From Actinomycetes bacterium (GTDB lineage Bacteria > Actinomycetota > Acidimicrobiia > Acidimicrobiales > Poriferisodalaceae), in contig JAAETH010000040.1 of assembly GCA_024228575.1 (NCBI GenBank), positions 1-42,708 of the forward strand: a stretch of DNA of 42,708 nucleotides, given 5' to 3'. Within the stretch, counting starts at the first letter, position 1. The number at the start of each line of letters is the position of its first letter. A model generated the notes under the pieces. That model was not told where the DNA came from. It saw only the letters and a list, made by a program, of their open reading frames with translations, and ran no database searches. Made by a program: the position numbers and the translations under genes. Positions 1 to 42,708 of this stretch are shown here, one piece after another.

Positions 1-391
1 CATGGGGCACCTGTTGATCGAGAACCGGTCTGGGTTGGTCGTCGACACGGAGCTGACCCAACCGATCGGGTTCGCTGAACGGGACTGCGCGACCGACATG
101 TTGGCCCGGCTCCCGACCACGAAACGCCAACGCGCGGGGCCTCGGGTTCACCCCCCCCAAATGTCGCGCAGAACACGAGCAACCACCGCTCCGCGATCGC
201 TGGCCGCACCACCCGTCGGCGTGTCCCAGAGAATCCGCAAGCGCGTCGAGGAACCTTTCGGTTGGATCAAAACCGTGGGCGCCGGCCGCAAGGTCCGCTA
301 CATCGGCCAAGACCGCACCCGGGCCTGGTTCAAAACCGAAGCAGCGGTCTACAACCTCATCCGGATCTGCGCCCTCGACGCCGCCACGTGA
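1..391 (+). pseudogene. IS5-family transposase, 3' remnant (degraded)
   Basis: This is the C-terminal part of a DDE transposase of the IS5 family, cut off by the left edge of the window. The start region (LLIENRSGLVVD, then AERD) matches the family's strand after the second catalytic Asp. The end (VSQRIRKRVEEPFGWIK, then AAVYNLIRI) is the conserved Y/S-x2-R-x3-E-x6-K block with the third catalytic acid. Between them the reading frame is wrong: around positions 165-230 the family-like residues (NVAQNTSNHRSAIAGRTTRR) appear in another frame, and the stretch normally leading to the second Asp block is shortened. The gene therefore carries at least one deletion and compensating shifts, and is almost certainly inactive. 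Identification is from remembered family motifs; the exact IS name cannot be given. Confidence 0.82.
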
Positions 392-534
392 GCCAGCGGG
401 CGCCGAGCCCCGCGGACCACTCCGCGGAACCGACCCGATCTGATCCACACCGGCGAACACGACCACGAATCAGCTACCGAACCCCCGACACCGGCCATAG
501 CCGACCCACAAGCCGAATTTCCGCATCCTGCTAG
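1..534 (+). mobile_element. Right end of an IS5-type element, abutting glxD
   Basis: After the transposase stop (389-391) there are about 140 non-coding bases. They contain a perfect 7-bp stem hairpin (CCGCGGA/TCCGCGG, 410-427, loop CCAC) and end in TTTCCGCATCCTG followed by CTAG at 531-534. This end resembles the termini of IS5-type elements that I recall ending in a similar word. CTAG could be target sequence, but the left end is outside the window, so no duplication can be confirmed. The CTAG also contains the stop codon of the leftward glxD gene. The exact boundary is inferred. Confidence 0.5.
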
Positions 535-1847
535 CCCATTCCGGGAATCCATGATGTGCCTGCGAGGGGAACCTTGGCCATCGCCGCGGCCTCGACGGTG
601 AGAGCGGCGAGATCGTCCGGCTCGAGGTTGTGGACGTGTGACTTGCCGTTTGCCCGAGCCAGCGTCTGGACCTCGAGGGTCAACACCTGCAGGTAGTTGG
701 CGAGACGACGACCGGCGACCACGGGGTCGAGGCGCGCCGAGAGCTCGGGGTCCTGGGTGGTGATCCCGGCCGGATCGGTGCCGTCCTGGTAGTCCTCCCA
801 GCAACCGGCGGTCGTGCCGAGGGCCTGGTATTGGTCCTCGAGAGACGGTGAGTTGTCGCCGATGGCGATCAGGGCCGCAGTTCCCAGCGAAACCGCATCG
901 GCACCCAGTGCAAGGGCCTTGGCGACGTCGGCGCCCGTGCGGATACCTCCGGCGACGATGAGTTTTACGTCGCGGTGGGCGCCCAGTTCCTTCATGGCCC
1001 TCACCGCCTCTGGCACCGCCGCGATGGTCGGTATGCCGACATGTTCGATGAACACGTCCTGGGTTGCCGCCGTGCCACCCTGCATGCCGTCGACCACGAC
1101 CGCGTCGGCACCGGCCTTCACCGCCAACGCCGTGTCGTAGAAGGGCCGAGCGGCCCCGATCTTCACATAGACGGGAACCTGCCAGCCGACGATCTCGCGC
1201 AGTTCGAGGATCTTGATCTCGAGGTCGTCGGGTCCGGTCCAGTCCGGGTGACGACACGCCGAACGCTGATCGATGCCCTCCGGCAGGGTGCGCATCTCGG
1301 CCACACGTTCGGTGATCTTCTGTCCCAACAACATGCCACCACCGCCAGGCTTGGCACCCTGTCCGACCACGACCTCGATGGCATCGGCCTTGCGGATGTC
1401 GTCTGGGTTCATGCCGTACCGCGATGGCAGGTACTGGTAGACGAGTGTCTTGGAGTGACCACGCTCCTCAGGAGTCATTCCTCCATCGCCGGTGGTGGTC
1501 GAGGTCCCGGCCGCGTTCGCTCCGCGACCCAACGCCTCCTTGGCCTGGGCCGAAAGTGAGCCGAAGCTCATCCCCGCAATCGTGATCGGGATGTCGAGAT
1601 GAACCGGGCGCTCGGCCCTGCCCTCGCCGATGATCACGTCGGTCCCACAGTCTTCCCTGTAGCCCTCGAGTGGATATCGCGACATCGACGCTCCGAGGAA
1701 CACGAGATCGTCGAAGGTCGGCAGCCGCCTCTTCGCCCCGAACCCTCTGATTCGGTAGATGCCGGTGTTCGCAGCGCGATGGATCTCGGCGATGACGTTG
1801 CGATCGAAGGTGTAGGACTCGCGCTGATGCCAGTTCTCGCCCGTCAT
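531..1847 (-). CDS. glxD: FMN-binding glutamate synthase domain protein (GlxD / MgsC-like)
   Basis: A 438-residue stand-alone version of the FMN-binding synthase domain of glutamate synthase, a TIM barrel. In related systems (GlxBCD, N-methylglutamate synthase MgsABC) this subunit transfers ammonia or methylamine onto 2-oxoglutarate. Recognisable blocks are ITIAGMSFGSLS near residue 90, GQGAKPGGGGMLLG in the middle, VVVDGMQGGTAATQ, and LIVAGGIRTGADVAKALALGADAV of the phosphate-binding end. The GltB 3Fe-4S cysteine motif is replaced here by GCWEDYQDGTDPAGITTQ, which keeps only the first Cys. The start overlaps the end of glxC in an ATGA (1844-1847), so translation is probably coupled. The stop codon lies in a CTAG at the end of an IS remnant. 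The family is certain; the physiological amine is not. Confidence 0.9.
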   Translation of the reverse strand: MTGENWHQRESYTFDRNVIAEIHRAANTGIYRIRGFGAKRRLPTFDDLVFLGASMSRYPLEGYREDCGTDVIIGEGRAERPVHLDIPITIAGMSFGSLSAQAKEALGRGANAAGTSTTTGDGGMTPEERGHSKTLVYQYLPSRYGMNPDDIRKADAIEVVVGQGAKPGGGGMLLGQKITERVAEMRTLPEGIDQRSACRHPDWTGPDDLEIKILELREIVGWQVPVYVKIGAARPFYDTALAVKAGADAVVVDGMQGGTAATQDVFIEHVGIPTIAAVPEAVRAMKELGAHRDVKLIVAGGIRTGADVAKALALGADAVSLGTAALIAIGDNSPSLEDQYQALGTTAGCWEDYQDGTDPAGITTQDPELSARLDPVVAGRRLANYLQVLTLEVQTLARANGKSHVHNLEPDDLAALTVEAAAMAKVPLAGTSWIPGMG

Positions 1848-2557
1848 GACCGCGCCTCCGCTACTTCACTGTTGATGTCGTCGGGGTGGAAGTTGTAGAG
1901 CTGCCTGGCCGACCCGAAGTGCCTGAAGTCGCCTGGATCGGCAGTCATCTGGGCCCGTTCCAGAAGCTGGGTCAAGAGGTCGACGTCTTCGGCACTCATT
2001 TCCTTCTCCTCACAGTCGGCTCCGAGCGAAGCAACATCGCCGCGCACGAACAGATCGGCCTCGTAGATCGAATCGCCGAGGTGGTGGTCGGCGTCGCCCA
2101 AGACCACGAGGTTCCCGGCCTGAGCCATGAAAGCGCCCATGTGGCCGATGTCGCCACCGACCACGATGTCGAGGCCCTTCATGGAGATGCCACATCTGGC
2201 CCCGGCCCCACCCTCGATGACCAACAAGCCCCCGCAACCGGTGGCACCGGCCGACATGGTTGCGCTGCCGGTCACCCGAGCGACCCCCGACATCATGTTC
2301 TCGGCCACTCCCGTGCCGGCGTTGCCGTCGACGATCACCGTTCCGCGCTGGAGCATTCCGGCGGCGTAGTAGCCGACCGACCCGCGCAGCTCGACGACGA
2401 TGTCGCTGTCGATGCCCGCCGCAACCGCGTGAGCGCCCCGCGGGTTGGTCACCACGAAGTGACCCGAGGTCGCTTCGTGCAGTTGCCGGTTGAGATCGCG
2501 CAAGGACGTGTTGCGCATGTCGATCTCGGTGACGGTGGCCGAAGTCCCATCGTTCAT
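1844..2557 (-). CDS. glxC: GXGXG-domain glutamate synthase subunit (GlxC / MgsB-like)
   Basis: A protein of about 237 residues made of the GXGXG right-handed beta-helix domain, the structural C-terminal domain of GltB. Repeated Gly-rich turns such as GTVIVDGNAGTGVAENM, GGLLVIEGGAGARCG and IVVGGDIGHMGAFMAQAG show the fold. In glutamate synthase and in N-methylglutamate synthase this domain holds the amidotransferase and FMN domains together. The start was chosen at 2557 because its ATG overlaps the glxB stop as ATGA (2554-2557), typical coupling; an ATG five codons upstream (2572) is possible. It lies between glxB and glxD with 4-nt overlaps on both sides, so the three subunits are made from one message in fixed order. 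Confidence 0.9.
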   Translation of the reverse strand: MNDGTSATVTEIDMRNTSLRDLNRQLHEATSGHFVVTNPRGAHAVAAGIDSDIVVELRGSVGYYAAGMLQRGTVIVDGNAGTGVAENMMSGVARVTGSATMSAGATGCGGLLVIEGGAGARCGISMKGLDIVVGGDIGHMGAFMAQAGNLVVLGDADHHLGDSIYEADLFVRGDVASLGADCEEKEMSAEDVDLLTQLLERAQMTADPGDFRHFGSARQLYNFHPDDINSEVAEARS

Positions 2558-3453
2558 GATGCGAGGCTCCATGTGTAGACCCGAGCCGGCTCGGGCTCGA
2601 ACACCAAGGCGTCGTCGACGTCTGGCAGGGTTGCTATCGCTCTGTACTCAGACGACATGGCGACCCAGTCGTCGGTCTCGGCGATGACCGCCGGCTTGCA
2701 CGCTATGGGATCGCGAAGTACGGCGAATCCGTCCTCGGTTCCGACGGCGAAGGTGTAGAAGCCGTCGAGGTCGACCAGCGCCCGGTGTAATGCCTCGTCG
2801 AGCGTGTCGCCCTCGCGCAGGCGCCAGGAGAGGTATCCGGCCGCGACCTCGGAGTCGTTCTCGGTCTGGAACGACTCGCCCTCACGGACGAGACGCGAGC
2901 GCAACTGGTTGTGATTCGAGAGCGACCCGTTGTGGACCAAACAGGTGTCGGCACCGGTCACGAAGGGGTGCGAGCCGTTCGTGGTGACGGCCGACTCTGT
3001 GGCCATGCGGGTGTGTGCAACCGCATGTGTTCCGCTTCGGCCTGCGAGGTCGTACTGCGATGCGACCAGGTCGGGATCGCCGACCGCCTTGTACAACTCG
3101 ATGTGCCTGCCATAGCTGAGGACATCGACCTCTGGAAGGTGGTCGATGATCCACTGCCTGGCGAGCCGCCCGTCGCCATCGGTCTCGAATACGGCGTGGT
3201 CGCGTATCGATCGAACGTCGACAGCGGCCCCGAGGGCCGCCGCGAGCTCGGCGGCGGTTCGACTCCAGTCGGGTTGTGTCCTCTCGGCCAGCACGGTGAG
3301 GCGCGTCAACCCGACGGTGCCCTCGTCGTAGACCGCAAATCCGGCGCTGTCGGGCCCGCGACCGCGCATTTCGTGGAGCATCGCTGCCGTCAGGCGCCCC
3401 AGCTCTGGTCTGTACTTGTCGGTCTTGAGGAACAGTCCGACGATTCCGCACAT
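2554..3453 (-). CDS. glxB: Class II glutamine amidotransferase (GlxB / MgsA-like)
   Basis: A 299-residue Ntn-type glutamine amidotransferase, first gene of the leftward glxBCD operon. The nucleophilic Cys follows the initiator Met (MCGIVGLF). Family blocks follow: GRGPDSAGFAVYD, VAHTRMATES, HNGSLSN (oxyanion Asn and Gly) and ENDSEVAAGYL. It should hydrolyse glutamine to supply ammonia, or gamma-glutamylmethylamide to supply methylamine, to the GlxD barrel. Length and arrangement match GlxB/MgsA and not the much larger GltB. It is divergent from glnT across about 130 bp containing inverted repeats. Homologues in rhizobia sit near sarcosine oxidase genes and in methylotrophs near N-methylglutamate dehydrogenase; neither is present here. 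Confidence 0.9.
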   Translation of the reverse strand: MCGIVGLFLKTDKYRPELGRLTAAMLHEMRGRGPDSAGFAVYDEGTVGLTRLTVLAERTQPDWSRTAAELAAALGAAVDVRSIRDHAVFETDGDGRLARQWIIDHLPEVDVLSYGRHIELYKAVGDPDLVASQYDLAGRSGTHAVAHTRMATESAVTTNGSHPFVTGADTCLVHNGSLSNHNQLRSRLVREGESFQTENDSEVAAGYLSWRLREGDTLDEALHRALVDLDGFYTFAVGTEDGFAVLRDPIACKPAVIAETDDWVAMSSEYRAIATLPDVDDALVFEPEPARVYTWSLAS

Positions 3454-3485
3454 GTCGCCTTGCCTTCAGAATGGAGCTTTGACAC

Positions 3486-3531
3486 AGGTGAAGGGTTTTC
3501 ACCTACAGTAGTGATCAACACTGTAGTGACC
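3486..3531. promoter_or_regulatory. Inverted and direct repeats between glxB and glnT (candidate operator)
   Basis: Two inverted repeats lie end to end in the divergent promoter region. AGGTGAA-GGGTT-TTCACCT (3486-3504) has a 7-bp stem. CTACAGT and ACTGTAG (3503-3509 and 3520-3526) form a second 7-bp repeat with a 10-nt spacer. A direct repeat overlaps the second: ACAGTAGTGATC (3505-3516) and ACTGTAGTGACC (3520-3531). TACAGT (3504-3509) and GATACT (3532-3537) could serve as -10 hexamers. The obvious candidate ligand is the XRE-cupin protein encoded just after glnT. The repeats are seen directly; the binding partner is inferred. Confidence 0.55.
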
Positions 3532-3584
3532 GATACTGCATCAGGCGAATACCTGTGATTCGCAATTCGACGAGGGGGTCGAGA

Positions 3585-4955
3585 ATGGGAGCGACAGACG
3601 GGGCGATCGAGGAGATCCGGGCGAGAGCGCTCGATGATGGCGTCGAGTTCATCTACGCGATGTTCGTCGAGATGCACGGCAAGCCGTGCGCCAAGCTCGT
3701 TCCGGTCAGCGCCATCGAATCGCTGATGACCGAAGGCGCTGGCTTCGCCGGTTTCGCAGCCGGGCCGCTCGGCCAGGACCCATCGCACCCCGACATCCTC
3801 GCCATGCCCGACCCGGCGTCCTACACGGTCATGCCGTGGCAACCCAATGTGGCGGCCATGCAGTGTGACCCCACCGTCGAGGGCGAGTTGTGGCCATTCG
3901 CCCCCAGGGTGATCCTACGCAAGGCCCTCGAACGTCTGGCCGAAAGGAACCTGGTACTGAAGACCGGCGTCGAGGCCGAATACTCGCTGGTCGTGAAGCG
4001 CCCCGATGGCTCGATCACCGTCGCCGACGAGCGCGACGTCGACACCCTCCCGTGCTACGACGCCCGCGGGCTGACCCGCATGCTCCCCCACCTTTCGCAG
4101 GTTTCGCGGAACCTCGATGCGATGGGCTGGGACAACTACGCAAACGACCACGAGGACGCCAACGGGCAGTTCGAGCAGAACTGGCAGTTCGCCGATGCCC
4201 TCACCACCGCCGACCGTCTCATCTTGTTCCGGCTGATGATCCACACGATGGCAGAACGCGACGGGCGCTACGCGACGTTCATGCCCAAGCCGTTCTCCGA
4301 CAAGACGGGCAACGGCCTGCACGCCCATCTCAGCCTCTGGACCGCCGACACCGACGAACCGCTCTTCGAGAGCGATGGCGACGATGCCTACGGGCTCGGC
4401 CTCAGCGACCTCGCTTATCGGTTCACCGCTGGCCTGGTCGACCACGCAGCGGCCCTCGTCGCCATCGCGTGTCCCATTGCGAACTCCTACAAGCGCATGG
4501 GTGTCGGAGCTCCCGACTCGGGTGCGACGTGGGCACCTGCCTACGCTGCCTACGGTGGCAACAACCGAACCCAGATGATCCGCGTGCCGGAGGGGAACCG
4601 GATCGAGGTCCGCCTCGTCGACGGCGCCGCGAACCCCTACCTCGCCTTCGCCGCGATGCTCGGATGTGGCATGGATGGCGTCGACCGTGAACTCGACCCG
4701 GGCCCTCCAAATGCCGACAACCTCTTCGTCTTGTCACCAGAAGAGATAGAGGCTCGCGGCATCGTCACCCTTCCTCCGACACTGCTTCACGCGGTCGACA
4801 ACCTCGCAGCAGACGACCTCTTCTCCGATGCGCTGGGCACGACCCCCGACGGCCCGTATCGCGACTACTTCGTCAAGGTGAAGCGGGCCGAGTTCATGGC
4901 CCACCACCACGAGGTGACCCAGGGCGAGATCGACCAGTATCTGACCCTCTTCTAG
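3585..4955 (+). CDS. glnT: Type III glutamine synthetase-like ligase (GlnT / GmaS type)
   Basis: A 456-residue member of the glutamine synthetase fold, the group that includes GlnT and gamma-glutamylmethylamide synthetase (GmaS). It joins glutamate with ammonia or methylamine at the cost of ATP. Visible motifs are the metal-binding GVEAEYSL, the ATP/ammonia-site NGLHAHLSLW, NSYKRMGVGAP with WAPAYAAYGGNNR, and RIEVRLVDGAANPYLAFAAML near the C-terminus. The start at 3585 is preferred over a GTG at 3555 because GAGGGGG sits 7 nt before it. The gene is divergent from glxBCD, whose amidotransferase would consume its product, and is followed after 3 nt by an XRE-cupin regulator. Sequence alone cannot decide ammonia versus methylamine; the glxBCD pairing and the nearby creatinase favour a methylated-amine role. 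Confidence 0.88.
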   Translation: MGATDGAIEEIRARALDDGVEFIYAMFVEMHGKPCAKLVPVSAIESLMTEGAGFAGFAAGPLGQDPSHPDILAMPDPASYTVMPWQPNVAAMQCDPTVEGELWPFAPRVILRKALERLAERNLVLKTGVEAEYSLVVKRPDGSITVADERDVDTLPCYDARGLTRMLPHLSQVSRNLDAMGWDNYANDHEDANGQFEQNWQFADALTTADRLILFRLMIHTMAERDGRYATFMPKPFSDKTGNGLHAHLSLWTADTDEPLFESDGDDAYGLGLSDLAYRFTAGLVDHAAALVAIACPIANSYKRMGVGAPDSGATWAPAYAAYGGNNRTQMIRVPEGNRIEVRLVDGAANPYLAFAAMLGCGMDGVDRELDPGPPNADNLFVLSPEEIEARGIVTLPPTLLHAVDNLAADDLFSDALGTTPDGPYRDYFVKVKRAEFMAHHHEVTQGEIDQYLTLF

Positions 4956-4958
4956 GGC

Positions 4959-5561
4959 ATGGCCGAAACAACCACCGACCCCGACCCGGCTGCGCTCACC
5001 GCAGACGACGTATGTCGGGTGGTGGGCGAGCGCGTTCGCGAGTTCCGGGCCGGCCTCGGCATGACGATGGAGCGCTTCGCCGAGGCGGCCAACCTCTCGA
5101 TCGGCATGCTCTCGAAGATCGAGCACGGCCAGACATCGCCCAGCCTCGCGACGTTGACGAACCTGGCGAACGCGGCCGGGGTTCCGTTCACCGCCTTCTT
5201 CAGGGGCCTCGACGAGGAACACGACGCGGTTGTGGTGCGCGCGGGTCAGGGCCTCGAGATCGCCCACGAAGGCGACAGCAGCGGGCGTCGATACGAAGAT
5301 CTCGGAGCGCTACGGGGCCCGAACAGAACCATCGAGCCGGTATTGGTCACCATCGCCGAACCCGACGAGGTCTTCCCACTCTTCCAGCACAGCGGGGTCG
5401 AGATGATCCACATCATCGGCGGCGCGGTCGAATACGGCTACGGCGCAAAGCGATACACGTTGAACCCCGGCGACACCATGCAGTTCAAGGGAGAGGTCGC
5501 CCACGGCCCCACGGCCGTGCTCGAGCTGCCCGTGCAGTTCCTGTCTCTGAAGGTTCGATAG
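4959..5561 (+). CDS. XRE-family transcriptional regulator with cupin sensor domain
   Basis: A 200-residue regulator. The helix-turn-helix of the XRE/Cro type covers about residues 20-75 (VREFRAGLGMTMERFAEAAN, then SIGMLSKIEHGQTSPSLATL). The C-terminal half is a cupin barrel (EMIHIIGGAVEYGYGAKRYT, then LNPGDTMQFKGEVAHGP) that usually binds a small metabolite. The ATG lies 3 nt after the glnT stop, so the two are co-transcribed. Similar regulators often control amine and amino-acid catabolism genes beside them. The inferred job is control of glnT and glxBCD through the repeats at 3486-3531. The ligand is unknown; a glutamyl-amide, sarcosine or 2-oxoglutarate would fit the context. Confidence 0.88.
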   Translation: MAETTTDPDPAALTADDVCRVVGERVREFRAGLGMTMERFAEAANLSIGMLSKIEHGQTSPSLATLTNLANAAGVPFTAFFRGLDEEHDAVVVRAGQGLEIAHEGDSSGRRYEDLGALRGPNRTIEPVLVTIAEPDEVFPLFQHSGVEMIHIIGGAVEYGYGAKRYTLNPGDTMQFKGEVAHGPTAVLELPVQFLSLKVR

Positions 5562-5572
5562 GCGTCATCGCG

Positions 5573-6430
5573 TCAAACCGAGGCGATCAACCCGACCGCC
5601 ACCAGGGCAAAGCCGAGACCAAGGACCTGGACCCTTCGCAATCGCTCCCCGAAGATGAGCCTCGCCCACATGACGGTCGCCGCCGGGAACATGGAGGTCA
5701 GCACAGCGGCCGTGCTGACCGAACCGATCTGGGTGGCGACGACGAACATGGAGTTGGCACAAGCGCCGAACACCGCTATTCCGAGCACGGGCGCCAGAGC
5801 GACCCTTGGCAGCCGAAAGTTGGTGCGCGTGATGGCGAGAACGATCAGCATGACCAGGCCACCGGTGACTCGCGACGGCACCACCGCCCAAAGGCCACCA
5901 TCGTCGGACGTCCGGGACAGACACAGCAGCAGGGCACCGAGTCCTATGGCTCCGCCGAACCCGTAGCGCAAGCTCACGCCGACCGACGCTGTCGAGTCCG
6001 ACCGCTCGAGGCTGATCAGAGCGATAGCCACGAGCCCCAGGGTGATGCCGGCACCGGCCCTCATCACCAGATCGCCCCCGGTCGCCACGTCGAACAACAC
6101 GGGAAGAGCGGCTGCGCCGACCCCGGCGACAGGAGCCGCGACGCTCACACGTGCAACGGAGTACCCGGCGTAGAGCGACAGAAGTCCGAGCGCTCCACCG
6201 ACCCCGCCGAGTGCCCCCAGCCAGAGGTCCCTGGCCACGACGTCTCCACCGACGATGAGGGCCAACACAAACGCCGCGACCATGCTGAACAATTGGCTGG
6301 CAGCGGTGACGACAAGGGCCGCTGCTCGTCGACTCGCCAGTCCCCCGAGGAAATCGGACGTTCCCGCCAGCAACGCAGCCCCGAGTGAAAGCATGACGAC
6401 CACGGGTGACACCGTAGGTGATGTCGGCAA
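5573..6430 (-). CDS. EamA/DMT-superfamily permease
   Basis: A 285-residue integral membrane protein of about ten hydrophobic helices in two similar halves, the drug/metabolite transporter (EamA) layout. The first half begins GAALLAGTSDFLGGLASRR. The second ends TAAVLTSMFPAATVMWARLIFGERL, the typical EamA ending with a conserved Pro and Glu. The annotated start is TTG at 6430; an ATG at 6394 (MLSLGAALL) is an alternative that would leave more room for promoters before the divergent membrane protein. It converges on the XRE-cupin gene with an 11-nt gap. It may move an amine or amino acid in or out, but substrate cannot be predicted from this family. Confidence 0.85.
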   Translation of the reverse strand: MPTSPTVSPVVVMLSLGAALLAGTSDFLGGLASRRAAALVVTAASQLFSMVAAFVLALIVGGDVVARDLWLGALGGVGGALGLLSLYAGYSVARVSVAAPVAGVGAAALPVLFDVATGGDLVMRAGAGITLGLVAIALISLERSDSTASVGVSLRYGFGGAIGLGALLLCLSRTSDDGGLWAVVPSRVTGGLVMLIVLAITRTNFRLPRVALAPVLGIAVFGACANSMFVVATQIGSVSTAAVLTSMFPAATVMWARLIFGERLRRVQVLGLGFALVAVGLIASV

Positions 6431-6454
6431 CTACACGGTCGAGGTCATGGCACC

Positions 6455-6937
6455 TTGACTGGCAAACACGATAGGCAACGCGCAGCGCTCTTCGCCGCCG
6501 CTCCTTGTCATCGATCGAGGGCCGCCGGCGAGAGGTCCGTGTTCTTCCTCGTCAGCGCAGTCGGTTTCGTGGCGATCTCGTGTCCCGTGTTCGTCTTTGG
6601 AGCCGCAGATGAGATAGCGACCCGGATGTGGGGTCGACGCGAGTGGGCCGGGGCATGGTTGACACTTCTCGTCTCGGGAGCGACCTACTTGGCCGCCTCC
6701 GCCTGGGCGTACGAACGTCGGCGGCCGTTCCCGGACTGGAAGGGGGTGGCCGCAGCCGTCGGAGCAGGTCTCGTCGTCGCGATGATGAACGCGGCCACGC
6801 GGCGTTGTATGACCCGAAGCGGGGGCCGGTGGATCCGCGGCCGAAACTACTCGTACTCGGGCGACCGCACACTCCTCGTCGCCGCCATTCGCGGGGTCTC
6901 TGGCGTCGGCATGTTGTTCGGCGCATTTGTGTCTTGA
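6455..6937 (+). CDS. Small hypothetical membrane protein
   Basis: A 160-residue open frame with four hydrophobic stretches: about residues 29-50 (VFFLVSAVGFVAISCPVFVF), 68-86 (WLTLLVSGATYLAASAWAY), 98-113 (VAAAVGAGLVVAMMNA) and the C-terminus (GVSGVGMLFGAF). Helices separated by short charged loops support a real membrane protein, while the overlapping opposite-strand frame is Arg/Pro-rich and unconvincing. The TTG start is weak and only about 24 nt from the EamA start; GTG at 6539, at the beginning of the first hydrophobic helix, is a good alternative. No family was recognised. Confidence 0.45.
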   Translation: MTGKHDRQRAALFAAAPCHRSRAAGERSVFFLVSAVGFVAISCPVFVFGAADEIATRMWGRREWAGAWLTLLVSGATYLAASAWAYERRRPFPDWKGVAAAVGAGLVVAMMNAATRRCMTRSGGRWIRGRNYSYSGDRTLLVAAIRGVSGVGMLFGAFVS

Positions 6938-6982
6938 CCCACCGCTAGCGATCCTCGGCGGCAACCGGGCCAAGAGAATGGG

Positions 6983-7801
6983 TTACACAGGCTCGATCGA
7001 TCGCAGGGCGTAGGCGAGGTCGTCGCCCTGCGGAAGGCACAGGGTCACCTCGAGTTTCTTCTTGCCACGCTTGATCCTGGCCGAACAGGTCAGGGGCCAG
7101 CCCTCGGCGGCAACGTGGTTCAGAAGCGGGGCGTACCTCGCTGACATCTTGTCGGTCAGGCGGCCCACGAGGATCGAGCCATACCAGACACCGACCTCGT
7201 TGCCCTCGAACTGCAGCACGGCGGTGAACACGTGGCGCCATCCCGAGCCCAGTCGGATCAGAAGGAACTCCTGGCACGCCTCTTCGCCCGTGATGTTCAA
7301 ACGACCTCGCGCGGCGGCGAACACGGGATCGGTCGAACTCCGCGGTCGCGCCGGATCTGCCACCTCGAGGACGACCCCGTAGCTCCCGATGTCGTCACCG
7401 CCACGATCCCAGCCACCCGTGATGCGAGCCCGGCACGTCGCCGGGTTCCCGGACAGGTTGATCGTCTCGACCACCTCGCCGATCTCCATGGCCAGCCCCG
7501 CCTCGACGTAGCCGACATGGTGGGGTCCGAGAAACACAGCCACCGCGTCCGGGTCGACCGGGTTGTGCGGATCGAGAACCAACTGGGAGGTCATCCGCGT
7601 CACGCTGGCGCCGTCGCGAGTCTTCGGGCCTGCGAGGGCTTCGAGGGCCTCCTGGTGGTAGCTCTCGCCGACGACATGCAGGAGATTGCCGTCCATCATC
7701 GTCGACGGAAGGGCAGACGGTTCGGCGGCAACAGGGTGCCCGGGAGGTGGCACCCTGTGATCCGGCCTGAACCATCGGGCCATCGGCTCAGACCGTGGCA
7801 T
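6983..7801 (-). CDS. HIRAN-domain protein
   Basis: A protein of 272 residues. Residues about 38-115 match the HIRAN domain: LLHVVGESYHQEALEALAG, a spacer, then LVLDPHNPVDPDAVAVFLGP and HHVGYVEAGLAMEI. HIRAN domains (named for HIP116/Rad5) bind 3' ends of single-stranded DNA in eukaryotic helicases. In bacteria they occur alone or beside nucleases, with largely unknown roles. The C-terminal half (GRLNITGEEACQEFLLIRLG onward) may be a second related domain. The first ATG overlaps the upstream DUF4389 stop by 14 nt; ATG at 7783 (MARWF) begins 4 nt after that stop and may be the true start. It follows the DUF4389 gene closely, so the two are probably co-transcribed. Confidence 0.75.
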   Translation of the reverse strand: MPRSEPMARWFRPDHRVPPPGHPVAAEPSALPSTMMDGNLLHVVGESYHQEALEALAGPKTRDGASVTRMTSQLVLDPHNPVDPDAVAVFLGPHHVGYVEAGLAMEIGEVVETINLSGNPATCRARITGGWDRGGDDIGSYGVVLEVADPARPRSSTDPVFAAARGRLNITGEEACQEFLLIRLGSGWRHVFTAVLQFEGNEVGVWYGSILVGRLTDKMSARYAPLLNHVAAEGWPLTCSARIKRGKKKLEVTLCLPQGDDLAYALRSIEPV

Positions 7802-9224
7802 CGACCACGGGTGGGGGCTCTGGATATCCCACCGGCCCGCCGGCCATGTCCGGGTCGGGTTCTGTCTCGCCCTGATCGAGCCGGAACGGCGGATACTCGT
7901 CGGTCATCAGGGCCACGTAGGCGACCGTGCGGACCGTCCAGCGGTTGAGACCGACGATGAAGTCGTAGAGACCCTTCGGGTATGTGTTCGTGAAGAGCAG
8001 GACGACACCTGCGGCCAACGTGAGCAATCCGAGCATCCCGCCACCGCCGAAATCGAACCCGAAGCGACCCCAGTCATCTGGCCACCACGTCCAGGAAGTG
8101 CCGTTGAGCAAGCCGACGATGAGCAGATGTGGGATTGCGAGCAGCCACTTCACCAATACGAGTGGCCGCGAGAGCCGTTCGGGATAGGTGATGTCGAGGG
8201 TGACCGCGTCATCGGGGGTCGGTTCGAGCGTGAACGGTGGGTACCGGTCGCTGCCGATACCGCCAGTCGACGCGTAGTGTGCAACCCGCCACGACCAGCG
8301 CAGGACCCCGACATTGAAGTCGAAGATGCCCTTCGGGTAGCGGCCGGTGAACAGGATTGCCACCGCTGCGAAGAAGGTCAGCACGCCGAAGGCGATCCAG
8401 AGGAGCACGAGCACGACGATGTGCGGAATGGCAAGGATCCACTTCACCAGCCACATCCAGCGTGACAGTCCGGGCTCGAGTTTCGCCGTGAACCGCACCG
8501 GATGCACGCCTGCGACAGCCGGTGCCGGTGTACCGACGGGCTGCACCTCGGGCTCGGGACGATGGCGTGCCCCCACGACGATGAGAACGATCGCGATGAC
8601 GGCGAGGATTGTGCCCGCGGCCAGCATGATCACCATCAGCGGCACCAGGAAGCCGACCTTGACGCCGACGTCGACGTCTGTGGCCACCCCGGGTGAACCG
8701 TCGGCGTTCATGATGACGACCGACCAGCGACCGGCGACAGCCTCCCAGTCCAGTTGGGCGGTGCCCACGGCCGAAGCCGACGCGACCCAGAAGTTTTGGT
8801 CGGTGGGGATGGCGATCGCATCACCCCCGGAACTGGTCCGGTAGGTCGCCTCGAGGTCGTCGTCGATTTCGGTGACGACGGCGTGGGCAACCCCGGCCAG
8901 GTATCGATCGATGCTGGCCTCGGGGCCGATTCCGACGAACACCGGTCGGGCGGTGTCGGCGTTTGTGACGCGCAATCGGACGTCGGCGTCGAGAGCATCG
9001 ATGACCCAATCCGGAGATGCCGGATCGGTTGCCAGATCGAGATCCTCGGTGCCGATAGCGACCGTGTCCGTCTCGAGACGGTCCAGCGTCACTTCGAAGT
9101 ATCCGTCGTCATCGCGGGCGAAGGCGTACCCCACCCCGAGGGCACCTCCGCCGAAGAGGAGCGCGATCGTGGGAAGCGCCAGCACACACCCGATGACGAG
9201 GGCCACGATTCTCGCTGGTCGCAT
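7788..9224 (-). CDS. DUF4389 membrane protein with two tandem DUF4389 domains
   Basis: A 478-residue protein. An N-terminal membrane helix (IVALVIGCVLALPTIALLF) is followed by an extracytoplasmic domain of about 170 residues. A second helix lies near residue 200 (FLVPLMVIMLAAGTILAVIA). Then come two copies of the DUF4389 unit. Copy one runs from WLVKWILAIPHIVVLVLLWI to YPKGIFDFNVGVLRWSW and DRYPPF; copy two from LVKWLLAIPHLLIVGLL to YPKGLYDFIVGLNRW and DEYPPF. The GGGAG ribosome site about 7 nt upstream supports the ATG at 9224. DUF4389 proteins are common in actinobacteria and have no established function. It is divergent from creatinase and just upstream of the HIRAN gene. Confidence 0.85.
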   Translation of the reverse strand: MRPARIVALVIGCVLALPTIALLFGGGALGVGYAFARDDDGYFEVTLDRLETDTVAIGTEDLDLATDPASPDWVIDALDADVRLRVTNADTARPVFVGIGPEASIDRYLAGVAHAVVTEIDDDLEATYRTSSGGDAIAIPTDQNFWVASASAVGTAQLDWEAVAGRWSVVIMNADGSPGVATDVDVGVKVGFLVPLMVIMLAAGTILAVIAIVLIVVGARHRPEPEVQPVGTPAPAVAGVHPVRFTAKLEPGLSRWMWLVKWILAIPHIVVLVLLWIAFGVLTFFAAVAILFTGRYPKGIFDFNVGVLRWSWRVAHYASTGGIGSDRYPPFTLEPTPDDAVTLDITYPERLSRPLVLVKWLLAIPHLLIVGLLNGTSWTWWPDDWGRFGFDFGGGGMLGLLTLAAGVVLLFTNTYPKGLYDFIVGLNRWTVRTVAYVALMTDEYPPFRLDQGETEPDPDMAGGPVGYPEPPPVVDATV

Positions 9225-9388
9225 TTCGATCTCCCAGGTGTCGCCTCACCTCACCGTCGTCCGTTGCGGTGGCGGCGGCAAGGGTCGTTCGTCACCCGCT
9301 CGTCCTCGCTCGGTGAGCAGGGCGCCAAACCCCGGATCTCAACTACAGTGACCCGCCACCACAACTCCGGAATCTGAGGGGATACGCG

Positions 9389-10615
9389 TTGTCCAGCGAT
9401 ATGACCAACCGCCCGCGCACACTGCGGATCGTCAACGGCGATCCAGCCAAGGGCATGTTCTCGCCCTCCGAGATGGAAAGACGCCTTGCAGGTGTGCGCC
9501 AAACGATGGCCGAGCTCGATCTCGACGCCGTGGTATTCACGTCGTACCACAACATCAACTACTACGCCGACTTCCTGTATTGCGCCTTTGGGCGGCCCTA
9601 CGGACTCGTCGTCACCAGGGACGACCAGACCTCGATCAGCGCCAACATCGACTACGGCCAGCCAGGAAGGCGCACCTACGGTCAGAACCTCACCTACACC
9701 GACTGGGTGCGCGACAGCTTCTTCGAGGGTGTTCGCGAACTGCTGCCATCCGGCACCACACGAATAGGCGTCGAGGACGACCACATCAACCTCCTCAACC
9801 TCAACAGACTTCTCGCCATCACACCCGGCGCCGAGGCCGTCGACGTCTCGGCACGCTGCATGCAGCAGCGCATGCTCAAGTCCGACGAGGAGATCGGGGT
9901 CATCAGGAACGGTGCACGGATCGCCGACATCGGCGGAGCCGCCGTAGTGGCGGCGGTCGACGAAGGGGTCCCCGAGTACGAGGTCGCATTGGCCGGCACA
10001 CAGGCGATGGTCCGCGAGATCGCTGCGACCTACCCACACGCCGAGCTTCAGGACACCTGGGTGTGGTTCCAATCGGGAATCAACACGGACGGAGCGCACA
10101 ACCCGGTCACCACCCGCCGAGTCGAGCGTGGCGACATCTTGAGCCTCAACTGCTTCCCGATGATCCAGGGGTACTACACCGCATTGGAACGCACACTGTT
10201 CTTCGGTGGGTGCGACGAGGCCTCAAGGCGGTACTGGGACATCAACGTCGAGGTTCACGAAGCAGGTCTGGAACTGATCAAACCCGGCGCCACGTGTGGC
10301 GAGATCGCCAGGGAACTCAACACGACCTTCGCCGGCCACGGGGTTCTCGACCTGCGGACGTTCGGCTACGGGCACTCGTTCGGGGTGCTGTCGCACTACT
10401 ACGGCCGCGAGGCCGGCCTCGAGCTTCGCGAGGACATCGAGACGGTCCTCGAACCGAACATGGTCGTCTCGATGGAGCCGATGATCACGGTCCCCCACGG
10501 CCAACCCGGCGCAGGCGGATACCGCGAACACGACATCGTCGTCGTCGGCGAATCCTCGTGCGAGAACATCACCAAGTACCCCTACGGCCCCGCTCACAAC
10601 ATCATCGACGGCTAG
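9389..10615 (+). CDS. Creatinase (creatine amidinohydrolase)
   Basis: Hydrolyses creatine to sarcosine and urea. At 408 residues it matches the usual length of about 403 and is strikingly close to the Pseudomonas putida enzyme throughout: FTSYHNINYYADFLYCAFGR, SISANIDYGQP, GARIADIGGAAVV, FQSGINTDGAHNPVTTR, GYYTALERTLFF, FGYGHSFGVLSHYYGREAGL and VVSMEPM. The catalytic His is residue 237 (His232 in P. putida), and the Glu residues of LERTLFF and SMEPM are present. The pita-bread fold is shared with M24 peptidases, but the substrate-pocket residues here are creatinase-like. AGGGG at 9377-9381 fits the TTG start at 9389 better than ATG at 9401. No sarcosine oxidase or creatininase is adjacent; glxBCD/glnT lie 5 kb away. 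Confidence 0.95.
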   Translation: MSSDMTNRPRTLRIVNGDPAKGMFSPSEMERRLAGVRQTMAELDLDAVVFTSYHNINYYADFLYCAFGRPYGLVVTRDDQTSISANIDYGQPGRRTYGQNLTYTDWVRDSFFEGVRELLPSGTTRIGVEDDHINLLNLNRLLAITPGAEAVDVSARCMQQRMLKSDEEIGVIRNGARIADIGGAAVVAAVDEGVPEYEVALAGTQAMVREIAATYPHAELQDTWVWFQSGINTDGAHNPVTTRRVERGDILSLNCFPMIQGYYTALERTLFFGGCDEASRRYWDINVEVHEAGLELIKPGATCGEIARELNTTFAGHGVLDLRTFGYGHSFGVLSHYYGREAGLELREDIETVLEPNMVVSMEPMITVPHGQPGAGGYREHDIVVVGESSCENITKYPYGPAHNIIDG

Positions 10616-10630
10616 GCCAGAGGCGGCAAA

Positions 10631-12691
10631 TCACGGAACGTCAGGCGGTTCCATCGGCCACGGCCGGACCGGTTCGTAGCTACCGAGCGGCCCACAGGCT
10701 CCCGCGATCTGGTCTTCGGCCAGCCCTTCGCGATGCAAGCAGAAGTACACATCGGCGATCATCCCCGAGGGAATACCGATGTCTTGGGTGCACGGTGTCA
10801 CGGGCGGTATACAGACGATCCCCTGTGGGTTGGGGATCTCGACGTAGAAGCCGTATGCACCGGTCGACTTGGTCCGATGGATCGCCTCGTTGCGGGAGAT
10901 CCCCCAGACACCATCACCCATCCAGTCGTCGGGGTCGTCGACCTCGACCCACGCATCACCCATCCCGAAGATCGATTCGATCAGGTCGATGATCGCCTCG
11001 GCGGCGTCGATGAGGCACCACACCGTCGGCGCATATACGCAGGAAGCAAATTCGACAACTTGGTAGACCGCGTCGAGCACGTCTCCGATGTCGTCTTGGT
11101 GGGACTCACGGACGTGGGCCGTCCAATCCCTCTCGAGCAGGGCGATCGTCAGCTGCATACCGCCGACCCGACTGATCGAGCTGGTCGGGAAGACCACCAG
11201 TCCGTGATCGGCGATGGCGTTGTCGACCAGCAGCTCGGCACCCTCGGCCTCTGCGAGGACCTGCCCGTCTGGCTCCCAGACATCGCCGCTGGCCACATCG
11301 ATGCCCTCACCGCAACACCACTCGCTGCTGCCGTGAGGGCCGGGGCTCGACCCGACCAGCCCGTTCACCCACGAGAACGACAGCCACGGCTCCTCACCGA
11401 AGAACTCGTCGACCTCGTTCAAGTACAGGATCGACGGACCGCCGAACAGCGGGTTGCTGACGTCGAACAGCGGGTGCACGTATTCGGCGCTATTCGACGT
11501 GACCTCCATACCCATCCAGCTGATGGCGAAGCGATACGGGCAACCGTCTGGCGGAACGACACCGGACGTGTCGTTCGGTACCCCGTAGTCGCCCCACGCG
11601 TCATCACGGTGGGTACGCACGGTGCAGTGATCGACATTGCCCTGTCTGTCGGGCACGTCACTCCACCCGTCCCGATCCTCGTCGGGGCAGCCATTCGGAC
11701 CGGTAGTCGCTCCGGCCTGTTTGGTCTCAGGGCACTCATCATTGATGTCGTAGACACCGTCACCATCGGTGTCGGTGGTGTCGTACTCGACATCGGGAGG
11801 CCAGAAACCAGAGCAGGACCAGGGAGACGGCTCGGATTCGACCGGTACCGGATCGAGACCCGCCAGCGCCAACGGCACTTCGCGAAACGCCGTCACCTCG
11901 TAGCACCATGTGAGGGATGCCTCAGCGTCGGTCTGGGGTTCGAGAAGAACATCGTCGAAGGTCGTGACGTCACGGCCGACCGTGCCCACCAGACCGGGCT
12001 GGGCACCGATGAGCGGCAGGAACAACCACCGATAGATCCGGAACCCGTCCTCGTCCCGAGAGCCGTCGCTCCAGTTCAGAGAGACCCGAAACTGAGCAGG
12101 GATGATGCCGTCGGGATCACCAAACGTCGAAGCATTCGCCGCGGCAAGGCTGTCGGGAGCCGACGGAGGATCGACCGTTCCGAGCTCGACGGGAGTGATG
12201 AGCGACCCGATCCGCGTTTCGATACGGCTCAGGTCGAGCGTCGGAACCGACGGTGCGGTCAGGTCGACCATCTCGGCATCGAACAACACCTGCTTGTCTT
12301 CCATGGGCACAGCCGCGTAGGTCGCGAAGGCGCTCTCGAACACCGCTGCAGCACCGGGCGAACGGTCGAGGATCTCGGCTATGGCGAGATCCGTGGCGGT
12401 CGGCTCGCCGACGCCCTCGAAGTAGCGCGAGATCCAATACATCTGAAGAGGGATGAGCGTCTGAGACGTCTCGGACAGGTTCAGGTTCTCGACGGTGACC
12501 TGCACAACTTCGCGCTGATCATCGGTCGTCGTACGACCCTCCTGAGAGGACGGGTCCTCGCGCTCGGCTACCGCTGACGTGGTGGAGGTGGAAACATCGT
12601 CGGCAATGCCATCGGTGTCAACAACCGAACAACTGGCCGCTATCACTATGGCCACCACCAGGCAGGCGAAGGATCTTCCAGACGTCCCCAT
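10631..12691 (-). CDS. Large lipoprotein with FN3-like and thrombospondin type-3 segments
   Basis: A predicted secreted lipoprotein of 686 residues. The start at 12691 (MGTSGRSFACLVV) is fixed by GGAGGAGGTG a few bases upstream; in-frame ATGs further up lack this. The signal peptide ends IVIAASC, with Cys21 as lipid anchor. Residues about 175-295 look like a fibronectin type-III module (SLNWSDGSRDEDGFRIYRW, then WCYEVTAF). Residues about 305-356 form a thrombospondin type-3 calcium-binding segment (DTDGDGVYDINDECPE, GPNGCPDEDRDGWSD). The C-terminal 300 residues have several cysteines and match no family I know. It converges on creatinase with a 15-nt gap. A surface adhesive or enzyme-associated role is possible but not shown. 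Confidence 0.8.
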   Translation of the reverse strand: MGTSGRSFACLVVAIVIAASCSVVDTDGIADDVSTSTTSAVAEREDPSSQEGRTTTDDQREVVQVTVENLNLSETSQTLIPLQMYWISRYFEGVGEPTATDLAIAEILDRSPGAAAVFESAFATYAAVPMEDKQVLFDAEMVDLTAPSVPTLDLSRIETRIGSLITPVELGTVDPPSAPDSLAAANASTFGDPDGIIPAQFRVSLNWSDGSRDEDGFRIYRWLFLPLIGAQPGLVGTVGRDVTTFDDVLLEPQTDAEASLTWCYEVTAFREVPLALAGLDPVPVESEPSPWSCSGFWPPDVEYDTTDTDGDGVYDINDECPETKQAGATTGPNGCPDEDRDGWSDVPDRQGNVDHCTVRTHRDDAWGDYGVPNDTSGVVPPDGCPYRFAISWMGMEVTSNSAEYVHPLFDVSNPLFGGPSILYLNEVDEFFGEEPWLSFSWVNGLVGSSPGPHGSSEWCCGEGIDVASGDVWEPDGQVLAEAEGAELLVDNAIADHGLVVFPTSSISRVGGMQLTIALLERDWTAHVRESHQDDIGDVLDAVYQVVEFASCVYAPTVWCLIDAAEAIIDLIESIFGMGDAWVEVDDPDDWMGDGVWGISRNEAIHRTKSTGAYGFYVEIPNPQGIVCIPPVTPCTQDIGIPSGMIADVYFCLHREGLAEDQIAGACGPLGSYEPVRPWPMEPPDVP

Positions 12692-12868
12692 GACGTCACC
12701 TCCTCCCGGAGGCTCACCACCCCGATGGGCGGCGAGCCCAAACCGGTTGCGTGACATCACCATGTCGCCTGGTGTCGATCCTTGCCAGGGGCCTACGTCA
12801 GTTCGGACTGAGCTAGGCGGTGGCGATAGTCTCGGCGAACGAAGGGAACGCTACGAAAGGACACGGGC

Positions 12869-13372
12869 ATGCCAGCCGAACGTTTTCCGGTCGAGGCCAG
12901 TCACATCATGATGTTCGCTCGCTCGGTGGGCGACGACAATCCGATCTACTCCGACGCCGATTATGCAGCGGGCACCGAGGTCGGTCACATCATCGCACCA
13001 CCCACGTTCGCCCAGGCGAGCGCCCAGTTCGATCCCGACTATTTCCTGCGACCCAAGATCGGTGAACCGTGGTTCGGATCGGGCGCCGAGGCAACCGGCA
13101 TCAAGAAGACAGACGAGCCATCGGGAGGAGGAGGAGGCGGCGGCGGTGGCGGGCTCCACGCCGAGCAACACTTCGAGTACCACCGTCACCCCAGGCCCGG
13201 CGATGTTCTCACCGCCGCGGTGCTCCCGGGCGAGACCTGGCAAAAGGAGAGCAAGCGCGCCGGCACCCTCACCTTCACCGAGAGCATCACCGAGTACCGC
13301 GACCAGGACGGCGAACTGGTCATCACCGCACGTGGAGTCGGGGTTCGCACCGAGCGTCCCGTCGACAGCTGA
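12869..13372 (+). CDS. MaoC-family dehydratase, HadA/FAS1-like subunit
   Basis: A 167-residue half hot-dog-fold protein of the FAS1-like / HadA type (MaoC dehydratase N-terminal domain). It has the family opening VEASHIMMFARSVGDDNPIYSD, the APPTFA motif and a later HAEQHFEYHR block. HadA-type subunits bind the acyl chain and pair with a catalytic HadB-type subunit to hydrate or dehydrate (3R)-hydroxyacyl thioesters; that partner is the next gene, 12 nt downstream. AAAGGA about 8 nt before the ATG supports the start. Ten consecutive Gly codons (13124-13153) sit before HAEQHF and lengthen a loop that is usually shorter. The substrate may be an acyl-CoA or acyl-ACP, and no fatty-acid synthase genes are nearby. 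Confidence 0.85.
   Translation: MPAERFPVEASHIMMFARSVGDDNPIYSDADYAAGTEVGHIIAPPTFAQASAQFDPDYFLRPKIGEPWFGSGAEATGIKKTDEPSGGGGGGGGGGLHAEQHFEYHRHPRPGDVLTAAVLPGETWQKESKRAGTLTFTESITEYRDQDGELVITARGVGVRTERPVDS
13124..13153 (+). repeat. In-frame glycine-codon microsatellite in the HadA-like gene
   Basis: Ten Gly codons in a row, four GGA followed by GGC/GGT/GGG, form a trinucleotide tract prone to replication slippage. Gains or losses would be in frame, changing only a loop length. Confidence 0.8.
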
Positions 13373-13384
13373 GGAGATTTCACC

Positions 13385-13807
13385 ATGGCACTAAGAGCAA
13401 GTGAACTATCGGTCGGCGACACCCGTACGGCGGTACTGGTCGAGGACCTCAAACGGACCCAGCTGGTCATGTACGCCGGCACCTCCGGCGACTACAACCC
13501 ACTGCACACAGACGACAAGTTCACCCGCGAGGTCGCCGGCTACCCGGGTGTGTTCGCCCACGGCATGTTGACGATGGGGATCACCGGCAAGCTCCTCACC
13601 GACTGGGTCGGCGACGGCCGACTCACGAACTACGGGGTGCGCTTTGTCAATCAGGTCTGGCCGGGCGACACGCTCACCGGCACAGCCGAGGTGACAGCCA
13701 TCCGCGACGAGGGCGGGGAACACTTCGTCGACCTGAGCGTCACAACCGTCAACCAGGACGGCAGCCCGGTCGTCACCGGCACGGCATCGGCACGAGTCGA
13801 CGCCTGA
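13385..13807 (+). CDS. MaoC-family dehydratase, HadB-like catalytic subunit
   Basis: A 140-residue hot-dog protein carrying the hydratase-2 motif: YAGTSGDYNPLHTDDKFT followed by PGVFAHGMLTMG, with the catalytic Asp (GDYNPLH) and His. It should act with the HadA-like protein just upstream as a heterodimer on (3R)-hydroxyacyl thioesters. GAGGAG before the ATG is a strong ribosome site. The gene converges on a PPOX gene with a short gap. It could serve fatty-acid elongation or (R)-specific beta-oxidation; the acyl-CoA dehydrogenases and thiolase further right make a catabolic role plausible, but that is inference. Confidence 0.9.
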   Translation: MALRASELSVGDTRTAVLVEDLKRTQLVMYAGTSGDYNPLHTDDKFTREVAGYPGVFAHGMLTMGITGKLLTDWVGDGRLTNYGVRFVNQVWPGDTLTGTAEVTAIRDEGGEHFVDLSVTTVNQDGSPVVTGTASARVDA

Positions 13808-13831
13808 CAACAACCGGTACGGAATCGTACG

Positions 13832-14329
13832 TTAATCTTCGAAAAGTGAGGGTGGGAATCCACCCTTGCTGACGGGACCCCATCGCGTGGGTTCGATGAG
13901 GATCACCGACTTGCCCTGGTCGGCCATCGCCTTGCGATATTCGTCCCAATCGGGGTGCTCGCCCGAGATACACCGGAAGTACTCGACCAGGCCGTCGGCC
14001 GCTTCTGGCATGTCGTAGACCCGAGCGGTTCCGTCGATCTGGACCCACTCGTCGTTGAACTCCGAACCCATGACCAATACAGACACGCTCGAGTTGTTCT
14101 TGGCGTTCATCACCTTGGCCCGACTTGGATAACTCGCCACCGCCAGCTCGCCGCGTGTCGTCATGCCACCGGAGACGAGGCTCATCTGAGGTCGACCATC
14201 GGCCCGAGCGGTCGACAGCACCCACCGGTTCTTGCCCTTGACGAACTCGACCAGTTCGACAAGTGACACTTCGCGGTCACTCGACATGTGTTTCGTTCGC
14301 GGGTCGTCTTTCGAAATCTTCTCGACCAT
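13832..14329 (-). CDS. Pyridoxamine-5'-phosphate-oxidase-fold protein, F420-type
   Basis: A 165-residue split-barrel flavin/F420-binding protein. The N-terminal part (LVEFVKGKNRWVLSTARADG, then RPQMSLVS) and the C-terminal GPVSKGGFPPSLFED are typical of the actinobacterial 'PPOX class F420-dependent' group. Members use reduced F420 for reductions, or act on small aromatic or heme-like substrates; the substrate here is unknown. AAAGGGGG precedes the ATG. It lies 12 nt after the crotonase-like gene and is probably the last gene of the ATPase-crotonase-PPOX run. Confidence 0.85.
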   Translation of the reverse strand: MVEKISKDDPRTKHMSSDREVSLVELVEFVKGKNRWVLSTARADGRPQMSLVSGGMTTRGELAVASYPSRAKVMNAKNNSSVSVLVMGSEFNDEWVQIDGTARVYDMPEAADGLVEYFRCISGEHPDWDEYRKAMADQGKSVILIEPTRWGPVSKGGFPPSLFED

Positions 14330-14341
14330 CAGAGCCCCCTT

Positions 14342-15142
14342 TCACCTGGCCTTGAAATCGGGAGTCCGACGCTCGGCCATGGCGGCGACACCTTCCCTCC
14401 AATCGTCGGTTGCCCTGAGCCAGTCCTGCTCGGCCTTCTCGCGATCGGTCGCCGCCCTCACGCGGGCAGCCAGATCGCCACGCATCGTCTGGCGGATCGA
14501 TGCCACCGCCAATGGGGCCGAAGCGGCGATCTCGGCGGCGAACTCGTGTGCCTCGTCACGTAGGCGATCGATCGGCACCAGGCGGTCGACCAGACCGATC
14601 TCGAACGCATCCTCACCGCTGATACGCCTGCCCGTGTAGAGGAGCTCGAGTGCCCTCTGTTGCCCCACCAGGTGAGGGAGAGTAGCGGTGAGGCCGAAAC
14701 CGTGGTGAAAGCCGAGCCGGGCGAAGTTGGCGGCGAACCGGGCCTCTGGTGCAGCAACCCTGAAATCGGAGAAGGCGGCGACACCGAGACCACCGCCGAT
14801 GGCAGCCCCCTGGATGGCGGCGACGACGGGCGTGCGGGTCGAGAACAGATCGACAGCGGCGTCGTACAGGTGTCGTGGTGAACCGTCGGGATTGCGGGGT
14901 GGGGCCTCTGGCATCGATCCACCGCCGGCGAAATTGGCACCGGCACAGAAGTGTTTGCCCTCCGAACACAACACCACCGCCCGACAACGTGCATCGTCGT
15001 CGAGGGCGCCGAGAGCCGACGCCATCGACTCGATCAGATCGAGGTCGAAGAAGTTGTTGGGCGGACGACGGATCTCGGCGGTGGCAACGAAGTCGTCACC
15101 GATGGTCACATACAGATCGCCGAAGGTACCGAAGTTGGTCAT
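14342..15142 (-). CDS. Crotonase-superfamily protein lacking both catalytic glutamates
   Basis: A 266-residue crotonase (enoyl-CoA hydratase/isomerase) fold. The CoA-binding and oxyanion-hole segments are present: CSEGKHFCAGANFAGGG at 59-75 and AAIQGAAIGGGLG at 108-120, followed by YTGRRISGEDAFEIGLVDR. By alignment to rat mitochondrial hydratase, the first catalytic Glu (GGGCELA) is Gly120 here and the second (the Glu of QPEI) is Phe140. A classical hydratase reaction is therefore unlikely; other crotonase-fold chemistries (isomerase, hydrolase, dehalogenase) remain possible. It starts 16 nt after the ATPase stop and precedes a PPOX gene. No ribosome site is obvious. Confidence 0.85.
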   Translation of the reverse strand: MTNFGTFGDLYVTIGDDFVATAEIRRPPNNFFDLDLIESMASALGALDDDARCRAVVLCSEGKHFCAGANFAGGGSMPEAPPRNPDGSPRHLYDAAVDLFSTRTPVVAAIQGAAIGGGLGVAAFSDFRVAAPEARFAANFARLGFHHGFGLTATLPHLVGQQRALELLYTGRRISGEDAFEIGLVDRLVPIDRLRDEAHEFAAEIAASAPLAVASIRQTMRGDLAARVRAATDREKAEQDWLRATDDWREGVAAMAERRTPDFKAR

Positions 15143-15158
15143 GGGCGGATCGTAACCG

Positions 15159-17897
15159 TCACTCGGCTTCGGGATCGGCTCGACGAGAGATGATCACTCG
15201 TGTGGCGAACTTCTCGAGTTCCACGACCCAGAAGACGCCGGTCGAGACCACCAGCACCACCGCCAACTCGAAGAGGGACAGGGCCTCGGTCTTGAGCAGC
15301 TCCTGCATGGGCGACCAATAGATGATGAGGACCTGCACCGCAAGAGTGACGAGGACCGTCCAGAGCAGCAGCCGGTTGCTGAGGATGCCGAGAGTGAACA
15401 ATGACTGCCGCTCGGAGCGCACCGCCATGGCATGACCAAGCTGAAGCAGGGCCAGCGTGGTGAAAACGATGGTCTGCCACGGCCTGCCCCCGGCCTCCGC
15501 CCAGAGACCCACGCCGAGGGTGAAGAACCCCATGGTCAGGCCCACGATGACGACGTGTTGCCAGAGCCCGCGCGCGAATATGTTCTCGTCGGGGGGCCTC
15601 GGCCGGCGCTCCATCACGTCTTGTTCTGCAGGCTCGACCCCGAGGGCCAACCCGGGAACGCCGTCGGTGACGAGATTGATCCACAGGATCTGGACCGGTT
15701 GCAGGGGCAACGGCAGGCCGAGGAAGGGCCCGAGGAACATGACCCAGATCTCACCTGCATTCGATGTCAGGGTGTAGCGAACGAACCGGCGGATGTTGTC
15801 GTAGATCCGGCGGCCCTCGCCGACGGCGGTGACTATCGAGGCGAAGTTGTCGTCGGTCAGCACCATGTCGGCCGCCTCCTTGGCGACCTCGGTTCCGGTG
15901 ACACCCATCGCTACGCCGATGTCGGCACTGCGCAACGCCGGGGCGTCGTTCACGCCATCGCCTGTCATGGCCACGACGTCGCCGTTCTCCTTCCACGCCT
16001 CGACGATGTCGAGCTTCTGCTCAGGCGAGGTGCGCGCGTAGACAGCGATCGAGGCCACGTGATCGGCGAGACCCGTCGCGTGTTCGGCAGCGAGCTCGGT
16101 TCCGGTCATCACCTGCGCTTCGCTGTCGAGGATGCCCAAGCGGCTGCCGATCGAACGCCCCGTGGCCGGATGATCGCCGGTGATCATCACCGGCGTGATT
16201 CCGGCTGCGCGGCAGGCTGCCACCGCGGCGCCGGACTCGGCCCTTGGCGGATCGGCAGAGGCGGTCAGCCCATAGAGCACCAAGTCGAGTTCGGATTCGT
16301 AGACCTGGGCCACGTCACCGGCTTCCACCGTGCCGCCTGCGATCGCGAGAACGCGATATCCCTCGGCGGCGAGCCCGTCGGCTCGCCCGAGAATCGAAGA
16401 CCGCAGAGCATCGTCGAGGGGGACGAGACCATCGGTTGTGGCTACGGCAGACGCTACGTCGACGATGGCCTCGACCGCCCCCTTTGCGGCGGCGAGGTCG
16501 ACCTCTGGCTCGGCGGTGCGGTGGATCGTCACCATCCACTTGCGTCCCGAGTCAAACGGGATCTCTGCCACGCGGGGGTGTGCCCCGTTGAGCTGCTCGC
16601 GCCCAGCTCCCGCCTTGCCTGCCAACGCCAGGAGGGCACCTTCGGTCGGGTCGCCGATTATCCCCCACGATTCGTCGTCGGTCGTCGGCGGAACGAGGAC
16701 AGCGTCGTTGCACAACACGGCCGCCCGCAGTAGAGATCCGAACGGGCTGTCGCCGGTGTCGGTGTCACGCTGACCGAGGTCGACAATCTCGCCGGACGGT
16801 TCGAAGCCGTCTCCTGTCACCTCGTACTCACGATCGAGCGTCCACACCTTCTCGACCAACATGCGGCCCTGGGTGAGGGTGCCGGTCTTGTCGGTGCAGA
16901 TCACCGTCACCGAGCCGAGGGTCTCGGCCGCCGGCAACCTTCGCACGAGAGCGTTGTGGCGGATCATCCGCTGAGCACCCAACGCCAGCCCGATGGTCAC
17001 GACCGCGGGCAGTGCCTCGGGAATGGCCGCCACGGCCAGGCTCACCGATGTGAGGAACATCGTTTCGGTGTCCTCACCGCGCAGCACGCCTACGGTGAAC
17101 ACAACAACACATATGACGATGGCTGCGGCCGCCAGCCACCGACCCAATACCGCAAGCCGTTTCTGCAGCGGTGTCGGAGGTGCCCGATGGGTCTGCAGTA
17201 GTCCAGCGATCTGGCCGAGAGCGGTGTCCATGCCCGTGGCGACCACAACAGCTCTCGCCCGTCCGTAGGTCACCGAAGTGCCCTTGTAGACCATGTTGCG
17301 GCGGTCGCCGATCACCTCACCTTCACCGTCGGACAACACCGCGTCGGTCTTGTCGACGGGTACGGACTCGCCCGTGAGCGCCGCCTCGTCGACCCTGAGG
17401 TTCGGGCATTCGGTCAGTCGTGCATCGGCGGCGACGATATCGCCCGCCTCGAGCACGACGACATCTCCCGGTACGAGATCGACAGCGGGCACGGTCGCCT
17501 CGTCACCATTGCGAACGACGCGCGCGTTGGGGGCCGCCATGGTTCGCAGCGCGGCCATCGCCTGCTCGGCTCGGTACTCCTGGATGAATCCGATCGCCGC
17601 GTTCAGGACGACGATCGCGCCGATGACGATGGCGTCGGTCGGCTCGCCTATGGCCACCATGATGACGGCCGCCGCCAGCAGCACGACGATCATCGTGTTG
17701 GCGAACTGTGACAGGAAGATCTTGATGGGAGGCTGCGTCGGTTCCTCTTCGAGCGCGTTCGGACCATGACGATCGCGCAAGGTTTCGACCTGAGCCCCGT
17801 CGAGGCCACCGATTGAATCGGTGCCAAAGGCCAGGGCCACAGACGAGGCGTCTTCCGCCCACCAGTGATGATCGACTCGAGGCGTTGGTTCCGTCAA
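15159..17897 (-). CDS. P-type cation-transporting ATPase (P2A, Ca2+-ATPase-like)
   Basis: A 912-residue P-type pump of normal length. It shows, in order: an N-terminal cation-ATPase domain; PGDVVVLEAGD; the actuator TGES (about residues 175-178); IPEALPAVVT in the fourth membrane helix, a P2A hallmark; the phosphorylation site CTDKTGTLTQ with Asp336; the nucleotide-domain KGAVEA; ITGDHPATG; and TGDGVNDAPAL. A C-terminal domain of about six helices follows. Bacterial relatives (PacL/YloB type) export Ca2+ or sometimes Mn2+. The start is TTG at 17897. It is divergent from an aldo/keto reductase and is the first gene of a short leftward run with a crotonase-like and a PPOX gene. Confidence 0.92.
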   Translation of the reverse strand: MTEPTPRVDHHWWAEDASSVALAFGTDSIGGLDGAQVETLRDRHGPNALEEEPTQPPIKIFLSQFANTMIVVLLAAAVIMVAIGEPTDAIVIGAIVVLNAAIGFIQEYRAEQAMAALRTMAAPNARVVRNGDEATVPAVDLVPGDVVVLEAGDIVAADARLTECPNLRVDEAALTGESVPVDKTDAVLSDGEGEVIGDRRNMVYKGTSVTYGRARAVVVATGMDTALGQIAGLLQTHRAPPTPLQKRLAVLGRWLAAAAIVICVVVFTVGVLRGEDTETMFLTSVSLAVAAIPEALPAVVTIGLALGAQRMIRHNALVRRLPAAETLGSVTVICTDKTGTLTQGRMLVEKVWTLDREYEVTGDGFEPSGEIVDLGQRDTDTGDSPFGSLLRAAVLCNDAVLVPPTTDDESWGIIGDPTEGALLALAGKAGAGREQLNGAHPRVAEIPFDSGRKWMVTIHRTAEPEVDLAAAKGAVEAIVDVASAVATTDGLVPLDDALRSSILGRADGLAAEGYRVLAIAGGTVEAGDVAQVYESELDLVLYGLTASADPPRAESGAAVAACRAAGITPVMITGDHPATGRSIGSRLGILDSEAQVMTGTELAAEHATGLADHVASIAVYARTSPEQKLDIVEAWKENGDVVAMTGDGVNDAPALRSADIGVAMGVTGTEVAKEAADMVLTDDNFASIVTAVGEGRRIYDNIRRFVRYTLTSNAGEIWVMFLGPFLGLPLPLQPVQILWINLVTDGVPGLALGVEPAEQDVMERRPRPPDENIFARGLWQHVVIVGLTMGFFTLGVGLWAEAGGRPWQTIVFTTLALLQLGHAMAVRSERQSLFTLGILSNRLLLWTVLVTLAVQVLIIYWSPMQELLKTEALSLFELAVVLVVSTGVFWVVELEKFATRVIISRRADPEAE

Positions 17898-18019
17898 CGA
17901 TTCTCACCGTCCATGCCAAGCAGGGTAGTTGGCGGAAGTCGAAAGGTTCGACCGGAGACCCCGAACGCGGGTCCGGATATGCTGCGGCCGACGACGTCGA
18001 GGGTCGAGCGGAGAAACAC

Positions 18020-18991
18020 ATGCGCTACACGAGGCTTGGCAACTCTGGGCTGGACGTTTCGCGTGTCTGCCTCGGATGTATGGGGTTCGGCGAGGAGAGC
18101 CCCGGATTGGTCGACTGGAGCCTGGGCGAAGAAGAGAGTCGCCCCCTGATCGCCAGAGCCCTCGAACTGGGCATCAACTTCTTCGACACCGCCAACGGAT
18201 ACTCGATCGGAAGCAGCGAGGAGATCGTTGGCAGGGCCCTCACCGACATGGCCAATCGCGACGAGGTGGTGATCGCCACCAAGGTCTACTTCCCGATGAG
18301 AGGCCGCAGACCAAACTCGCTGGGCTTGTCGCGCAAGGCGATCATGCAGGAACTCGACAACAGCCTGCGCCGGCTCGGAACCGACTACATCGACCTCTAC
18401 CAGATCCACCGCTGGGACGAACGAACGCCCATCGAGGAAACGATGGCGGCGCTCCACGACGCCGTAACCGCCGGCAAGGTTCGTTATCTCGGCGCTTCGT
18501 CCATGTGGGCGTGGCAGTTCGCGAAGGCCCAACACGTCAGCGAGATGAACGGTTGGACGAAGTTCATCTCGATGCAGAACCAATACAGCCTCCTCCAGCG
18601 CGAAGAGGAACGCGAGATGTTGCCCCTGTGCGCCGATCAAGGTGTCGGGACCATCCCATGGAGCCCTCTGGCGCGCGGATTGCTCACCCGTCCGTGGGGC
18701 ACCGAGACGACCCGCAGCGAAAACGACGCACGCGGGATGTCCCGGTTCGAAGGGTCCAAGAACAAGGAGATCGTCGACAGGGTCGGCGAAGTGGCCGAAG
18801 CGCGCGGAGTCCCCATGGCCCAGGTCGCACTGGCGTGGGTGTTGGCCAACCCGGTGGTTGCGGCACCCATCGCAGGGGTGACCAAGATGCAACACATCGA
18901 GGATGCCGTTGCCGCTGTCGACCTCGATCTCAGCGACGACGAGAAGGCTGCTCTCGAAGAGCCCTACACCCCGCGTGCCAACCGGTTCTGA
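18020..18991 (+). CDS. Aldo/keto reductase
   Basis: A 323-residue NADPH-dependent (alpha/beta)8 barrel oxidoreductase. The family tetrad can be placed: Asp in NFFDTANGY, Tyr in the same block, Lys in VVIATKVYFP and His in DLYQIHRWD. The cofactor-binding end reads VALAWVLANPVVAAPIAGVT. The sequence starts MRYTRLGNSGLDVSRVCLGC, the usual N-terminus, and GGAG lies about 7 nt before this ATG, so the longer upstream frame is rejected. It resembles the YajO/YghZ-like group acting on small aldehydes and ketones; the real substrate is unknown. Divergent from the P-type ATPase across about 120 bp. Confidence 0.9.
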   Translation: MRYTRLGNSGLDVSRVCLGCMGFGEESPGLVDWSLGEEESRPLIARALELGINFFDTANGYSIGSSEEIVGRALTDMANRDEVVIATKVYFPMRGRRPNSLGLSRKAIMQELDNSLRRLGTDYIDLYQIHRWDERTPIEETMAALHDAVTAGKVRYLGASSMWAWQFAKAQHVSEMNGWTKFISMQNQYSLLQREEEREMLPLCADQGVGTIPWSPLARGLLTRPWGTETTRSENDARGMSRFEGSKNKEIVDRVGEVAEARGVPMAQVALAWVLANPVVAAPIAGVTKMQHIEDAVAAVDLDLSDDEKAALEEPYTPRANRF

Positions 18992-19003
18992 TCCCCCGCC
19001 GAA

Positions 19004-19075
19004 TCAAGTCGGTTCGTAGCGGATCGGCAGGTGTTTGTAGCCGCTGACAAGGGCCGAGGCGAACACACTCTGGTC
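19004..19075 (-). pseudogene. Possible cytochrome P450 C-terminal relic
   Basis: On the minus strand the last residues before a TGA read VFASALVSGYKHLPIRYEPT. The pattern (L/N)-V-x-G-(Y/F/I)-K-x-(L/M)-P-(V/I)-R is the usual end of bacterial cytochrome P450s. Upstream in the frame nothing resembles a P450, and the heme-Cys loop is missing, so only some 24 codons remain. The match is short and could be chance. Confidence 0.3.
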
Positions 19076-19205
19076 ACGGCGTGCGTGATGTGTTGGACGG
19101 TAGTCCGGGGCTGTTGCCCACTCCTTGTTCGCTGCGGCGTTCCAGGTCTCGGAGTCGGCTCGCGTGTCGATCTTCCGGCAGTCCACGCGCCATTTCTTCG
19201 CCGAC

Positions 19206-19223
19206 GTCCGTCCGCGGACGGAC
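19206..19223. repeat. Perfect 18-bp palindrome upstream of the DUF222-HNH gene
   Basis: GTCCGTCCGCGGACGGAC is fully self-complementary. Its left part, with one more base (CGTCCGTCCGCGGA, 19205-19218), recurs exactly inside the DUF222-HNH gene at 19599-19612. Confidence 0.7.
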
Positions 19224-19303
19224 GGATTGTACCGAGAGTGGCGGTCTCACTCTGTTGAGTGCTGTTTTAGGCTGTTTTATGGCTGTCCCACCCCTTCAGT
19301 AGA

Positions 19304-19323
19304 CTTTTGGCATACGCCAAAAG
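19304..19323. promoter_or_regulatory. 8-bp stem hairpin 32 nt before the DUF222-HNH start
   Basis: CTTTTGGC-ATAC-GCCAAAAG is a perfect inverted repeat with a 4-nt loop, ending about 32 nt before the ATG. It could be an operator or an mRNA leader hairpin. No T-run follows, so it is not a standard terminator. Confidence 0.5.
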
Positions 19324-19355
19324 CAACCGGTCAGTTCAGTGAGGGGAACAAACAA

Positions 19356-20233
19356 ATGATCGTCACGGTGGAAGAACTCGACGAACAGACCAAGGTTGCA
19401 CAAGGCCTCGTAGCACTCGGCCACAAACTCTCCCGCGGCCACTACGACCTGTGCGTCGGCTCCGTCCAGTTCGCCGATGGGGCCGTGTGGGTCGCTCAAG
19501 GCTCTGCGTCAGCGGCTCACTGGTTGGCCGAACGCCTCGACGTCACCGCCAGCACTGTGCGTGAGTGGATCCGCATCGGGCGCGCTCTGGGCGCATTCCG
19601 TCCGTCCGCGGATGCGTTTGCCAATGGCAGGTTGAGCTACGCCAAGATCCAGGTCCTCACCCGCTACCTCACCATCAACAACGAGCCAGAACTTCTCGCA
19701 CTCGCCGAGAGGGTCGCCGCAGGCAGCCTGCCAGAAGCCATCGACGCCGAACTCATGCGCGTCAACCTCAAGCGAGAACCCGACGGCGATTGGCCCACCA
19801 TTGCCCAGCAACGCCACGATGCCCTCACCCGCATCATCGGTGGAACCGGCGGCACCGACGGCGGAAACGTCGACTACGAGGTCATCTTCCACGTCAGAGG
19901 CGACGGCTGCACCCTTAAGACGGCACCCCGATCACCCAATCCGCCATCGCCCGCCTACTCGACACAGCCTTCGTTCGGTTGCTCATCCACAACGCAGAAC
20001 ACAAACCCGTCAACGCCTCCACCCGCCAACGACACCCCAACGGCCAACAGAAACGCCTCGTCGAGGAACGAGATCGACACTGCACCGACTGTGGCCGCAA
20101 GGAACTACTCACCTACGACCACAACCCTGCCTGGGAAACCACCCACCACACCCACACAGACGAACTCGAACTCCGCTGCGCCCCCTGCCACCGCACAAGG
20201 CACAGCGCTCCTCGAGTGACCGCCACCGAATGA
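19356..20233 (+). pseudogene. DUF222 / HNH endonuclease (13E12-type) gene with a frameshift
   Basis: The first part encodes a DUF222 domain, as in the mycobacterial 13E12 repeat family: SASAAHWLAERLDVTASTVR, IGRALGAF, LSYAKIQVLTRYLT and LAERVAAGSLPEAIDAELMR. Near 19917 the frame breaks. The continuation (DGTPITQSAIARLLDTAFVR) is found in another frame and leads into an HNH nuclease motif with zinc-type cysteines: RHCTDCGRKELLTYDHN, then LRCAPCHRTRH, ending at 20233. One missing base around CTTAAGAC would explain this. The ATG at 19356 has GAGGGG about 9 nt upstream, so the longer frame from 19125 is rejected. If the shift is real, the protein loses its nuclease half. Such genes are multicopy and behave like selfish or homing elements. 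Confidence 0.82.
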
Positions 20234-20313
20234 CAGGAGCAGCTCGCTGCGGTGGTTTCCGACCCCTCAACTAGTGTCGCTGTCGCCCACCGCCAGAAAG
20301 TGTGCGAGCGAAC

Positions 20314-21519
20314 ATGGAAGACCAGGCCCTAGGCAAGGAACACAACAAGTTTCGCGACTACGCGCGGAACTGGCTCGACAAGAACCGGCCACCACCACCG
20401 CCGGTGAGGCTTCCGATCTCGGCGCTCGAGATCATGACCGAAGCCCAGCGCGACTACCTCCAGGACTGGCAGGGCAAGTGTTATGAGGCGGGACTGATCG
20501 GCTGCGACTACCCCACCGACTACGGAGGGGGTGGCCACGACGGCTTCCAGCACATCGCCAACCGCGAGGCGGCCAGAGCGAACGTTCCGTTCTGGTTCAA
20601 CATCGTGGGTCTCGGGATGGCCGCGCCGACGATCCTGGTGCACGGCACAGAGGAACAGAAGCGCAAGTTCATCCCCGGCGCCCTTTCTGGCGCCGAGATC
20701 TGGTGCCAGGGTTTCAGCGAACCAGAGGCCGGTTCCGACATGGCCAACCAGCGCACCATGGCCGTCCGCGATGGCGACCAGTGGGTCGTCAACGGCCACA
20801 AGGTGTGGACCAGCCTCGGCCACTTCGCGAAGTGGATGATCCTCATCGCACGCACCTCGAGCGACCACAAATACGAGGGCCTCAGCTACTTTCTCTGCCC
20901 GATCGATGGCCACCCCGGTGTGACGGTGAGGCCGCTGGTGAAGATGACGGGCGAGTCGGGCTTCAACGAGGTGTTCTTCGACGACTCTCCTGTCCCCCAC
21001 GAGAACATGCTCGGCGGTGAGGGCAACGGTTGGGCGGTGGCGATGACGACCCTGTCGTCGGAGCGCGGCGCATCCGAGGGGGCAGGCGGCGGCGACACCA
21101 ACCCCCGAGCAGCGGTCGCACGGCTTGCCGAACTGGCACGAGATACCCTGCGCGACGGGCGGCCCGTCGCCGATGACCCGGTCGTCTGTGACGCGATCGT
21201 CCAACACGCCATCTGGGCCGAAGGACTCGTCGAGAACGCGCGACGTTCCCGGATCCCTGCCCTCAACGACCACCCGATGCGACTGGCCCTCCAGTCGAAG
21301 GTGACAGGAAGTGAGTTCCGCCAAAGCGTCGCCCGGCTCGGTGTCGAGATCGCAGGACCGATGTCGACGTTGTACAAGAACGACCCCAATGCACCCGACA
21401 AGGGCCATTGGCCGATGGCCTACATGGGTTCGTATGGTTCGACCATTGCGGCGGGCGCAAACGAGATCCAACGCAACATCCTCGGCGAGCGTGTGCTCGG
21501 CCTCCCCAAGACGAAGTGA
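20314..21519 (+). CDS. Acyl-CoA dehydrogenase (FadE type), first of a pair
   Basis: A 401-residue flavin acyl-CoA dehydrogenase. Typical segments are GLIGCDYPTDYGGGG, WCQGFSEPEAGSDMANQRT (the FAD/substrate loop), WVVNGHKVWTSLGHFAKWMI and a C-terminal block ANEIQRNILGERVLGLPK. The MCAD-type catalytic Glu before the C-terminal Gly is Ala here (IAAGANEIQ), common in actinobacterial FadE proteins that place the base elsewhere or pair with a second subunit. The second dehydrogenase starts 10 nt downstream. Start taken as ATG at 20314; GTG at 20302 is possible and neither has a strong ribosome site. Confidence 0.9.
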   Translation: MEDQALGKEHNKFRDYARNWLDKNRPPPPPVRLPISALEIMTEAQRDYLQDWQGKCYEAGLIGCDYPTDYGGGGHDGFQHIANREAARANVPFWFNIVGLGMAAPTILVHGTEEQKRKFIPGALSGAEIWCQGFSEPEAGSDMANQRTMAVRDGDQWVVNGHKVWTSLGHFAKWMILIARTSSDHKYEGLSYFLCPIDGHPGVTVRPLVKMTGESGFNEVFFDDSPVPHENMLGGEGNGWAVAMTTLSSERGASEGAGGGDTNPRAAVARLAELARDTLRDGRPVADDPVVCDAIVQHAIWAEGLVENARRSRIPALNDHPMRLALQSKVTGSEFRQSVARLGVEIAGPMSTLYKNDPNAPDKGHWPMAYMGSYGSTIAAGANEIQRNILGERVLGLPKTK

Positions 21520-21529
21520 GGGTCCGCCG

Positions 21530-22690
21530 ATGACAGATACCAACACACCCATCGCCGACTACGGCTTCGGCGAAAACGAAGCCGATCTTCGAGACGTCGC
21601 GCACCGGTTCCTCGACGATCGGTTCCCTACGACCAGATTGCGCGAGCTTGTCGCCTCCGATCACGAAGCGGTCTACGACCGGGGCGAGATGCCTGCATGG
21701 GACCCCGACATGTGGCAGCGCCTCGTCGACATGGGTTGGTCCGGACTCGCGGTTCCCGAGAGCGCCGGCGGCTCGGGCATCTCGCTGGCTGGGCTGGTCG
21801 GCCTCGTCGAAGAGGTCGCACGACATGCACTTCCGTCGCCACTCATCTCGACCTTCCAGGCATCGCTGCTGCTGGCCGCTTGCGATTCCGGTCGCGCTGG
21901 GCCATCACTCGAAGCCATCGCGAACGGATCGTCCGCAACCATCGCCGTCACCGATCGAGGCGGCAGCTGGCAGCTCGGCGACTGCGACGTGTCGGCTACC
22001 GAATCCGCTGATGGTCTTGTGCTGTCGGGTCAGGCCGGCTTCGTGCAGGACGCTGCGAAGGCCGACATGTTCGTCGTGCAGTGCACTACCGGCGAGGGTC
22101 ATGCACTAGTGGTCGTCGAGTCCGGGGCCGACGGCCTGCGCGTCGAAGGCGACCACATCCACGACCTCACACGCGACCAGGCAACCGTGCACTTCGACTC
22201 GGTCCGCGTCGACGGTTCAGCGGTGGTGTCCAACGATGGGATGGCAGCACTCGCGCAGGCTTGGCCGGCCTTGCTGAACCTCGTCACCGCCGATCTGTGC
22301 GGTACTTCGGAGTGGCTGTTGCAGACCACCGTCGACTACGCCAAGGACCGGGTGCAGTTCGACCGGCCCATCGGCTTCTTCCAGGCGGTCAAACACCCAT
22401 TGGTCGACGTCATGGTCGACATCGATCGGGCCCGCAGCCTGCTCTACGGCGCGGCCGAGGCCTTCGACATCGGATCGTCCGATGCCATCACGAAGGCGCG
22501 CATGGCCAAGAGCGCCGCGTCGGATGCGGGTTCCTATGCCGCAGATCGCTCAGTGCAGTTGCACGGCGGCATCGGGTTCACATGGGAACACGACGTCCAC
22601 ATCTATTTCAAGCGAACCATGCACAACCAGGTCCTGTACGGCGACGGCCGGTATCAGCGCCGACAACTCGCCCCCACCGTCATGGGCTAG
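21530..22690 (+). CDS. Acyl-CoA dehydrogenase (FadE type), second of a pair
   Basis: A 386-residue acyl-CoA dehydrogenase homologue more divergent than the first. It opens YGFGENEADLRDVAHRFLDD. The middle substrate domain is poorly conserved. The C-terminal half has the family's KDRVQFDRPIGFFQAVKHPL and VQLHGGIGFTWEHDVHIYFKR. Start at 21530 (ATG) with GTGAGGG upstream; the longer frame to 21311 is a shadow of the previous gene. Adjacent unequal pairs like this form alpha2beta2 enzymes with only two FAD in mycobacterial steroid side-chain degradation (FadE26-27, FadE28-29); a heteromer is likely here. Its TAG stop overlaps the stop of the convergent thiolase in a shared CTAG. Confidence 0.88.
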   Translation: MTDTNTPIADYGFGENEADLRDVAHRFLDDRFPTTRLRELVASDHEAVYDRGEMPAWDPDMWQRLVDMGWSGLAVPESAGGSGISLAGLVGLVEEVARHALPSPLISTFQASLLLAACDSGRAGPSLEAIANGSSATIAVTDRGGSWQLGDCDVSATESADGLVLSGQAGFVQDAAKADMFVVQCTTGEGHALVVVESGADGLRVEGDHIHDLTRDQATVHFDSVRVDGSAVVSNDGMAALAQAWPALLNLVTADLCGTSEWLLQTTVDYAKDRVQFDRPIGFFQAVKHPLVDVMVDIDRARSLLYGAAEAFDIGSSDAITKARMAKSAASDAGSYAADRSVQLHGGIGFTWEHDVHIYFKRTMHNQVLYGDGRYQRRQLAPTVMG

Positions 22691-23886
22691 CCCAGTTCGG
22701 AACCGACGATGGCTGCAAAGCTGACACACTCGCCGGGTCGTCCGCCCAGGTTGTGGGTCAGGCCGAGGGTCTTGCCCTTGTCGACCGACAGGATCTGGCG
22801 GTCTTCTGGCGCTTCCTTGCGCAGCTGCAACCAGCACTCGAACAACATGCGCAGGCCCGACGCACCGATCGGGTGGCCGAAACTCTTCAGGCCGCCGTCG
22901 GGGTTCACGGGCAACTCGCCGTCGAGGTCGAATGCACCTGCCATCACGTCCTGCCACCCCTCGCCACGCTCGGAGAACTGGAGGTCTTCCATGAGGACCA
23001 GCTCGGTGGGCGTGAAGCAGTCGTGCACCTCGGCCATGGCGATCTCTTCACGCGGGTTCGTGACGCCCGCCTGCTCGTAGGCATCGACGGCGCAACGAGC
23101 GACCTCGTTGAAGGTGGTGTAGTCGTAGTCGGGATCGAGCGGGCCGGCCCCCGGGCCAGACGTGAACGCCAGTGCCTTCACGAACAGCGGGTTGTCTGTG
23201 TACTTGTAGGCATCCTCGGCTCGGCACAGGATTGCGGCGGCCGACCCGTCGCTGACACCCGAGCAGTCGAAGATTCCGAGGTCGCCGGCGATGAGCGGAG
23301 CGTTGCAGATGGTCTCGACGCTGACTTCCTTCTGGAACTGAGCCCTTGGATTGCGCGCCCCGTTGTAGTGGTTCTTCCACGCGATGCGAGCCATGACGTC
23401 CTTCATGGTCTTGCGATCGACGCCGTACTTCTCGCCATAGGCCGGGGCCAACAGCGAGAACGAAGCCGGAGCCGTGATGTCGGTGTTGGTGCCGTCGTCG
23501 GGAATGTCGGCCATGATCAGGCCCGACATGCCGTTGTCCTTCAGTTTCTCGGCGCCGATGGCCATGACCACGTCGAAGGCGCCCGATGCCACCGCGTAGG
23601 CAGCGTTGCGGAAGGCCTCGGAACCCGATGCACACATGTTCTCGACTCGTGTGACCGGCTTGTAGTCGATCTTCAGAGGTTTTGAGATCGTGAGGCCCGA
23701 GACGCCGGATCCGAGCGTGCCGAACCAGAACGCGTCGACGTCGTCCTGGCTGATGTTGGCCGAGTCGTAGGCGGCGTGGGCAGCCTCGATGATCATGTCG
23801 TCGATGGAGCGGTCGAAGTGTTCACCGAACTTGGTGCACCCCATGCCGACGATGGCGACCTGGTCCTTGATTCCTCGTGATCCCAT
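22687..23886 (-). CDS. Thiolase (SCP2/acetyl-CoA acetyltransferase type)
   Basis: A 399-residue thiolase-fold enzyme. The nucleophile is Cys85 in RVENMCASGSEAF; the catalytic histidines are His288 (EVHDCFTPTE) and His338 (GGLKSFGHPIGASG). All three are present, so it should be an active acyl-CoA acyltransferase rather than one of the Cys-lacking steroid aldolases (Ltp2). AGGAGAG about 5 nt before ATG supports the start. It lies 23 nt downstream of a protein with a thiolase-fold domain fused to DUF35, an arrangement like the archaeal thiolase/DUF35/HMG-CoA synthase complex. It probably completes a beta-oxidation-like cleavage together with the convergent acyl-CoA dehydrogenases. Confidence 0.9.
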   Translation of the reverse strand: MGSRGIKDQVAIVGMGCTKFGEHFDRSIDDMIIEAAHAAYDSANISQDDVDAFWFGTLGSGVSGLTISKPLKIDYKPVTRVENMCASGSEAFRNAAYAVASGAFDVVMAIGAEKLKDNGMSGLIMADIPDDGTNTDITAPASFSLLAPAYGEKYGVDRKTMKDVMARIAWKNHYNGARNPRAQFQKEVSVETICNAPLIAGDLGIFDCSGVSDGSAAAILCRAEDAYKYTDNPLFVKALAFTSGPGAGPLDPDYDYTTFNEVARCAVDAYEQAGVTNPREEIAMAEVHDCFTPTELVLMEDLQFSERGEGWQDVMAGAFDLDGELPVNPDGGLKSFGHPIGASGLRMLFECWLQLRKEAPEDRQILSVDKGKTLGLTHNLGGRPGECVSFAAIVGSELG

Positions 23887-23909
23887 GTTGCTCTCCTATG
23901 GAAGTCGTC

Positions 23910-25319
23910 CTACCGGACAGGGGTTGCTTTCCAGAAGTAGTTGTGGACACCGCCTGCGGTCAAGACCTTGCGGAAGGTCATCCGGACGCGCAAGCCGATC
24001 TCGACCTCTTCGGGCTCGGCATCTGTGAGCTCGGAGGTGAACCGGCCGCCCCCATCGAAGTCGATGACGACGGCGACGGTCGGAGGCGACGGCGAAAAGG
24101 CCAGTCGGTCGATCGTGTACGTGGCGACGGTGGCTTCGATATCGGCCATCGGCACCATCTCCATGTCGTCGACAGCACCACCCTTCACCGACACACGCTG
24201 GGGTGGCAGGTGGACGGCGCCACTCGTTCGGTCGCGAGAGGCGATGAGGGCGAATTTCCACTCGGCGTTGCGCTCCGAGGGTGGCCCCGCAGGAGGCGTG
24301 GGATCGGGACGGCGCGGAGGTTCGCGGTCGAGATATCCACGCCAGGTGAGGAACTTCGCGTAGTCGAGGCTGTCATTGCCGTCGGCGATCTGGGCCGCAA
24401 CGGGCTGGGCCGGCTTGTAGTCGACGATGGCGTCGGTCGTGCGGAAGATGTGGATGTCGCAACCGTCGGCGAGGTTGATCAACATGATGGTCTGGTCGGG
24501 CCCGGCGTCGTCGAGCGTCCGCGCCAAGGCGACCAGTCCGTGGGAACAACCCGTGTTGCCGATCGTTGCGGTGAGGTCCTCGGCGGTCGGAACCGCAGCG
24601 ACTCCTGCGGCACCCGCCGCGCTGCGCACGGCTCTTGAATGCAGGCCGCTGATGATGACCTTGTCGATGTCGGCGGCCGAGAGTTCGTGGTCCTTGAACA
24701 CCGCGGTTGCAGCCTCGGTGACGAGGGGCCTGTAGACCGACTCGCCGAAACGTTCTTCCCAGACGCGTGAGTAGTCCCAGCCGGGTGCCCGCCATCGGTC
24801 GAGGAACTCGTGGGTGACGCTCGAGGTACCGACCAACTCGGCGATGACCGGGGCGTCGTCGTCGGTGCCGATGAACACTGCGGCACCCGCATCGCCGAGC
24901 GCCGATTCGTCGCTGCTGCCGGGCCGGCCACTACGAACATCTGCCGCTGTGACGAGGATGGGTCGGCTGTCGTTCAGCGCTGCATTGATCGCAGCGGTGG
25001 TCGAACGTGACGAGCCGACCATGTCGCCTGCGAAGACCGAAGACGGCAGATTCAGCGCCGCGTGGATTGTGTTGGCGTTTGTTTTGTCCAGATACGGCGG
25101 TGTGACAGAAGTGAAGTAGACGGCTGCAGGTGTGGGCGCCTCGAACGATTTCTGCGCAGCTCTGGCAGCTTCGACCGACATGGATGTGGCGTCCTCGTCG
25201 TAGCTGGCGACTGCCCTGGACCCCTTGCCACCGCCCGACCCAAGGGTTTGAGCGATCGCTGATCGACTGAGTCGGTAGTACGGGATGTGCACGCCATACC
25301 CGAGAATCCCTCTGCCCAC
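23910..25319 (-). CDS. HMG-CoA-synthase-like domain fused to DUF35 OB-fold (Cys-less)
   Basis: A 469-residue two-domain protein. Residues 1-335 are a thiolase-superfamily (KASIII/HMG-CoA synthase-like) domain: GRGILGYGVHIPYYRLSRS, DEDATSMSVEAARAA, ALGDAGAAVFIG and IGNTGCSHGLVALA. Residues 350-469 are a DUF35 OB-fold: HLPPQRV, VATYTIDRLAFSPSPPTVAV, FDGGGRFTSELTD and GVHNYFWKATPV. Where the catalytic Cys should be, the sequence is VGSSRSTTAA (residues 101-110), with no Cys. The usual DUF35 zinc-ribbon cysteines before HLPP are also missing. The GTG start has AGGAG 8 nt upstream; the longer frame is rejected. It likely scaffolds or channels substrate for the thiolase encoded next. Confidence 0.85.
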   Translation of the reverse strand: MGRGILGYGVHIPYYRLSRSAIAQTLGSGGGKGSRAVASYDEDATSMSVEAARAAQKSFEAPTPAAVYFTSVTPPYLDKTNANTIHAALNLPSSVFAGDMVGSSRSTTAAINAALNDSRPILVTAADVRSGRPGSSDESALGDAGAAVFIGTDDDAPVIAELVGTSSVTHEFLDRWRAPGWDYSRVWEERFGESVYRPLVTEAATAVFKDHELSAADIDKVIISGLHSRAVRSAAGAAGVAAVPTAEDLTATIGNTGCSHGLVALARTLDDAGPDQTIMLINLADGCDIHIFRTTDAIVDYKPAQPVAAQIADGNDSLDYAKFLTWRGYLDREPPRRPDPTPPAGPPSERNAEWKFALIASRDRTSGAVHLPPQRVSVKGGAVDDMEMVPMADIEATVATYTIDRLAFSPSPPTVAVVIDFDGGGRFTSELTDAEPEEVEIGLRVRMTFRKVLTAGGVHNYFWKATPVR

Positions 25320-25490
25320 GTCGTAGCTCCTGTTCGATGGTGAGTTCGTCCGGCCCCCGCCCGGTCGATCATAGTGCGAGCCGACGTGATCCGGGTCACG
25401 GCGCCCGCGCCGGAAACGTGCTTCTCTATGATCGCGATGGACGCCAGGACAGAGCAAACGTCCAAGCGATCCGCCGGAGATGCAGGAACA

Positions 25491-26456
25491 ATGAGCGAAG
25501 CAAAGACACCCATCGACCTCGATGCCCGGGTTGCCCCCGAGCTCGCCGACGTGTTGGCACAGGTACCCGAACGACAGGTCGCCGCTGAACACCTCCCGGC
25601 GATGCGCAACTTCCTCGACAGCATTGCCGAACCGGCACCCGATTCGGTGACGATCACCGATCATCACACGAGCAGCTCCGACGGGCATCGGGTACTCGTG
25701 CGGACCTATCGCCCCATCGCCGCCGCCGCTGGCGCCCTCCCATGTGTGTTTCGCATCTACGGTGGAGGGCTGATCACCGGCTCGATCACGAGCAACGATT
25801 GGACCAGTGGTTCTCTGGCCGCCGAGCTCGGTGTGGCGGTTGCCGCCGTCGAGTACCGGGTCGCACCCGAAGCCCGCTACCCCGCAGCGATCGACGACTG
25901 CCATGCCGGCTACACGTTCATCGAGAAACACGCTGACGAGCTCGAGATGGACCCCGATCGGGTCGCGATCCTGGGGGTGAGCGCAGGGGGCGGCCTGGCA
26001 GCAGCGCTCGCCTTACGTCTGCGCGATCGAGGCAACCGGCCTCCACGCCTGCTGTTGCTTCGTTACCCAATGCTCGACGATCGCAACACGACAACATCGT
26101 CGCATGCCATCACCGACAACCGCACGTGGAGTCGCGAGTTCAACCTCTTCGGCTGGAACGCGTACCTCGACGGCCGGGCAGGATCGGACGATGTCTTGGC
26201 CGATGCCGCACCCGCGAGGGCCGACGACCTGGCGGGGTTTCCCGCCACCGCCATCACCGTTGGCGGACTCGACCTGTTCCTCGACGAGAACATGACGTTT
26301 GCCCAGCGCCTCGCCGCAGCAGGAGTCGACACCGAGCTGCACGTCTACCCTGGCGCATTCCACGGGGTGCACAATGTGGCCCGCGACTCGGTCCTCGTCG
26401 GTCGGTGGCTCGATGACGAACACCGCGCCCTGCGCCGAGCGCTGTTTGCACCGTGA
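25491..26456 (+). CDS. Alpha/beta hydrolase, HSL-type (family IV) esterase
   Basis: A 321-residue hormone-sensitive-lipase-like hydrolase. The nucleophile elbow is GVSAGGG with Ser164, the acid is Asp261 (VGGLDLFLDEN) and the base is His291 (FHGVHN). The oxyanion-hole motif, normally HGGG, is YGGG here (residues 90-93). VEYRVAPEARYPAAIDDC is typical of the family. ATG at 25491 is preferred because GGAGA lies about 10 nt upstream and homologues begin near here; the frame extends to 25374. It is divergent from the HMGS-DUF35 gene and converges on the exporter. It may release an acid from an ester that then enters the neighbouring CoA pathway, but that is inference. Confidence 0.88.
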   Translation: MSEAKTPIDLDARVAPELADVLAQVPERQVAAEHLPAMRNFLDSIAEPAPDSVTITDHHTSSSDGHRVLVRTYRPIAAAAGALPCVFRIYGGGLITGSITSNDWTSGSLAAELGVAVAAVEYRVAPEARYPAAIDDCHAGYTFIEKHADELEMDPDRVAILGVSAGGGLAAALALRLRDRGNRPPRLLLLRYPMLDDRNTTTSSHAITDNRTWSREFNLFGWNAYLDGRAGSDDVLADAAPARADDLAGFPATAITVGGLDLFLDENMTFAQRLAAAGVDTELHVYPGAFHGVHNVARDSVLVGRWLDDEHRALRRALFAP

Positions 26457-26470
26457 CCGCCCAATGAGTT

Positions 26471-28750
26471 TCAGTTGTGATCGACCGAACCCTCGACGTT
26501 GAGGGTGGGCAAGATACGGTCGAGCCACTTGGGCAGCCACCAGTTCTTCTCGCCGAGCAGCTCCATGGTGGCGGGCACCAACAACATGCGGACCAGGGTG
26601 GCGTCGATGATGACGGCAAGGGCCAGGCCGGTGCCGAACAGCTTGACGACACGATCGTCCTCGAGCAGGAAAGACCCGAACACAACCGCCATGATGGCCG
26701 CTGCTGCGGTGATGACCCGGGCGGTGACCGACAAGCCGTCGGCGACCGACAGCCGCGCATCGCCGGTGCGGTCGAACTCTTCTCGAATACGGCTGAGCAG
26801 GAACACCTCATAGTCCATGGACAGGCCGAACACGATGGCGAACAACATCATCGGTACAAACGGCTCGATCGGTGCTGGCTCGATTCCCGTGATCCCACCG
26901 AACCATCCCTCCTGGAAGACCAACACGACCACACCGTAGGAAGCCGAGATGGACAAGACGTTCATCACCACGGCCTTCAGGGGCACGAGGACCGAACGGA
27001 ACACAGCCATCAGGAGCAGGAACGACACGCTCAGAACCGCGCCGAAGAAGATCGGGATGCGGCCACTCAGATAGGTCGAGAAGTCGATGTTTGCGGGTAC
27101 CGATCCGGTGATGTTCGCTTCGACCCCGGTTCCTTCGACGGCGTCGGCGACGTCGGAACGCAATCGCTTGACCGTGTCGAAGGTGGCGGTGTCCTGTGGA
27201 GAATCGGTGGCGATGATCTGGATCAGGAAGGCGTCGGAAGCCGGAGGATTTTCGCGGTTGCTTGGGAACGGCTGCCCGACCGAGGCGACACCCGGATCGG
27301 CGTCGACGAGAGCCGCCAGCTGCTGCACGGTCGCAACGTCCTCTGGGCCATCGACCTCGGCTACGAGCAGGAACGGACCGTTGAACCCCGGACCAAAACC
27401 GTCGGCGACCAGGTCGTAGGCCTGCCTGGTCGTCGTCTCCTCCGAATAGTTGCCCTCGTCGCTGAATCCCAGCTCGAGACCAAGAATCGGAACCGAGAGA
27501 AGGACCAGCAGCAGGGTTCCACCGATCGCGTACACCCACGGCCGACCCTGGATCTGTCGGCTCCACCGGTAGAACGCGGTCTCACGGATGGGCTTCTCGG
27601 CCCGGTGGGGGACGTTTCGTTTGAGGGATCCGACGAAGAGCCCGACCACCAACGTGAGAAGCCCGAGAGCGACGAACACCAGACCGGGCGCCAGGAGGTC
27701 AAGGCCGATCAGCGCAACACCCACCGCGACGAACCCCGCGGAGATGAGACCACGCCAACGTGTGATCTCGACCCGCGAGCCGACGATGGCCAGCAGGGCT
27801 GGAAGAAGTGTCAACGAGGCAAACATCGTGAAAGCCACCGTGACAGCGGCCGCGATGCCAAGACCGGAAACAAAGGCCAACCCGATGGTCAACATCCCGA
27901 GCAACGAGAGCACAACGGTGATACCTGCAAAAGCCACAGCGCGGCCCGCCGTGTCCATGGCAGAGACGATTGCTTCTCGCTGCGGCACACCCTGGCGAGC
28001 CAGTTCGCGGTACCGGGTGACGATGAATAGGGCGTAGTCGATGCCCGCACCGATGCCGATCATGAGCCCAATCGAGGTGGCGAACTCGGGGATTCCCATG
28101 ACGTGGGTCAGCAGGTTCAACGCACCGATACCGCCGACGCCGACTCCGACGAGAGCCACACTGATCGGCAGACCCATGGCCAACACCGAGCCGAACGAAA
28201 CGATCAGGATGACGATGGCAAACCCGATGCCGATCAGCTCGGACTCCGGCGGTTCGAATTCTGCCAGCGCCTCGCCGCCGATCTCGACGCGAAGCCCCTC
28301 GATATCGGGTATCTCGTCTCGAATCACCCTGCCGATCTCGGCTGCCGTGTTCCGGTCGACCTCCGGCTCGAGGTTGACCTGGGCGAATGCGATGGTCCCA
28401 TCCCGAGAGATCTGTGCCCGACCGAAGTCGGAGTAGGGGCTGACGATGCTCGTCTGTTCGAGCCCGGCGGCGGTCTCGAACACCTCTGTCATGGCTTCGA
28501 CGATGACCGGGTCGTTCACATCGTCGGCCTGGAACACGATCGATCCGCCGAATGCGGTGCCCGCCCCGGGGAAGTGTTCGTCCAGAGCCTCGAATCCGCG
28601 GGCGGCCTCCGATGCCGGAATGTCGAAGCTGGTATCGAATTCGGGCCCAATCACTCCCGCGACCCCGTTGAGCCCGACCAGGGTGATGAGCCACCCGAGC
28701 ACAACAACCCATCGGTGGTCGGCACACCACCCTGCGATCTTTCGATACAT
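26471..28750 (-). CDS. MMPL/RND-family exporter
   Basis: A 759-residue membrane exporter with the duplicated RND/MmpL plan: one helix, a periplasmic-type loop, a helix bundle, then a repeat of the same. Signature segments are GIGAGIDYALFIVTRYREL near residue 235 and FGLSMDYEVFLLSRIREE near residue 640, with the Asp-Tyr pairs used for proton coupling. MmpL proteins export lipids, siderophores or drugs. A divergent TetR gene lies 206 bp away, and a perfect inverted repeat sits 21 nt upstream of this ATG, so drug- or lipid-responsive repression is likely. It converges on the esterase gene. Substrate unknown. Confidence 0.92.
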   Translation of the reverse strand: MYRKIAGWCADHRWVVVLGWLITLVGLNGVAGVIGPEFDTSFDIPASEAARGFEALDEHFPGAGTAFGGSIVFQADDVNDPVIVEAMTEVFETAAGLEQTSIVSPYSDFGRAQISRDGTIAFAQVNLEPEVDRNTAAEIGRVIRDEIPDIEGLRVEIGGEALAEFEPPESELIGIGFAIVILIVSFGSVLAMGLPISVALVGVGVGGIGALNLLTHVMGIPEFATSIGLMIGIGAGIDYALFIVTRYRELARQGVPQREAIVSAMDTAGRAVAFAGITVVLSLLGMLTIGLAFVSGLGIAAAVTVAFTMFASLTLLPALLAIVGSRVEITRWRGLISAGFVAVGVALIGLDLLAPGLVFVALGLLTLVVGLFVGSLKRNVPHRAEKPIRETAFYRWSRQIQGRPWVYAIGGTLLLVLLSVPILGLELGFSDEGNYSEETTTRQAYDLVADGFGPGFNGPFLLVAEVDGPEDVATVQQLAALVDADPGVASVGQPFPSNRENPPASDAFLIQIIATDSPQDTATFDTVKRLRSDVADAVEGTGVEANITGSVPANIDFSTYLSGRIPIFFGAVLSVSFLLLMAVFRSVLVPLKAVVMNVLSISASYGVVVLVFQEGWFGGITGIEPAPIEPFVPMMLFAIVFGLSMDYEVFLLSRIREEFDRTGDARLSVADGLSVTARVITAAAAIMAVVFGSFLLEDDRVVKLFGTGLALAVIIDATLVRMLLVPATMELLGEKNWWLPKWLDRILPTLNVEGSVDHN

Positions 28751-28770
28751 CGCTATCTCTACTCCAGCTT

Positions 28771-28792
28771 TTCGCTACGACTGCGTAGCGAA
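28771..28792. promoter_or_regulatory. TetR-type operator upstream of the MMPL exporter
   Basis: TTCGCTACG-ACTG-CGTAGCGAA is a perfect 9-bp inverted repeat with a 4-nt spacer, 21 nt before the exporter start. The same 9-mer recurs before the TetR gene. Confidence 0.7.
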
Positions 28793-28935
28793 TAAGCGTA
28801 CCGGCGCCGGTGTGCCCATCATCTCAAACTGGTGAAATCCACTGAGATATTGGTCACAGCCTGCTGGGGTGCGCCCTATGATGCCGATAAGACATCGACG
28901 GTGAGACCATCCGGCCATTGGGGTTTGATCGCTAT

Positions 28936-28950
28936 TTCGCTACGATGTAG
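28936..28950. promoter_or_regulatory. Second TetR-type site overlapping the TetR gene 5' end
   Basis: TTCGCTACG (28936-28944) is identical to the left arm of the exporter operator. It is followed by ATGTAG, forming a shorter dyad (CTAC-GAT-GTAG). It ends 6 nt before the TetR ATG, consistent with autorepression. Confidence 0.6.
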
Positions 28951-28956
28951 TTGCCT

Positions 28957-29523
28957 ATGGCACGCAAACTCAGCAGAGAAGCCAGAGACAAGATGGTCAC
29001 CGCAGCGATGGAGGTCATCGGAGAACTCGGCGTAGACGGATTCACCGTCGACGAAGTCGCGCGCCGTTCCGGGGTCGCAAAGACGACCATCTACCGCCAC
29101 TTCGAGTCGGGTCCTGCGCTGGCCGTTCACGCACTCAACGGCATGCTCGAGAAGTTCCCCTCCATCGATACCGGCACGCTGAGGGGGGACCTCGAGACGT
29201 TCGGCGATCACGTTCGGCCACAATTCAACGATCCGGCAACACGAACCGTGATCGCCGGCGTCCTCGCAATGTCGGCGAACGAACGCGAGTTTGGTGAGAT
29301 TCACCGCCAGATCATCGACGAACGCAAGGCACCCCTGATCCGGGCCTTCCAGCGGGCCATTGCTCGTGGCGAACTCGATCCAGAGACCGACCTCGACCTG
29401 GCTCACGACATGCTCGAAGGGACCTTCGTGTTCCGCCGGATTCTCCTGGACCAGATCATCACCGAAGCAGACTCCCTCACAATCATCGGCATGGTCCTCA
29501 AAGCCATCGGTGCCGAGGACTGA
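28957..29523 (+). CDS. TetR/AcrR-family repressor of the MMPL exporter
   Basis: A TetR-type regulator of about 188 residues. The N-terminal helix-turn-helix reads ELGVDGFTVDEVARRSGVAK then TTIYRHFESGPALAVHAL; the C-terminal half is a divergent ligand domain ending DQIITEADSLTIIGMVLKAI. ATG at 28957 is favoured over the TTG two codons upstream. There is no clear ribosome site, so the transcript could be leaderless, with the operator-like site directly on the promoter. It is divergent from the MMPL exporter, and matching 9-mers lie before both genes. Confidence 0.9.
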   Translation: MARKLSREARDKMVTAAMEVIGELGVDGFTVDEVARRSGVAKTTIYRHFESGPALAVHALNGMLEKFPSIDTGTLRGDLETFGDHVRPQFNDPATRTVIAGVLAMSANEREFGEIHRQIIDERKAPLIRAFQRAIARGELDPETDLDLAHDMLEGTFVFRRILLDQIITEADSLTIIGMVLKAIGAED

Positions 29524-29546
29524 CCCGATTCGTCTCCCGGCGCAAC

Positions 29547-30836
29547 CTACAGGGGGCGCCTGTTGCGGTCGGGGAACAACGAGAAGACCATGGCAGCAAC
29601 CGGAATGGTCGATAGGACAATGATCGCCGGCGGGTAGGACCCGAACACCTCCTGAAGAACGGCCAGGGCTACTGGGCCAAGGGCCGAGGCGCCCACACCA
29701 AATAGGGTGAGCGAGCCCTGGATCGCCCCGAGGTGACGGGTACCGAACCAGTTCGGCAGGAGGGTCGAGGCCACCGTTCGCACCGCACCACCCTGTGCGC
29801 CGAGCACCACCGCATAGACGAACACCGTCGCCCCGGGTTCCACCACAGCCGCCAGCATGTGGGCAACAAACAGGAGCAACATCGACGCCGCAGGCATGAA
29901 GCGACTGTCGAACCGGTCGAGCATGTAGCCCATCAGCAGACCCATGACGGACGATCCGATGACCTGGGGAATGAACATCGCCGCGGCGGCGGCGTCGGAC
30001 AGACCCGCGTCGCCGAGTAGATCGATCTGGTGGAAGTTAAGCGCCGTCGACAACATCCCGGCGGTCGAAGAAACCGCCGCGAGGATCCAGAACGACCGGG
30101 TTCGCATCGCCTCGGATCGGTCGTAGTCGCCGCCGGCCGAGGCCTCGTTTCCGTCGGCCGAGCCTGACGGATCCGCCCGGACCGGTGGGGCAAGTGTGGG
30201 CGCTGACGAGACCGGCATCGACCGCAGCCCGAAGAAGGCGATGGGCACCACGGTGGTTGCGACGACAGCGGCGGCTACCACCCACGCCCAACGCCACCCC
30301 ACCCCACCGATCGCAGCGTTGAGGGCAACCGGAACCAGGGCCATCAGCCCGGCGGAAACGGTCGCGAAGATCCCGAGCGCCGTACCACGCCGCCGGGCGA
30401 AACGGATCGAAACGGTCATGGTCGAGACCATCGAGAGTGACCCCTGGCCCATCAGCCGGATGCCGGTGAATCCGACCGCCAGCCACACCAGACCGTTGAC
30501 CAATGACATGTTCACAAGGGCCAGCGAAAAAGCGAGCCCGATGGCGATCTGGGCCAGCCTGACGCCGCGACGATCGACGAGGCGACCGACCTTTGGCAAC
30601 ATCGTGGCGCCGACAAGGGTCCCGACCATGTAGGCACCACTGACCTGTGAACGGCTGAGCGACAGGTCGTCGACGAAGTGATCGATGAACACGGAGACAC
30701 CGATGGTCTGACCAGGCCCGGTGAGACCAGCGGTCAGGGTGGCGAGAACGAGTACCAGGACGGGATTGGCTCGCCCCCGAAGCCGAGGCCTCGGCGAGTC
30801 CGCCGCGAGGGGATCAGCCACGGAACCGCCGCCCAT
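29547..30836 (-). CDS. MFS transporter, 12-helix type
   Basis: A 429-residue major facilitator with about twelve hydrophobic helices. The opening ATLTAGLTGPGQTIGVSVFI is followed by the loop-2/3 motif LPKVGRLVDRRGVRLAQIAI, typical of MFS. A hydrophilic central loop (about residues 195-225, rich in Ala/Ser/Asp) separates the two halves. Its 5' end overlaps the 3' end of the other MFS gene by 23 nt (8 nt if GTG at 30821 is used), so the two are translated from one message. It converges on the TetR gene. Substrate unknown. Confidence 0.88.
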   Translation of the reverse strand: MGGGSVADPLAADSPRPRLRGRANPVLVLVLATLTAGLTGPGQTIGVSVFIDHFVDDLSLSRSQVSGAYMVGTLVGATMLPKVGRLVDRRGVRLAQIAIGLAFSLALVNMSLVNGLVWLAVGFTGIRLMGQGSLSMVSTMTVSIRFARRRGTALGIFATVSAGLMALVPVALNAAIGGVGWRWAWVVAAAVVATTVVPIAFFGLRSMPVSSAPTLAPPVRADPSGSADGNEASAGGDYDRSEAMRTRSFWILAAVSSTAGMLSTALNFHQIDLLGDAGLSDAAAAAMFIPQVIGSSVMGLLMGYMLDRFDSRFMPAASMLLLFVAHMLAAVVEPGATVFVYAVVLGAQGGAVRTVASTLLPNWFGTRHLGAIQGSLTLFGVGASALGPVALAVLQEVFGSYPPAIIVLSTIPVAAMVFSLFPDRNRRPL

Positions 30837-32283
30837 CTCGATCGCGGCGCACCAGGGTCGAGGCAGCTATCAGGAGCAGGGCCGCCAGCGCCACACAGGC
30901 AGCCACGAGGAAGGCGACCTGCCAGCCCGCCATGAAGGCATCGCTGGCACCCGTTGAATCCTTGATCTCTTCGAGGGGAACATCAAACCCGCGCGAGCCC
31001 ATGACGCCCACGACGATCGAGGTTGCGAGTGCGTGACCGCCCACAGTTCCGATGGTGCGAGCCAGGTTCGTGAACGCGCCCATGACACCCAGATCCGACG
31101 CCGGGACCATTCCCAGGATGTGACTGCTGTTCGGCACGGCGAAGGCTCCCATAGCCAGCCCATTCAACAACACGAGAACCACCACAAGAACCATCGACGA
31201 ACCCGAGTCGAGAAAGGCAAAACACGCGGCGAGCGTCATGAGGCCGGCCAATCCGGCGATCGTGAATCTTCGCGCGCCGAATCGATCCGAACCGCGGCCC
31301 ACAAGATACGCCGACAGTCCCAACCCGAACGATGCCGAGACCATCACAAACGCAGCACGTCCCTCGGGAATTCCGCGCAACGAGATCAGGTAGACGGGCA
31401 GCAACAGTTGGAGTGCAGCGGTCACGACAAACCCCAACATCCGGGTCGAGACGGCAGAGGCCAGGGCAACATCGGCGAACATCGACACCCTCAGCATCGG
31501 CGCCTGAACGGAGAGTTCACGACGGATGAACCCCACCAATACGGCGAGCCCCACCAACCCGCCACCAAGAATCGCCGGTGAGGTCCATGCCATGGCGAAG
31601 GGATTGTTCAGCGTCACAACAATCACCACGATGGCTGCCGCTGACAACGCCCAACCCGCGACGTCCAGCGACGAACCGCGGTCCGTTCCGCCGAGCCTCT
31701 CCTCATCGAGGACCACGATCCCAACCACAAGCGTGACCACGACCGGGACGAGTAGGGCAACGAAGAGCACCCTCCAGCTCGTCACCTGGAGAAGCAGGCC
31801 GCCGAGGATCGGGCCCGAGATCCCCCCTATCGACACCGAGGTCGTCTGGAGGCCGACTGCCTTTCCCCGCTCGCTGGCCGGGAACGCGGCGATGAGAATT
31901 GCCGTACCGACCGACTGGCCGAGTGAGTTGCCGATGGCCATCAGGATGCGTGCCGCGATCAGGATCGCGAAGCTCGGCGCAAGCGCAGTAGCGCCGGCAC
32001 CGACGCCAAAAAGGGCGAGGCCGACCAGGTGGATCCGGCGCCTCCCGACCACGTCGGCCATCCGACCAAAGGGAAGCAAGGTGGCTGCGATGACCAACGA
32101 CTCGACAATGACGACCCAGCCGACGGCACGAAGCGTGACGTCGAAGGTCGACGCGATGTCGGGCAACGCCACAAAGACCATCGACATGGCCGTGACCGAG
32201 GTGAAGAACGACAACCCAATGGCGGCGAAGACCCGCCACTTGTACCGATCGGCATCGTGAGGCGCCCCGACATCGCGAAACAC
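30814..32283 (-). CDS. MFS transporter, DHA2-like multidrug type (14 helices)
   Basis: A 489-residue major facilitator of the drug:H+ antiporter-2 size and layout. MFS motif A appears as LPFGRMADVVGRRRIHLVGL. The motif-C-like segment is VSIGGISGPILGGLLLQVTSW then RVLFVALLVPV, characteristic of drug antiporters. About fourteen hydrophobic segments are visible. The start is GTG at 32283 with only a weak ribosome site; a 41-codon ORF ends 17 nt upstream and could couple translation. It overlaps the following MFS gene. A pair of MFS exporters in one message is unusual, and their relation is unknown. Confidence 0.88.
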   Translation of the reverse strand: MFRDVGAPHDADRYKWRVFAAIGLSFFTSVTAMSMVFVALPDIASTFDVTLRAVGWVVIVESLVIAATLLPFGRMADVVGRRRIHLVGLALFGVGAGATALAPSFAILIAARILMAIGNSLGQSVGTAILIAAFPASERGKAVGLQTTSVSIGGISGPILGGLLLQVTSWRVLFVALLVPVVVTLVVGIVVLDEERLGGTDRGSSLDVAGWALSAAAIVVIVVTLNNPFAMAWTSPAILGGGLVGLAVLVGFIRRELSVQAPMLRVSMFADVALASAVSTRMLGFVVTAALQLLLPVYLISLRGIPEGRAAFVMVSASFGLGLSAYLVGRGSDRFGARRFTIAGLAGLMTLAACFAFLDSGSSMVLVVVLVLLNGLAMGAFAVPNSSHILGMVPASDLGVMGAFTNLARTIGTVGGHALATSIVVGVMGSRGFDVPLEEIKDSTGASDAFMAGWQVAFLVAACVALAALLLIAASTLVRRDRDGRRFRG

Positions 32284-32300
32284 CTCGGAATCTCGGGTGC

Positions 32301-32426
32301 TCAGGGTTGTCTACCGGAGAACGCGACGAGCTTGTCCTGGGCGATGGTGTCTCGGGCGATCTCGACGGCATGCCCGCAGAACGCGTCGACCGACTGGCTC
32401 CAAACCCTTGCCATGTTGTCGCTCAT
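32301..32426 (-). CDS. Small ORF, 41 residues, upstream of the MFS pair
   Basis: A short frame from ATG at 32426 to TGA at 32301, with GGGAGAG about 6 nt before the ATG. The product begins MSDNMARVWSQSVDAFCGHA and ends KLVAFSGRQP. It lies between the Na/Pi symporter (stop 32461) and the MFS gene (start 32283), all on one strand. Codon third positions are GC-rich like the neighbours. No family was recognised. It may be a real small protein, a leader peptide for the MFS genes, or the 5' remnant of a lost gene. Confidence 0.45.
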   Translation of the reverse strand: MSDNMARVWSQSVDAFCGHAVEIARDTIAQDKLVAFSGRQP

Positions 32427-32460
32427 TGCGATCTCTCCCTGTTGGTGGGGTTCGTCGACC

Positions 32461-34125
32461 CTAGAGGTCTTCGCGCTCCATCAGGGGAATCGAGACACGT
32501 GCAATACGCTTCGAGAAGTAGTAGACCCTCTTCAAGTTGAAGATGAGATCCATCTCGAACCGGTAGGCCGCCAGCCTGCCCGGTTCTGGTGCCATCAGCC
32601 GTTCGGCCTGGTGGGCGGCGGCCTCTTGTTCCATGACGTTGATAGCGGCCTTCATCGCGGTCACACCCTTGGCCGCCGCGGCGTCCTTGTGGGTCAGGCC
32701 GCGAAGCGCCAGGTCGAGAGCCCTGGCGACCTCATCGTGGAAGTCGTAGAGAACCCGCTTGGTCTGGTCGCTAACAACGATGCTGTTCTCGACCCGCGAC
32801 AGTCCGAGACTGACGATATTGGTTTCGATGATGTCGCCGATCGCCTCGAGATCGTTCACCGCCTGCAACAGGTTCATCACGTCGGCGGTGTCGCTGTCGC
32901 TCAGGCGCGACGTCGACACTTTCCCGAGGTACTGGACGATGTGTTCGTGCAACCCATCGACCTCGTCGTCCAGCTCGGCTATGTCCAACAGCTCCCAGCG
33001 CGTTCCCTCGATCGCTGCGGTGGTCACCTGATCGAGCATCGAGCGGACCCGCTCGGCCATGCGGAATAGCTCGCGGCGGGCGTTGCCGATAGCTATGGCG
33101 GGAACTTCGAGCATCCTGTCGTCGAGGTACTTGGCCGCGATGACACCCTCGTCGGGCCGTTCGGGAACCAGGCGCTCGACGAGGCGCGCGAACCAGGGTG
33201 TCAGCCCGATGAACAAGAAGGCGTTCACGACATTAAAGATCGTGTGGGCATTGGCGATGGTCCGGGCCACTCCACCACCGATGCCTTCGACGACGTCGGC
33301 CAGAATGCCGATCGCGAACACCCAGATGAGCACACCCAAGACGTTGAACATGGTGTGAGCGACGGCGGTCCGCAGCGCCTCACGTGGCTTGCCGATAGCT
33401 GCTAGCAGTGCGGTGACCGAGGTTCCGACGTTGGCCCCCAGAACCAGGGCGATGCCGGCATTGGTGTTGATCAACCCCTGCTGGGCGAGGGCGATGACGA
33501 TGCCTGTCGTAGCGGACGAGGACTGCACCATTGCGGTGAAGGCGGCAGCCACGAGGATTCCCAGAAGTGGGTTCTCGAGGCGGGTCATCAGGTCGATGAA
33601 GGTGTCGGAGCTTCGCAGGGGTGCAACGGCATCGCCCATGACACTCATGCCGAAGAAGACGAGGCCGAGCCCCATCAGGATCTGGCCCTCTGCCTTGCGC
33701 ACCTCACGCTTCGAAACAAAGGTCACCGCAAACCCGGCCGCGACTCCGACGAGGGCGTAGGAGGTGATCTTGAACGCCACGAGTTGGGCTGTGATCGTCG
33801 TGCCGACGTTGGCGCCGATGATGACGCCGAGCGCCTGGCTCAGGTTCATCAACCCCGACGAGACAAATCCGACAACCAGCACCGTTGTGACCGACGACGA
33901 CTGGATGACCGCCGTGACGCCCGCACCCGTGATCATGCCCAGGAAACGGTTCGATGTCAGGCGCGACAGAATGCCGCGGATGCGGTCGCCTGCGACCATG
34001 CGCATCGACTCGGCCATACCTTCCATGCCCAACAAGAAGATCGCCAGTCCGCCGAACAACCCGGCGAGCAGAAGAAAGACGTCGATGCTGTCGGCCGCAG
34101 ATGCTGCTTCGGTCGCTGCGATCAC
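32461..34125 (-). CDS. Na+/phosphate symporter with C-terminal PhoU-like domain
   Basis: A 554-residue NptA/YjbB-type transporter. Two inverted Na/Pi repeats carry the QSSS signature: AVIQSSSVTTVLVVGF and MVQSSSATTGIVIAL. About eight membrane helices precede a C-terminal helical domain (residues about 345-550, for example LDEVDGLHEH-like and VMNLLQAVNDLEAIGDIIETN) of the PhoU type that senses or regulates phosphate status. The start is GTG at 34125, after GGGTGA. It heads the leftward run with the small ORF and the two MFS genes. No Pho box was identified by eye. Confidence 0.9.
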   Translation of the reverse strand: MIAATEAASAADSIDVFLLLAGLFGGLAIFLLGMEGMAESMRMVAGDRIRGILSRLTSNRFLGMITGAGVTAVIQSSSVTTVLVVGFVSSGLMNLSQALGVIIGANVGTTITAQLVAFKITSYALVGVAAGFAVTFVSKREVRKAEGQILMGLGLVFFGMSVMGDAVAPLRSSDTFIDLMTRLENPLLGILVAAAFTAMVQSSSATTGIVIALAQQGLINTNAGIALVLGANVGTSVTALLAAIGKPREALRTAVAHTMFNVLGVLIWVFAIGILADVVEGIGGGVARTIANAHTIFNVVNAFLFIGLTPWFARLVERLVPERPDEGVIAAKYLDDRMLEVPAIAIGNARRELFRMAERVRSMLDQVTTAAIEGTRWELLDIAELDDEVDGLHEHIVQYLGKVSTSRLSDSDTADVMNLLQAVNDLEAIGDIIETNIVSLGLSRVENSIVVSDQTKRVLYDFHDEVARALDLALRGLTHKDAAAAKGVTAMKAAINVMEQEAAAHQAERLMAPEPGRLAAYRFEMDLIFNLKRVYYFSKRIARVSIPLMEREDL

Positions 34126-34227
34126 TGCTGGTTCACCCTCTCAAATCGGACCTGTCAGAACCTAGATCAATCTGAGTCCAGTTGCCGGATCTGGCCGGGA
34201 GTCGACCCTGAATCCTTGGAATGACCC

Positions 34228-34587
34228 ATGCTCGAGTACGCAGTGAAGACACCACCCCAGCACGGCAGATGGCAGGACTTTCCTCGATGTGTGGTGTGCT
34301 ACCGACACCCCGCCTTCACCGCCAACATGGCGACCACCGTCGACATCATCTCCGGCGGACTGTTCGAGTTGGGCATGGGGGCCGGCTGGAACGTCGGAGA
34401 ACCCGATTCCTATGGCATCGAACTCGGAGCGATCAAGCAGCGGCTCGACCGTTTTGAGGAGGGTGTCGAGGTCATCGTTCGCCTGCTCGGCCAAGAAGTC
34501 GCAGGTTTCGTGGGCGAGTAGCTCACCATCACGGACGCCAGGTGTGAGCCCAGGTCGCGTCCCATCGGCCCATTGTCACACCGGGGA
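34228..34587 (+). pseudogene. Luciferase-like (LLM) F420-dependent oxidoreductase, broken
   Basis: Fragments of an LLM-class F420 oxidoreductase in one frame. VKTPPQHGRWQDF is the usual N-terminus. It is followed directly by CYRHPAFTANMATTVDIISG, then LFELGMGAGWN and IELGAIKQRLDRFEEGVEVI, so some 60 residues between are deleted. After GQEVAGFVGE there is a TAG (34519-34521), but the frame continues with LTITDARCEPRSRPIGP, which matches the next family block (LTDARCEP). The remaining C-terminal half is absent. The deletion, stop and truncation make this a pseudogene. Confidence 0.75.
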
Positions 34588-34614
34588 CCGAGGTGGGTCG
34601 CCCGGCTTTGTGGA

Positions 34615-35325
34615 TCAGACCTCGAAGAGCAGGCGCGATGCGAGCTCGACGTGGGCAGAGAAGAGATGATCGGCGGGCTCGAACGTATTGTTCCAGCTTC
34701 CGAACAGCTCGAAACCGACGAAGCCGAACAGGGCTGTCCAGACGGAGGTGCCGACGATGAACGCCTCATCGTCTGGGGCCACCCCCACGGTCTCGCCGAC
34801 GAAGTCGAACTGTGCTGCGAGCTCTGGGGTGACGGTGCGTTCGGCCGATCCGGCGGACCGAGGGCGGGACGCAGCCAACATCTGGACGAAGCGCACGACG
34901 ATACGGGTGGCCGGGTCGACCGTGTCGGGCGGAGCGGCGTAGCCAGGCACCGGAGTTCCGTACAACAGGGCGAACTCGTGTGGGTTGGCCTTCGCCCATC
35001 CCCTTACCGCGTGAGCGAGCGCATCCCACTGTTGCGGACCCTGGGTACCCGCCGTGTTCATAGCCGATTCGCAGTGGTCGGCGAGGGAGTTGTAGCCGTC
35101 GACGATCAGCCGCGTGATCAGAGCATCGCGGCTCGGGAAGTATCGGTACACGGCCGAAGACGCCATTCCCAGGTCCCTGGCGACCGCGCGAAGCGATAGT
35201 CCGATAGCGCCCCCCTCGGCCAGCCGAGCGCGAGCAGCCTCGACGATCTCGGCCGTCAGCTCTGCCCTGGCCCTTTCGCGCGCCGTCCTCGGCGCCGCTG
35301 GTTTGGCTTCTCCGTGCGCTTCCAT
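34615..35325 (-). CDS. TetR/AcrR-family regulator (WHG-type C-terminal domain)
   Basis: A 236-residue TetR regulator. The helix-turn-helix is AIGLSLRAVARDLGMASSAV then YRYFPSRDALITRL. The C-terminal domain (HAVRGWAKANPHEFALLYGT, then PVPGYAAP) is the type found in many actinobacterial TetR proteins. Start at 35325 (MEAHGEAKP); the frame runs further upstream but would cross the promoter. It is divergent from an NAD-dependent epimerase, with two strong palindromes in the 150-bp gap, and probably represses both itself and the epimerase. Confidence 0.9.
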   Translation of the reverse strand: MEAHGEAKPAAPRTARERARAELTAEIVEAARARLAEGGAIGLSLRAVARDLGMASSAVYRYFPSRDALITRLIVDGYNSLADHCESAMNTAGTQGPQQWDALAHAVRGWAKANPHEFALLYGTPVPGYAAPPDTVDPATRIVVRFVQMLAASRPRSAGSAERTVTPELAAQFDFVGETVGVAPDDEAFIVGTSVWTALFGFVGFELFGSWNNTFEPADHLFSAHVELASRLLFEV

Positions 35326-35366
35326 GAGCCCATTGTGGAGGAAATCGAGAGCGGTGACAACAAAAG

Positions 35367-35379
35367 AGAGCACTGCTCT
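35367..35379. promoter_or_regulatory. Operator palindrome 1 (TetR/epimerase gap)
   Basis: AGAGCA-C-TGCTCT is a perfect 6-bp inverted repeat around one base, nearer the TetR start. Its core is the same as in the second site. Confidence 0.75.
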
Positions 35380-35413
35380 TGCTTTTGGGTGGGTGATCCC
35401 CCAGACTGGAGTT

Positions 35414-35430
35414 CGAGAGCAGTGCTCTCG
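35414..35430. promoter_or_regulatory. Operator palindrome 2 (TetR/epimerase gap)
   Basis: CGAGAGCA-G-TGCTCTCG is a perfect 8-bp inverted repeat around one base, about 46 nt before the epimerase ATG. Centres of the two sites are 49 bp apart. Confidence 0.78.
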
Positions 35431-35475
35431 TTTTAGATCATCAGTCACACAAGTGGCAGGAACAGGGAGTTGGAG

Positions 35476-36408
35476 ATGTCGAAGCATGTGGTCATTGGGG
35501 CAGGAGCCGTCGGCTCCGGGGTCGCCCGCAAGCTCGCCGAAGCGGGTCACGAGGTTGTCATGGTCACCCGATCCGGATCGGGACCGGACCATGCCAACAT
35601 CAACAAGGTTGCAGCCGACGCAGCAGACCCGGCCAAGCTGACGGCCATCGCCGACGGCGCCACCGCCATCTACAACTGTGCCAACCCGCCGTACCACAAG
35701 TGGGCGACGGACTGGCCCCCGATCTCGGACTCGACAATCGGTGCTGCCGAGGCCACGGGCGCCCGCCTCGTGATCATGGGCAACCTCTACGGCTTCGGCC
35801 GCGGGTCGTCACCCATGGCAGCGACCGACGCACTCCACCCCACGAGCCGCAAGGGCGAAGTCAGGGTCCACATGTGGAACGATGCTCTCGAGGCCCATGA
35901 GGCCGGGCGTATCGAGGCCACAGAGGTTCGAGCTTCGGACTTCTTCGGGCCTGGCATCGGTGAGAGTGGCGTGCTGGGCGACCGTTCGGTTGGCCCCGCC
36001 CTGAAGGGCAAGACGGTTCGAATTCCCGGCCCGCCGGACCAGCCCCACAGCTGGAGCTATATCGGCGACGTCGCAACCACCCTGTTCCACGCCGGAACCA
36101 GCGACCTGGCACCCGGCCGAGCGTGGCACGTCCCGACCCTCGAGCCCATGACCGCCCAGCAGATGATGGACGCCCTCTGCGATACGGCAGACACTCCGCG
36201 CGTGACGGTGAAGCAGATCCCCGCGACCGTCATGCGCGGCATCGGCATGGTCATGCCCGTGATCCGCGAGCTGGCCGAGATGTCGTACCAGTTCGAAGCG
36301 CCCTTCGAAATCGATGCCGCCGACACCGTGGCTACATTCGACCAGAAGCCGACACCGCTCGCGGAGCAGATGGCCGCGACCATCGCCGATGCCAGACTGA
36401 GCGGGTGA
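35476..36408 (+). CDS. NAD-dependent epimerase/dehydratase (extended SDR-like)
   Basis: A 310-residue Rossmann-fold protein. The dinucleotide motif is HVVIGAGAVGSGVARKLAEA at the N-terminus (GxGxxG). NLYGFGRG is at the position of the SDR Tyr motif and ASDFFGPG is a typical epimerase segment. SYIGDVATTLFHAG follows. The canonical YxxxK catalytic pair is not clear, so it may act as a reductase or atypical SDR. ATG at 35476 with GGAG 6 nt upstream is preferred to TTG at 35470. Divergent from TetR with two palindromic operators. The substrate is unknown. Confidence 0.87.
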   Translation: MSKHVVIGAGAVGSGVARKLAEAGHEVVMVTRSGSGPDHANINKVAADAADPAKLTAIADGATAIYNCANPPYHKWATDWPPISDSTIGAAEATGARLVIMGNLYGFGRGSSPMAATDALHPTSRKGEVRVHMWNDALEAHEAGRIEATEVRASDFFGPGIGESGVLGDRSVGPALKGKTVRIPGPPDQPHSWSYIGDVATTLFHAGTSDLAPGRAWHVPTLEPMTAQQMMDALCDTADTPRVTVKQIPATVMRGIGMVMPVIRELAEMSYQFEAPFEIDAADTVATFDQKPTPLAEQMAATIADARLSG

Positions 36409-36414
36409 ACCCTT

Positions 36415-36476
36415 CGAGGTTTCACCTCGGGCTGGAGCGGGATTCCGCAGACGGGCTGCGTACCCGGGGAACGCAG
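36415..36476. terminator. Two hairpins between convergent genes
   Basis: CGAGGT-TTC-ACCTCG (36415-36429) and CTGCGT/ACGCAG with a 9-nt loop (36456-36476) fill the 76-bp gap between the epimerase and scramblase-like stops. No U-run follows either, so they may act as weak or bidirectional terminators. Confidence 0.4.
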
Positions 36477-36484
36477 AATAGGCC

Positions 36485-37339
36485 TCAGCCAAAACCGCGG
36501 GAGTCTTGTTTGAGCGCGGTGTCGACAGTGAGGGCCGAGGCGACCACCAGCGAACGCAGCGGGTCGTCGAGTGGTCGGTGAACCTGCAGCACATAGTTGT
36601 CCGCAGTCGTGAACAACGTCTTGGCGACGCCCTCGAAGGTCTTGGTGATGCGGGCCACCTCGCTGCCGCCGGCGTCCTGGAGCGAGAAGTTCCACGCCCG
36701 CCAGTTCTCGGCCTGGATGCCGCCGATGCGCTGACCGTTCACCTCGTAGGCAAAACGGATCTTGCCGATCATGTTCTCCTGGACGACCTGACCGATCTCG
36801 TTGCCCATGCCGTCCTGCACGATGACCCGCGACTTCATGACCTTGGCCGGACGGGTGACCTGGAGCACAACTCCCCCGCTGCGATCGATGACCTGCAGCT
36901 TGTGGGTCATGAACTGGTCGACTGAGGCAACGACGCGCAGTACCTTCTTGGCCTTGCTCTGTCCGACCTGGCGTACCGCCCCGATCTGGGTGCCCGCCTG
37001 GTCGAAGATGGCGTATTCGTTGTTGACCTCGATGAGCTTGGCCTTCTGGTTCACCACCAGAATCGGCTCGCCGAAGATGGTCCCGTCGCCCTGGAACTGC
37101 GGCACCGCCGACCCGCCCCGGTTGTGGGCTTGTTGGGCGTGACGGGCCACCTGATCCTGAACCTTGTCCGGGGTCTGAGAACCGGCAACCGTCTTGGGAT
37201 TGCCCGTTGGCGGGTCGACACTCTGGCGACCGTGGGAGGCCACGTGTTCGGTCCATTGCGAGCCGTCCCAGTAGCGGTGTTCATGCCGCCCGAGCGGATC
37301 GGGATACCAGTCGGGCTTGGGGTTCTGAGCGTCGGTCAC
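36485..37339 (-). CDS. DUF2510 plus LURP-one/scramblase-like protein
   Basis: A 284-residue protein. Residues 8-35 (KPDWYPDPLGRHEHRYWDGS, then QWTEHV) are a DUF2510 motif, a short Trp-rich module common in actinobacterial membrane-associated proteins. Residues about 85-275 match the phospholipid-scramblase / LURP-one-related beta-barrel: ILVVNQKAKLIEVNNEYAIF, LQVIDRSGGVVLQVTRP and AWNFSLQDAGGSEVARITK. Bacterial members are uncharacterised. No membrane helix was seen apart from a weakly hydrophobic C-terminus (SLVVASALTV). It converges on the epimerase. Confidence 0.85.
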   Translation of the reverse strand: MTDAQNPKPDWYPDPLGRHEHRYWDGSQWTEHVASHGRQSVDPPTGNPKTVAGSQTPDKVQDQVARHAQQAHNRGGSAVPQFQGDGTIFGEPILVVNQKAKLIEVNNEYAIFDQAGTQIGAVRQVGQSKAKKVLRVVASVDQFMTHKLQVIDRSGGVVLQVTRPAKVMKSRVIVQDGMGNEIGQVVQENMIGKIRFAYEVNGQRIGGIQAENWRAWNFSLQDAGGSEVARITKTFEGVAKTLFTTADNYVLQVHRPLDDPLRSLVVASALTVDTALKQDSRGFG

Positions 37340-37502
37340 GGCCGCAACGATACCTGCACGATCGTGCCCATTGTCTTGCTCGCCGAGCGATGCGAACGGT
37401 GGGCAGTGGCGGTCACGACCATCGTCGAGAAGTGCACGAAGCCTCAGATCCGAACCCAGCTCGCCGACTTGGAACAGAGCAGGTTTGGCGAAAGGTGGGA
37501 CC

Positions 37503-39233
37503 TTGCTGACGAACGACCATCCTCAGGTACCCGACACGAACGGTCTCGGCCAAACACTGGACGCGGCTTCGACAACACAACCGCGCGCTTGGGCGCCGAA
37601 GGCGCCTCCGCTGAAGCTGCGGACGGTCACCCTGATGCTGAGCCTGGCGGTTGCTGCCGTCACCTCAATGCTGACCGTTGTCGCCGTTGCCCGCCAACGC
37701 ACGGCGATGCTCCAGTTGCTGGATCAACCGAACAGTGAGTCGACGCGGATCCTCACCGACGCCGACCATCTGTTGGTCATCGCCCGGGGCCTTTCGTGGG
37801 TGACGATGTTCCTCGTCGGCGGCTGCCTCAGCGCGTGGATTCACCGAGCGCTGACGATCCGTCAGTACCAGCAGGCCAACGTCAAGACGCCGGCCAGCGG
37901 GGCGTGGTCACCGTTCATCCCAGTGGCGAACATCGTCTTGCCGTGGCTAGCGATGCGCGAGATTCGAAACGCCCGCCATCGCCAACCGTCGACCGGCGGT
38001 ATGGGCGATCCGGTTGTGTTCGCGTGGTGGGGCATGTTCGTCTTCGGCTGGGTGGCCACCGGCTGGCTCTCCCGCTCATGGAGCACCACCGGTAGCGGCA
38101 TCACTCTGATACTCACCATCAGCGTCGCGGGTGCTATCGCCCTGGTCGTAGCCGCAGTGTTGGGGATCATCGGTGTGCACCGATTGCGGATCGACGTCGA
38201 GAAGGGCCTGCCAGAGCAGGCGCCACCTCCCACGGCGGCGGCGATGCCTGTCGATGTCGCACCACCCGTAGCCGACACACCCGCCAGCGATCCACCCACC
38301 AGCGACACAGATTCGTCAAGTGCCCGGGGGGACTCCTTCACGTCGACCCGATCGTCGCTCGTCCTCGGCGGCGGCGCACTGCTGCTGGCGGCGGCTGCAG
38401 CCGTGATCGCGGCCGGCGGCGTCGAGAAAGCCGAGGCCACGGTCGTTACCGCCGGCGGAAACACCCCATCGATCGAGAGCGAGACAATACTTCTCACTGG
38501 GCTCGTCGCACCCGATTGCCTCTCGCCAGAAGCCGACTTGACGGGTGAGATTCTTGCGCTGCCCATAGTGCCCTGCACCGAACCTCACACGATTGAGTTC
38601 TACGGCATGGCCCACCTGCCAGAGCTCGGCAGCGACTATCCCACGTTCGACACACTCGACCGCGAGTCGGTTCTGGCCTGTGCCGACCTCGTGTACGCAC
38701 AAACCGGCCAACGGTTCGGCGAGATCGCGTACTTCCCCATGACGTTGCTCCCGACCCAGACGGGCTGGGCGATCGGCGATCGGAGCGTCCACTGCTTCGC
38801 CGAAGCGGTGGACGAAACCACGTTCGCCATGTCGAGGGAACAGAACCTCCTGATCAGCTCCGAACGCCAACTGGCCAATCAATTCGGTCTGAAGGTGGGT
38901 CAATGCGCCAACGGTTCCGAAGCCGTGTTGTGGTTCGAGCATGTGCCATGCGATCAAGCACACCAGTTCGAGATGATCCACGTGGACGGAGTGAACGAGT
39001 CAACGTCTCGGTCTCATCCCGGCGACGCCGAGTTGTTCGACGAACTCCTCGAAGTGTGCACGGGTGCTGTCTTCACCGACTATGTCGGCGTCGAGTTCGA
39101 TGACAGCGAGTTCGATGTCATCCCCTTGTTCACCGAGATCGAACTGAGCGAGTTGCTCGACCACGTTCACACCGGCTGTGTCATCGACACATTCGAACCG
39201 GTCACGGGTTCTGTTGCAGGTTCGAATCGCTGA
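37503..39233 (+). CDS. DUF4328 membrane protein with two septum-formation-type domains
   Basis: A protein of about 576 residues. Several N-terminal membrane helices include a DUF4328 region (WSPFIPVANIVLPWLAMREI). A Pro/Ala/Asp-rich linker and a further helix (LVLGGGALLLAAAAAVIAAG) follow. The exported part has two repeats of the 'septum formation' type: CLSPEADLTGEILALPIVPC, TEPHTIEFYG to HCFA, and VGQCANGSEAVLWFEHVPCD, QAHQFEMIHV to GCVID, with paired cysteines. TTG at 37503 with AAAGG upstream is preferred; the frame extends to 37371 but has low-complexity sequence there. The metalloprotease starts 3 nt after its stop. Role in division is only suggested by the domain name. Confidence 0.78.
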   Translation: MLTNDHPQVPDTNGLGQTLDAASTTQPRAWAPKAPPLKLRTVTLMLSLAVAAVTSMLTVVAVARQRTAMLQLLDQPNSESTRILTDADHLLVIARGLSWVTMFLVGGCLSAWIHRALTIRQYQQANVKTPASGAWSPFIPVANIVLPWLAMREIRNARHRQPSTGGMGDPVVFAWWGMFVFGWVATGWLSRSWSTTGSGITLILTISVAGAIALVVAAVLGIIGVHRLRIDVEKGLPEQAPPPTAAAMPVDVAPPVADTPASDPPTSDTDSSSARGDSFTSTRSSLVLGGGALLLAAAAAVIAAGGVEKAEATVVTAGGNTPSIESETILLTGLVAPDCLSPEADLTGEILALPIVPCTEPHTIEFYGMAHLPELGSDYPTFDTLDRESVLACADLVYAQTGQRFGEIAYFPMTLLPTQTGWAIGDRSVHCFAEAVDETTFAMSREQNLLISSERQLANQFGLKVGQCANGSEAVLWFEHVPCDQAHQFEMIHVDGVNESTSRSHPGDAELFDELLEVCTGAVFTDYVGVEFDDSEFDVIPLFTEIELSELLDHVHTGCVIDTFEPVTGSVAGSNR

Positions 39234-39236
39234 CCG

Positions 39237-40523
39237 ATGCGATGGGCAACGGCGATAGCTGCGGGTTGTGCGGTCGTACTGATCGCAGCAGTGTTGTACA
39301 CCGTGACACGGCCTGAACCGTCGGCTGCTTCGGTCGAGGCTGTCGTCAGCGATGCGATGGCATTCGTCGAGCAGACACGTGGCTTGGAACTGGAACGGGC
39401 TGTGCCCGTCCACATCATGAATGATGCGGAGTTCGAGCAGATCACCGGCGCTGACGCCTCCCTGGACGACGAGGCGCTGGTTCTGCTGGCCGCTCAGCAG
39501 CGTGCGCTCGGGATGGCGACACCCGCCGACTTCGCCGAAGCGCTAGAGAGTGATGCCGACACCAACATCCTCGGCCTCTACACACACCGATCTCAGTCGA
39601 TCATGGTTCGCGACGTACCGGCAGACGATGCCCTGACCGCGACCATCGTTCACGAATTGGTGCACGCCCTCCAGGACGAACACTTCTCGCTCACCGGACG
39701 AGGTGAGATGACCTCCGACGAATCGATGGCCTTCAGCAGCCTCATCGAGGGTGAAGCGTCGTATGTGATGCACGCCTGGTCCGACGCCAACGGATACACG
39801 GAGGAGAACGAGGGTGACTACGAAACACAGATCCCCCTCGGGATGATCGTGTCGGGAACGATGCCCTACATCGTCGGGCCGATATACGTGGCGACCGAGA
39901 CCGAAGGTGACATCGAAGCGATGAACGCCTTGCACGGGTCACCTCCTCGGTCCAGCGCACAGGTCGTTCGACCCTGGCTCGAATGGGACGACCAGCCCTC
40001 GCCCACGCCGATCCGGTTCGACGACCTCGATGGTGAGGTACTGATCGTCGACAGTTGGGGTGGGATCCAGCTGACGATGGCCGTCGCTGCGGTGACGGGT
40101 GATCCTGCGCTCGGCTGGACCACCGGTGCAGCGTGGGCGAACGACGAGTTCATCACCTTCGAACGAAGCGACTCGACCGTGTGTGTTGTGTGGAACATCG
40201 CGGCCCGGGTGGGTTATCGGGGCCAGCTTCAGGAAGGCCTGGAGGCATACGCCGAAGCCTTGCCCGACGCTTCGGTGGTCGGGACCACCTTGACAAGCTG
40301 CGACCCGGAAACCCCGGACGGGCTCGTCGGCCCATCCGCCGGAATCGACACCCTCATTCACGTGAGCACAGGTATGGCCATGTTGTCGTATCTCGGGGCC
40401 GACGAGTCTGCCGACTGCGCTGTCACCCGACTGCTCGAGACCGGTGAGCTCGAAACGATCTGGTACTCAGACGATCCGCTGGCCCACCCGACCACCATCG
40501 AGGCCATCGGTTCCTGCGCCTGA
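39237..40523 (+). CDS. Membrane-anchored zinc metalloprotease (HExxH, gluzincin-like)
   Basis: A 428-residue protein with an N-terminal signal anchor (IAAGCAVVLIAAVLYTV). ATIVHELVHALQDEHF contains the HExxH zinc motif with His139, Glu140 and His143. EGEASYVMHAW near residue 171 supplies the likely third ligand Glu. It resembles uncharacterised actinobacterial metallopeptidases. It is translated directly after the DUF4328/septum-formation protein (3-nt gap), suggesting they act on the same extracytoplasmic target, possibly one processing the other. The substrate is unknown. Confidence 0.85.
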   Translation: MRWATAIAAGCAVVLIAAVLYTVTRPEPSAASVEAVVSDAMAFVEQTRGLELERAVPVHIMNDAEFEQITGADASLDDEALVLLAAQQRALGMATPADFAEALESDADTNILGLYTHRSQSIMVRDVPADDALTATIVHELVHALQDEHFSLTGRGEMTSDESMAFSSLIEGEASYVMHAWSDANGYTEENEGDYETQIPLGMIVSGTMPYIVGPIYVATETEGDIEAMNALHGSPPRSSAQVVRPWLEWDDQPSPTPIRFDDLDGEVLIVDSWGGIQLTMAVAAVTGDPALGWTTGAAWANDEFITFERSDSTVCVVWNIAARVGYRGQLQEGLEAYAEALPDASVVGTTLTSCDPETPDGLVGPSAGIDTLIHVSTGMAMLSYLGADESADCAVTRLLETGELETIWYSDDPLAHPTTIEAIGSCA

Positions 40524-40624
40524 TCCTGTCTCCAGGGCAGTGCTGGGTTCGCTTCGTCACGGACCCCGACGCAGGTTGTGAGGACCAACACTCGGCCCGG
40601 CCACCACGCGTTGATTGTCGCTCG

Positions 40625-41197
40625 CTACTTGGTGAGGGCGTCAGAAGCCCTTTGAGCGGTTCGGCGGACCTCGACCATCAGGTCTTCGACGACGTCGCGA
40701 AGATCGTCGACCACATCGCCGGCATCGTCGGCGACGAGACGTAGGTCGGCCAGCACCGAACCACGAACCTCGGCCAGGCGCTCGCCCGCCCCGGAGAGTT
40801 CGTCCCGCAGCTCCATCTCGCCCAACGACTCCTGGAGCCGCAGTTGCTCGATGCGGCCCTTCCACGCGCGCAGCTGCTTGTCGACAGCGGCCCGGTAACC
40901 ACCTGCAACCGATTCGCGAGCTGCATCGAGGTCTGCGTCGAGGGTGTCGGTCGCTGCACTCAGATCATCGACCGAGGAACTGACGCCCGTCTCTGGTTCG
41001 GGTCCTTGTTCGACACCTGCCCTCAGCTCCTCGCAGCGCCGCACGACGAACCACTTGCGTTCGAGAAGAGCCTCGCGTGCGTCACCGGCCAGGTCCGTCA
41101 CAGCGTCGCCGAAGCGATCGAGCCGAACCTGTATCAATTCGAGCTGGGCCAGAAGCTGGTCCCTGGTCGAGTGGCCGTCTTCCGTCGCCTGTGTCAT
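40625..41197 (-). CDS. Hypothetical coiled-coil protein
   Basis: A 190-residue charged, helical protein without membrane segments. Long heptad-like stretches run from QLLAQLELIQVRLDRFGDAV to the end (DDLRDVVEDLMVEVRRTAQR). GGGAGG before the ATG makes the start secure. The C-terminal repeats (DLRLVADDAGDVVDDLRDVV) resemble apolipoprotein- or phasin-like amphipathic helices. It converges on the metalloprotease gene. No family recognised. Confidence 0.75.
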   Translation of the reverse strand: MTQATEDGHSTRDQLLAQLELIQVRLDRFGDAVTDLAGDAREALLERKWFVVRRCEELRAGVEQGPEPETGVSSSVDDLSAATDTLDADLDAARESVAGGYRAAVDKQLRAWKGRIEQLRLQESLGEMELRDELSGAGERLAEVRGSVLADLRLVADDAGDVVDDLRDVVEDLMVEVRRTAQRASDALTK

Positions 41198-41370
41198 CGG
41201 AATCCTCCCTTGAACATTCCTCGTGTCAAATCATCGCTCCAGTCCACTCCGAGAGGAAGGGGACAAGGTCAGTCCCGTGACACACGCCGGTGTTCAGAAG
41301 TGACGGATGAGGAGACGATGGGAGGTGACGGGGTCGACACACAGCTGGCCAAGGTGTTGGATGTGGCCTC

Positions 41371-42619
41371 ATGGGATCACCCACTCACACTTCGTGGTTC
41401 GGGAGAGTCGCGATCGTCGCGCTGTTGATCGGGTCGAGCGTGGCCTGTGACGGCGACGCTTCGACGGTGCCCGACAATTCCGGATTCGAGTTGATCACCG
41501 CCGAATTGGCACGGGCGACGTCGGACCCGGCCGAGGCGGCGGCCGCGGCAGACGCGATTCGAGCCCTTGGGTTCGATCTGTTCGAAGTTGTGCACCCCGA
41601 CGAGGGCAATCTGGCCGTGTCGCCGTACTCGGTCGCCGTCGCCCTGGCGATGACGCGTGCCGGGGCCTCCGGCGACACTGCAGCCGAGATGGACTCCGTG
41701 TTGCACGCGGACTTGGTCGACGACCTGCACAAGGGTGTTGGCTCGCTCGATGCCTACCTGGCCGAGCGGGCCGGCACCTTCCAGGGATTCGATGGCGAGA
41801 ACCTCGAACTCGAGCTGTCGTTCGGCAACGCCGTGTGGCCTCAGGTCGGGTTCGGGTTCGAGGCCGCGTTCCTCGGGACCTTGGCAGAGCACTACGGCGC
41901 GGGCGTGTACGGCGTCGACTATGTCGACGACACCGAAGGGTCGCGCCAGGCCATCAACGGGTGGGTCTCGGATCGTACGAACGAGCGCATCTCCGAGCTG
42001 ATTCCGGCAGGTGCACTCGACAGCCTGACACGGCTGGTATTGACGAACGCCGTCTACCTGAACGCCCCCTGGCTTCATCCATTCGTCGAGGGCGGCACCG
42101 TCGACGCCCCGTTCAACCTCCAGGATGGTGCTCAGGTCACCGTTGCGATGATGACCTTGGCCGAGACGCTCGATGGTGGTGTTGGTGCCAGACGAGGGCA
42201 TGTTCGCCGATGTCCGGAGTGAGCTGTCCGGCACCATGATCGACGAGATCGCCGCCAATCAGAGACGACGACCCGTCAACCTCAAACTCCCTCGCTGGGA
42301 GTTTCGCACCCAGGTGGGCCTGACGCAGTCGTTGAGCGAACTGGGGATGCCCACCGCGTTCACCAGGGCCGCCGACTTCAGCAGTATGTCGACCGACGCA
42401 GAGCTCTTGATCACCGATGTCATACACGAGGTGTTCATCAGCGTCGACGAGGAGGGCACCGAGGTTGCCGCTGCAACCGCCGTCGCCGTCGCCGTCGAAT
42501 CGGCGCCTGCAGACCCGCCACTGCTGTTGTCCGTCGATCGCCCCTTCCTCTTCTGGATCGAGGACGATCCGACCGGGGCCCTGCTGTTCCTGGGCCAGGT
42601 GACCGACCCGACGACGTGA
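41371..42619 (+). pseudogene. Secreted serpin, interrupted by deletion and frameshift
   Basis: The first frame (41371 to about 42165) has a lipoprotein-like signal (VAIVALLIGSSVAC, Cys26) and serpin blocks: NLAVSPYSVAVALAMTRAGA, SFGNAVW, INGWVSDRTNERISELIPAG and RLVLTNAVYLNAPWLHPF. It reaches VTVAMMTLAETL and then goes out of frame. The second frame (from 42173) resumes with MVVLVPDEGMFADV and runs to the end, including the hinge DEEGTEVAAATAVAV and the closing VDRPFLFWIEDD. The family's segment between these points (about 30-40 residues) is missing. With the C-terminal reactive loop intact but out of frame, this is a damaged gene or a local sequencing error. Confidence 0.82.
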
Positions 42620-42636
42620 GTGCTCACGATTCAGGT

Positions 42637-42708
42637 CTAGCTGGCCTGGTCCTTGTTCATGATGCCGGTTGTGCCGTGCTTGGCTAGCTCGCAGTCGGGC
42701 CAGCCGAA
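42637..42708 (-). CDS. C-terminus of a leftward gene running off the right edge
   Basis: The last 23 codons of a minus-strand frame read FGWPDCELAKHGTTGIMNKD then QAS and TAG. Third positions are GC-rich, as in neighbouring genes, and the stop lies 17 nt from the serpin stop, a normal convergent arrangement. Too little is visible to name a family. Confidence 0.4.
   Translation of the reverse strand, partial: FGWPDCELAKHGTTGIMNKDQAS

Follow-up and report, generated by a model that had tools for sequence, protein, structure and literature searches.

Two adjacent genes on the reverse strand of the window (the whole 42,708-nucleotide stretch of contig JAAETH010000040.1 that was analysed) probably specify the two subunits of a single thiolase complex acting in catabolic, beta-oxidation-like routes. 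One chain is a catalytic thiolase and the other a non-catalytic fusion of an HMG-CoA synthase (HMGS)-like domain with a DUF35 domain. The earlier note had proposed either a structural half-complex that serves the thiolase or a new aldolase-like system. The first reading is favoured by the pairing of the genes, the lost HMGS residues, the intact thiolase and matches to the archaeal complex 6ESQ, as judged from sequences and predicted models, while the second has found no support.

The fusion protein and its thiolase partner

The position of the HMGS-like/DUF35 fusion beside a thiolase, as first noted, is borne out by profile matches and open reading frames (Table 1), with the thiolase gene 23 bp downstream of the fusion gene. 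AF2 models have been obtained for the fusion (pLDDT 89.0, pTM 0.91) and the thiolase (pLDDT 87.7). The HMGS-like domain scores below the cut-offs of both HMGS profiles, with 155.2 bits against 244 for NF003274 and 111.3 bits against 353.35 for TIGR00748.

Table 1. Features of the gene pair, in positions of the window
Feature	Position	Strand	Remarks
Thiolase, 399 aa	22687..23886	-	ATG start; NCBIfam NF004810/PRK06157, 582.5 bits, cut-off 403
Thiolase His338 of GHP motif	22873..22875	-	invariant in 34/34 aligned relatives
Thiolase His288 of HDCF motif	23023..23025	-	invariant in 34/34 aligned relatives
Thiolase nucleophile Cys85 (ENMC)	23632..23634	-	invariant in 34/34 aligned relatives
AGGAG sites at the gene pair	23893-23897 and 25327-25331		read from sequence
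Fusion gene, 469 aa	23910..25319	-	GTG start, TAG stop; HMGS-like pseudoenzyme + DUF35
DUF35 OB-fold domain (PF01796 OB_ChsH2_C), residues 389-450	23970..24155	-	50.6 bits, cut-off 27.1
Degenerate zinc ribbon D363, S366, S377, G380	24180..24233	-	places of the four zinc Cys
HMGS-like thiolase-fold domain, residues 4-331	24327..25310	-	NF003274, E 2.1e-45
Loop residues 171-190 (EFLDRWRAPG WDYSRVWEER)	24750..24809	-	conserved, poor model confidence
Fusion Ser104 of GSSRS	25008..25010	-	place of archaeal HMGS Cys114, by alignment to 6ESQ chain I

The fusion lacks the catalytic Cys of HMGS and the zinc cysteines, as the earlier note had read from GSSRS and the ribbon. The alignment to 6ESQ chain I also places Val72 at archaeal HMGS Glu82 and Ser224 in the column that we take to be that of the catalytic His. 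The loss of the HMGS active site is family-wide. None of 133 non-redundant fusions has Cys in the Cys column (40 Val, 31 Ala, 22 Pro, 12 Leu, 8 Ile, 8 Thr, 5 Gln, 4 Ser, 1 His, 1 Gly and one gap), and neither Glu in the Glu column nor His in the His column has been found among them. A universal Cys-to-Ser change, which the earlier note had entertained, is therefore refuted by the four Ser, while the loss of Cys extends to 133/133. Since the column is mostly Val, Ala or Pro, Ser is not a conserved replacement nucleophile. The three catalytic columns hold chiefly small or hydrophobic residues, and Cys is seen at the His column of four fusions and at the Glu column of one. Near the old active site, R105 is kept in 53/53 and H227 in 50/53 members of the main clade. 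The cysteine of GNTGC is mostly some other residue in relatives.

Public databases name the fusion protein 'hydroxymethylglutaryl-CoA synthase', '3-oxoacyl-ACP synthase III C-terminal domain protein', 'OB-fold protein' or hypothetical, and it very probably cannot run the reaction implied by some of these annotations. A mevalonate pathway, as would be expected in the host of an HMG-CoA synthase, was not recovered: no match to HMG-CoA reductase was found in the same genome (assembly rated 96.9% complete), and dxs is present. In the DUF35 part, the first three zinc Cys of 6ESQ chain E align to D363, S366 and S377, and the family alignment places the fourth at G380. The window fusion thus has none of the four Cys of a rubredoxin-like zinc ribbon (the PF12172 part). 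Four zinc Cys are present in 30 of the 133 fusions, three in 1, one in 2 and none in 100.

The thiolase, on the other hand, has the complete catalytic set of SCP2-type and archaeal thiolases (Cys, HDCF His and GHP His), in agreement with the earlier note, and from these residues it is apparently a working enzyme. A Cys occupies the nucleophile place in 76 of 78 loci, the remaining two being unreadable, and HDCF is also found in 16/16 plasmid partner thiolases.

Pairing and genomic context

The pairing of fusion and thiolase is near-obligate, and the co-occurrence suggested in the earlier note holds in both directions. Within 1.5 kb, a thiolase lies downstream at 72/75 fusion places and a fusion lies upstream at 72/77 thiolases, with a median gap of 34 bases and a largest gap of 915. 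A partner is present within 1.2 kb at 78/80 named loci, and the two genes stand together in all 16 opened plasmid pairs. The partner is absent at five of the 77 thiolases and three of the 75 fusions, several of which are cut matches or start at a contig end. Two thiolases (G193:C148 and G230:C74) and one fusion (G083:C32) are unpaired without such an obvious cause, and the distance between thiolase and fusion is ~2.3 kb at L091 and ~2.2 kb at L099. The protein distances of the two families co-vary (Mantel r 0.956, n=87, 0/999 permutations as high). Shared descent would also produce adjacency and co-variation.

The family is present in Actinobacteria, Proteobacteria and haloarchaea; the genus is represented by one further genome (G001, 77% complete), in which no fusion match was found. 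Two acyl-CoA dehydrogenases adjoin the pair in the window, on plasmids it is accompanied by, among others, acyl-CoA dehydrogenases, hydratases, SDRs, CoA-transferases and ligases, and most of the opened contexts are beta-oxidation-like. Housekeeping genes surround the pair in many marine Acidimicrobiia.

Alternatively, the two genes could simply be inherited together, the fusion acting on its own as an acyl-CoA carrier or regulator without binding this thiolase, and a gene neighbourhood may indeed mirror a pathway rather than a complex. This reading is quite unlikely, since the two-gene cassette persists while its other neighbours vary, in bacteria and haloarchaea and even with reversed gene order, and since all three parts match one solved complex.

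Known complexes, a proposed mechanism and its rivals

That complex, 6ESQ from Methanothermococcus, has the same three parts and is the top match for the HMGS half (6esq_I by VIA-align: Z 41.5, rmsd 2.3, 329 aligned) and the top or tied-top match for the thiolase (6esq_A: Z 54.4, rmsd 2.0, 374 aligned, 35% identity). It is also the sole solved match for the window DUF35 in the sequence search. For the thiolase, BbsB (7pxp, Z 53.5) is tied with 6esq_A by fold, and Sulfolobus 4yzo_A (197.5 bits) equals 6esq_A (198.0 bits) by sequence. Like the 6ESQ and Phl-type complexes, the window encodes the three parts together, and the predicted models have the folds of both large parts. In 6ESQ, however, DUF35 has zinc cysteines and forms a chain of its own, whereas the window DUF35 is fused to a dead HMGS. 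The 6ESQ HMGS is described as active, with Cys114 and Glu82 (available text of PMC6392133).

After 6ESQ, the HMGS half best matches the acyltransferases of the Phl type and MucABC, in which the HMGS-like chain likewise lacks the Cys, and the top ten Foldseek chains for the fusion all belong to 6ESQ/6ET9, the Phl type (9SKH, 5M3K, 5MG5) or MucABC. In the excerpts available of PMC6392133, the Friedel-Crafts acylase is a complex of PhlA, PhlB (DUF35) and PhlC (thiolase) in which PhlA is missing the key Cys and Glu; only PhlC residues act, and acyl transfer proceeds without added CoA. PhlACB (5M3K, 5MG5) and the 9SKH acyltransferase, as partly described, thus resemble the window pair in combining a dead HMGS-like part, DUF35 and an active-Cys thiolase-like part. 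PhlACB is, however, biosynthetic and made of separate chains, and PhlA is ~25% identical to the fusion. The MucABC chains (9VBO, 9VBT) are also separate and comprise an HMGS-like chain with Glu at the Cys column (9VBO), a thiolase-like partner and a third chain that, by likeness to the Phl machinery, would be DUF35. MucABC comes from the reutericyclin/mutanocyclin biosynthetic cluster, according to the part of PMC9112991 at hand.

BbsAB (7PXP) is a catabolic thiolase in the same fold group as the window thiolase. The window thiolase stays far below the BbsB profile NF053628 (142.3 bits, cut-off 750), and BbsAB has, to our knowledge, no HMGS-like part. Its DUF35 subunit is TaBbsA (PMC12329534, in part). 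Since PhlA and the MucABC chain are also Cys-less, the structural half-complex is of a kind already known and involves no new principle. The new features are the cis-fusion, the later loss of zinc, the spread over Actinobacteria, Proteobacteria and haloarchaea, a predominantly catabolic context and a candidate account of an unassigned HMGS-like gene in estrogen degradation (edc).

In the proposed complex, Cys85 of the thiolase would take the acyl group from a 3-ketoacyl-CoA, with His338 and His288 playing the roles they have in thiolases of the SCP2 and archaeal types; release by CoA would then yield the shortened acyl-CoA together with acetyl- or propionyl-CoA. The HMGS-like domain, devoid of Glu, Cys and His, would serve as a dimeric scaffold closing one side of a shared CoA/substrate cavity in the manner of PhlA, while DUF35, cis-fused at 1:1, would bridge to the thiolase and hold the CoA. 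A candidate interface to the partner or CoA is the fusion loop 171-190 (pLDDT 59 and 63), with a mean majority fraction of 0.86 and 0.69 against 0.65 in well-ordered blocks. Two stretches, residues 171-180 and 331-340, exceed the ordered core in conservation and yet are poorly placed in the single-chain model, which would fit a buried interface. The same does not hold for residues 341-350 or for several thiolase blocks of low confidence, whose conservation does not exceed that of the core. The substrates may be bulky or branched acyl-CoAs; other hosts carry the pair in estrogen-type clusters and aromatic dioxygenase operons.

Instead of passing the acyl group to CoA, the thiolase Cys could attach it to a ring carbon or remove it from one, as in a C-acyltransferase or de-acylase of the Friedel-Crafts (PhlACB/MucABC) type. 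Among HMGS-like proteins that lack the Cys and have a solved structure, PhlA, the 9SKH chain and the MucABC chain come nearest, and genes for aromatic ring-hydroxylating dioxygenases lie up to ~2.6 kb upstream of the fusion in 4/16 plasmid clusters (L155, L160, L161, L163). Nevertheless, such a role is unlikely. The thiolase fold is nearer to 6ESQ and the benzoylsuccinyl-CoA thiolase than to PhlC (Z 50.8), the opened contexts are mostly beta-oxidation-like, and two relatives of the dioxygenase (L167 and L166, 73% and 55% identical) have no fusion listed nearby, their records not being among the 46 with any fusion match. An Ltp2/Sal-type retro-aldolase, usually partnered by DUF35, would share the superfamily and the partner type, and 6ok1 and 9myr match the thiolase structurally (Z 45.9 and 44.6). 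This reading, already disfavoured, is very improbable. Sal has a YDCY motif with an essential Cys304 (PMC12329534, in the portion available), whereas the nucleophile Cys and HDCF are retained in every readable relative checked, and the YD-type motif is absent from the window thiolase, the 34 aligned relatives and the 16 plasmid partners. YD-type proteins without the nucleophile Cys exist separately beside stand-alone DUF35, read by eye in the same genome (L001), the operon of the ES2-1 pair and pIBU218.

There is equally little to recommend the idea that the fusion catalyses a synthase or thiolase reaction itself, using Ser104 or the GNTGC cysteine as nucleophile. The conserved R105 and H227 and the occasional Cys in the His and Glu columns would suit it, but the make-up of the catalytic columns, the rarity of Ser at position 104 and the replacement of the GNTGC cysteine all stand against it. 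The thiolase complex with a non-catalytic chain is preferred. A bolder version, possible but doubtful, holds that catabolic thiolases of a whole class, bacterial and haloarchaeal, depend on a built-in, obligate pseudoenzyme, a dead HMGS fused to its CoA scaffold, in which the old HMGS pocket (near-invariant Arg105, main-clade His227) has been reworked as a second acyl-CoA site that selects bulky substrates. If so, the orphan 'HMG-CoA synthase' of estrogen-degradation clusters would be a thiolase subunit.

The estrogen cluster and pathway annotation

If the fusion is recognised as a non-catalytic subunit of the thiolase encoded next to it, pathway annotation in actinobacterial, proteobacterial and haloarchaeal genomes would be corrected. 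The family also offers a case in which the death of an enzyme, its fusion to another domain and the subsequent loss of zinc can be placed in order on a tree.

The pairing may explain the HMGS-like gene of the edc cluster. In the available part of their paper, Ibero et al. could not give this gene a step in estradiol breakdown and suggested that its protein might have another activity, e.g. thiolase (PMC7793797), a suggestion that also speaks for the fusion as an enzyme in its own right. The pairing makes this stated puzzle testable. The same excerpts report EGO55_13555 of Novosphingobium (Caenibius) tardaugens as an 'HMG-CoA synthase' adjoining an acetyl-CoA acyltransferase in the estrogen operon, and it is likened to the fusion by annotation and gene order rather than by its own sequence. 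The gene order around the ES2-1 pair is the same as that of the published edc operon A, as far as it is given there.

The gene pair and its occurrence across genomes

In the window, the gene for the fusion, an HMGS-like domain joined to a DUF35 OB domain, and that of its thiolase lie on the minus strand with an intergenic gap of 23 bases. Residues 4–331 of the fusion resemble archaeal-type HMG-CoA synthase models, with scores far under the cut-offs (155.2 against 244 bits and 111.3 against 353.35 bits). The DUF35 OB domain occupies residues 389–450 and its match exceeds the cut-off. The pair is as the earlier note described it and is more general than was stated there.

Features of the gene pair and its surroundings in the window
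Feature	Position	Strand	Remarks
Two acyl-CoA dehydrogenase genes	20302–22690	+	Convergent with the thiolase gene, ~4-base overlap with its stop
Thiolase gene	22687–23886	−	NCBIfam NF004810, 582.5 bits (cut-off 403)
Fusion gene	23910–25319	−	469 residues, GTG start, AGGAG site before the start
Arg105 of the fusion	25005–25007		Beside the lost Cys
Abhydrolase_3-type hydrolase	25374–26456	+	Just upstream of the fusion
MMPL-family transporter	26471–28750	−	Just upstream of the fusion

Relatives of the first acyl-CoA dehydrogenase lie immediately downstream of the thiolase in two other loci (L056 and L057), and an MMPL gene is also found ~10 kb from the pair of Azoarcus sp. KH32C.

Pairing was counted in 198 genomes sampled at class level, with up to 8–9 first-look candidates scored per genome. 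The 75 fusion places (at least 34% identity) were hand-picked from the match list, excluding paralogues of at most 32% identity, DUF35-only matches, and two second pieces of split genes. Of these 75, 72 are followed on their own strand by a thiolase no more than 1.5 kb away (median gap 34 bases, maximum 915), and 72 of the 77 thiolase places in the sample (E at most 1e-100) are preceded by the fusion, making the co-occurrence near-constant. Several unpaired places are cut matches or have their start at a contig end; those not obviously cut are two thiolases (G193:C148 and G230:C74, as genome:contig) and one fusion (G083:C32). A thiolase is present within 1.2 kb of the fusion in 78 of 80 named loci, the best 80 of 579 confirmed; in the other two, L091 and L099, the thiolase is ~2.3 and ~2.2 kb away on the downstream side. 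The distant fusions L065–L072, examined with longer flanks, are Cys-less too and have the thiolase adjoining. Plasmid records with a fusion match number 46, and the pair is present in all 16 that were opened. In the haloarchaeal plasmids L168–L171 the gene order is reversed, with the thiolase first and the genes overlapping; one of these pairs is near benzoate-CoA ligase and UbiD genes.

The pairwise distances of fusions and thiolases are correlated (r 0.956, n = 87; none of 999 permutations as high), which demonstrates shared inheritance rather than contact. Of the 41 genomes covered by the relatives search, one of them the window's own, 8 lack a fusion match; these 8 include the one further genome that belongs to the window's genus (77% complete). 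No fusion relatives were found in phage records, or in viral contigs by a scan sensitive to close relatives only. Nor, in passing, was any stop-free triple fusion of HMGS, DUF35, and thiolase noticed. Two records titled as Bifidobacterium breve MAGs (L122 and L130) carry fusions 53–54% identical to that of the window; in our judgement these are misnamed bins.

Active sites of the two chains

The fusion was aligned to chain I, the HMGS chain of 6ESQ, the solved archaeal thiolase/HMGS/DUF35 complex. The histidine of this chain that we take to be catalytic aligns with Ser224 of the fusion. Cys114 is replaced by Ser104 and Glu82 by Val72, both residues being given as catalytic in a passage of PMC6392133. 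None of 133 non-redundant fusions has Cys, Glu, or His at the respective places; the Glu column contains a single Cys and the His column four. The Cys column is dominated by V, A, or P, so Ser104 is incidental and was rejected as a replacement nucleophile. The change from Cys to Ser is therefore not universal, Ser occurring in only 4 of the 133. Matches starting beyond residue 20 or ending short of residue 440 were dropped from the residue counts and the tree, L073 included. The fusion copies of L073 (G164:C1:1340000-1356000) and of G164:C1:2936355-2937757 run over two frames and are broken genes or sequencing errors. Arg105 is kept despite the Cys loss (53 of 53 in one alignment and 125 of the 133), suggesting a possible reuse of the pocket.

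A role as HMG-CoA synthase of the mevalonate pathway was rejected because the catalytic residues are lost and the model cut-offs are missed. Such a role is also unlikely since the host genome has dxs and no match for HMG-CoA reductase. On the other hand, the thiolase has the full Cys-His-His set that the earlier note ascribed to it. Cys85, His288 (HDCF), and His338 (GHP) are kept in all 34 aligned relatives. Among 78 named loci, drawn from the best 80 of 579 confirmed, the Cys is present in 76 with two unreadable, and each His in 74 with four unreadable; all three residues are intact in the 16 annotated plasmid pairs. An aldolase reading of the pair, proposed earlier as a new aldolase-like system, is contradicted by this motif and was rejected.

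Structural likeness and decay of the zinc ribbon

Modelled by AlphaFold2 (pLDDT 89.0, pTM 0.91), the fusion has among its top ten Foldseek chains only those of 6ESQ/6ET9, of the Phl-type acyltransferase complexes 9SKH, 5M3K, and 5MG5, or of MucABC. It superimposes on 6esq_I with Z 41.5 and an rmsd of 2.3 over 329 residues (VIA-align). DUF35 chains are missing from this look-up because matches to the HMGS domain take up all of it; DUF35 was assigned from the OB-domain profile match and the sequence match to 6ESQ chain E (E 0.0004). The thiolase model (pLDDT 87.7) matches the thiolase chain 6esq_A with Z 54.4 and an rmsd of 2.0 over 374 residues at 35% identity, tied within 1 with the benzoylsuccinyl-CoA thiolase BbsB (Z 53.5), whereas ordinary biosynthetic thiolases give Z near 38. 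By sequence, 6esq_A and the Sulfolobus protein 4yzo_A match equally.

Fusion residues 171–180 and 331–340 combine low confidence in the lone-chain model (pLDDT 59 and 68) with conservation of 0.86 and 0.85, against 0.65 for the confident core, and are likely to form an interface. Conservation is about core level in residues 181–190 (0.69) and no higher than core in residues 341–350 (0.61). The low-confidence blocks of the thiolase are mixed (0.58–0.85 against 0.80).

In the alignment, the window's fusion has D, S, S, and G where DUF35 would carry its zinc Cys, which bears out the reported absence of the zinc-ribbon cysteines. Across the 133 fusions, four zinc Cys are present in 30, none in 100, one in two, and three in one; the last (L158) has all four when the full gene is aligned. 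In a quick tree of 87 representatives at the 80% identity level, with the zinc columns retained, long end branches for L066, L158, and L065, and 29 of 84 inner branches open, 56 zinc-less proteins including the window's form one group by one change (SH-aLRT 94). This group sits among zinc-bearing relatives that are equally Cys-less at the HMGS site, so the HMGS Cys appears to have been lost before the ribbon decayed. The plasmid copies L162 and L163, in a separate second decay of the ribbon, have each separately kept just one zinc Cys, and a two-state count consequently gives two changes. The ribbon thus appears to have decayed at least twice.

Proposed working and neighbourhoods of the pair

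By analogy with the solved complexes, the pair is most likely a thiolase complex with a scaffolding fusion. The fusion and the thiolase would be its two chains, in which the thiolase carries out the chemistry, the dead HMGS half closes the cavity, and the DUF35 domain holds CoA. The earlier suggestion of a structural half-complex serving the thiolase is in this respect supported by the pairing, the dead HMGS half, and the likeness to 6ESQ. The pair appears to be a variant of known thiolase/DUF35/HMGS-like complexes that is cis-fused, widespread, mostly found in catabolic settings, and, within the clade of the window's fusion, zinc-less; the complex, its substrate, and any reuse of the old HMGS pocket are putative. 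The principle is already in print, since passages of a 2010 paper (PMC2954200) describe a DUF35 protein encoded beside active and inactive thiolase-superfamily members in phlABC, as well as DUF35 fused to thiolase-superfamily proteins. In the open-access literature, no paper was found that presents this fusion as the partner of this thiolase.

One conserved pathway context was sought and not found; beyond the pair, neighbours vary by lineage. On plasmids they are ligases, acyl-CoA dehydrogenases, hydratases, SDRs, and CoA transferases, with an aromatic ring-hydroxylating dioxygenase pair at most ~2.6 kb upstream in four of the 16 (L155, L160, L161, and L163). In Novosphingobium sp. ES2-1 an acyl-CoA dehydrogenase and an SDR precede the fusion and the thiolase, after which come two hydratases, a small hypothetical gene, a lipid-transfer protein, an OB-fold gene, and a P450, in that order; genes for an indolepyruvate ferredoxin oxidoreductase and VOC proteins are close by. 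The arrangement is that of the published estradiol degradation (edc) operon if the small gene belongs to EGO55_13540, an in-frame fusion according to the relevant passage by the edc authors (PMC7793797). By gene order, the HMGS-like gene EGO55_13555 is the putative orthologue of the fusion. The ES2-1 operon also has a YDAF-type lipid-transfer protein that, read by eye, lacks the Cys, together with a stand-alone DUF35 bearing Cys pairs, an aldolase-type arrangement in contrast with the fusion/thiolase pair.

In many marine Acidimicrobiia the neighbours, named by sequence recognition, include Nfu-like genes (41 of 92 loci, some regions counted twice), dxs (23), and methylmalonyl-CoA mutase (19). 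Because of these neighbours, the pair may have a core role in many of these bacteria. In loci such as L098, L112, L120, and L126, the Nfu-like gene is directly upstream, dxs is downstream on the opposite strand, and methylmalonyl-CoA mutase is ~6 kb upstream.

A link to ibuprofen ipfDE was considered because the dioxygenase by the R. qingshengii pair shares 42.9% identity with the pIBU218 dioxygenase. Closer relatives of the R. qingshengii dioxygenase occur without the fusion (L166 and L167). The thiolase-like protein next to the OB-fold gene of pIBU218 has YDAF and, judged by eye, lacks a Cys at the nucleophile position; it looks aldolase-type, so direct kinship was demoted to analogy. The window's own genome has a second DUF35 system (L001 1450–3143, contig C618), in which a stand-alone DUF35 of 139 aa has Cys pairs and the thiolase-like neighbour has YDSF, by eye without Cys at the nucleophile place, and is thus aldolase-type.
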